Notes under the pieces: generated by a model
What the model saw: the letters and a program-made list of their open reading frames with translations, nothing else
Database searches by the model: none
What the model was told of the DNA's origin: nothing
Position numbers and translations under genes: made by a program
Shown: positions 1 through 36,556 of the stretch, piece by piece
Position numbering within the stretch: position 1 is the stretch's first letter
How the letters are laid out: every line of letters begins with the position of its first letter
Source of the DNA: Alphaproteobacteria bacterium
GTDB taxonomy: Bacteria; Pseudomonadota; Alphaproteobacteria; GCA-2731375
Length of the DNA stretch: 36,556 bases
NCBI GenBank assembly: GCA_021776235.1
Contig: JAJFGG010000135.1
Coordinates: 1 to 36,556 of the forward strand
Reading direction: 5' to 3'

Positions 1-318
1 GTCGATGGAATTGGCGGTGGCGCAGCCCACCGAAGCCACGGCAAAACCTAGCATCCCCGCCAGCAACACCGGCCGCCGCCCAACGCGGTCCGACAGGGGA
101 CCGTAGAATAGTTGCGCCAGGGCGTAGGCGACCAGGTTCAAGGTTATGGTCAACTGCACCCGTCCGGCATCGGTTTGGAACACCGATTGCAAATGGGGCA
201 ATGAAGGCGTGTAGAGATCGGTCGATAGAATGGCTACGGCGGACGCCATTATCAGCAGCGCCGGGATCAGCAACGGCACGGGCGCCTTGGCCGTTGCCTT
301 AGGTGTCTCGGTGGTCAT
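1..318 (-). CDS. Bcr/CflA-type MFS drug efflux transporter (5' part only)
   Basis: This is the N-terminal 106 residues of a major facilitator transporter; the rest lies beyond the left edge. Translation begins at the ATG at 318 and stays open to base 1. A first transmembrane helix (LLIPALLIMASAVAILS) leads into LYTPSLPHL, close to the DMYLPALP signature of Bcr/CflA exporters. It is followed by a second helix and the MFS loop motif GPLSDRVGRRPVLL, then a third helix. Bcr/CflA proteins are inner-membrane proton antiporters for drugs such as bicyclomycin or for small metabolites; the substrate here cannot be told. The gene runs in the same direction as the epoxide hydrolase gene upstream of it, 36 bp away. 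Family assignment is good, function only by family. Confidence 0.85.
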   Translation of the reverse strand, partial: MTTETPKATAKAPVPLLIPALLIMASAVAILSTDLYTPSLPHLQSVFQTDAGRVQLTITLNLVAYALAQLFYGPLSDRVGRRPVLLAGMLGFAVASVGCATANSID

Positions 319-354
319 TGGGCGCGGGATTTTGGCGCAAGGTGGTATTAGGTA

Positions 355-1494
355 CTAGCGCAACGAGCGGAAACAGCTTCGTAGCTCCCGGACAAACAGT
401 TCCGGTTGTTCCATGGCGGCGAAATGGCCGCCCTTTTCCATCTCGTTCCAGTGAATGATGTTGTGGAAGCGCTTTTCCGCCCAGCGTCGGGAGGCAGCAA
501 AGATATCCTTTGGAAACAGGCTGCAGCCCACCGGAATTTTCACGTCGTCTGTTGAGCGCCGCCCGAAACTTTCCCAATACAGCCGGGCGGAGGATGCGGC
601 GGTGCCGGGCAGCCAATAGAGCATGATGTTATCCAGCATATCGTCCCGGCTTAGGGCATTTTCCGGATGCCCGCTGCAATCGGTCCAGGCCCAGAACTTC
701 TCCAATATCCAGGCCGCCTGACCGGACGGGGAATCGGCCAGGCCATAACCAAGGGTCTGCGGCCGGGTGCTTTGCTGCTTTGAATAACCCGAATCCCAAT
801 CCACGTAGTGTTTTGCCGATGCCAGTGCGTTGCGTTCAAAATCGGTCAGATCATCCATGGTCTCCGGGTCCGGACGCTCGGTCACCATGTTCAGATGGAT
901 ACCCAGGCAATGTTCGCCGTCCTGTACGCCGATCTGCCGCGTGATGGCAGAGCCCCAATCGCCGCCCTGGGCAAGATAACGATCATAGCCCAGGCGGGCC
1001 ATCAAGTGCCCCCAGGCCGTGGCGATGCGCTGCACCGACCAGCCCGGTGCCTCTGGTTTGCCGGAAAAGCCATAGCCGGGCAGGGACGGTGCGATGACGT
1101 GAAAGGCATCCTCCGCCGTGCCGCCATGGGCGGTAGGGTCTGTCAGGGGGCCAAGCACATGGCGGAATTCAAGCACTGAACCAGGCCAGCCATGGCTGAT
1201 CAACAATGGCAAAGCATTCGGGTGGGGCGAGCGGATATGGAGAAAATGAATGTCCAGGCCGTCAATTTCGGTCTGGAACTGGTCCATGCCGTTCAGGAGC
1301 GTTTCGCAGCGCCGCCAATCATAATCGTTGGCCCAGTACCGGCAGATCTCCTGCATATAGGATAAAGGAACGCCCTGGGACCAGTCATCCGGGGTTTCCG
1401 CGTCTGGCCATCGGGTCGCGTTCAGGCGCCGGCGCAGATCCTCCAACGCGGCTTCCGGAATGGCCACTTCGAACGGTTTGATAATGTCGGTCAT
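355..1494 (-). CDS. Epoxide hydrolase, alpha/beta-hydrolase fold
   Basis: A 379-residue protein of the microsomal-type epoxide hydrolase family, which adds water to epoxides to give diols. The first ~110 residues form the EHN-type N-terminal region (MTDIIKPFEVAIPEAALEDL, then WRRCETLLN). The hydrolase core has the oxyanion-hole motif HGWPGS at 101-106, the lid-side motif PSLPGYGFS, the nucleophile elbow GGDWG with Asp179 as nucleophile, and a C-terminal GGHFAAMEQPE carrying the catalytic His357. Length is normal for bacterial members. The start ATG at 1494 fits the usual family N-terminus. Neighbouring genes (efflux pump, orphans) give no pathway, so the physiological epoxide is unknown; a role in detoxification is an inference. 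Confidence 0.9.
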   Translation of the reverse strand: MTDIIKPFEVAIPEAALEDLRRRLNATRWPDAETPDDWSQGVPLSYMQEICRYWANDYDWRRCETLLNGMDQFQTEIDGLDIHFLHIRSPHPNALPLLISHGWPGSVLEFRHVLGPLTDPTAHGGTAEDAFHVIAPSLPGYGFSGKPEAPGWSVQRIATAWGHLMARLGYDRYLAQGGDWGSAITRQIGVQDGEHCLGIHLNMVTERPDPETMDDLTDFERNALASAKHYVDWDSGYSKQQSTRPQTLGYGLADSPSGQAAWILEKFWAWTDCSGHPENALSRDDMLDNIMLYWLPGTAASSARLYWESFGRRSTDDVKIPVGCSLFPKDIFAASRRWAEKRFHNIIHWNEMEKGGHFAAMEQPELFVRELRSCFRSLR

Positions 1495-1624
1495 GTCGGC
1501 TCGCCCCCAGCGCGGCTGAATGCACAGCCCCCGGCACAGCTATTTGCGCGGGACGTTCAGCAATCGCGTACTGGCCACGTTAACGCGCCATACCCGAGGG
1601 AGCAATTTCACGGGCGAGGTATTG

Positions 1625-1828
1625 TTAACCCTGCACCTTCGGGGCCGGTGCATTGGCGCCTCGAGCCCCAGGGTTGGACCCGTGGCTGTAATGAATTTCA
1701 TCGGGCATGGCGGCAAACCCTGAATTGGCCTTGTCCATGGGCACCATGGCCAGGGCGATCAAGGCTGCCAACCAGACGGCAATCCAGGTTAGGGCCGCTC
1801 TCGGTTCGGGGCGTTTCATTTCAAACAT
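1625..1828 (-). CDS. Small hypothetical membrane protein
   Basis: A 67-residue protein with one predicted membrane helix (about residues 12-29, ALTWIAVWLAALIALAMV) and a short Pro/Gly/Ala-rich tail. I do not recognise the family. It is coupled to the gene before it: the upstream gene's TGA (1832-1830) and this ATG are separated by one base, and a GAGG Shine-Dalgarno lies 5 bases before the ATG. A second possible start (Met4) is at 1819. The coupling, the ribosome site and the helix support a real gene; there is no homology evidence. Confidence 0.5.
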   Translation of the reverse strand: MFEMKRPEPRAALTWIAVWLAALIALAMVPMDKANSGFAAMPDEIHYSHGSNPGARGANAPAPKVQG

Positions 1829-1829
1829 G

Positions 1830-2339
1830 TCATCCTCGTGCCGCGGCGCCCGCGGCTATTCCAGCAAGTCGTCCGGATAGAGTTATTTCATCCGGTAATC
1901 CAACCGCCGTAAGGTCTATTTGGTATCTATATTGTTTATCACAATATATCGCATTGATATAGTTTGTTGCTTTTTTATAACTTTTTTTACCATACCCGCA
2001 GGATTTATGCCGTCGGGCGCCGTGTTTTGTCAGATCCACCACGGTCGCAACCGGACCCTCCCTATTGGCTACCGATGGATCCAGGGCTTCGCCCTCGTCG
2101 TCAGTCAACTGGGCCTCTTCGATCTGCTCTGCCCGGCGGGTGACTATTTTGGCCGAAGTGGCGATCTGCTCCAGATCCTTTTCCGCCGGGCCGGAATGTC
2201 TTTGCGAATTCAGCGTCCGTTTGTCATCCGGGCCCGGTCCCTGGCGTTGCCAAATGAAGTATGCAAGCCCACCCAAAGCCAGCAACAGGGTTGAAGCAGC
2301 CAGGGCGCCGATCAAAATTCCATGCCGCGGTGCTTGCAA
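1830..2339 (-). CDS. Hypothetical single-pass membrane protein
   Basis: A 169-residue protein with an N-terminal membrane anchor (about residues 8-29, LIGALAASTLLLALGGLAYFIW), then a charged region rich in Glu/Asp/Gln. The C-terminal part (residues ~105-150) has many Lys/Tyr and two Cys (KSCGYGKKSYKK, YCDKQYRY) and is encoded by DNA clearly more AT-rich than its surroundings. No family recognised. The only in-frame starts after the upstream stop are TTG codons, and there is no obvious ribosome-binding site, so the start is uncertain. It appears to form a two-gene unit with the small membrane protein downstream. The anchor suggests the charged domain sits outside the cytoplasm, but this is inference. 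Confidence 0.45.
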   Translation of the reverse strand: MQAPRHGILIGALAASTLLLALGGLAYFIWQRQGPGPDDKRTLNSQRHSGPAEKDLEQIATSAKIVTRRAEQIEEAQLTDDEGEALDPSVANREGPVATVVDLTKHGARRHKSCGYGKKSYKKATNYINAIYCDKQYRYQIDLTAVGLPDEITLSGRLAGIAAGAAARG

Positions 2340-2368
2340 ATTATGCGCTTAAAGTGCTGTCCGGGAAC

Positions 2369-2397
2369 TTGACCCGGTTCAGGCGTCATACTACCTA
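2369..2397 (+). promoter_or_regulatory. Candidate sigma70 promoter for def
   Basis: TTGACC (2369-2374) and TACCTA (2392-2397) are separated by 17 bp, about 50 bp before the def start and in the only gap ahead of it. Both hexamers are partial matches, so this is a pattern-based call. Confidence 0.4.
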
Positions 2398-2449
2398 GAG
2401 ACTGGAACTCCAATTTTCTCCGTATTGATCCTGCACACGGCAACGTATC

Positions 2450-2968
2450 ATGACGATCCTATCTATTGTCACCGCACCGGACCGCCGTCTGAAGGTGAAA
2501 TCCAAACCGGTCGAAACGGTCGATGATGGAATTCGGCGAATCTTGGACGATATGCTGGAAACCATGTACCAGGCGCCGGGCATCGGGCTGTCCGCGGTAC
2601 AGATCGGCCTGCCGAAATGTCTGATCACGGTGGATGTCTCGCGGGACGACGAGGTGAATGCGCCGCTGTATCTGGTCAACCCGGAAATCGTCGAATATTC
2701 CGAAGAAGTAGAGACCTACAATGAAGGCTGTCTGTCACTGCCCGAGCAATTCGCTGATCTGGACCGGCCTGGGGTGATCACGGTGGAATTCCTGGACTAT
2801 CACGGCCAGCCGCAACAGCTGCGCGCCAAGGGCCTGTTGTCGCGGTGTATTCAACACGAAATGGATCACCTGAAGGGCCGCTTGTTCGTGGATCGTCTTT
2901 CCACCGTCAAACGCGGGATAATTTTGCGCAAGCTGGACAAGGCCAAGCGGCAAAAAGTTACGGCCTAG
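2450..2968 (+). CDS. def: Peptide deformylase
   Basis: A 172-residue metalloenzyme that removes the formyl group from the N-terminal Met of new proteins. All three family motifs are present: motif 1 GIGLSAVQ (44-51), motif 2 EGCLS (92-96) with metal ligand Cys94, and motif 3 HEMDH (136-140) with the two metal His and catalytic Glu137. Motif 1 has Ser48 where most deformylases have Ala. fmt, which adds the same formyl group, follows in the same direction, the classic pairing. The gap to fmt (143 bp) is filled mostly by a palindromic repeat, and the def stop codon TAG is the first three bases of that repeat. The C-terminus after residue ~165 is a short basic tail. Confidence 0.96.
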   Translation: MTILSIVTAPDRRLKVKSKPVETVDDGIRRILDDMLETMYQAPGIGLSAVQIGLPKCLITVDVSRDDEVNAPLYLVNPEIVEYSEEVETYNEGCLSLPEQFADLDRPGVITVEFLDYHGQPQQLRAKGLLSRCIQHEMDHLKGRLFVDRLSTVKRGIILRKLDKAKRQKVTA

Positions 2969-3070
2969 AGCAACCTGCGTTCATTTGAACGCAGACAAGT
3001 TGCTCTAAGCCTTTGAAATAGATCAAATTATCAGCCCAGAAATGATTCCATTTATGGGCTGTTTGATCTA
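2966..3070. repeat. Composite double-palindrome element, copy 1
   Basis: Two hairpins in series. The first (2968-3005) pairs GAGCAAC with GTTGCTC and GCGTTCA with TGAACGC, with a small internal asymmetry. The second (3021-3068) pairs GATCAAA with TTTGATC and CAGCCCA with TGGGCTG, with a weaker AAATG/CATTT inner stem. A closely similar copy lies at 13881-13981, with about ten substitutions and a 4-base length difference. The element starts exactly with the TAG stop of def. No U-tract follows, so it is not a standard intrinsic terminator. It resembles dispersed intergenic palindromic repeats of alphaproteobacteria in general style; I cannot name a family. Confidence 0.85.
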
Positions 3071-3111
3071 GGCTATTTCGAGACTGCCCCGAAACAGAGG
3101 CTTCCTACACA

Positions 3112-4044
3112 ATGGCTGATTTGCGGGTCGTCTTCATGGGCACGCCGGACTTCGCGGTGCCAACCCTTGCCGCGTTGCGGGCAGCGGACGGGATCGAGGT
3201 GGTGGCGGTCTACAGCCAGCCGCCGCGCCAGGCTGGACGCGGCAAGCGGCTTCGGCTTACTCCTATTCACGCTGCCGCACTGGTGCATGACATTCCCGTT
3301 TATACGCCCGCCAGCCTGAAGTCGGCCGAGGCGCAGGCCGAATTTCATGCTTTGGCCGCGGATGCGGCAGTGGTGGTTGCCTATGGACTGATTCTGCCGG
3401 CGGCAATCCTGCAGGCGCCGCGGTTGGGCTGTTTCAACCTGCATGGCTCGTTATTGCCCCGTTGGCGCGGGGCGGCGCCAATCCAACGGGCGCTGATGGC
3501 CGGTGATCCGGTGACCGGGGTTTGCATCATGGCCATGGACGAAGGCCTGGATACAGGCGCCGTGTTATTGCGCGCGGAACAGTCCATCGCGGCCGAGGTG
3601 ACGGCGGGGGTGCTTGCTGACCAACTGGCTGAAATGGGCGCTCCCATGATGGTCGAGGCCTTGCGCCGGGCGGCCGGTGGGCAATTGCAGGCCCGCGCGC
3701 AGCCCAAAGCGGGTGCGACATATGCCAATAAAATCGAGAAGTCCGAGGCGCGCATCGACTGGCATCGCCCGGCGGTAGAGCTTGATCGCCTGATCCGCGG
3801 ATTGTCCCCCAGTCCCGGCGCCTGGTGCGAATGGCAAGGCGCCCGCATCAAGGTTCTTTTGGCGCGACCGGAAACCGGGCCTGAGGGCGCCGCCCCGGGC
3901 ACGGTCCTGGATGAGGACTTGTTGATTGCCTGCGGCAGTGGCGCATTGCGCCTGTTGCGCCTGCAGCGCTCCGGCCGGCAGGCACTGGCATCAGCGGATT
4001 TCCAGCGCGGCAGTCCCCTGCAGCCGGGCGACGAATTACAATAG
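3112..4044 (+). CDS. fmt: Methionyl-tRNA formyltransferase
   Basis: A 310-residue enzyme that formylates initiator Met-tRNA using 10-formyltetrahydrofolate. The N-terminal catalytic domain starts with the family signature VVFMGTPDFAVPTL (6-19). It has the basic loop RQAGRGKRL and the catalytic triad Asn109, His111 and Asp147 within FNLHGSLLPRWRGAAP and MDEGLDTG; the usual His-Ala-Ser is His-Gly-Ser here. The C-terminal OB-like domain begins near ATYANKIEKSEARIDW. Length is normal. It follows def in the same direction. In many alphaproteobacteria truA comes next; here a radical SAM fusion gene takes that place. Confidence 0.96.
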   Translation: MADLRVVFMGTPDFAVPTLAALRAADGIEVVAVYSQPPRQAGRGKRLRLTPIHAAALVHDIPVYTPASLKSAEAQAEFHALAADAAVVVAYGLILPAAILQAPRLGCFNLHGSLLPRWRGAAPIQRALMAGDPVTGVCIMAMDEGLDTGAVLLRAEQSIAAEVTAGVLADQLAEMGAPMMVEALRRAAGGQLQARAQPKAGATYANKIEKSEARIDWHRPAVELDRLIRGLSPSPGAWCEWQGARIKVLLARPETGPEGAAPGTVLDEDLLIACGSGALRLLRLQRSGRQALASADFQRGSPLQPGDELQ

Positions 4045-4131
4045 GGTTAATACCTCTTTTCCAGATTTACCATTCATTCAGCTTCTGCGTTTAGCCTGTC
4101 AATCTATTACGTGGGCATCACTACAAGATTG

Positions 4132-6447
4132 ATGAGTCAAAGCGCGATGAACAAGTTGCCGGCAAATGCGCCGAATCCCCAGAAAATCACGGTTGCGCTT
4201 ACCGACCGTTGTAATTTGAAATGCTTTATTTGCACCCGCGAGGAGTTTGAGGGGCAACTTGGCAGCAAAGGCAACAATCTGGCATTGGAAAATCTTTACG
4301 GCATGGAATCGTCCCTGCGCGATGCCCATATCATCCAATTAACCGGCTTTGGAGAGACATTTCTGCATCCACAGTTAGGCGAAGCGCTGGATTACATCTA
4401 TTCCATAAACCCGCGCGACGATTTGATTGAGTTTGTATCGAACGGCACCCTGCTGACGCGCGCGTGGGGTGAAAAACTCGATAAACGCCTGAACAATTTG
4501 GCAATATCCCTCAATGCCGCGCTTCCCGATACCTACAAACGGGACATGTACCCCTATCTGTTCCGCTATACCCGCGACAGCGCGCCCAAGGCCTACCGCG
4601 GCAAGCAGTTCGCCGAGGACAATGAGCGCGAACGCCCCTGTCAATTCGAACGTACAGTGGGCAAGATTGCCGACTTCATGTCGGGTCTGGGGGCGCAATC
4701 CGCCCGGCGCGTTGCCCTTCACTATGTTGTGCATCGCGATAATATTGACGAAATGCCGGATTTCGTGCGGCTGGCAAAAAATCTCGGCATAAGCCTGATC
4801 AACTTCACCCACTACATGGTGAACCGGGTCGAAAATATCGAATTCAGCGTCTATTTCCAGAAGCAGCGCTATAACGCGGCCGTGGATGGGGCGGTTGCAT
4901 TGGGTGAGGAATTGGGCGTCACCGTCAACGCGCGCCAGTTTTTCAAGGAAGAGATCAAATCGTTTGACGCCGAGCGCGACTGCCGTTGGCCGATGGAACA
5001 AGCCATAGTGTTCACGCCCGGCCAGACCGTGCCCTGTTGCCATATTGGCGACGTCGACATGGGCAATGCCTTCAGCAAGGGATTTGATGACGTATGGAAC
5101 GGCAAGCCCTACCAAAAGCTGCGCCGCGAACGCTGGATGAATACCTGCCAGAACTGCACCATGTTCCAGACTTTTGATGACTGGAAAGCGCATTTTCATC
5201 CCCTGGTGAAGGAAAGCCCGCGCTTTGAGGCACTATCGGAACATTTCGAGGAGTCGGCGCCGAACCAACCGCCCCGGGTTTTGGTGTTGGGTGCTGGTCG
5301 CGATGGTACCCGCTCGCTTGGCCGGTTGGTTGCCGATCTGCACGTTGCCAATGGCGAACAGGCCACGCTGCACCATGAAACCAACAGTTTTCGCACCTTT
5401 GCCGGCGCGGCCCAGTATCACAAGAACAGCGATGACGAGTGGATGCGCACTATCTGCGACACCATGAATGACGAAGTCGTCTCGGGCAATATTTTTGCCT
5501 TTGCCTTGCCGGTGCTGCACAGCGCTTTCGGTGATGATCTGCGCGTGATCCACGTGAAGCGCGATCGCGGCGCCTGCGTTACTTCCATGCGGCACCAGGC
5601 GCTCTCCGACCCCTTGGCCTGGGACGGATATGTCGGGCCGGTACGAAGCGATACGACGGCGGGTGATGCCCTTTACGATCCGGCGCCGCCAACTGCGGTC
5701 CTGCTGGGAGAAATGGCGCCAGATGATTGGAACGGCCTTTCCCTCGACGAACGGCTGGGTTGGTTTTATGACACCGCGCACCGCCTGGTCGCTGAAAATC
5801 TGCATTTATTTCCGCACAACATGCAGGTTTCGACCGAGGAACTTGACGATCCCGCCGCTGTCCGGCGCATCGCGCAATTCATCAACCCGGCCTGGCGGCA
5901 GGCTTGTCCCCCAGTCCATCTGAACCTCGGTCTGCAGGGCGACGAGACAAAGATGGATCAGGATCAGCATCATGCGGCCCAGCAGGCTCTGGCCGACTTT
6001 GACCTGCATCAGATGGACGCATCGGATACCTATCCGGTGATCTATTTTCTGCAACGCATGATCGCCGAACATAATTCTGCGGAAAAGAGTGATGCGATGG
6101 CCGATCTGGAAAACCTTCGCGGCGAGATCAAGGTTCTGCTGGATCGGGCCGAGGGACGTTCAGCGGCCACGGCCGGGTCCGGTACTGGCCCTAAGTCAGC
6201 GAACCTTCACCTGGTGAGTGACAGTAGCTTGTCACCGGCCCAGGCTACGCGGGTGGATGATTTTTTTGCCGATTTCGAACCGGGCAAACTGGAGGGCTCC
6301 AGTGCCTATCCGGTGATCTATTTTCTACAGCGCCTCATGGCGTTGCGTCAGGTGACAGGGGAAGGCGATAGAGATCTTGCCGCCACCTATCGTTTCATGG
6401 GCGATCAAGTCGACACCCTGATTCAAAAGGCAACCGCGTCCGGATAG
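4132..6447 (+). CDS. Radical SAM/SPASM-like and sulfotransferase fusion protein
   Basis: A protein of about 771 residues that joins two enzyme types. Residues ~15-360 are a radical SAM domain with the cluster motif Cys27-x3-Cys31-x2-Cys34, and a SPASM-like cysteine set (Cys284, Cys302-Cys303, Cys339, Cys342) around VWNGKPYQKLRRERW. Residues ~380-620 resemble a sulfotransferase: GAGRDGTRS (387-395) looks like the 5'-phosphosulfate loop. HVKRDRGACVTS gives Arg477 and Ser485, the 8-residue spacing of the 3'-phosphate-binding pair. The last ~150 residues hold two copies of YPVIYFLQR (634-642 and 726-734). Start is uncertain: GTG 4111, ATG 4132 and ATG 4147 are all in frame and none has a clear ribosome site; 4132 is chosen. 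The substrate is unknown. The methyltransferase-like gene 69 bp downstream is a likely partner. Confidence 0.85.
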   Translation: MSQSAMNKLPANAPNPQKITVALTDRCNLKCFICTREEFEGQLGSKGNNLALENLYGMESSLRDAHIIQLTGFGETFLHPQLGEALDYIYSINPRDDLIEFVSNGTLLTRAWGEKLDKRLNNLAISLNAALPDTYKRDMYPYLFRYTRDSAPKAYRGKQFAEDNERERPCQFERTVGKIADFMSGLGAQSARRVALHYVVHRDNIDEMPDFVRLAKNLGISLINFTHYMVNRVENIEFSVYFQKQRYNAAVDGAVALGEELGVTVNARQFFKEEIKSFDAERDCRWPMEQAIVFTPGQTVPCCHIGDVDMGNAFSKGFDDVWNGKPYQKLRRERWMNTCQNCTMFQTFDDWKAHFHPLVKESPRFEALSEHFEESAPNQPPRVLVLGAGRDGTRSLGRLVADLHVANGEQATLHHETNSFRTFAGAAQYHKNSDDEWMRTICDTMNDEVVSGNIFAFALPVLHSAFGDDLRVIHVKRDRGACVTSMRHQALSDPLAWDGYVGPVRSDTTAGDALYDPAPPTAVLLGEMAPDDWNGLSLDERLGWFYDTAHRLVAENLHLFPHNMQVSTEELDDPAAVRRIAQFINPAWRQACPPVHLNLGLQGDETKMDQDQHHAAQQALADFDLHQMDASDTYPVIYFLQRMIAEHNSAEKSDAMADLENLRGEIKVLLDRAEGRSAATAGSGTGPKSANLHLVSDSSLSPAQATRVDDFFADFEPGKLEGSSAYPVIYFLQRLMALRQVTGEGDRDLAATYRFMGDQVDTLIQKATASG

Positions 6448-6516
6448 ACCGGGCTTTGCCGGCACGCACATACGCAATGAGATTATGCACTGAATTTGAA
6501 TGGAAGCTTGGACATA

Positions 6517-7254
6517 ATGGGTACTTCAATTAACGATGTCTATTTCGCACGTTCGCTGGCGGAACAGGGCCTAATTCCGAAAGACGCGTTTCTAATTGAT
6601 CTTGGCGCGCAGGAGTTCAACAACGGCATTGATATCTTCAAGCTGCATGACGTGATGGCTGAATTTCTTCCCGCGGGCGATTTCAAAAACCTTCGGATCA
6701 GCGACTTCACCCAGTTACGGTTCAGCGGTCCCATATTCGATTTATTGGGGTTTAAATACTTGGCGTTGGATGTTTATGATTCGGAAAACAGTATTGTCTT
6801 CGATCTGAATCACGATCCGGTACCCGAGAATTTGAAGGGTGCGGGACATCTCATTCAAAATTTTGGCACGACCGAACATGTCTTCAACCAGGCCAACTGT
6901 TTCCGTGTCATCCACGATCTGACCAGTCCCGATGGCGGCATCATGTGGCACGCGCTGCCGATGTCTGATTTCTACTATCACGGGTTCTACAAATATGACG
7001 TAAAGTTCTTCGAGCGCCTGCTGATCGCCAACAATTATGAGCTGGTGTATCAGAAATATAGCCAGTCTCCGGGCGACCAGCCTATACCGCAGGTGTTATT
7101 GGACAATGGCATGCCACCGGTGGAATCCATGGATACAGGGGTCAATATTCTGCTGCGGCGCACGTCGCCGGCTCCGTTCAAGTTTCCGTTGGACTATGAT
7201 GACAGCAAGGTTGATGTCGACGAATTGCTGGAAACGGGTGCTGTTCGGGCCTAG
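6517..7254 (+). CDS. Class I SAM methyltransferase-like protein
   Basis: About 245 residues. The N-terminal part has FLIDLGAQEFNNG, which resembles the SAM-binding motif I of Rossmann methyltransferases. It is followed by LALDVYDS, FDLNHDPVP and IQNFGTTEHVFNQ, a layout seen in methyltransferases that act near glycans or in natural-product pathways. SPDGGIMWHALP fits the later strand-loop. A TTG at 6496 is also in frame, but ATG 6517 has a GGA 4 bases upstream and is preferred. It lies directly downstream of the radical SAM-sulfotransferase gene in the same orientation, so the two probably form an operon. Methyl acceptor unknown; the motif I glycines are incomplete, so a non-catalytic role is possible. 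Confidence 0.65.
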   Translation: MGTSINDVYFARSLAEQGLIPKDAFLIDLGAQEFNNGIDIFKLHDVMAEFLPAGDFKNLRISDFTQLRFSGPIFDLLGFKYLALDVYDSENSIVFDLNHDPVPENLKGAGHLIQNFGTTEHVFNQANCFRVIHDLTSPDGGIMWHALPMSDFYYHGFYKYDVKFFERLLIANNYELVYQKYSQSPGDQPIPQVLLDNGMPPVESMDTGVNILLRRTSPAPFKFPLDYDDSKVDVDELLETGAVRA

Positions 7255-7566
7255 TGGGCGTCGCGAGGGCGCGGCACAACCGCGCCGGCCTACCCCCAGC
7301 CAATTCCGGAACTGTTCGGCACCGAGGCGTTCAGAACCCATGCCAACACGCGATATTCGTGAATTCGGAAATACTCAGAATAACTCGGGCGCGGTGTTCA
7401 ATAAAATAGTAATAACTCCATATGTACTATATTGGCGGAATATGGTTGGGTTGAGTAAATAGAGACACGCTTTGTTTGGTGAATAGGTGCCAATCCATCT
7501 TTCTTTGTGCCGTCCGGTCTCTAACAATTCCTGTCCCGGGGGCAGGGAATTTCAAGGAATAAGGCC
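7255..7566. other. Intergenic region before the glutamate dehydrogenase gene
   Basis: 312 bp without a convincing gene. The left third is GC-rich and carries a 7-bp hairpin (7268-7286). The middle (about 7380-7470) is AT-rich and is the likely promoter zone for the dehydrogenase; TTGGCG with TAAATA 18 bp downstream is one weak possibility. Near the right end a short GC hairpin (CCTGTCCC/GGGGCAGG) precedes AAGGAATAAGG, the ribosome-binding region of the next gene. Short ORFs running in from the left are shadows. Confidence 0.6.
7268..7286 (+). terminator. Possible transcription terminator hairpin
   Basis: GGCGCGG and CCGCGCC form a perfect 7-bp stem with a 5-base loop, 14 bases after the methyltransferase-like stop codon. 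No T-tract follows, so it could equally be a stabilising 3' hairpin. Confidence 0.35.
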
Positions 7567-10500
7567 ATGTTGGACAGTAGAGTACGGGAAGAAAAAGACA
7601 GCCGCCTGCAAGAAGTATCCCGTATGGTGGGCAAGCGTTTCAAGTCTACCGAGGCGGCCGAGATTAAGGCCTTCTCAGAACAGTTCTATGCCCGCGTTTC
7701 CCATGAAGACATCAATGAGACCTCGCCGGAAAATCTTTACGGTGCCGCCCTGTCACTCTGGAAGTTCGCCGCGCAGCGTTCGGTGGGCGAGGCCAAATTG
7801 CGGGTCTACAACCCGGCGATGGAGGAGCACGGCTGGAAATCGCCCCATACCATTGTCGAAATAATTGCCGATGACCTGCCGTTCCTGGTGGATTCCATCA
7901 CCGGTAATCTGAACCATTGGGATAGCCGGGTTCATCTGGTAATCCACCCGGTGATCCGCCTGTGCCGGGATGACGAAGGCCGGCGGCTGGAATTACTGCC
8001 ACCCGCGGCCAATGGCAAGACCGGGTTGAGCGAAGCCATCATGCATATCCAGATCGCGGAACAAAGCGATTCCGATGCGCTGCAAAAGATCACTGACGAT
8101 CTTCGTGGCGTTTTGGCGGATGTAAAGGTCGCGGTAGCGGACTGGCCGGTCATGCAGTCGCAACTGGATGAAGCCATCGACCATATGAAATCCAACACCG
8201 GCCCGCAAAGCAAGGAAGAGGTGGCGGAATCCAGCGATTTTCTGGTCTGGATTCGGGACAATCACTTCACTTTGTTGGGTAGCCGGGACTATAGCTACAG
8301 CCGCAAGGCCGGCCACGATCACCTGGATGTTGTGCCGGATTCTTCGTTGGGAATTTTCCGCGACGACGAACGCTTTGTGCTGACCAGGCAGGACAGCGAG
8401 GGCGCCGCAGCCCCGATCGCCCAGCGTTTCTTCCAGCGCGACGAGATATTGCTGATTACCAAGACCGGCGTTCGCGGCACCGTGCATCGCGCGGTGCATA
8501 TGGATTACATCGGCATCAAGCGTTACGACGGTCGCGGCAAATTGATTGGCGAGCGGCGCTTTGTCGGGCTGTTTACCTCGTCCGCCTTCAATCGTACGCC
8601 ACGGGACATACCATTATTGCGGCGCAAGCTATCGCAGACCCTCGAACAGGCCGGGATGGAACCTGCCAGTCACGACGGCAAGGCGTTGACCCATATTCTG
8701 GAAACCTATCCCAGGGACGAATTATGGCAGATCGATGTGGAGACCCTGACCAGGATCGCCACTGGTATTCTGGCCTTGCAGGAGCGTCCACGCATTCGCA
8801 TGTTTGTCCGGCAGGACGCATTTGACCGCTATTTCTCCATGCTGGTCTATATGCCGCGGGAGCGCTTGAGCACAGAATTGCGTGAGCGCTTTGCCGACAT
8901 TTTGTGCCGGGCGGTCAATGGCCGGCTGTCCAATTTCTACACCGAGGTTAGCCAAAGCCCCCTGGCGCGGGTGCACTTTATCCTGGGCATAAACGAAGGC
9001 GGGGCGCCGGCTGATCTTGATTTTGCGGCCGTAGAAGCACGCCTGATCGCGGCGGCGCGGGACTGGCAAGTCGATTTCTATGAAGCCCTGGTGGAGCACT
9101 GGGGGGAAGAGGGCGGCAACCGCCTGGCCGCGCGCTATGGCAAAGCCTTTCCAACGTCCTATATGGAACGCTTCAACGCTGAATTCGCACTACGTGATGT
9201 TCAAGGCATCGAAACCCTGATCAATGGCGCTGGCGTGGGTTTGAACCTCTACCGCATGATCGAGGATGCGGATCATGTGGTGCGGTTCAAGATCTATCAT
9301 CCCGGTCGGGCCCTGCCCTTATCTGACTGTCTGCCGATGATGGAAAACATGGGACTGCGGGTGATCGGCGAAGAGCCCTTCGAGATCAGCCTCGGCGGCG
9401 ACCAGACCATTTGGATTCATAATTTCCTGATGGAAGAACAGGATGGTGAAGGCATCGATCTCAGCGCCGTAAAGGTAAGCTTTGAAGAAGCCTTCGAGAA
9501 AGTCTGGGCCGGGGAAGTAGAGGATGACGGCTTCAACCGCCTGGTATTGAAGGCCGGTCTGGGCTGGCGCCAGGTGGTTGTGTTGCGCGCACTTTGCAAA
9601 TATCTGCGCCAGACCGGCGTCGCCTTCAGCCAGGATTATATGGAGCAAACCCTGGCCGGGAACCACAGTATCAGCCGAATGATTTCGGCGCTGTTTCAGG
9701 TTCGCTTCGATCCGGAAGCCGGCCCCGATCGTCAGGCCAGGGCGGACCAGTTGGCGGCTGATATCATTGATGGTCTGGAAGCGGTCGATAGCCTGGATGA
9801 GGACCGAATCCTGCGCCGTTTCCTGAACCTGGTGCAGGCCGGGTTACGCACGAACTTTTTCCAAACGGCGGAGAACGGTGGGCCAAAACCCTATCTTTCC
9901 ATCAAGTTCGACAGTCAGGCGGTGGACGAATTGCCGCTACCCCGGCCGTTCCGCGAAATCTTTGTCTATTCCCCGCGTGTCGAAGGCATCCACCTGCGCG
10001 GCGGCAAGGTGGCCCGTGGCGGCCTGCGCTGGTCCGACCGGCGGGAGGACTTCCGCACCGAGGTGCTGGGCCTTATGAAGGCGCAGATGGTCAAGAACGC
10101 CGTCATTGTGCCGGTCGGCTCGAAAGGTGGATTTGTGCCCAAGCGGCTGCCCGTCTCCGGTGGACGCGAGGCGGCCCAGGAAGAAGCCATCGACTGCTAC
10201 AAGATATTTATCCGCGGTCTGTTGGACCTGACCGATAATCTGGCTGGCCAAGAGGTAATATCGCCACCGCAGGTCGAACGTTACGACGATGACGACCCTT
10301 ATCTGGTGGTGGCGGCCGACAAGGGCACGGCCACGTTCTCGGATATCGCGAACGGTGTGGCCATCGAATACGGCTTCTGGCTGGGCGATGCCTTTGCCTC
10401 CGGCGGGGCCAAGGGCTATGACCATAAGGCCATGGGCATCACCGCCCGCGGGGCGTGGGAAGCGGTCAAACGGCATTTCCGGGAAATGGACCGGGATATC

Positions 10501-12405
10501 CAAAAAGAAGACTTCACGGTCATTGGTTGTGGCGATATGTCGGGCGATGTGTTCGGCAATGGCATGCTGCTGTCCAAGCATATCCGTCTGCTGGCCGCTT
10601 TCGATCACCGCAATATCTTCATTGACCCCGCACCCGATGCCGCGATCAGCTGGAAGGAGCGCAATCGTCTGTTCGCCTTGTCCCGCTCCTCGTGGGAAGA
10701 TTACGATGCCAAGCTGATCAGCAAGGGCGGCGGTGTGTTTGACCGAAAAGCCAAGGCGATCGAGCTCAACCTGGAAATCAAACGCCTGACCGGGCTGATG
10801 GCCAAGACGGTGACGCCGAATGAGTTGATCCACGCCCTGTTGCAGGTCGAAGCGGATCTGCTGTGGTTCGGCGGCATAGGCACCTATATCAAGGCCGGCA
10901 GCGAAAACGATCTGGATGTGGGTGACCGGGCCAATGATGCGGTTCGGGTCGACGGCGCCGAGGTGCGCTGCAAAGTCATTGGTGAAGGGGGCAATCTGGG
11001 TATTACCCAATTGGGCCGCCTGGAAATTGTCCAGAATGGCGGCCGGTTGAACACCGATGCCATCGATAACTCCGCCGGTGTCGATTGCTCCGATCACGAG
11101 GTCAATATCAAGGTCCTGGTGGATGCAGTCGTGGCGGACGGTGAGATGACCGGCAAACAGCGCGACCGCCTGCTGGTCGAAATGACCGAAGAGGTCGGTG
11201 CGCTGGTATTGCGGGACAATTATCTGCAGAATCAGGCGCTAAGTGTGTTGCAGCAGGGTTCACCGGCTTTGTTGCAGGCGCACGCCCGGTACATGCGAAA
11301 TCTTGAACGCCGCGGCCGCTTGAACCGCGAAGTCGAATGCCTGCCCGATGACGAAACCTTGGCGAAGCGGACGGCCGAGGGTGAAGGCCTGACCAGGCCG
11401 GAATTGTCGGTGCTGCTGGCCTATGCAAAAATGGATTTGTACGAACAGTTTCTCAACAGCGACTTGGCCGAATCCAAAGGCTTGGTTCCCGATCTGGTAA
11501 AATACTTTCCCCGGCCGTTGCGTCGGCGCCAGGGCGAAGCCATTTTGCGGCACCGCCTGCGGCGCGAGATCATTGCAACGGTTATGGCCAACTCCATTGT
11601 CAATCGTGTTGGCATAACCTTTGTCCATGACGTCATCGAGGACACCGGCGCCTCGGTCGAGGCCATTGCCCGCAGTTACGCCGCAGCGCGCGACCTTTTC
11701 GAGATGCGCCAGCTTTGGAATGACTTCGAGACCCTGGACAATATGGTTCCGACGGCCATTCAGACGCGCATGGTGCTGGCCGCGGCGGAGTTTCTGCGCC
11801 GCATGACGTTGTGGTTCCTGCACAATGCCGAGCAGCCATTGAAAATCAACTCCACCATGACCAGCTTCAGCCCCGGTGTGGCGAGCTTGCGCGGGCAATT
11901 GGACAAGGTCGTCGGTGCGCGCGAGAAACAGAGACTGACCAAGGCTGCGGCAGCGCTGGTTAAACGCGGCGTACCCGCGGAACTGGCCCGCCGGGTCGAA
12001 GGGCTGGAACCGTTGACCGCGGCCTGTGACATTGTCAAGGTTGCCGCCGACAGCGGCCGCCCGGTGCAAGAGGTCGGCCGGGTTCACTTTGTCCTGGGAG
12101 CGCGCCTTGGCCTGGACCGGCTTTGCGCCGCGGCCGAAAACCTGGAGGCCGAGGGTCACTGGCAGCGCCAGGCGATTGCCTCCATCGTCGAGGATCTACG
12201 CGGCCAGCAGAGCGCTTTGACCGCCGTGGTCTTGAGCCGGGCCAACGGCGCCGCCGGAAGCAAGGCGGTTGAGAAATGGTGTGCCGCCAACAAGGCGGAT
12301 ATCGCCCGCAGCGACCATATGATTGCCGAGTTCGAGGCCGGCGGCATCGATATTGCCAAACTGGCCCTGGCAAACCGCTATATCCGCAGGTTGATCATAG
12401 GCTAA
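7567..12405 (+). CDS. gdhB: NAD-dependent glutamate dehydrogenase, large (180 kDa) type
   Basis: A 1612-residue enzyme of the L_180 class, which oxidatively deaminates glutamate to 2-oxoglutarate with NAD+, feeding amino-acid carbon into the TCA cycle. The N-terminal half (to about residue 700) is the regulatory region typical of the class, with ACT-like segments. The catalytic domain follows: RGGKVARGGLRWSDR around residues 813-824, then MKAQMVKNAVIVPVGSKGGF with Lys843 at the position of the active-site lysine. The dinucleotide-binding half contains ADKGTATFSDIAN, VIGCGDMSGDVFGNGM and LLWFGGIGTYIKA. The C-terminal ~350 residues are the helical tail domain. Length matches the family. A ribosome site (AAGGAATAAGG) precedes the ATG. 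gdhB is used here as the symbol for the class. Confidence 0.96.
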   Translation: MLDSRVREEKDSRLQEVSRMVGKRFKSTEAAEIKAFSEQFYARVSHEDINETSPENLYGAALSLWKFAAQRSVGEAKLRVYNPAMEEHGWKSPHTIVEIIADDLPFLVDSITGNLNHWDSRVHLVIHPVIRLCRDDEGRRLELLPPAANGKTGLSEAIMHIQIAEQSDSDALQKITDDLRGVLADVKVAVADWPVMQSQLDEAIDHMKSNTGPQSKEEVAESSDFLVWIRDNHFTLLGSRDYSYSRKAGHDHLDVVPDSSLGIFRDDERFVLTRQDSEGAAAPIAQRFFQRDEILLITKTGVRGTVHRAVHMDYIGIKRYDGRGKLIGERRFVGLFTSSAFNRTPRDIPLLRRKLSQTLEQAGMEPASHDGKALTHILETYPRDELWQIDVETLTRIATGILALQERPRIRMFVRQDAFDRYFSMLVYMPRERLSTELRERFADILCRAVNGRLSNFYTEVSQSPLARVHFILGINEGGAPADLDFAAVEARLIAAARDWQVDFYEALVEHWGEEGGNRLAARYGKAFPTSYMERFNAEFALRDVQGIETLINGAGVGLNLYRMIEDADHVVRFKIYHPGRALPLSDCLPMMENMGLRVIGEEPFEISLGGDQTIWIHNFLMEEQDGEGIDLSAVKVSFEEAFEKVWAGEVEDDGFNRLVLKAGLGWRQVVVLRALCKYLRQTGVAFSQDYMEQTLAGNHSISRMISALFQVRFDPEAGPDRQARADQLAADIIDGLEAVDSLDEDRILRRFLNLVQAGLRTNFFQTAENGGPKPYLSIKFDSQAVDELPLPRPFREIFVYSPRVEGIHLRGGKVARGGLRWSDRREDFRTEVLGLMKAQMVKNAVIVPVGSKGGFVPKRLPVSGGREAAQEEAIDCYKIFIRGLLDLTDNLAGQEVISPPQVERYDDDDPYLVVAADKGTATFSDIANGVAIEYGFWLGDAFASGGAKGYDHKAMGITARGAWEAVKRHFREMDRDIQKEDFTVIGCGDMSGDVFGNGMLLSKHIRLLAAFDHRNIFIDPAPDAAISWKERNRLFALSRSSWEDYDAKLISKGGGVFDRKAKAIELNLEIKRLTGLMAKTVTPNELIHALLQVEADLLWFGGIGTYIKAGSENDLDVGDRANDAVRVDGAEVRCKVIGEGGNLGITQLGRLEIVQNGGRLNTDAIDNSAGVDCSDHEVNIKVLVDAVVADGEMTGKQRDRLLVEMTEEVGALVLRDNYLQNQALSVLQQGSPALLQAHARYMRNLERRGRLNREVECLPDDETLAKRTAEGEGLTRPELSVLLAYAKMDLYEQFLNSDLAESKGLVPDLVKYFPRPLRRRQGEAILRHRLRREIIATVMANSIVNRVGITFVHDVIEDTGASVEAIARSYAAARDLFEMRQLWNDFETLDNMVPTAIQTRMVLAAAEFLRRMTLWFLHNAEQPLKINSTMTSFSPGVASLRGQLDKVVGAREKQRLTKAAAALVKRGVPAELARRVEGLEPLTAACDIVKVAADSGRPVQEVGRVHFVLGARLGLDRLCAAAENLEAEGHWQRQAIASIVEDLRGQQSALTAVVLSRANGAAGSKAVEKWCAANKADIARSDHMIAEFEAGGIDIAKLALANRYIRRLIIG

Positions 12406-12435
12406 ACTCGGCCCTCGGAATTTTGGAGGCCGGGG

Positions 12436-13869
12436 ATGACGACGCAGGATGATGGCAGGGATGACGGCCAGGATAGTGATCTAACCATCGCCGGCGGACT
12501 GCCGGCGCCGCGTTTGGGGCAATTCAGCTGGGCCTTGTTCGATTGGGCCAATCAGCCCTACTTCACCTTGGTCACCACTTTCATCTTCGCCCCCTATTTC
12601 ACCTCCTATGTGGTCGGCGATGCCATTCGCGGACAGGAATTATGGGGCTACGGCCAGGCCGTCGCTGGCCTTTGCATTGCCTTGTTAAGTCCTGTGTTGG
12701 GGTCCATGGCCGATGCCAGCGGTCCACGCAAACCGTGGATTCTGGTGTTTCAGGCCCTCAGCGTGGTTGGTTGTGCCGGCCTGTGGCTGGCCTTGCCGGG
12801 GGCGGCGGACCGGGACCTGATAGTGATTCTGGGTCTGGTGGTCTTGGCCAGTCTTGGCGCGGAGTTCGCCACCGTGTTCAACAATGCCATGCTGCCGGGC
12901 CTGGCATCCCGGGCCCGGCTGGGCCGGTTGTCGGGCTATGCCTGGGCCCTGGGGTACTTGGGCGGTCTGCTCTCGTTGGGTTTTGTGCTGGGTGGTTTCA
13001 GCCTGCCGGAAGTACCTTTGTTCGGTCTGGACAAGGCCAGTCACGAACATGACCGCATGGTTGGTCCTCTATCGGCGGTCTGGATGGTGGTCTTTATTCT
13101 GCCCCTGTTCCTGTTCACCCCGGATGCCCCGCCCAGCGGCCTGGGCCGGGCCCAGGCGGTGCGTCAGGGTTTGCGCCAATTGGCGGGCACCCTGGGCAAC
13201 CTGCGTCATTACCGCAATATCATGTTGTTCCTGATCGCACGGATGATCTATTTCGATGGGCTGTCGGCGGTCTTTGCCTTCGGCGGCATTTATGCCGCCG
13301 GCATCTTTGGCTGGACAACGACGAATCTGGGTGTCTTCGGTATTATCCTTGTCCTGTTTGCCGCCATCGGCGCCGTTGTCGGCGGTTGGCTCGATGATCG
13401 CATCGGCTCCAAAAACACCATATTGCTGGCGGTGACCGGCCTGTTCGCCGCCACCCTGGGCATCGTCTCCATCACCGTCGATGGCCGGGGCAGTGCGGCG
13501 CGTACGGATACGATACTCTTCTTCATTCATTATAACGTACCCGCGCCGGGGACCGGCATGTTCAATACTCTTGCCGAGCGGGTTTTTCTGCTTTTTGGCA
13601 TCATGATCGGTATTTTCGGTGGTCCGGCCCAGGCCGCCTCCCGCACCATGCTGTCACGTCTGGCGCCGCCCGCGATGATTGGCGAGTTTTATGGCCTGTA
13701 CGCTCTTTCGGGCAAGGCGACCGCCTTCATCGCCCCGCTGGTGGTCGGTTTGGTTACCGGCATGGCGCAAAGCCAACGGGCCGGTATTGCGGTAATTTTG
13801 GTTTTCCTGGTCCTGGGTCTGCTATTGATGCTGCCCGTGCGCGAGACAAGGGCTCAAGCGGCAGGATAA
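12436..13869 (+). CDS. MFS transporter, UMF1/Atg22-like
   Basis: A 477-residue polytopic membrane protein. After a short acidic N-terminus it shows SWALFDWANQPYFTLVTTFIFAPYF (residues ~34-58), the hallmark of the UMF1 family related to yeast vacuolar effluxer Atg22. SMADASGPRKPWI gives the MFS loop between helices 2 and 3, and about twelve hydrophobic segments follow. GGAGG lies 6-7 bases before the ATG. It starts 30 bp after the glutamate dehydrogenase stop, on the same strand, so co-transcription is likely; an amino-acid or organic-acid efflux role would fit, but that is inference. Its 3' end faces purH across the second copy of the palindromic repeat. Confidence 0.88.
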   Translation: MTTQDDGRDDGQDSDLTIAGGLPAPRLGQFSWALFDWANQPYFTLVTTFIFAPYFTSYVVGDAIRGQELWGYGQAVAGLCIALLSPVLGSMADASGPRKPWILVFQALSVVGCAGLWLALPGAADRDLIVILGLVVLASLGAEFATVFNNAMLPGLASRARLGRLSGYAWALGYLGGLLSLGFVLGGFSLPEVPLFGLDKASHEHDRMVGPLSAVWMVVFILPLFLFTPDAPPSGLGRAQAVRQGLRQLAGTLGNLRHYRNIMLFLIARMIYFDGLSAVFAFGGIYAAGIFGWTTTNLGVFGIILVLFAAIGAVVGGWLDDRIGSKNTILLAVTGLFAATLGIVSITVDGRGSAARTDTILFFIHYNVPAPGTGMFNTLAERVFLLFGIMIGIFGGPAQAASRTMLSRLAPPAMIGEFYGLYALSGKATAFIAPLVVGLVTGMAQSQRAGIAVILVFLVLGLLLMLPVRETRAQAAG

Positions 13870-13880
13870 AACAATTCCGT

Positions 13881-13981
13881 TAGAGCAACCTGCGTTCATT
13901 TGAACGTAGGTTGCTCTATCTCTTTGAAACAGATCAAATTATCAGCGCAAAAATGAATCCATTTTTGGGCTGTTTGATCTA
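13881..13981. repeat. Composite double-palindrome element, copy 2
   Basis: Second copy of the element at 2966-3070. The first hairpin (13883-13916) is almost perfect: 16 paired bases on each side with one G-T wobble. The second hairpin (13932-13979) pairs GATCAAA/TTTGATC and an imperfect CAGCGCA/TGGGCTG. It fills the gap between the convergent MFS and purH genes. Its right end, read on the minus strand, is TAGATCAAA, and that TAG is the purH stop codon. Confidence 0.85.
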
Positions 13982-15580
13982 ATGCCGGAAATGCCGCATG
14001 CCTGTCAGCACCATGGCCAGGCCGGCCTCGTCAGCGGCGGCAATGACCTCACCGTCGCGCATGGAGCCGCCCGGCTGGATGACCGCCGTGGCACCGGCCT
14101 CGGCTGCGGCCAACAGGCCATCGGCAAAGGGAAAAAAGGCATCCGAGGCAACCACCGAGCCCTTGGTCAGCGGGGCCCCGGCGCCGGCTTCGCGGGCCGC
14201 GTCCTCCGCCTTGCGGGCAGCGATTCGGGCGGAATCCACCCGGCTCATCTGACCCGCGCCGATGCCCACGGTGGCGCCGTCCTTGACGTAGATAATGGCG
14301 TTGGATTTGACATGCTTGCAGATCCGAAAGGCCAACAGCATATCGGCCATCTCCTGCTCGCTGGGTGGACGTTTCGAGACCACCTTGACATCGGCGGCGG
14401 TAATCCGGCCGGCGTCGCGGGATTGCAGCAGATATCCGCCCGCCAGGCTTTTCAGGGTCATGCCGGGGACGCCCGGGTCCGGCATCCCGCCGGTCAGCAA
14501 CAGGCGCAGATTTTTCTTGGCGCCAATGGCGGCCCGCGCCGCATCGTCGGCGTCCGGGGCAATGATCACTTCGGTGAAAATTTCCACCATGGCCTCCGCG
14601 GCCTTGCCGTCCAGGGGACGGTTGGTAGCGATAATGCCGCCAAAGGCACTGACCGGATCGCAACGAAGGGCTTTGCTGTAGGCGTCCAGCAGGTCGTCGC
14701 CAACGGCGACGCCGCAGGGATTGGCGTGCTTGATGATCGCCACCGCCGTCTCGCCCGGGTCGAACTCCCCGACCAGTTCAAAGGCCGCGTCGGTGTCGTT
14801 CAAATTATTGTAGCTAAGCGCCTTGCCTTGCAATTGCCGCGCGGTGGCAACCCCGGGCCGTCGGCTGCCCGAGGTGTAGAATGCCGCTTGCTGATGCGGG
14901 TTTTCGCCATAGCGCAGTTCCGCTTGCTTTGCCGCCGCAACGACCAGACGGTCGGGAAAGGTTTCGCCCTGCTGGGCCGCGAACCAGGCCGAAATGGCGG
15001 CGTCATAGCTGCCCGTCCGGGCGTAGGCCTTGGCGGCGAGGCGGCGGCGCAAGGCACCATCCGTTGCCCCGTTCCGCGCGGTCATGGCCTCGATCACCGG
15101 GCCATAGTCGCCCGGCTCTGTCAGGACCGCCACGTGAGCATGGTTTTTCGCGGCGGAACGGATCATGGCCGGGCCGCCAATGTCGATATTTTCGATGCAG
15201 GTGGCGAAATCGGCGCCTTTGGCCACGGTCGCTTCAAACGGGTACAGGTTGACGGCAACCAGATCGATGGCGCCGATGTTGTGTTCCGCCATGGCCCGCG
15301 CGTGGGCCGGATCATCGCGCAGGGCAAGGATGCCGCCGTGCACCGTGGGGTGCAGGGTCTTGACCCGCCCGTCCATCATCTCGGGAAAGCCGGTATGGTC
15401 GCTGACCTCTTTCACTGGGATCCCGGCTTCGGCCAAAGCGCGGGCGGTACCGCCCGTGGACAGGATTTCCACCCCATTGCCCGCCAGGGCGCGGCCGAAT
15501 TCCACCAGCCCATCCTTATCGGAGACAGAAATCAAGGCTCGCTTGATGACCACCAGGTCATCCGCCGGCGTTGTCGACAT
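13979..15580 (-). CDS. purH: Bifunctional AICAR formyltransferase / IMP cyclohydrolase
   Basis: A 533-residue enzyme for the last two steps of de novo purine synthesis, converting AICAR through FAICAR to IMP. Residues ~12-200 are the MGS-like cyclohydrolase domain ([33 protein letters not shown]). The rest is the transformylase domain, with [13 protein letters not shown] (223-235), catalytic KHANPCG (284-290) and [10 protein letters not shown] near the end. The C-terminus MRHFRH is the family's usual end, immediately followed by a TAG that belongs to the palindromic repeat. AGGAG lies 6 bases before the ATG. A long antisense reading frame across this gene is a GC artefact. Confidence 0.97.
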
Positions 15581-15655
15581 GGTTTGCTCCTGTCACTGTA
15601 CAAAATCTGAACCGGCCCTATAGCACGGCTTATGAAGCGGCTAAATGGGGCGTTG

Positions 15656-17596
15656 TTATTCCGCCTGGACTGCGGCTTTCACGGCCGTCGTCTGCTCCTG
15701 GCCGGTCAGCATTTCGGGCACCAATTGACGAATCAGCGCCAGGGTCCGGTCCGTATCCCTGGCCGTCGCGGCCGCGGCCAGTTTCTCCACCTGCGCGCTG
15801 AGCAACTCGCGGTCAATGAGGCGGGGTGCGGCAAGGTTGACGCCGGCCAACGGCGTCGGTTGAGGCGCCTCGCCATCGTGCAAAAGTTCCTCATACAACT
15901 TTTCGCCAGGCCGCAGGCCGGTGAATATGATGGCAATATCGACTCCTGGCGTCAGACCGGCCAGGCGGATCATCTGCCGGGCCAGATCCAGGATACGGAC
16001 CGGCTTGCCCATATCCAGGACGAAAATCTTGCCGCCTTCGTCCCCCGGCGGCGCCGCGGCGGTTGCCTGCAGTATCAGCTCCACCGCTTCCCTTGTGGTC
16101 ATGAAATAACGGGTGACTTCGGGGTCGGTCACCGTCAGTGGCCCGCCTCGGGCCAGCTGCCGTTGAAACAAAGGCACCACGGATCCGGTGGAGCCCAGAA
16201 CATTGCCAAAGCGCACGGTGATAAAACGGCAGTTGGAAGACGACAGGCTCAAGTCCTGGCAGATCATCTCGGCAATGCGTTTGGAGGCGCCCATGACGGA
16301 GGTGGGATTAACCGCCTTGTCAGTGGATATCTGAACCATGACCCGGACGTCCGCCGCCTGACAGGCCCGGGCCACATTTGCCGTACCCATGACGTTGGTC
16401 AGCACACCTTCGTTGGGATTCTCTTCCACCATGGGGACATGCTTGAAGGCGGCGGCGTGGAAGACCAGTTCTGGTTGTTCGCGGGCGAACACCACGGCCA
16501 GGCGTTTGGCGTCCCGTACATCGCCCAGGATCGCGCTGCGGGGCAGTTCGGGCCAGCTTTCGGCGAATTCCAGATCGATCCGGTACAAGGCATGCTCGCC
16601 GTTATCCAGCAATGTGACATGCGCCGGGGCATGGGCGGCGATCTGGCGCGCCAGTTCCGCGCCGATTGTACCGCCCGCACCGGTAATCAGAACGCGCCGG
16701 CCGGAAATCAAGGCTTGCATGGCGGCCCGGTCCAGAACCTGTTGCGGCCGGCCCAACAGATCCTCGACCTGTACGGGCTGAACTTCCAATTTCGCCTCTC
16801 CATTTCCGCCACTTTGAAAATCGGTCAACCGGGGCATGCGGGAGAGGCTAAGACCCAGGCTTTCGGCCTGCTCCAGCAAGCGGCCGATGCTGGCGCCATC
16901 CAGTTTCGGCCAGGTGATGATCAGGCGTTGCGGCTTGCGGCCCTTGCGTTCCAGACCGTTCACCACCGCTTCGATCTCATCCAGGCCGCCCAGTACGGTG
17001 ACGCCGCGAATATCACGGCCGATGCGGCTGCGCTTGTGATCGACAACGCCGACCACGCGATAGCTGGCCAGGCGGTCCCGGCTCATGCCGCGGATGAAGG
17101 TCTCGGCCTCGTCGCCCGCGCCGATCAGCAGCACCGGCACCAAACCATCGTCTGTTCGTTCGAACACCGCGCGCAAATCACCATCTTTTGAAAAGCGGTA
17201 CAGCAGCCGCGAGGCCATCAGAAAAATCACCAGCAAGGGCCAGTTCAGGAGCATCGCGCTGCGCGGGAAATGCTCCAGGCGGTCCAGCACGAACATCACC
17301 GGCAGATAAATCAGGATTGCCAGGGTTACCGCCTTGACGATGGCGATCAGGTCGGAGAGCGAAGCGTAATGCCAAATCCCGCGGTACAATCCCATACGCC
17401 AGAAGACCAGGGCGCAAACAACCGTGAAAATCGCCGTACCATGCCAAAGAAAGAAGATGTCCTGCGGCTTGCCATAGGTCTGATAACGGATCCAGACCGC
17501 CAGCTCGAACGACAGCGCCGCCATGCAGACATCATGCAGGGCGACGGTTGCTATACGCCCGTTGATCCTCCCGGTGATGCGCCGAAACCAGCTCAC
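15656..17596 (-). CDS. Membrane-bound nucleotide-sugar 4,6-dehydratase, WbpM/CapD/FlaA1-like
   Basis: A 646-residue surface-polysaccharide enzyme. Residues 1-130 carry four membrane helices, and ~150-260 form a Rossmann-like domain (VLLIGAGDEAETFIRGM). Residues ~298-610 are the SDR-type catalytic domain with TGAGGTIG (305-312) binding NAD. The active site has Met435 and Lys439 in PTSVMGASK after STDKA, the Met-for-Tyr form typical of this UDP-GlcNAc C4/C6-dehydratase branch. FGNVLGSTGSVVPLF and TRYFMTTREAVELI are further family motifs. The start is GTG at 17596, 2 bases after the stop of the glycosyltransferase gene upstream. The two make a WbpL-WbpM-like pair that would form and transfer the first sugar of an O-antigen or capsule unit. 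Confidence 0.93.
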   Translation of the reverse strand: MSWFRRITGRINGRIATVALHDVCMAALSFELAVWIRYQTYGKPQDIFFLWHGTAIFTVVCALVFWRMGLYRGIWHYASLSDLIAIVKAVTLAILIYLPVMFVLDRLEHFPRSAMLLNWPLLVIFLMASRLLYRFSKDGDLRAVFERTDDGLVPVLLIGAGDEAETFIRGMSRDRLASYRVVGVVDHKRSRIGRDIRGVTVLGGLDEIEAVVNGLERKGRKPQRLIITWPKLDGASIGRLLEQAESLGLSLSRMPRLTDFQSGGNGEAKLEVQPVQVEDLLGRPQQVLDRAAMQALISGRRVLITGAGGTIGAELARQIAAHAPAHVTLLDNGEHALYRIDLEFAESWPELPRSAILGDVRDAKRLAVVFAREQPELVFHAAAFKHVPMVEENPNEGVLTNVMGTANVARACQAADVRVMVQISTDKAVNPTSVMGASKRIAEMICQDLSLSSSNCRFITVRFGNVLGSTGSVVPLFQRQLARGGPLTVTDPEVTRYFMTTREAVELILQATAAAPPGDEGGKIFVLDMGKPVRILDLARQMIRLAGLTPGVDIAIIFTGLRPGEKLYEELLHDGEAPQPTPLAGVNLAAPRLIDRELLSAQVEKLAAAATARDTDRTLALIRQLVPEMLTGQEQTTAVKAAVQAE

Positions 17597-17598
17597 GG

Positions 17599-18618
17599 TC
17601 AGTCTGCCCCATCCCTAATCTTCATTCTGGCGAAATAGTATAACAGAAGCGCCACCGCGATACCGCCCAGGGTAAGCGCCGCCCAGCCGCCGCTGCCCAA
17701 GGCGGCCCACAACGCGGCCGCCACAAGCGCCCCGTTGCAGGCCAGGATCAGCAGCGCAACATGGCCATGATCGCCGCTACGGCGGACGGCATACTGATAG
17801 AAATGCGACCGGTGGGCCCGCCAGAAAGGTTCGCCCCGCAGCACCCGGCGCAACAGCGTCCAGGTCGCATCGCACAGATAATACAGCGCCAATAGCAGCG
17901 CCGGGATCCATTGCCCTGCCGCCGCCAGGGACAGCAGCAGCCAGCCCGATAAATACCCCAGGCCGACGCTGCCGACATCGCCGAGGAATATTTTCGCCGG
18001 CCGCCAGTTCCAGAAGCCGAAGCCGACGGCGGCGCCGGCCAGTACGGCGGCGGGCGCCGCCAGGTGGACCGCGATGCCGCTGGCCTGGACAATCAGAAAA
18101 ATGCCGATACCGATGCTACTCGTCTCCACCACTGTAATGCCGTCGATGCCGTCCATGAAATTGAACAGATTGACGAACCACAGCCATAAGAATCCGGCTG
18201 CCAGGCGGTCCGCCACGGGCGGCAGCAGGCCCTGAAACACCGGGCTGTCGGGCAAAGCAAGGCAACCCAACGCCACCGTAAGGGTTTGTAGAAGCAGCCT
18301 TTGCAGGGCCGGCAGGCCGCGCAGATCGTCCAGAAAGGAATATCCGGCCAGCGCTGCGGCCAGCAGCGCAACGATGATCATATTGGACGGTTCACTGGCC
18401 GTCGTGACGCCACGCCAGGCCAGTAGGCACCAGGCCGCAACGATCACCGCCATTACGGCAATGCCGCCGCCCCGGGGCACCGCCCGGTCGTGGCTGGAGC
18501 GTTCATTGGGGTGATCGAGGATGGCGCGGGCGGTCAACAGACGCAGCAGCGCGCCCGTGGCCAGCACGGTGACGATACAGGCGGCGGCGGCCACGGCGAT
18601 AGCAAGGCTCCAGGACAT
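17599..18618 (-). CDS. Undecaprenyl-phosphate sugar-1-phosphate transferase, WecA/WbpL-like (GT4 family)
   Basis: A 339-residue polytopic enzyme of the MraY/WecA family, which transfers a HexNAc-1-phosphate from a UDP-sugar to undecaprenyl phosphate and so starts a surface glycan. Motifs in order: HPNERSSHDRAVPRGGG (36-52), LDDLRGLP with Asp97-Asp98 for Mg2+, NLFNFMDGIDG (150-160), and LGDVGSVGLGYL near residue 213. About ten hydrophobic segments are visible. The gene is followed within 2 bases by the dehydratase gene, so the two are translated from one message. The 233-bp gap upstream separates it from the divergent UDP-sugar dehydrogenase gene and probably holds both promoters. Exact sugar specificity is not readable. 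Confidence 0.92.
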   Translation of the reverse strand: MSWSLAIAVAAAACIVTVLATGALLRLLTARAILDHPNERSSHDRAVPRGGGIAVMAVIVAAWCLLAWRGVTTASEPSNMIIVALLAAALAGYSFLDDLRGLPALQRLLLQTLTVALGCLALPDSPVFQGLLPPVADRLAAGFLWLWFVNLFNFMDGIDGITVVETSSIGIGIFLIVQASGIAVHLAAPAAVLAGAAVGFGFWNWRPAKIFLGDVGSVGLGYLSGWLLLSLAAAGQWIPALLLALYYLCDATWTLLRRVLRGEPFWRAHRSHFYQYAVRRSGDHGHVALLILACNGALVAAALWAALGSGGWAALTLGGIAVALLLYYFARMKIRDGAD

Positions 18619-18851
18619 GGCTGCTTATAACCTCGTTTGCCGTCCCCGGACAGGGGGCCGCGCCGCCCCGGCGCGGAAGGGCATCTGGGATCGGGCCTGA
18701 TTGCGGTCCTTGTCAGAATGTGGTGATAATGCTACTCCCCGCCCGCAAATCCCGGCGGCCTCCGGTATCAGGCCGAAGGGATATTTCTTAATGGTTCTGG
18801 CGCAATGAAAACCTCTATTCCACACACCGAAACTGAATTCTGATCTCCGTC

Positions 18852-20120
18852 ATGACCTCTTCCTCTCCCATCGCGGTCGTTGGCCTGGGCTATGTCGGTC
18901 TACCCCTTGCGGTTGCCCTGGCCAGGCATTTTCCGACCATTGGCTACGATGTCGACCCCTCCCGTATCGCGGAATTGCGGGAGGGCCATGACCGGACCGG
19001 CGAGATCGCCGCCAATGCTATGTCCGACAGCGCCTTGACGGTGACCGACGATCCTCAGGCCATCGCGGCGGCGGAAATCTATATCGTTACCGTGCCGACG
19101 CCGGTGGATGCCGGGAACCAGCCCGACTTGCGTATCGTAAAGGCTGCCTGCGCCAGTATCGGTAAAATGCTGGTGGTGGGTGACATCGTGGTCTTTGAAA
19201 GCACGGTCTATCCCGGTGTCACGGAAGATATTTGCGGTCCTGCGCTGGCCGCCGCGTCGGGCCTGGTTTGTGGCCGTGATTTTTTCCTTGGCTATTCGCC
19301 GGAACGGATCAATCCGGGTGACCGGGAGCACACCGTCGACAAGATCACCAAGGTGGTTGCGGCGCAAACGCCGGCGGTGCTGCGACGGCTGGCCGATCTG
19401 TATGGCCAGGTAACCTCCGGCGGGGTCTATCGGGCGCAGAATATCAAGACGGCGGAAGCCGCCAAGGTGATCGAGAACGCCCAGCGCGACATCAACATAG
19501 CCTTCGTCAACGAGGTTGCGGCGATCTGTCAGAAATTGTCCCTCTCCGCCCATGACGTGCTGGAGGCGGCGGGCACGAAGTGGAACTTCCTCCCCTTCAC
19601 ACCGGGCCTGGTGGGTGGCCATTGTATCGGCGTCGATCCCTTCTATCTCGCCTATCAGGCGCAGCAACTGGGCCACGATCCCCAAATCATTCTGGCCGGC
19701 CGGCGCCTGAACGATGCCATGGGCGAATTCATCGCCGGCTGCATTGACGAGCACATGGCCGGGCCGGGCCGGGTCTTGATGCTGGGCCTGACCTTCAAGG
19801 AAAACGTGCCGGATTTGCGCAATACCAAGGTGGTGGATGTCATCGCGGGCCTGCGCAACCGGGGCCATACGGTGTTGGTGCATGACCCGGTGGCGGACGG
19901 CGAAGAGGCGGAACGCCTATACGGGTTTGCCCTGCATCCGTCCCTGGACAGCCACGGCGGCTTTGACGCCGTCGTCGGCGCGGTGCGCCATGACGACTAT
20001 CTGGCCCTGAACGCCGCCGAGTTGGCCCGCCTGGTGCGTGAAGGCGGCCTGATCGCCGACATCAAGGGCCTCTGGCGCCAGACCGACCGGCCAAAAGACA
20101 GGCACTATTGGCAGCTGTAG
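18852..20120 (+). CDS. UDP-N-acetylhexosamine 6-dehydrogenase, TviB/WbpA-like
   Basis: A 422-residue nucleotide-sugar dehydrogenase that oxidises C6 of a UDP-HexNAc to a uronic acid in two NAD+-dependent steps. It has the N-terminal NAD fold GLGYVG (11-16), then TPVDAGNQPDL, ESTVYPGVTED and GYSPERINPGD, all typical of the TviB/WbpA/WbpO branch. The catalytic Cys258 is in GGHCIGVDPFYL. LTFKENVPDLRNTKV marks the C-terminal UDP-binding domain. It is divergent from the dehydratase/transferase pair, which suggests all three serve one surface glycan containing a HexNAc-uronic acid. Precise sugar configuration is inference. Confidence 0.93.
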   Translation: MTSSSPIAVVGLGYVGLPLAVALARHFPTIGYDVDPSRIAELREGHDRTGEIAANAMSDSALTVTDDPQAIAAAEIYIVTVPTPVDAGNQPDLRIVKAACASIGKMLVVGDIVVFESTVYPGVTEDICGPALAAASGLVCGRDFFLGYSPERINPGDREHTVDKITKVVAAQTPAVLRRLADLYGQVTSGGVYRAQNIKTAEAAKVIENAQRDINIAFVNEVAAICQKLSLSAHDVLEAAGTKWNFLPFTPGLVGGHCIGVDPFYLAYQAQQLGHDPQIILAGRRLNDAMGEFIAGCIDEHMAGPGRVLMLGLTFKENVPDLRNTKVVDVIAGLRNRGHTVLVHDPVADGEEAERLYGFALHPSLDSHGGFDAVVGAVRHDDYLALNAAELARLVREGGLIADIKGLWRQTDRPKDRHYWQL

Positions 20121-20233
20121 GCCGCCGCTTTGCCGCGCCCCATTTTGCAACCGGCGCTTTACCGGGACCGGTCCGGCCTCCACAATGGGCCTGACGGCTT
20201 CCGGTATGGCGCCCCCCGAAAGGCAATTTGATC

Positions 20234-21469
20234 ATGAGCAGTATCGCGTTTGAAATCCCTGATGAAATCCGCGCCCTGTGCGACGGCCTGGGCGACTTCC
20301 TGAAGGCCGAGGTGATCACCCGGCACGACAAGCATCACGACCTTCTAGCCAACGGCCGCAATACCTACGATGCCGATGGCCGCTACGTGGAAGAGGTGAT
20401 CGAGCTGATCCGCGAGGTCCGCATGGCGGCGTCCAGGGCGGGCTATTACAACATGTGCGTGCCCGAGGAACTGGGCGGCAGCGGCCTCGGCATGCTGGCC
20501 TATTACGTGGCCTGGGAGCATGCCTTCCGCCTCTGTGGACCGCACAACTGGCTATCGGTCTACGCCATCAGCCATTGGGCCCTGGGCCCCTCCCGCCTGC
20601 TGGAACGGGTCACCCCAGAGGCGCGGGAGGAAATGCTGAACGGCATGATAGAGGGGCGGACGTCCATGTGTTTTGGCCTCTCGGAACCGGGCGCCGGTTC
20701 CGATGCCGCCGCCCTGACCACCCGGGCCACGCCCGACGGCAACGGCTGGCGCATCAACGGGCGCAAGATCTGGACCACCAATTCCCCCATCGCCGATTAT
20801 TGCATCATCTTTGCCCAGACCGACCCCGAACGCGCGGCGGCGCGCAAGGGCGGCATTTCCGCCTTTCTGGTGCCCACGGACGCGCCTGGCTTTGAAGTGG
20901 AGAGCATTATCCGCATGCATGGCTCGGTGGGCGGCAACGAGGCGCAGCTGGTGTTCGAGGATATCCGGGTCGAGCCGTCCCAACTGGTCGGCGAATTGCA
21001 TGACGGTTTCAAGAACGCGGTGTTCGGTGTCTCCATGGGGCGGATTTACAATTCCGCCCGGGCCCTGGGTCTGGCGCGCTGGTCCCTGGACCTGGCCCTG
21101 GATTACTCCACCACGCGCCAGACATTCGGCAAACCGATCTCGGAATACCAGGGCGTGACCTTTCCCCTGGCGGAATCGGCCATGGAATTGCACGGCGCCC
21201 ATCTGATGGGCCTGAACGCGGCCCTGTTGCTGGACCGGGGTGATCTGGCCATCAAGGAGCTATCCATGGCCAAGGCCTATGCGGTCGAGGTCGGCGCCCG
21301 CGCCATTGACCGGGCCATCCAGGCTCACGGCGCCATGGGCTTCACCAACGAGGTCGGCCTGGCCGAGGCCTACAACGTGGTGCGTCTGGTCAATGTGGCC
21401 GACGGCACCAACGAAATCCTGCGCCGCACCATCGTGCACCGCCTACTGGGCGGCGACCGGGAGTTATAA
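20234..21469 (+). CDS. Acyl-CoA dehydrogenase family flavoenzyme
   Basis: A 411-residue member of the acyl-CoA dehydrogenase family, which introduces a C2-C3 double bond into an acyl-CoA using FAD. The N-terminal helical domain is followed by MCFGLSEPGAGSDAAAL and INGRKIWTTNSPIADYCIIF, the FAD/substrate region. RQTFGKPISEYQGV and the C-terminal QAHGAMGFTNEVGLAEAYNVVR are also family motifs. At the place where short- and medium-chain enzymes have the catalytic Glu (YEGT) this protein has Asp390 (ADGTNEI), as seen in some ACAD10/11-like enzymes. An in-frame TTG at 20228 is an alternative start; ATG 20234 is preferred, with AAAGG ten bases upstream. Substrate unknown. Confidence 0.92.
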   Translation: MSSIAFEIPDEIRALCDGLGDFLKAEVITRHDKHHDLLANGRNTYDADGRYVEEVIELIREVRMAASRAGYYNMCVPEELGGSGLGMLAYYVAWEHAFRLCGPHNWLSVYAISHWALGPSRLLERVTPEAREEMLNGMIEGRTSMCFGLSEPGAGSDAAALTTRATPDGNGWRINGRKIWTTNSPIADYCIIFAQTDPERAAARKGGISAFLVPTDAPGFEVESIIRMHGSVGGNEAQLVFEDIRVEPSQLVGELHDGFKNAVFGVSMGRIYNSARALGLARWSLDLALDYSTTRQTFGKPISEYQGVTFPLAESAMELHGAHLMGLNAALLLDRGDLAIKELSMAKAYAVEVGARAIDRAIQAHGAMGFTNEVGLAEAYNVVRLVNVADGTNEILRRTIVHRLLGGDREL

Positions 21470-21489
21470 GCCCTGCGACTGGAATCGAT

Positions 21490-22590
21490 CTAAATATCTG
21501 CGAGATTGGCGGTGACCACGTCTTCGTTCCACTCAAGACCTATCCCAGGCAGGTCAGGGATCTGTAGGAAGCCGTCCCATATTTCGTACGGCTCCTGCAG
21601 GATCGGATTGGCCCAATCCTGCCATTCCAACCAATGCGCCGTTTCCGTGACACGCATGACATGTGCGGCGACCTCGGGATAGAGATGTGTGGACATGGGC
21701 ACCCCGGCGGCGCCGGCGATCGCGGCCGCGCGCAGCCAGCCCGTCACGCCGCCAATGCGCATGAAGTCCGGCATGACGAAATCGCAGGCTTTTTTCTGCA
21801 GCGCCAGGTGCAGGTCGCGCGGGCCGTAGAAATTTTCACCGATCTGGATCGGCGTCTTAAGGTCGGCGGCAAGTTGTGCGTAGGCATCGAAATTGTCATA
21901 GACGATCGGCTCTTCGATCCAGCTCAGCCCCAGCCCATCGATCATTTGGCACCGCGGCATCGCCTCGGCCATGCTCAATCCTTGATTGTAGTCGATCATG
22001 AGCTCGACATCGGGACCCAGGGCCGCGCGCACGGCTTCAAGTGTTTTCAGATCGTCTTCGGGGTCTTCCCGGCCAAGCCGCAGTTTCAGTCCCTCGAAAC
22101 CGCCTTCTTCACGCAACTCCAGGGCTTCCGAAGCCACTGCCGCCGGTGCCTTCAACCACAAACCGTTGCTGTTGTAAGATTTCACCGGACCGACAGAGCC
22201 GCCAAGAAGAACGCACAACGGCAGGTTCGCCGCCTTGGCCAAGGCGTCCCAGGCCGCCATGTCCAGGCCGGAAACGGCGATCATCGCCAAGCCGCCGTAG
22301 CCAACAAAATGCAGTGATTTCCGCGCCGTATCGTAGAGTTCTGCCGGTGCGATCGGTTGCCCCTTCAGCATCTCGCTAAAATCTTCCAGCGCCGGCACGA
22401 GATACCGCAGCGACTTCACGACGTAAGGCTCCAGATAGCTTCGCCCCGTGATGCCCTCTTCGGTGTAAAGATCAATCAGGATAAGCGGCCACTCGGTTAT
22501 GGTGGCAATGCGCGCGGTTACCGGCCGTTTCAGGTTCAACACCACGGGCCGCGCCCGCAGGCTCTTAAAGGTCAATTGTTCGGTCTTCAT
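21490..22590 (-). CDS. Enolase-superfamily enzyme, mandelate racemase subgroup
   Basis: A 366-residue acid-sugar or hydroxy-acid enzyme that would abstract a proton alpha to a carboxylate. The capping domain spans ~1-130 and a modified TIM barrel follows. Metal ligands are Asp200 (MIDYNQG), Glu226 (WIEEP) and Glu252 (IGENF). The Asp275-His302 dyad is in VMPDF and MSTHLYPE. These line up with mandelate racemase at a constant offset of five residues. The KxK motif reads Lys169-Leu-Arg171, so the second lysine is Arg. Start: ATG at 22590, preceded by AAGGTGAG at a spacing of 5, is better than the GTG at 22599. Reaction (dehydratase, racemase or lactone ring opening) cannot be decided. The dimeric-barrel gene upstream may belong to the same unit. 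Confidence 0.92.
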   Translation of the reverse strand: MKTEQLTFKSLRARPVVLNLKRPVTARIATITEWPLILIDLYTEEGITGRSYLEPYVVKSLRYLVPALEDFSEMLKGQPIAPAELYDTARKSLHFVGYGGLAMIAVSGLDMAAWDALAKAANLPLCVLLGGSVGPVKSYNSNGLWLKAPAAVASEALELREEGGFEGLKLRLGREDPEDDLKTLEAVRAALGPDVELMIDYNQGLSMAEAMPRCQMIDGLGLSWIEEPIVYDNFDAYAQLAADLKTPIQIGENFYGPRDLHLALQKKACDFVMPDFMRIGGVTGWLRAAAIAGAAGVPMSTHLYPEVAAHVMRVTETAHWLEWQDWANPILQEPYEIWDGFLQIPDLPGIGLEWNEDVVTANLADI

Positions 22591-22613
22591 ACGGCTCACC
22601 TTTAAGACGACTT

Positions 22614-22668
22614 CAGAGTGCGACTCTGCTTAGACAATGCCGCCCATGCAAGGCGCAAAATTGTGCGC
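22614..22668. promoter_or_regulatory. Two operator-like inverted repeats upstream of the enolase-superfamily gene
   Basis: CAGAGT-GCG-ACTCTG (22614-22628) and GCGCAAAATTGTGCGC (22653-22668, one mismatched pair) lie just upstream of the minus-strand enolase-superfamily gene. Either could bind a dimeric regulator. No regulator gene is adjacent. Confidence 0.3.
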
Positions 22669-22708
22669 GCACTTTGTCCACCGGCGGTCTCGGACGCGTG
22701 GCTGTCGA

Positions 22709-23377
22709 CTACCCGCGGTTTTCCATGCCGAAGACAAAGTCGTAATAGCCGGTCGCGATCTCCGTGGCGCCATGCTCGGCCAGGGCGCGCTCGGATAGCA
22801 ACTCGGCGACCGCCGGGCGCAGCCAGGCTATGCCGATGCTCTCGACGCAGACCGTCCAGGGCGCCCAGGCATTGCCGCCGGCGCTGCCGCGCATCTCCGC
22901 CTCTCTGGTCTTCGGCTTGCTTTGCGCTTCATCGGCTTCCAGCAATCGCACCCGGCAGATGCCCGGGCGTTCGGCCAGTGCCGGCAGGGCGTCCCGCTCG
23001 AGCCATCCGGCCAAACCGGCGCCGGAAGCATAGCGGATGGTGGTAATGGCGCCGCCGTATTGCTGGCCCAGATCCAGACGAACGTCGAAAACCGAGCGCG
23101 CGAAGTTGCGGAACCGCGGCATGATCCTGCTGGTCCACTCGGTCGGCTGCTCAAGGCGGGCCCGATAGGCTCGGCTGGCGAAGACCTCTTTCGAGGTCGC
23201 CTCGTAAAGCGCCAGGTACTTGTTTGGCCCGGCGCCGGTCGCCGTATAGCGCCGCCCCGAGAGAAATCCCGGCAGGCTCACCCGTTCGGGCACGTGTTCG
23301 CGAAAATACCACTCGGCGAATTCGGCCTCCACCTCCGGCGTAATATCCAGCCACGCCGCCATCATCGCCCCTGCCAT
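22709..23377 (-). CDS. Dimeric alpha-beta-barrel domain protein, function unknown
   Basis: A 222-residue protein. The N-terminal half has EWYFREHVPERVSLPGF followed by GRRY and KYLALYEATS, the pattern of small ferredoxin-like (dimeric alpha-beta barrel) proteins related to EthD/DUF4286-type families, where a conserved His and Arg lie in the first helix-loop. The second half (from about residue 105, GAITTIRYASGAGLAGWL) looks like a diverged second copy of the same fold. No catalytic motif is evident. AAAGGG lies 8 bases before the ATG. It runs with the enolase-superfamily gene 118 bp downstream, so a helper role in degradation of the same compound is possible but unproven. Confidence 0.7.
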   Translation of the reverse strand: MAGAMMAAWLDITPEVEAEFAEWYFREHVPERVSLPGFLSGRRYTATGAGPNKYLALYEATSKEVFASRAYRARLEQPTEWTSRIMPRFRNFARSVFDVRLDLGQQYGGAITTIRYASGAGLAGWLERDALPALAERPGICRVRLLEADEAQSKPKTREAEMRGSAGGNAWAPWTVCVESIGIAWLRPAVAELLSERALAEHGATEIATGYYDFVFGMENRG

Positions 23378-23728
23378 TCGCTATACCCTTTCAAATAAGG
23401 TTGCTATGGCAAATTTACCTTGATCGTAAGACACCGTATAGCCGTGTGTGGCGCGTCTTGGGGGGAAAGGTGGTCTGGGGGGCGGCCGACACGACTGCGG
23501 CAACAATATGGTATTCCTGGCCCGGGAAAACTATATTATCGCGTTCAATTGACAGAAAATACTATATTAACTTTACAATGTAATCTATTTACTATCTGAA
23601 ATAGAATAAATCCAATTTAATTTGTTGATCGGTTAATGCGACTTTGAGATAATTCGCCGCTTTTTTGCCCGCGATAAAGGATTTATCGCGAAAACTGTAC
23701 GGAATTTTCAAAATCGAGGTTCTCACTT
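23378..23728. other. AT-rich intergenic region
   Basis: 351 bp between divergent genes. From about 23500 to 23660 it is much more AT-rich than the rest of the window (runs such as CTATATTATC, ACTATATTAAC and ATCTATTTACTATC) and probably contains the promoters of the lipoprotein gene on the right and the barrel protein on the left. One perfect palindrome is listed separately. A 60-codon ORF at its left side has no supporting features. Confidence 0.6.
23670..23690. promoter_or_regulatory. Perfect inverted repeat upstream of the lipoprotein gene
   Basis: CGCGATAAA and TTTATCGCG form a perfect 9-bp inverted repeat around a 3-base centre, ending 38 bp before the lipoprotein start. The run after it on either strand is not a T-tract, so an operator or an mRNA leader hairpin is more likely than a terminator. 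Confidence 0.5.
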
Positions 23729-24883
23729 ATGTTGCGTATGTTCTTTCGGCGGCCGATCCTTGCTACTTTGGCACTTGGATGCGCGTCGGTCCTGGTTTCC
23801 GCTTGCGCCAGTCAGCCTGACGAATTGGCGGCACAGTACACTTCAGATCTGCACTACCGGGACTGGTCTTGTAATAACCTTGAGCAGGAAGCCAAGAGCA
23901 TCGATCGGCGTCTCAGCGAGCTTTATGAGGGTTTGAAGACGAAGGCAGGCGATGATCAGGCCCAGATGGCAATCGGCCTTATTCTGTTTTGGCCGGCCTT
24001 GTTTCTCTTGGAAGGCGGTGATGGTCCAGAGGCCGCGGAATTTGCCAAGTTGAAAGGTGACCGGGTGGCGATTGATAGGGTTAGCCGCTTCAAGCGATGC
24101 GACATTATCGTTCCAATGACGCCGCTGAGTTTACCGCAAAACAGCGCATCCCGCCGGATCAAGGAACTTGAGAAGAAGAAGGCTGACGGTTTTATCGGTG
24201 ATACGGAGTTTGAAGAAGAAAAGAAGAGAATACTCGAAGAAGAACTGGCCAAGCTGCCGTCAGCCGGGCAACAGGCCGGGACGACGCCAACGCAACCAGC
24301 CCCGGCAAGCGACGGGGCGGTCTGGCAGTTGATAGAAAACTCAACCGATCCAAAACATTTTGAAGCCTACCTGAAGCAGTTTCCCAACGGTTTGTATGCC
24401 GCTGAAGCGAAGGCGAAACTCTACGATCTTGAGAGGGCGCGGATGGCTAGCATAACGCCCTCAAATCGATCGGTGCGCGGGCCTTTGCCATATGATGGGG
24501 TTTGGGATGGATATGGCAGTTGTGGGGAGCATCAACTTCCAGTCTCGGGCGGTAATCGCGTTGCTCTAGCTCCAAAAATACAAATTTCGAATGGTTATGC
24601 GCACCTAAAATTGTCCATAGAGACGGAGGTCTATACGGGCAATAAATTCTCTACGATTTCATTCTCGGCGAAGCAGGAGCAGGAACTTAGTTGGATTGCT
24701 GAGGAGAACCAGACTGGGACTCGCGACGACGCAACAGTTAGCTGGAATGAGGCGCCTAAGACCGTCGGTGCGCGCGCTGTCAAAATCGCCATTTCACCAC
24801 CTGAAAAGCCTACGAGTGAAATCCTGCTTGAGGTCAGCGGAGCCAGAGACTGTAAAATCGAGCTCAACTATAAGGGGGCTTAG
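23729..24883 (+). CDS. Outer-membrane lipoprotein with SHOCT-like segment, function unknown
   Basis: A 384-residue secreted lipoprotein. The signal peptide ends in a lipobox VSAC with lipidated Cys26; Ala at +2 suggests transport to the outer membrane. Residues ~140-178 (RRIKELEKKKADGF, IGDTEFEEEKKRIL) match the short SHOCT helical hairpin. After a Pro/Thr-rich linker, residues ~197-230 (WQLIENSTDPKHFEAYLKQF) resemble the short helical repeat found next to caspase-like domains. The C-terminal ~120 residues have YDGVWDGYGSCG and a second Cys near the end (ARDCKIEL), suggesting a disulfide-bridged beta domain that I do not recognise. GAGG lies 8 bases before the ATG. The gene stands alone, between a palindromic leader and a strong hairpin. 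Confidence 0.82.
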   Translation: MLRMFFRRPILATLALGCASVLVSACASQPDELAAQYTSDLHYRDWSCNNLEQEAKSIDRRLSELYEGLKTKAGDDQAQMAIGLILFWPALFLLEGGDGPEAAEFAKLKGDRVAIDRVSRFKRCDIIVPMTPLSLPQNSASRRIKELEKKKADGFIGDTEFEEEKKRILEEELAKLPSAGQQAGTTPTQPAPASDGAVWQLIENSTDPKHFEAYLKQFPNGLYAAEAKAKLYDLERARMASITPSNRSVRGPLPYDGVWDGYGSCGEHQLPVSGGNRVALAPKIQISNGYAHLKLSIETEVYTGNKFSTISFSAKQEQELSWIAEENQTGTRDDATVSWNEAPKTVGARAVKIAISPPEKPTSEILLEVSGARDCKIELNYKGA

Positions 24884-24898
24884 CAGGGGCAGAACAGA

Positions 24899-24947
24899 CC
24901 TATTGTCCCGCATTCTGAAAATCTCTAATCTGCGGGGTGACAATAGG
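24899..24947. terminator. Bidirectional terminator hairpin
   Basis: CCTATTGTC and GACAATAGG form a perfect 9-bp stem, extended by CCGCA/TGCGG inside. It sits between the convergent lipoprotein and oxidoreductase genes. T-tracts are lacking on both sides, so termination strength is uncertain. Confidence 0.55.
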
Positions 24948-24960
24948 GTGCCCTAATCAC

Positions 24961-26313
24961 CTACTCCACGGCGTTGGCGCGGCCGAAGGCGGCTTCCATT
25001 TCCCGGCGGATGACGACGGCGGGGTCGCTGTCATCAATGGCCGCGTCGTCCCAGGTCAGCAGATCGCCCTCCGATATGTCGCGGGTCAGAGGAACGCCGC
25101 CGGCCAGGCCCAGGGGCAGGCCGCCCTTGGCCAGGGACGTGGGCGCCGGCAGCTGTTTGCCCCAGACCATGTAGCCGCCTTCGCCATCCAGTATTTCGCC
25201 CTTTTTCAGGTTGCGCTTGGCCACCGCCACCACGTCCGAGCGAAAGGCGACAGGCGCGCCGGTGGGTTCGCCCCGCAGGGCGGCGGAGGCGACCGAGATG
25301 CCCAGTTCCAGGCCGATCATGTGGATGGGGCGGTACAGGGCGGCAAATCGGCCGCTGCTGTCGGCCAGCATGTGATATTCCCGAAAACATTGGCGGGCAT
25401 AGTCGGTCTCGCCCTCGATCACCACATAGGTCCCCATGGCCAGATTGTTGGGCACGGCGCTGCCGTCGCGGTACAATGACGACACCACCTCTGTCGTGCC
25501 ATCGCGGCTGAGAGAGCCGCCCTGCGGGGCCGGTTTGCAAACCTCCGCCAGTTCAAAACGCGTGGCGGGGGGAAAGCCAAGGCCGCCGTCCTGGGGTGTC
25601 AGGCCGGTGGCGTTGCAGACCGCCGTCATCTCGATGCCGGACTTGGTGCCGTCGAGAAAGGAATTGAACATCTTGATATTGATGGAGCCGGGATCGATCT
25701 CCAGATATTGCTGCAGAACGTCCGGCGCCGTGTCCGGGGTCAGGCCATGATAGCTGGGCAGATAGCGCGTGCCCTTGCCGGCGCAGACCACCCGAAAGCC
25801 GCAGGCCCGGGCCCAGTCCACGTGTTCGGCGATCAGGGCCGGCTGGTCCCCCCAGGCCAGGCTGTAGACGACGCCGGCCTGTTCCGCCCGGCGCGCCAGC
25901 AGCGGGCCGGCAACCACATCGGCCTCGACATTGACCATGATCACGTGCTTGCCGTTGGCGATGGCGGCCAGGCAGTGGCGAATGCCGATGCGGGGATCGC
26001 CGGTGGCGTCGATCAGAACCTCCAGGTCAGGATGGGCGATCAGGGCCATGGCGTCATCGCCAATATGGGTGGCCCCGCTTTGCCGGGCCTCGTCCAACGA
26101 GGCGGCGCCGATCTGTTCGGGGGACCAGCCGACCTGGCGGCAGTTCCTGGCCGCCTGATCGATCTGCAGATCGGCGATGCCCAAAAGATGCATGCCAGCG
26201 GTCAGGCGCACCTGGGCCAGGAACATGGAGCCGAACTTGCCCGCCCCGATCAGGCCCACCCGAACCGGGTTGGCGGCCGCGGCCCGGGCCGCCAATAATT
26301 TCGCCAGATTCAT
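24961..26313 (-). CDS. NAD(P)-dependent oxidoreductase with SAF domain
   Basis: About 450 residues. The N-terminal Rossmann domain has VRVGLIGAGKFGSM (18-30), then DLEVLIDATGDP and NGKHVIMVNVEADVV, as in Gfo/Idh/homoserine-dehydrogenase-like proteins. A middle domain contains GKGTRYLPSYHG and KMFNSFLDGTKSGIEM. The C-terminal SAF-like domain (about FRSDVVAVAKRNLKKGE) resembles antifreeze/sugar-acid-dehydratase SAF modules. Such proteins occur in sugar-acid catabolism; the substrate is not known. The open frame runs upstream to 26454, but the family start is ATG 26313 with AGGGAA 8 bases before it; the longer form would overlap the sdh promoter. It is divergent from sdhCDAB. Confidence 0.88.
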   Translation of the reverse strand: MNLAKLLAARAAAANPVRVGLIGAGKFGSMFLAQVRLTAGMHLLGIADLQIDQAARNCRQVGWSPEQIGAASLDEARQSGATHIGDDAMALIAHPDLEVLIDATGDPRIGIRHCLAAIANGKHVIMVNVEADVVAGPLLARRAEQAGVVYSLAWGDQPALIAEHVDWARACGFRVVCAGKGTRYLPSYHGLTPDTAPDVLQQYLEIDPGSINIKMFNSFLDGTKSGIEMTAVCNATGLTPQDGGLGFPPATRFELAEVCKPAPQGGSLSRDGTTEVVSSLYRDGSAVPNNLAMGTYVVIEGETDYARQCFREYHMLADSSGRFAALYRPIHMIGLELGISVASAALRGEPTGAPVAFRSDVVAVAKRNLKKGEILDGEGGYMVWGKQLPAPTSLAKGGLPLGLAGGVPLTRDISEGDLLTWDDAAIDDSDPAVVIRREMEAAFGRANAVE

Positions 26314-26419
26314 CTTCAAATTCCCTGCTGCTACGCTAGGCTCACTCAAGCATGAACCAGCAGCGCCGCCAAACACCAATTCGCCGCACATTTCCAGCAC
26401 TTCGATCGCGGCAACCTTT

Positions 26420-26447
26420 GACAGCGGCGGGAGGTTGGCTAGTATAG
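26420..26447 (+). promoter_or_regulatory. Sigma70-type promoter for sdhCDAB
   Basis: TTGACA (26420-26425), a perfect -35 box, is followed after 16 bp by TAGTAT (26442-26447). This would give a leader of about 60 bases before the sdhC ATG at 26516. Confidence 0.6.
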
Positions 26448-26515
26448 CGGCCAATTCACAGGATCGGAATCACATCACCGGACGCACCGGCTCGGGACCG
26501 CAAGGGAAGGCAATA

Positions 26516-26902
26516 ATGGCAGCTGGAAACCGCCCGCTATCACCGCATCTGCAAGTCTACCGCTGGCAGATCACCATGGCGCTGTCGATCCTGCACCGGA
26601 TGACCGGTGTGGGGCTGGCCCTGGGGCTGTTGCTGCTGACCTGGTGGCTGGTTGCGGCGGCCGGCGGCGCGGCATATTTCGACTACGTCCACGCTGTCAT
26701 GGGCTCTGTAATTGGCCGTATGGTGCTGTTCGGCTTCACCTGGTCGCTGTATTTTCATCTGTGCAACGGCATCCGTCATCTGGTCTGGGATGCCGGCTAT
26801 GGCTTTGAAGTTGGCAGCATGCAGAAATCCGGCTGGCTGGTGCTGGTGGTTTCCGTGGTCTTGACCCTGGGCACATTCCTGGCCGGTTACGGGGGGATAT
26901 AG
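26516..26902 (+). CDS. sdhC: Succinate dehydrogenase cytochrome b556 subunit
   Basis: A 128-residue membrane anchor of complex II, with three transmembrane helices. The quinone-site segment SILHRMTGVGLALG (24-37) and the heme-binding motif HLCNGIRHLVWD (81-92), with His81 as likely heme ligand, identify it. The reading frame is open far upstream, but the true start is ATG 26516 with AAGGGAAGG just before it. It is the first gene of sdhCDAB, which oxidises succinate to fumarate and reduces ubiquinone in the inner membrane; sdhD follows after 3 bp. Confidence 0.95.
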   Translation: MAAGNRPLSPHLQVYRWQITMALSILHRMTGVGLALGLLLLTWWLVAAAGGAAYFDYVHAVMGSVIGRMVLFGFTWSLYFHLCNGIRHLVWDAGYGFEVGSMQKSGWLVLVVSVVLTLGTFLAGYGGI

Positions 26903-26905
26903 AGC

Positions 26906-27295
26906 ATGAGCGCACGTAGCTTAAGAACGCCATTGGCCCGGGCCCGCGGGCTGGGCTCGGCCAAGGGCGGCACCCATCATTTCTGGCTGCAGCGGCTGAC
27001 GGCGATCGCCCTGGTGCCGCTGACCATCTGGTTCGCATTGTCCATCGCCTCGTTGGCGACAGCTGATTTGCCGGCCGTTTTGGCTTGGATGCGATCGCCG
27101 CTGAGCGCCGTGCTGATGCTGAGTTTTCTGCTGGCGGGTTTCTGGCATATGAAGCTGGGCCTGCAGGTGGTGATCGAGGATTACGTACATGGTGAATGGC
27201 GCAAAATTGCCTGCCTGATCCTGAACAATCTGGTTTCCATATTCCTGGCCCTGGCAGCGACGCTGGCAGTGCTGAAAATGCTGTTAGGGGGCTGA
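26906..27295 (+). CDS. sdhD: Succinate dehydrogenase hydrophobic anchor subunit
   Basis: A 129-residue second membrane anchor of complex II. After a basic N-terminus (ARARGLGSAKGGTHHFW) come three helices. The motif GFWHMKLGLQVVIEDYVHGE (78-97) is typical of alphaproteobacterial SdhD, and His81 is the probable heme ligand. The protein has no soluble domain, as expected. It lies 3 bp after sdhC and 3 bp before sdhA, so translation is likely coupled. Confidence 0.94.
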   Translation: MSARSLRTPLARARGLGSAKGGTHHFWLQRLTAIALVPLTIWFALSIASLATADLPAVLAWMRSPLSAVLMLSFLLAGFWHMKLGLQVVIEDYVHGEWRKIACLILNNLVSIFLALAATLAVLKMLLGG

Positions 27296-27298
27296 GGC

Positions 27299-29089
27299 AT
27301 GTCGCAGGCCTATGCGATCGAGGACCATGTCTATGATGTGGTGGTGGTTGGGGCCGGCGGCTCGGGCCTGCGGGCGACCATGGGCGCGGCCCAGGCCGGC
27401 CTGAAGACCGCCTGTATCTCAAAAGTATTCCCGACCCGTAGCCATACTGTGGCCGCCCAGGGCGGTATCGCCGCGGCCATGGGCAATATGGGCGAGGACG
27501 ATTGGCGCTGGCACATGTACGACACCGTCAAGGGGTCGGACTGGCTGGGCGATCAGGACGCCATCGAATATATGTGCCGCGAAGCGCCCCGCGCGGTGCT
27601 GGAATTGGAGCATATGGGCCTGCCCTTCTCGCGCACCGAGGAAGGCAAGATTTATCAACGCGCCTTTGGCGGCATGACCACCAATTACGGCGAAGGCATA
27701 GCGCAACGGACCTGCGCCGCCGCCGATCGTACCGGGCATGCCATTCTGCACACCCTCTATCAACAGTCCCTGCGCTACGACACCGAGTTTTTTATCGAAT
27801 ACTTTGCCATGGATCTGATGCTGGACGACGATGGCGTCTGCCGTGGGGTCATGGCCTGGAACCTGGAAGACGGCACCATTCACCGTTTCCGGGCCCATAT
27901 GGTGATTTTGGCCACGGGCGGCTATGGCCGGACCTATTTCTCCTGTACCTCGGCCCACACCTGCACCGGCGACGGCAATGCCATGCTGCTGCGGGCGGGC
28001 CTGCCGCTACAGGATATGGAGTTCGTGCAGTTCCATCCGACGGGTATTTACGGCGCCGGCTGCCTGATTACCGAAGGCGTGCGCGGCGAGGGCGGCTTCC
28101 TGGTCAACAGCGAAGGCGAACGCTTCATGGAGCGCTATGCCCCGTCGGCCAAGGATCTGGCCAGCCGCGATGTGGTCAGCCGCTCCATGACCATAGAAAT
28201 CCGCGAGGGCCGCGGCGTCGGTGCCAACAAGGATCACATCCTGCTGCACCTGGATCATCTCGACCCGGCGATTATCGAGGAACGGCTGCCGGGCATTTCC
28301 GAATCGGCGCGCATATTCGCCGGCGTCGATGTCACCAAGGAAGCGGTCCCGGTCCTGCCCACGGTGCATTACAACATGGGCGGCATCCAGACCAATTATT
28401 ATGGCGAGGTCGTCAATCTGAAAGACGGCGATCCGGATTCAGTGGTGCCGGGCCTGATGGCGGTGGGCGAGGCGGCCTGCGTCTCGGTGCATGGCGCCAA
28501 CCGCCTTGGCTCAAACTCGCTTATCGATCTGGTCGTGTTTGGCCGGGCCGCCGGCTTGCGCGCGGCCGAGGTGGTGACCCCGGGCGCCCCCCATCCCGAT
28601 ATGCCCGACCGGATGAACGATGCGGTGATGAGCCATTTCGACAAGGTGCGCCACGCCTCGGGCGGCACCCCGACGGCCGTTATCCGCGACAAGATGCAGC
28701 GCACCATGCAGAGCAACTGCGCCGTGTTCCGCACCGGCGACGTGCTGGAAGAAGGGCAAAAGCTGATCGACGATGTTTGGCGGATGATGCCGGATATGGG
28801 CGTATCCGACCGCTCGTTGATCTGGAATTCCGATCTGGTTGAAAGCCTGGAGCTGGACAATCTGGTGCGCCAGGCCGTGGTCACCATGCACGCCGCGGCG
28901 AACCGCGAGGAAAGCCGCGGCGGCCACGCGCGCGAGGACTTCCCGGACCGGGATGACGAAAACTGGATGAAGCATACGCTGACCTGGTTTGGCGATGACG
29001 GCAAGGTCAGCATCGACTACCGCCCCGTGCATGCCTATACCCTGACGGACGATGTGCAGTACTTCCCGCCCAAAGCGCGGGTTTATTGA
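27299..29089 (+). CDS. sdhA: Succinate dehydrogenase flavoprotein subunit
   Basis: The 596-residue catalytic subunit, which oxidises succinate with covalently bound FAD. The N-terminal dinucleotide fold is [13 protein letters not shown] (14-26). The flavin-linking His49 is in [11 protein letters not shown]. Substrate-site motifs include [30 protein letters not shown] and [11 protein letters not shown]. The C-terminal helical domain and tail (ITDD-type [17 protein letters not shown]) are of normal length. It follows sdhD by 3 bp and precedes sdhB by 10 bp. Confidence 0.98.
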
Positions 29090-29099
29090 GGATACGGAT

Positions 29100-29882
29100 A
29101 TGGTCGAGTTCAACCTGCCCGCCAATTCCAAGGTCAAGGGCGGCACCACCCACAAGGCAGCGGCCGGGGCCAAGAACGTGCGCAGCTTTCGGGTTTATCG
29201 CTATGACCCCGACAGCGGTGAAAATCCCCGCCTCGATACCTATGAAGTCGACATGGACGAGTGCGGGCCCATGGTCCTGGACGCGCTGATCAAGATCAAG
29301 AACGAGATCGATCCCACGGTAACGTTCCGCCGCTCCTGCCGCGAGGGGATCTGTGGTTCCTGCGCCATGAATATCGACGGCACCAACACCCTGGCCTGTA
29401 CCAAGGCCTGTGATGAGGTGAAGGGCGATGTAAAGGTTTACCCCCTGCCGCATCTGGAGGTGATCAAGGATCTGGTTGGCGATCTGTCGAACTTTTATGC
29501 GCAATATGCTTCCATCAAGCCGTGGCTGGAGGCGGAGTCACCGGCCCCGCCCGATGGCGAAAGGCTGCAAAGCCCCGAGGAACGAAAAAAGATCGATGGC
29601 CTGTACGAATGCATTCTGTGCGCCTGTTGTTCCACATCCTGCCCCAGCTATTGGTGGAACAGCGACCGCTATCTGGGCCCGGCCGTGCTGCTGCAGGCCT
29701 ATCGCTGGCTGATCGACAGCCGGGACGAGAACCAGGGCGAGCGCCTGGACAATCTGGAAGACCCGTTCCGGCTGTACCGTTGCCACACCATCATGAATTG
29801 CACCAATACCTGCCCGAAAGGCCTGAACCCGGCCAAGGCCATCGCCGAAATCAAACAGATGATGGTCAGCCGCCAGCTATAG
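29100..29882 (+). CDS. sdhB: Succinate dehydrogenase iron-sulfur subunit
   Basis: A 260-residue electron-transfer subunit linking SdhA to the membrane anchors. The N-terminal ferredoxin domain binds [2Fe-2S] through Cys80, Cys85, Cys88 and Cys100 ([16 protein letters not shown]). The C-terminal domain has Cys171-x2-Cys174-x2-Cys177-x3-Cys181-Pro and [18 protein letters not shown] for the [4Fe-4S] and [3Fe-4S] clusters. The frame is open back to 29052 inside sdhA; the ATG at 29100, ten bases after the sdhA stop with GAGGA nearby, is the proper start. No clear terminator follows before the toxin-antitoxin remnant. Confidence 0.97.
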
Positions 29883-29935
29883 AGGTTACGGTCTCCCATG
29901 ATGCAATTGCGGGGCAATTGTGCATTAATGTTGAG

Positions 29936-30124
29936 ATGAGAAAAGCTGACACAGCGCAAGACATGCTGGATGATTTTCTGCGGCCGGCTCAGCCGTCGCA
30001 GGATCCGGCATATCTGGCGTGGTGTGAGGGAAAAATAGTGCGTGCGCTGAAAGCTGCCGAGGCGCAACCGGAAAAGCGAATTCCACAGCGCGAGATTTGG
30101 AAGAAATTCGGCCTTGAATCTTAA
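29936..30124 (+). CDS. Type II antitoxin, stability-determinant-like
   Basis: A 62-residue protein. After a short start it has LDDFLRPAQPSQDPAYLAW, then EGKIVRALKAAE and QREIWKKFGLE. The DPxYxxWxxxKIxxAL pattern is the one found in small antitoxins partnered with ParE/RelE-like toxins. The frame is intact, but the following toxin reading frame is broken (see next entry). The toxin start (TTG 30114) would overlap this gene's end by 11 bases, the usual arrangement for such pairs. The ribosome site is weak. Family call moderate. Confidence 0.65.
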   Translation: MRKADTAQDMLDDFLRPAQPSQDPAYLAWCEGKIVRALKAAEAQPEKRIPQREIWKKFGLES

Positions 30125-30391
30125 TTTCACGCCGGAGGCCGAGGCGGATTTAGACGCGATTCATGACTATGTTGTACAGTTTGATCCGGTAGCCGCTAAC
30201 CAGTTAATTCAACGCATTTTGCAGGCGATAGCGATCCTCAAAATTTTCCCCTACTTGGCCGGCCGGGCCGCATAGCGAACACCAGAGAATTCCCCATTTC
30301 CAATCTGCCGTATTTTGCGGTCTAACGTATTCCTGACGAGACACAGATTGACGTCTTTGCGGTCATTCACATGGCCCGCGAATTCCCCTAG
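30114..30391 (+). pseudogene. Broken ParE-like toxin gene
   Basis: The first frame gives NFTPEAEADLDAIHDYV, then QLIQRILQAIAILKIFPYL, the N-terminal two thirds of a ParE/RelE-superfamily toxin. At about 30256 the frame is lost and soon stops (30274). A frame shifted by one missing base continues with GRIANTREFPISNLPYFAV, an in-frame TAA (where a Tyr codon would be expected), and RIPDETQIDVFAVIHMAREF up to the TAG at 30389-30391. This is exactly the ParE C-terminal pattern (REF...PYxxVYR...I.VxxVxHxxRE). So there are two lesions, one frameshift and one nonsense. No full-length toxin can be made. Confidence 0.75.
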
Positions 30392-30459
30392 GTTCCATCG
30401 CGCATTGACCCTTGGGTTTTCGAATTCAGCTGCAGCCCGGTTTTTATGGAGCCAAGACC

Positions 30460-31068
30460 ATGTACACGCCCAAGCATTTCGCCCTGGACGACCCGGCCCA
30501 ACAGCAGGCCCTGATGGCCGGCAATCCATTCGCCCGGTTGATCACCGTGGATGGGGACGGTTTGCCCCACGCCTCCCACCTGCCATTCCTGTCTATGGAT
30601 GGCCTGCTGGATGGACATATGGCCAAGGCCAACCCGCAATGGCGGCATTTTCAACCGGGCCGCGAGGTGCTGGTCATTTTCAGCGGTCCGCACGGCTATA
30701 TCTCACCGTCGTGGTATTCCGGCGAACCCAATGTCCCGACTTGGAACTACGTCGCCCTGCATGTCTATGGCCGCCCGCGCCTGGTCGAAGATGCGGCGCG
30801 TAAAAAAGCCAGGCAGGCCCATTTGGTCGAGGTCATGGAAAGCCGCTTTTCCGAACCCTGGGTGATGGAGCTGCCGGAAAAATACGAACAGGGCATGCTG
30901 GCCGGCATTGTCACCTTCGAAATCGAAATCACCCGCATGGAAGGCAAGGCGAAACTAGGCCAGAACCGCAAGCCCGTCGACCAGCAAGGCGCCATCGCCG
31001 GCCTCCGCGCCACGGGCCAGGCTGAAGATGCAGCCTTGGCGGATCTTATGGCGGCTCAGCTTGGATAG
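30460..31068 (+). CDS. PaiB-like FMN-binding protein
   Basis: A 202-residue protein of the PaiB family, split-barrel FMN-binding proteins; Bacillus PaiB is described as a negative regulator of sporulation and protease genes, but in proteobacteria the role is unclear. Motifs: MYTPKHFALDD at the start, NPFARLITVDGDGLPHASHLPF (residues ~23-44), HGYISPSWY and VPTWNYVALHVYG, and the C-terminal KLGQNRKPVDQQGAI. The ATG at 30460 has GGAG 8 bases upstream and fits the family N-terminus; the frame is open to 30412. Its end overlaps the convergent SDR gene by 13 bases. Confidence 0.9.
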   Translation: MYTPKHFALDDPAQQQALMAGNPFARLITVDGDGLPHASHLPFLSMDGLLDGHMAKANPQWRHFQPGREVLVIFSGPHGYISPSWYSGEPNVPTWNYVALHVYGRPRLVEDAARKKARQAHLVEVMESRFSEPWVMELPEKYEQGMLAGIVTFEIEITRMEGKAKLGQNRKPVDQQGAIAGLRATGQAEDAALADLMAAQLG

Positions 31069-31811
31069 GTGTTGTAACTGATCGCCGCCATGAAGCCGCA
31101 GTCGACCAGAAGGTTGACGCCGGTGATGGCGGAGGCGGCGTCGGAACACAGGAAGTATCCGGCCTCCGCCACCTCTTCGGGCTGCACCAGGCGGCCCAGG
31201 GTGCTGAGGCCTGCCATACCCGCGGGGTCTCGGTCGCCGCTGTCGATCCGTGACTGCATGGCGGGCGTCAGGGTAAAACCAGGCGCCACCGCGTTGACCC
31301 GAACACCGGCGGGGCCGAACTCCGCCGCCAACACCTTGGTCAGGGAATCAATCGCCGCCTTGGTCGGGGTATAGGCCGGCAGGGGCAGGGGCGTGAAACT
31401 GTTAACGGAGGCGATATTCAGAATGGCGCCGCCCTGGCGTGCCCCCATGCGCGGCGCGCAGGCCCGGCACATCAGATAGCTGCCGCGATAGTTCACGGCC
31501 CAGATCCGGTCGTGTTCGTCCAGGGGAAAAGTCGCGGTCTCGGCCCGGTTTTGCAGCAGGCCGGCGGAGTTCACAAGTATGTCGATGCCGCCAAAATCCT
31601 GTTCCAGGGCGGTCACGGCCGCCTCGATCTGGGCCGCGTCGGCAACATCGAGATGGCGGTAACTGGCGCCGTCAATTGTCTCGGCGGCGGCGCTCCCGGC
31701 CTGGTCATTGATGTCGCCCAGCACGACCCGGTCGCCGCTTGCGGCGAAGCGCCGGGCCAGGGCCAGGCCAATGCCGCTGGCGCCCCCGGTAACGAGTACA
31801 ACACGGGTCAT
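31056..31811 (-). CDS. Short-chain dehydrogenase/reductase
   Basis: A 251-residue classical SDR. The cofactor motif is TGGASGIG (8-15), with Asp33 in LGDIND after the second strand suggesting NAD(H) over NADP(H). NSAG (81-84) replaces NNAG. Active-site residues are Ser in NIASVNS (132-138), Tyr147 and Lys151 (YTPTK). PGFTLTPAM follows. The start ATG overlaps the stop of the CitE-like gene (ATGA), so the two are translationally coupled, and the nudix gene lies ahead of both. The 3' end overlaps paiB on the other strand by 13 bases. Substrate unknown; the coupling suggests a hydroxyacid pathway shared with the lyase. Confidence 0.92.
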   Translation of the reverse strand: MTRVVLVTGGASGIGLALARRFAASGDRVVLGDINDQAGSAAAETIDGASYRHLDVADAAQIEAAVTALEQDFGGIDILVNSAGLLQNRAETATFPLDEHDRIWAVNYRGSYLMCRACAPRMGARQGGAILNIASVNSFTPLPLPAYTPTKAAIDSLTKVLAAEFGPAGVRVNAVAPGFTLTPAMQSRIDSGDRDPAGMAGLSTLGRLVQPEEVAEAGYFLCSDAASAITGVNLLVDCGFMAAISYNTYPS

Positions 31812-32680
31812 GCCGATGCTCCCCTCAGGCGGGCGCTGATGGCTTCCTCAAGCGCCAACAGACGCCGGGCCGCAGTGACATGCAGGTGTTCCACCAACTG
31901 CCCGTTGACCACTACGACGCCCTTGCCTTCCGCCTGGGCCTGTTCGAAGGCGGTGACGATAATGTCAGCTTCAGCGATGTCGTCGTCGGAAGGGGCGAAA
32001 ATCCGGTTCGCCGGCTCCACCTGCCGGGGGTGGATCAGGGTTTTGCCGTCGAAACCGAATTGCCGGCCCTGGTGGCAGGCGGCTTCGAATCCTTCATCGT
32101 CCTTCAGGTCCAGATAGACCCCGTCAAGGGCGGCCAGGCCATAGGCCCGAGCCGCCAGCAGAGACATGGACAGGGCGGTCATGAAGGGTTCGCGATGGGG
32201 CGTGTGCAGGGCATTCAGATCCGTGGCCAGGTCCGATGTGCCGATGACCAGACAGCGGGTTTTGGCCGAGGCGGCGGCAATCTCTTCCACGTGCAGAATA
32301 GCCAGAGGCGTTTCGATCATGCACCACAGGTCCATGTGCTGGGGCAGGGCCGCCGCCGCCGCCCGGACCTGGCCGGCGCCTTCGACCTTGGGCAGCAGGA
32401 CGGCCGCGGCGGGAGACGCCACCGCGGCGGCCAGATCGTCCGCATGCCATGCCGTGCCCGTGCCGTTAATCCGAATGACCACTTCCCTTGGTTCATAGCC
32501 GCCTTTGGCCAGGGCGGCGATGACCTGTGCGCGCGCCGCGACCTTGGCATCGGGGGCGACTGCGTCTTCCAGATCCAATATCAGGACGTCGGCTGGCAGG
32601 CTGCGCGCTTTTTCCAGGGCCCGGTCGTTGGAGCCGGGCATATAGAGAACGCTGCGTCTGGGGCGAATGATATCTGTCAT
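31808..32680 (-). CDS. CitE-like HpcH/HpaI family lyase (CoA-ester lyase type)
   Basis: A 290-residue TIM-barrel enzyme related to the citrate lyase beta subunit and malyl-CoA/methylmalyl-CoA lyases. Motifs: RRSVLYMPGSNDRALEKA (8-25), LILDLEDAVAPD (33-44), VVIRINGTGT, VLLPKVEG, and the metal-binding MIETPLAI. DGKTLIHPRQV near residue 212 is the usual C-terminal motif. No citrate lyase alpha or gamma genes are nearby, so a stand-alone CoA-ester lyase or thioesterase is more likely than citrate lyase. It is the middle gene of a nudix - lyase - SDR unit, coupled to the SDR by a 4-base ATGA overlap. Confidence 0.92.
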   Translation of the reverse strand: MTDIIRPRRSVLYMPGSNDRALEKARSLPADVLILDLEDAVAPDAKVAARAQVIAALAKGGYEPREVVIRINGTGTAWHADDLAAAVASPAAAVLLPKVEGAGQVRAAAAALPQHMDLWCMIETPLAILHVEEIAAASAKTRCLVIGTSDLATDLNALHTPHREPFMTALSMSLLAARAYGLAALDGVYLDLKDDEGFEAACHQGRQFGFDGKTLIHPRQVEPANRIFAPSDDDIAEADIIVTAFEQAQAEGKGVVVVNGQLVEHLHVTAARRLLALEEAISARLRGASA

Positions 32681-32700
32681 GCTGGTTTCCTCGGGCGGGA

Positions 32701-33339
32701 CTAACGCCAGGCGAAGACGGGCTGTTCCAGGTGGTCAACCCGGACCGTCCGGCCGCGCATGGCAACTTCACAAAATTGGTAGACCACCGCCGCGGTCGGC
32801 GCGTGGACATGGTCGTCACCAAAGCGCACGCGGAGCACCGGCCGTTCGCTTTCGGGAATGGTGATGAACTCCGGCGAATCCGGACGGATCAGATCGGCCA
32901 GGGGGATCGGCATGATTTTGGCCACTTCATCCGGATTTGGGCTCATGGCGGCCCCGGCGCCGGCCCAAATCACCACCGGCGTGATGACATAGCCCGACCG
33001 GGTCGGATAGTCATCGAGCAGACCCAATACAGCGTCCGGTCCCAGATGCAGGTTGATCTCTTCGGACAATTCACGCAGGCCGGCCTGCGTTGCCGTCTCG
33101 TCACCGTCCAGACGGCCGCCGGGCAAGGCCTTTTGGCCGGCATGGGATGACAGGCGCGGCGTACGGCGGGTCAGCACAAAGGCGGCTTGCCCATCTCCGT
33201 CATCGATCAGGGTGATGGTCACGGCGGCCCGCTTCAGGCTGCCGTCCGTCCCATCATGGCTTTGCCGTTGAAAATTCTTCAGACGGTCGGTGAAGCGGCC
33301 GCGTAATTCTTCTGTGTAGGGAAAATCCATCGCGGTCAT
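32701..33339 (-). CDS. Nudix hydrolase, CoA-pyrophosphatase (NudL)-like
   Basis: About 212 residues. The nudix box is clear: GRLDGDE (75-81), seven residues, then RELSEEINL, with Asn96 where the motif usually has Gly. Just before it is SSHAGQKALPGG, close to the HxGQ...PGGR signature of CoA pyrophosphatases, which split CoA and acyl-CoAs into 4'-phosphopantetheine and 3',5'-ADP. Upstream in-frame sequence to 33450 runs into the metY promoter and has no family features; ATG 33339 has AAGG 3 bases away, and ATG 33330 is an alternative. A link to the CoA-ester lyase 20 bp downstream is attractive but inferred. Confidence 0.9.
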   Translation of the reverse strand: MTAMDFPYTEELRGRFTDRLKNFQRQSHDGTDGSLKRAAVTITLIDDGDGQAAFVLTRRTPRLSSHAGQKALPGGRLDGDETATQAGLRELSEEINLHLGPDAVLGLLDDYPTRSGYVITPVVIWAGAGAAMSPNPDEVAKIMPIPLADLIRPDSPEFITIPESERPVLRVRFGDDHVHAPTAAVVYQFCEVAMRGRTVRVDHLEQPVFAWR

Positions 33340-33450
33340 TGTCCTTGGCCCGAAATATTTGGATGCCAACACCATAGCGGCATGCGGCCGGCAAGCAAAT
33401 GCAGCCGTCGTCAAATTGACATAAAGATATGGGCATATCTGAATTTGCAT

Positions 33451-33480
33451 TTGACTTGTTCTGGAAAGGTCCCTTAGAGT
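33451..33480 (+). promoter_or_regulatory. Sigma70-type promoter for metY
   Basis: TTGACT (33451-33456) and TAGAGT (33475-33480) are 18 bp apart. A transcript starting about 7 bases later would begin at the 5' edge of the riboswitch aptamer, which supports the call. Confidence 0.55.
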
Positions 33481-33485
33481 GGCCC

Positions 33486-33537
33486 TTGCGCCGATTTGAG
33501 CCAGCTTGCGGGCGCCAAAAAAATGCAGCTAAACCGG
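33486..33537 (+). promoter_or_regulatory. SAM-II riboswitch
   Basis: The leader matches the SAM-II aptamer in order and spacing. A 5' stem strand TGCGCC, the conserved GATTTGA, then TTGCGGGCGC, in which GGCGC pairs back to form the first stem, an A-rich link, and the highly conserved ATGCAGCTAAA ending in CCGG, which forms the pseudoknot. SAM-II riboswitches bind S-adenosylmethionine and turn off methionine-synthesis genes, mostly in alphaproteobacteria. The gene downstream is a methionine-pathway sulfhydrylase, as expected, and a terminator lies between. Confidence 0.85.
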
Positions 33538-33545
33538 TCGGTACC

Positions 33546-33593
33546 AACCGCCCAGCAAGTGCATGCACTTGAAAATGCTGTGGCGGTTTTTTT
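33546..33593 (+). terminator. Intrinsic terminator in the metY leader
   Basis: AACCGCC (33546-33552) pairs with GGCGGTT (33582-33588), with AGCA/TGCT inside and a palindromic CAAGTGCATGCACTTG in the loop region. A run of seven T follows (33587-33593). Its place 8 bases after the aptamer suggests SAM-controlled attenuation; bases between (CGGTCGGTACC) could form the competing antiterminator. Confidence 0.75.
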
Positions 33594-33634
33594 GTTGGGA
33601 ACCGGGCTGGCGCCAGACAGTTATGGAGATGACG

Positions 33635-34951
33635 ATGACCATTGAAAGCAAAAATCCGGAAACTCTGGCCCTGCATGCGGGCTTTCGCCAGGATCCAGCC
33701 ACCGGCGCCGTCGCCGTGCCGATCTACCAGACCACCTCGTATCAGTTCGACAGCCCGGAACATGCGGCCAATCTTTTTGCCCTGAAAGAGCTGGGCAATA
33801 TTTACACCCGCATCATGAACCCGACCACGGACGTGCTGGAGCAGCGTATTGCGGCATTGGAAGGCGGGGTGGCCGCGTTGGCCGTTGCCTCGGGACAGGC
33901 GGCCTCTGCCCTGGCCATCCAGAACGTCGCCCAGGTGGGCGACAACGTGGTCAGTTCCACCGACCTTTACGGCGGCACCTGGAACCTGTTTGCCAATACC
34001 CTGAAGCAACAGGGCATCGAAGTGCGGTTTGTCGATCCGGCGGATCCGGAGAATTTTCGCCGGGCAACGGACGAAAAGACCCGCGCCTATTACGCCGAAA
34101 CCCTGCCGAACCCGAAACTGACGGTTTTCCCGATCCAGGAGGTCGCCGATATTGGCCGCGAGTTCGGCATCCCCCTGATCATGGACAACACGGCGGCGCC
34201 GATCCTGTGCCGGCCGTTTGATCACGGCGCGGCGGTGATCGTCTATTCCACCACCAAGTACATCGGCGGCCACGGCACCTCCATCGGCGGCCTGATCGTT
34301 GACGGTGGCAATTTCGATTGGGAAGGGCATCCGCAACGCCAGCCTCTGTTAAACCAGCCCGATCCCAGCTATCACGGCGCGGTCTGGACCCAAGCCGTCA
34401 AACCCCTGGGGCCCATCGCCTATATTCTGAAGGCGCGGGTTACCTTGTTGCGCGACCTTGGCCCTGCCTTCAGCCCCTTCAATGCCTTTCAGACCATCCA
34501 GGGTCTGGAAACCCTGCCTCTGCGCATTCGCGAACATTGCCGCAATGCCGACGCGGTAACCGAATACCTGAACCGTCACGATCAGGTCGCGCGCGTGATC
34601 CATCCCAGCCTGCAAGGCGGGGCGGACCGGGTCCGGGCCGATACCTATTTGCAGGGCGGTTACGGCGGCCTGGTTGGTCTGGAACTGAAGGGCGGCCTGG
34701 AGGCCGGGCGGCATTTCATAGAGGCCCTGGAGCTGTTTTATCACGTGGCCAATATTGGCGATGCGCGCAGCCTGGCGATCCACCCGGCGACAACCACCCA
34801 TTCGCAATTGACCCTGGAAGAGCAATTGGCGAGCGGGGTCAGCGAAGGCTATGTGCGCCTATCGGTGGGGATTGAGCATATCGACGATATTATCGCCGAC
34901 CTGGCCCAGGCCCTGGACCGAGCCGCGGCCGCGGTGAAGGCGGCGGCCTGA
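33635..34951 (+). CDS. metY: O-acetylhomoserine sulfhydrylase (aminocarboxypropyltransferase)
   Basis: A 438-residue PLP enzyme of the Cys/Met metabolism family, which makes homocysteine (or methionine) directly from O-acetylhomoserine and sulfide. Motifs: PIYQTTSYQF (29-38), YTRIMNPT (57-64), ALAVASGQAA, and MDNTAAP before the PLP-binding Lys208 in STTKYIGGHGTSIGG. The long insert after the lysine (GNFDWEG...) is typical of the sulfhydrylase branch rather than cystathionine gamma-synthase. Among three clustered ATGs, 33635 is chosen because GGAG lies 6 bases upstream. The leader contains a SAM-II riboswitch and terminator, so expression should fall when SAM is high. Confidence 0.94.
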   Translation: MTIESKNPETLALHAGFRQDPATGAVAVPIYQTTSYQFDSPEHAANLFALKELGNIYTRIMNPTTDVLEQRIAALEGGVAALAVASGQAASALAIQNVAQVGDNVVSSTDLYGGTWNLFANTLKQQGIEVRFVDPADPENFRRATDEKTRAYYAETLPNPKLTVFPIQEVADIGREFGIPLIMDNTAAPILCRPFDHGAAVIVYSTTKYIGGHGTSIGGLIVDGGNFDWEGHPQRQPLLNQPDPSYHGAVWTQAVKPLGPIAYILKARVTLLRDLGPAFSPFNAFQTIQGLETLPLRIREHCRNADAVTEYLNRHDQVARVIHPSLQGGADRVRADTYLQGGYGGLVGLELKGGLEAGRHFIEALELFYHVANIGDARSLAIHPATTTHSQLTLEEQLASGVSEGYVRLSVGIEHIDDIIADLAQALDRAAAAVKAAA

Positions 34952-34990
34952 TCCTTCGCTCAGGGTATCGGTAACGCGCTATCTGAGAAG

Positions 34991-35024
34991 CGGCGGTGTC
35001 CCGCGTGCAAACGGGGCACCGCCG
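34991..35024. terminator. Bidirectional terminator between metY and the MFS gene
   Basis: CGGCGGTGTCCC and GGGGCACCGCCG form a 12-bp stem with one wobble pair and a 10-base loop, 40 bp after the metY stop and just before the end of the convergent MFS gene. The T-rich tail on the plus strand (ATTTCTATT) is imperfect. Confidence 0.65.
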
Positions 35025-35028
35025 ATTT

Positions 35029-36294
35029 CTATTCAGTACGTGGTGGATGTGCCGATAATTGCGCCGGCGTGCGCAGGAATAGCGCGGCGACGGCACAGCC
35101 GGCCGGATAAACCGCCAGCCACAGCAAGGTATCTTGATAGCTGCCCGTCAGATCGAAGGCGATGCCCAGGGGCAGGGGACCGATGGAGGCGCCGATGACG
35201 CCGATCATCTGACCGGTGCCCTGAATGGCGCCCAAATGCTTGCGGCCAAAATAGCGCGGCCACATATAGCCGAAAAAGGTCATGGTACAGCCGTTATTCA
35301 GGCCGAAGGCGACGGCATAAATCATTGCCGTGGTCAGATCGTGAACCATCGCCGCGCTGACCAGAGAGGCGACCATGACCACCAGGCCAAAGGCAAATAC
35401 CCGGCGCGTGGGAAAACGGTCCAGGCTGCGTCCGACCAGGGGAATGGCAATGACCATGACCAGGGCCGAAATGGGAAAAATGCGCGCCGCGGCAGCTTCG
35501 CTCAAACCCTGGGTGGTCAGGATCGAAACCTGGAAAAAGTGCAAGGACGTCACCAGCATGGACAAGCCGAACAGGCCGGCGCAAAGGATCCAGAATGTTC
35601 TGGTTGCCAGGGCCTCGCGCAAGGTCAGACCCTGTACCGTGTCGGGGCCGTGGACGGCGGTGGTTCCTGCATGACCGTCGGGTTTCAGGCCCAGGTTTTC
35701 CGGCCGGTCATGGACCAGGAACAATACCGGAGGCAGCAATAACAGCCAGGTGCTGGCGCCAAGCCAGAACCACGCCTGGCGCCAACCGACCGTATCAATC
35801 AGCCACTGTGACAAGGGCGGATGTACGGCCATGGAGGCCGAAAAGCCCAAGGCCATGAGGCTAAGGGCAAAGCCGCGGCGCCGGTCGAACCAGTGGGAAA
35901 TCAGGTTGGAACAGTTCAGCATCAGGCTGCCCTGGCCCAAAAAGCGCAAGGCGGCAAAGCCGACCGCAAGCCATAGAAAGCCGGCGGCGGCGCCAAACGC
36001 CAGACAGGCCACACCCAGCAACAGGGTGACCACCACCAGCATACGGCGCGGCCCCAGGCGGTCCACCAGCCGGCCCATCCAGGGCAGGCCAAAGGCCGCG
36101 ACCAGGGTCGCGAAGGCATAGGCGGAAGACACGGATGTCGCGGATAGGCCCAGATCGGCCTGAATATGCACCAGGAAGACGCTGAAGGTATGGGATTGTC
36201 CGGCGCCGCTGACAAAGATGCCAAGGGCCGCCGTGGCCAAAATGACCCAGCCATAAAAAACGCGGCGGTTGATACGCAATGCCAGTGATTTCAT
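35029..36294 (-). CDS. MFS transporter, monocarboxylate/OFA-like
   Basis: A 421-residue twelve-helix carrier. The first helix FYGWVILATAALGIFVSG and following QSHTFSVFLVHIQADLG are typical of the oxalate/formate antiporter-monocarboxylate group. GRLVDRLGPRRML is the MFS loop motif. VHDRPENLGLKPDG marks the central loop end, also characteristic of the group, and NNGCTMTFFGYMWPRYFGRKHLG lies in the second half. Substrates in this group are small organic acids; which one is used here is unknown. The gene is convergent with metY and separated from it by a hairpin. Its upstream region has a tandem 10-bp repeat. Confidence 0.88.
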   Translation of the reverse strand: MKSLALRINRRVFYGWVILATAALGIFVSGAGQSHTFSVFLVHIQADLGLSATSVSSAYAFATLVAAFGLPWMGRLVDRLGPRRMLVVVTLLLGVACLAFGAAAGFLWLAVGFAALRFLGQGSLMLNCSNLISHWFDRRRGFALSLMALGFSASMAVHPPLSQWLIDTVGWRQAWFWLGASTWLLLLPPVLFLVHDRPENLGLKPDGHAGTTAVHGPDTVQGLTLREALATRTFWILCAGLFGLSMLVTSLHFFQVSILTTQGLSEAAAARIFPISALVMVIAIPLVGRSLDRFPTRRVFAFGLVVMVASLVSAAMVHDLTTAMIYAVAFGLNNGCTMTFFGYMWPRYFGRKHLGAIQGTGQMIGVIGASIGPLPLGIAFDLTGSYQDTLLWLAVYPAGCAVAALFLRTPAQLSAHPPRTE

Positions 36295-36390
36295 TACACA
36301 AAAATTTGCCCAGAGCGATGCGTTCAGCCTGACAGGCCCGGCGCGAATGATGCCAAAGCCGATTATAGCAGTTTCCGGGCCGCGTCGACT

Positions 36391-36411
36391 GTATTGTCAG
36401 GGTATTGTCAG
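36391..36411. repeat. Tandem 10-bp direct repeat upstream of the MFS gene
   Basis: GTATTGTCAG occurs twice (36391-36400 and 36402-36411) with one base between. It lies about 100 bp upstream of the MFS start and just before the putative insertion-sequence end. It may be a regulator site or a local duplication. Confidence 0.5.
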
Positions 36412-36522
36412 TGAAACTAGTGGTCCGCACCATCTAATTTGCGCATTAGTCTTTCGTGAGTTGCGCGACCTCGCCAGGGATGATTCGATGGCCATCGATT
36501 CGCAACTTCGCCGAGGTGCATA

Positions 36523-36556
36523 ATGTCACGGAAGAAATATATCGTCGAGCTTTCGA
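36523..36556 (+). CDS. IS630-type transposase, first 11 codons only (tentative)
   Basis: ATG at 36523 with GAGGTG 6-7 bases upstream opens a frame reading MSRKKYIVELS to the right edge. This start is very like the N-terminus of IS630-family transposases (…YIVxLTxEER…). The 100 bp before it contain no other gene, and the insertion-sequence end would lie near 36415-36425 (CTAGTGGTCC), but no second end is visible to confirm. With only 11 residues the call is tentative. Confidence 0.45.
   Translation, partial: MSRKKYIVELS

Follow-up and report, generated by a model that had tools for sequence, protein, structure and literature searches.

We observed that a single protein, encoded in a window of 36,556 nt from an alphaproteobacterial genome (the whole stretch of DNA that was analyzed), joins radical SAM and SPASM domains to a sulfotransferase-like domain, an architecture that is well supported. 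The fusion is confirmed as real, beyond chance or a frame artefact, since seven full-length fused copies were found and dN/dS lies between 0.06 and 0.25 in every part of the protein. We propose, with a rough probability of 0.45, that this protein is a bifunctional glycan-tailoring enzyme, most likely decorating the flagellum or the cell surface. We infer both activities, a shared substrate, and the identity and destination of the glycan. Both domains would be active and would perform two steps on one substrate; among the peptides, lipids and glycans evoked as substrates by the earlier note, a glycan is favored by the gene context.

The continuous frame that had been described at 4132-6447 contains no internal stop and spans 771 amino acids. 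All analyses were numbered from position 4132, as residue 1 of 771. The start is, however, probably the ATG at 4147 (residue 6) rather than 4132: on alignment, the frames of G006 and G004, two genomes of the same genus, have their earliest start codon at this position, and the G006 frame presents a stop just upstream of it. For the copy of a third relative, G010, the start was set by hand at the same ATG position in the alignment. From the N- to the C-terminus, the protein presents radical SAM, SPASM, sulfotransferase-like and C-terminal helical regions, as follows:

4147..6447, + strand: whole fusion gene (open frame; start by comparison with G006 and G004)
4183..4563, + strand: radical SAM domain, residues ~18-144 (Pfam Radical_SAM at 23-144; cysteines in 7/7 copies)
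4210-4233, + strand: CxxxCxxC (C27, C31, C34), within the radical SAM domain
4981..5160, + strand: SPASM domain, residues 284-343 (Pfam SPASM; cysteines in 7/7 copies)
5275..5946, + strand: sulfotransferase-like domain, residues ~382-605 (Pfam Sulfotransfer_4 under its cut-off; Foldseek and VIA-align; conservation)
5290-5316, + strand: loop GAGRDGTRS of the sulfotransferase-like domain
5560-5562, + strand: codon of R477, same domain
5584-5586, + strand: codon of S485, same domain
5950..6444, + strand: C-terminal helical region, residues 607-771 (sequence and alignment; profile matches restricted to the genus across 289 sampled genomes of the class)
6496..7254, + strand: companion gene, weakly methyltransferase-like (Methyltransf_23, E 0.041, under the cut-off)

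The C-terminal region contains a feature absent from the earlier note: YPVIYFLQR occurs at residues 634-642 and again at 726-734, and the core of this motif is kept in all seven aligned copies. No Pfam family above its cut-off was found in this region, and a profile-profile test of it gave a probability of 0.4.

The seven full-length copies are distributed over 6 of the 11 genomes of the genus and share 54-100% identity. Relative to the copy of the window's own genome (G000), identity is 85% in G006, 70% in G004, 69% in G010, 57% and 55% for two tandem copies in G001, and 54% in G002. G009 presented only a weak match, to a shorter radical SAM protein without the fusion. The fused copy was absent from all four genomes of other genera in our sample of the order (15 genomes, all of one family). 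The relatives with named records are MAGs assigned to Rhodospirillaceae, Alphaproteobacteria or Proteobacteria, and their isolate names presumably point to low-oxygen seawater.

Nine cysteines are invariant across the seven copies (C27, C31, C34, C170, C284, C302, C303, C339 and C342), as are G387, G389, R390, D391, G392, R394 and S395, together with H415 and R477. Substitutions affect two other positions: S485 is replaced by Ala in one G001 copy of the pair, and T393 by Val in G010. Based on 7 of the 21 possible pairs, several of which are near saturation for synonymous changes, dN/dS ranges from 0.06 to 0.16 in the radical SAM/SPASM part, from 0.14 to 0.21 in the sulfotransferase-like part and from 0.12 to 0.25 in the C-terminus. 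Because these ratios remain within 0.06-0.25 across the protein, all three parts are, judging from coding-sequence divergence, kept by purifying selection. The tandem copies of G001 (L016:9026-13731) are 66% identical to each other; in one of them Ser485 is replaced by Ala, and the other clusters with the copy from G002.

The CxxxCxxC cluster motif of the radical SAM superfamily was found in all seven copies. In Pfam, SPASM was matched above its cut-off (residues 284-343; E 5.8e-11; 42.9 bits vs 21.5); Radical_SAM fell just short of its own (residues 23-144; E 2.7e-6; 28.1 bits vs 29.5), and Sulfotransfer_4 also stayed below. The motifs themselves lie where the earlier note had placed them, with C27/C31/C34 in the first domain and, in the third, GAGRDGTRS at 387-395 and R477 and S485 eight residues apart. 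The SPASM-like cysteine set at 284-342 was also found (C284, C302, C303, C339 and C342). A SPASM domain is defined by a full set of seven cysteines for two auxiliary clusters. Here, C284-x12-G297-x4-C302 fits the first half of that definition and, since only C303, C339 and C342 are invariant after C302, the pattern suggests that one auxiliary cluster is more likely than two. The radical SAM profile also weakly matched BtrN (E 0.0014), an enzyme whose substrate is an aminocyclitol, and a search of PHROGs returned radical SAM families only. The full-length predicted model has a pLDDT of 55, and fold comparison was therefore restricted to residues 374-771, the sulfotransferase-like and C-terminal parts.

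Many NCBIfam radical SAM models matched this half of the protein, with E-values down to 3e-21, and none exceeded its own cut-off. The best of them, TIGR04317 (3e-21) and TIGR04311 (8e-21), are models of metalloenzyme maturases. It is conceivable, then, that the radical SAM half matures another enzyme, either a sulfatase or a metalloenzyme, and that the second half is secondary; the radical SAM neighbor in a Campylobacter sulfotransferase cluster is annotated as a sulfatase maturase (PMC8743553). However, the scores are far under the cut-offs of the two models (75.9 vs 380 bits for TIGR04317 and 74.5 vs 400 bits for TIGR04311), and no match to a sulfatase or tungsten enzyme was found among the neighboring proteins scanned. 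We consider a maturase very improbable.

For the second half of the protein, Pfam Sulfotransfer_4 was matched at 382-491 without reaching its cut-off (E 3.6e-4; 20.9 bits vs 22.8); matches at E up to 1 were obtained for 4 of the 7 copies, the best at 2.6e-4. The residues expected of a 5'-phosphosulfate loop and an Arg/Ser pair are mostly retained: R390, G392 and R477 in 7/7 copies, and T393 and S485 in 6/7. Conservation of the loop and of the pair, on which the earlier reading had been staked, was therefore complete for R390 and R477 and nearly so for S485 and T393. An AlphaFold2 model of residues 374-771, built from 7 sequences (mean pLDDT 69), was best matched by sulfotransferases, in line with the structural expectation for this region. 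With Foldseek, rows 1-12 were all sulfotransferases (best E 6.4e-3, none ≤0.001) and the next row was a shikimate kinase. With VIA-align, rows 1-29 were sulfotransferases (Z 11.3-10.0), followed by adenylate kinases (Z 9.9). The heparan sulfate N-deacetylase/N-sulfotransferase (NDST) and tyrosylprotein sulfotransferases were among the best matches. In this model, R477 is placed after a strand and S485 inside the helix that comes next, and known sulfotransferases present the same arrangement. The loop also lacks the Walker A lysine, Thr or Val occupying that position; the absence of this lysine favors a sulfotransferase over a kinase.

The order also contains free-standing Sulfotransfer_4 proteins (L206-L217), which the domain resembles in its Arg/Ser pair at eight residues, the loop of these proteins being GAGxGRTGTLS. 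They differ from the fusion in being unfused and in reaching the full family score, and the profile-profile link to them is weak: using 9 of the 12 free-standing proteins found in the order, hhalign gave a probability of 1.7 over 38 columns around R-x7-S. Because the alignment was limited to these 38 columns at that probability, we label the domain at 382-605 as sulfotransferase-like, on sequence and model evidence, and do not file it in Sulfotransfer_4. That it belongs to the sulfotransferases is likely but not certain. When the sulfotransferase profile was compared with PDB sequences, just two inositol dehydrogenases were matched at E 1. We also observed that a free-standing gene with a full Sulfotransfer_4 domain is present in all 11 genomes of the genus and in one other genome of the order.

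Alternatively, the sulfotransferase-like domain could be a degenerate or differently used P-loop fold, serving in binding, scaffolding or another transfer, so that the protein would in effect be a radical SAM/SPASM enzyme to which an accessory domain is attached. The Pfam score under the cut-off, the hhalign probability of 1.7, the pLDDT of 69, the P-loop kinases only ~1.4 Z below the best sulfotransferase in VIA-align, and the changes of Ser485 to Ala in one G001 copy and of Thr393 to Val in G010 all point in that direction. In contrast, R390 and R477 are invariant in 7/7 copies, dN/dS of this part is 0.14-0.21 over the 7 pairs, and rows 1-29 of VIA-align are all sulfotransferases. We regard a degenerate fold as rather unlikely.

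The gene neighborhoods place the fusion in two types of context. In G000, G006, G001 and G002, it lies between a gene that we take to be fmt and an NAD-glutamate dehydrogenase gene (identified by Pfam). In G010, G004, G007 and G009 this site is empty and the two genes are consecutive, ~260-280 bp apart in the three genomes where the distance could be measured; this comparison excludes G005 as well as G003 and G008, in which the dehydrogenase gene is outside the locus. Since the two genes adjoin without room in these four relatives, the fusion gene between them is best read, from gene order, as an insertion at this site. The companion gene was found downstream of the fusion in G000, G006 and G001 only (3 of the 15 genomes of the order). 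In addition, G010 groups with G000 and G006 in the fmt and mnmA trees but with G004 in the tree of the fusion (support 0.993), a conflict that fits a movement of the fusion gene between lineages or sites.

The second context is formed by sugar genes. In G010, a gene with TPRs and a Glyco_transf_41 domain (TPR-GT41) directly precedes the fusion in a co-directional run of eight genes, which continues beyond the fusion with nucleotidyltransferase, DegT, epimerase, dTDP-sugar isomerase, GT2 and radical SAM genes; homologues of flgL-flgK are found ~15 kb beyond the fusion. In G004, TPR-GT41 and a dTDP-sugar isomerase gene are followed by the fusion, which ends the run, and flgL and flgK (identified by Pfam) start ~3 kb further, presumably followed by additional flagellar genes. 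A glycan-tailoring function is favored because the fusion runs with TPR-GT41 and sugar genes in these two relatives, in a cluster that reaches flgL-flgK. The conservation of catalytic-type residues in both halves and the purifying selection on all parts also support this reading. So do the sulfotransferases that best match the predicted fold, the weak match to BtrN, and the hexapeptide-transferase repeats or methyltransferase to which distant relatives of the radical SAM half are joined. Against it, 4 of the 6 genomes with the fusion, including that of the window, have the gene between fmt and the glutamate dehydrogenase gene, outside the sugar cluster; moreover, APS kinase is nearly universal, the profile-profile test is weak and the closest NCBIfam models are metalloenzyme maturases. 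In G000, TPR-GT41 is located on another contig, C58, where a stretch of sugar-type genes (some assigned by similarity to G004 and G010 genes, and part of the sugar and flagellar gene names being our assumption) leads to flgL-flgK ~22 kb on. A full-length TPR-GT41 gene is present in 7 of the 11 genomes of the genus, including all six with the fusion. This co-occurrence across a few related genomes is suggestive only, because G009 carries TPR-GT41 without the fusion, and fragments of the gene are found in G007 (74%) and G005 (61%). APS kinase was detected in all 15 genomes of the order; it only permits a sulfation reaction, because it is also present in 11 of 14 control genomes.

The same neighborhoods bear on a protein or peptide substrate, in which the radical half would edit a side chain, for instance on flagellin or on a peptide of ribosomal origin, and the second half would sulfate that side chain. 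In its favor, SPASM enzymes frequently act in peptide maturation, the best fold matches include tyrosylprotein sulfotransferases (Z 11.1), and G004 has flagellar genes close to the fusion. Yet it is sugar genes that adjoin the fusion in G004 and G010, and small frames near the fusion presented no convincing similarity beyond G006; a peptide or protein substrate is unlikely. When seven small frames were compared with five relative loci as candidate precursors, a convincing E-value was obtained only with G006, the closest relative, and these candidates were rejected.

Several other genes were observed in these regions. On contig C58 of G000, APS kinase, ATP-sulfurylase and pyruvate-kinase-like genes lie in a row (L147:1978-4936), ~29 kb from TPR-GT41; the match to APS kinase falls into two pieces, in a frame that appears broken. 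In the sugar cluster of G010, three further radical SAM genes lie close to the fusion (L015:14923-16215, L015:16403-17989 and L121:4675-5703); a B12-binding domain is present in one of them and SPASM in another. Within the window, polysaccharide genes are found at 15656-20120 (Polysacc_synt_2, Glycos_transf_4 and UDP-glucose/GDP-mannose dehydrogenase), kept apart from the fusion by housekeeping-type genes. No tRNA was found in the window.

Under the glycan-tailoring reading, the radical SAM/SPASM half would oxidize, epimerize or deoxygenate a nucleotide sugar or glycan by abstracting a hydrogen atom; the neighbors of the G010 copy hint at NDP-linked deoxy sugars. The sulfotransferase-like half would use PAPS to sulfate a hydroxyl or amine, on the same sugar or a neighboring one, and the C-terminal repeats may serve to hold the acceptor or a partner. 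A more specific version, in which this single enzyme performs both radical SAM chemistry and PAPS-dependent sulfation on the same sugar of a flagellar glycan in bacteria, is doubtful; if true, the protein would be the radical equivalent of NDST and would offer bacteria a way to sulfate their flagella. NDST (PDB 8ccy, 1nst) likewise carries a sulfotransferase and a second sugar-editing activity on one polypeptide, its sulfotransferase domain being among the top fold matches of the fusion's domain. The activities of NDST act in sequence on one sugar. Unlike the fusion, NDST is an animal enzyme whose first activity is a hydrolytic deacetylase, and the aligned part shares 9-17% sequence identity. 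Gene fusions hint at which reactions follow one another, and this one would tie a radical edit to sulfation, the release of PAP offering a simple assay handle on an uncharacterized radical enzyme. It would also suggest that sulfated flagellar or surface glycans exist in uncultured marine Alphaproteobacteria. Sulfated glycoproteins of the flagellin type were reported once, in a halophilic archaeon, and a later study did not bring confirmation (PMC6591318).

In the open-licence literature, the closest published context that we found is the glycan locus of Campylobacter jejuni HS:19, in which APS kinase, a sulfotransferase, a glycosyltransferase and a radical SAM enzyme occur together (PMC8743553). 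In contrast to the fusion, these are separate genes, and the radical SAM enzyme is read there as a sulfatase maturase (PMC8743553). FlmG of Caulobacter, a protein with TPRs and a glycosyltransferase domain that modifies flagellin in an alphaproteobacterium (PMC7591256), resembles the TPR-GT41 neighbor, and not the fusion, in domain layout. Judging from titles and the openings of abstracts, none of the matching open-licence papers appears to concern a fusion of the present type, which agrees with the statement of the earlier note that no characterized enzyme with this combination was known.

We further searched for the same domain order elsewhere, as had been suggested, and fused copies were confined to the genus in the samples searched: none was found outside it in the class, phylum and genome-contig samples. 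The class and phylum were covered by samples, and these searches could overlook a fusion whose second half has diverged strongly. The sulfotransferase-like and C-terminal profiles each matched 2 of 289 genomes of the class, both in the genus (three members of the genus being among those listed for this sample). The radical SAM profile matched 78 of 385 genomes of the class and 101 of 398 of the phylum; across these, E-values below 1e-200 occurred only in the genus, and the best match outside was at 8e-21. In the scan of genome contigs (best 80 of 89 loci), 5 of 79 loci were fused and 74 matched only within residues 1-350. Across 101 loci, the sulfotransferase-like profile matched only the fusion copies of the genus. 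The search of plasmids returned no match, and no relative of the fusion was found in viral contigs.

Nine proteins from outside the genus (L164, L165, L166, L183, L188, L189, L190, L191 and L193), picked for their long frames or high scores, were scanned with Pfam together with the unfused G009 protein (L108), and no sulfotransferase match was obtained at E 0.01; the scan left out other long frames, such as those in G393, G415, G491 and G501. Some of these distant relatives present other extra domains: hexapeptide-transferase repeats (L189 and L190), a methyltransferase (L193) and TPRs (L188). L189, L190 and L193 resemble the fusion in joining radical SAM/SPASM to a group-transfer-type domain; they are uncharacterized, are distant from it (E 1e-12 to 2e-17) and differ in the type of their extra domain and in its position at the N-terminus. 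Because of the hexapeptide-transferase and methyltransferase domains of these relatives, combining radical SAM/SPASM with a group-transfer-type domain is not unique, the sulfotransferase-like version being seen only in this genus. The fusion is thus a new combination built from known families. Finally, the profile of the radical SAM half matched nine consecutive frames, split four to five between the two strands, in the archaeon MAG ARS1414 (L024:3-9417; NZBH01000014.1), and one of these frames is a radical SAM plus SPASM protein by Pfam.
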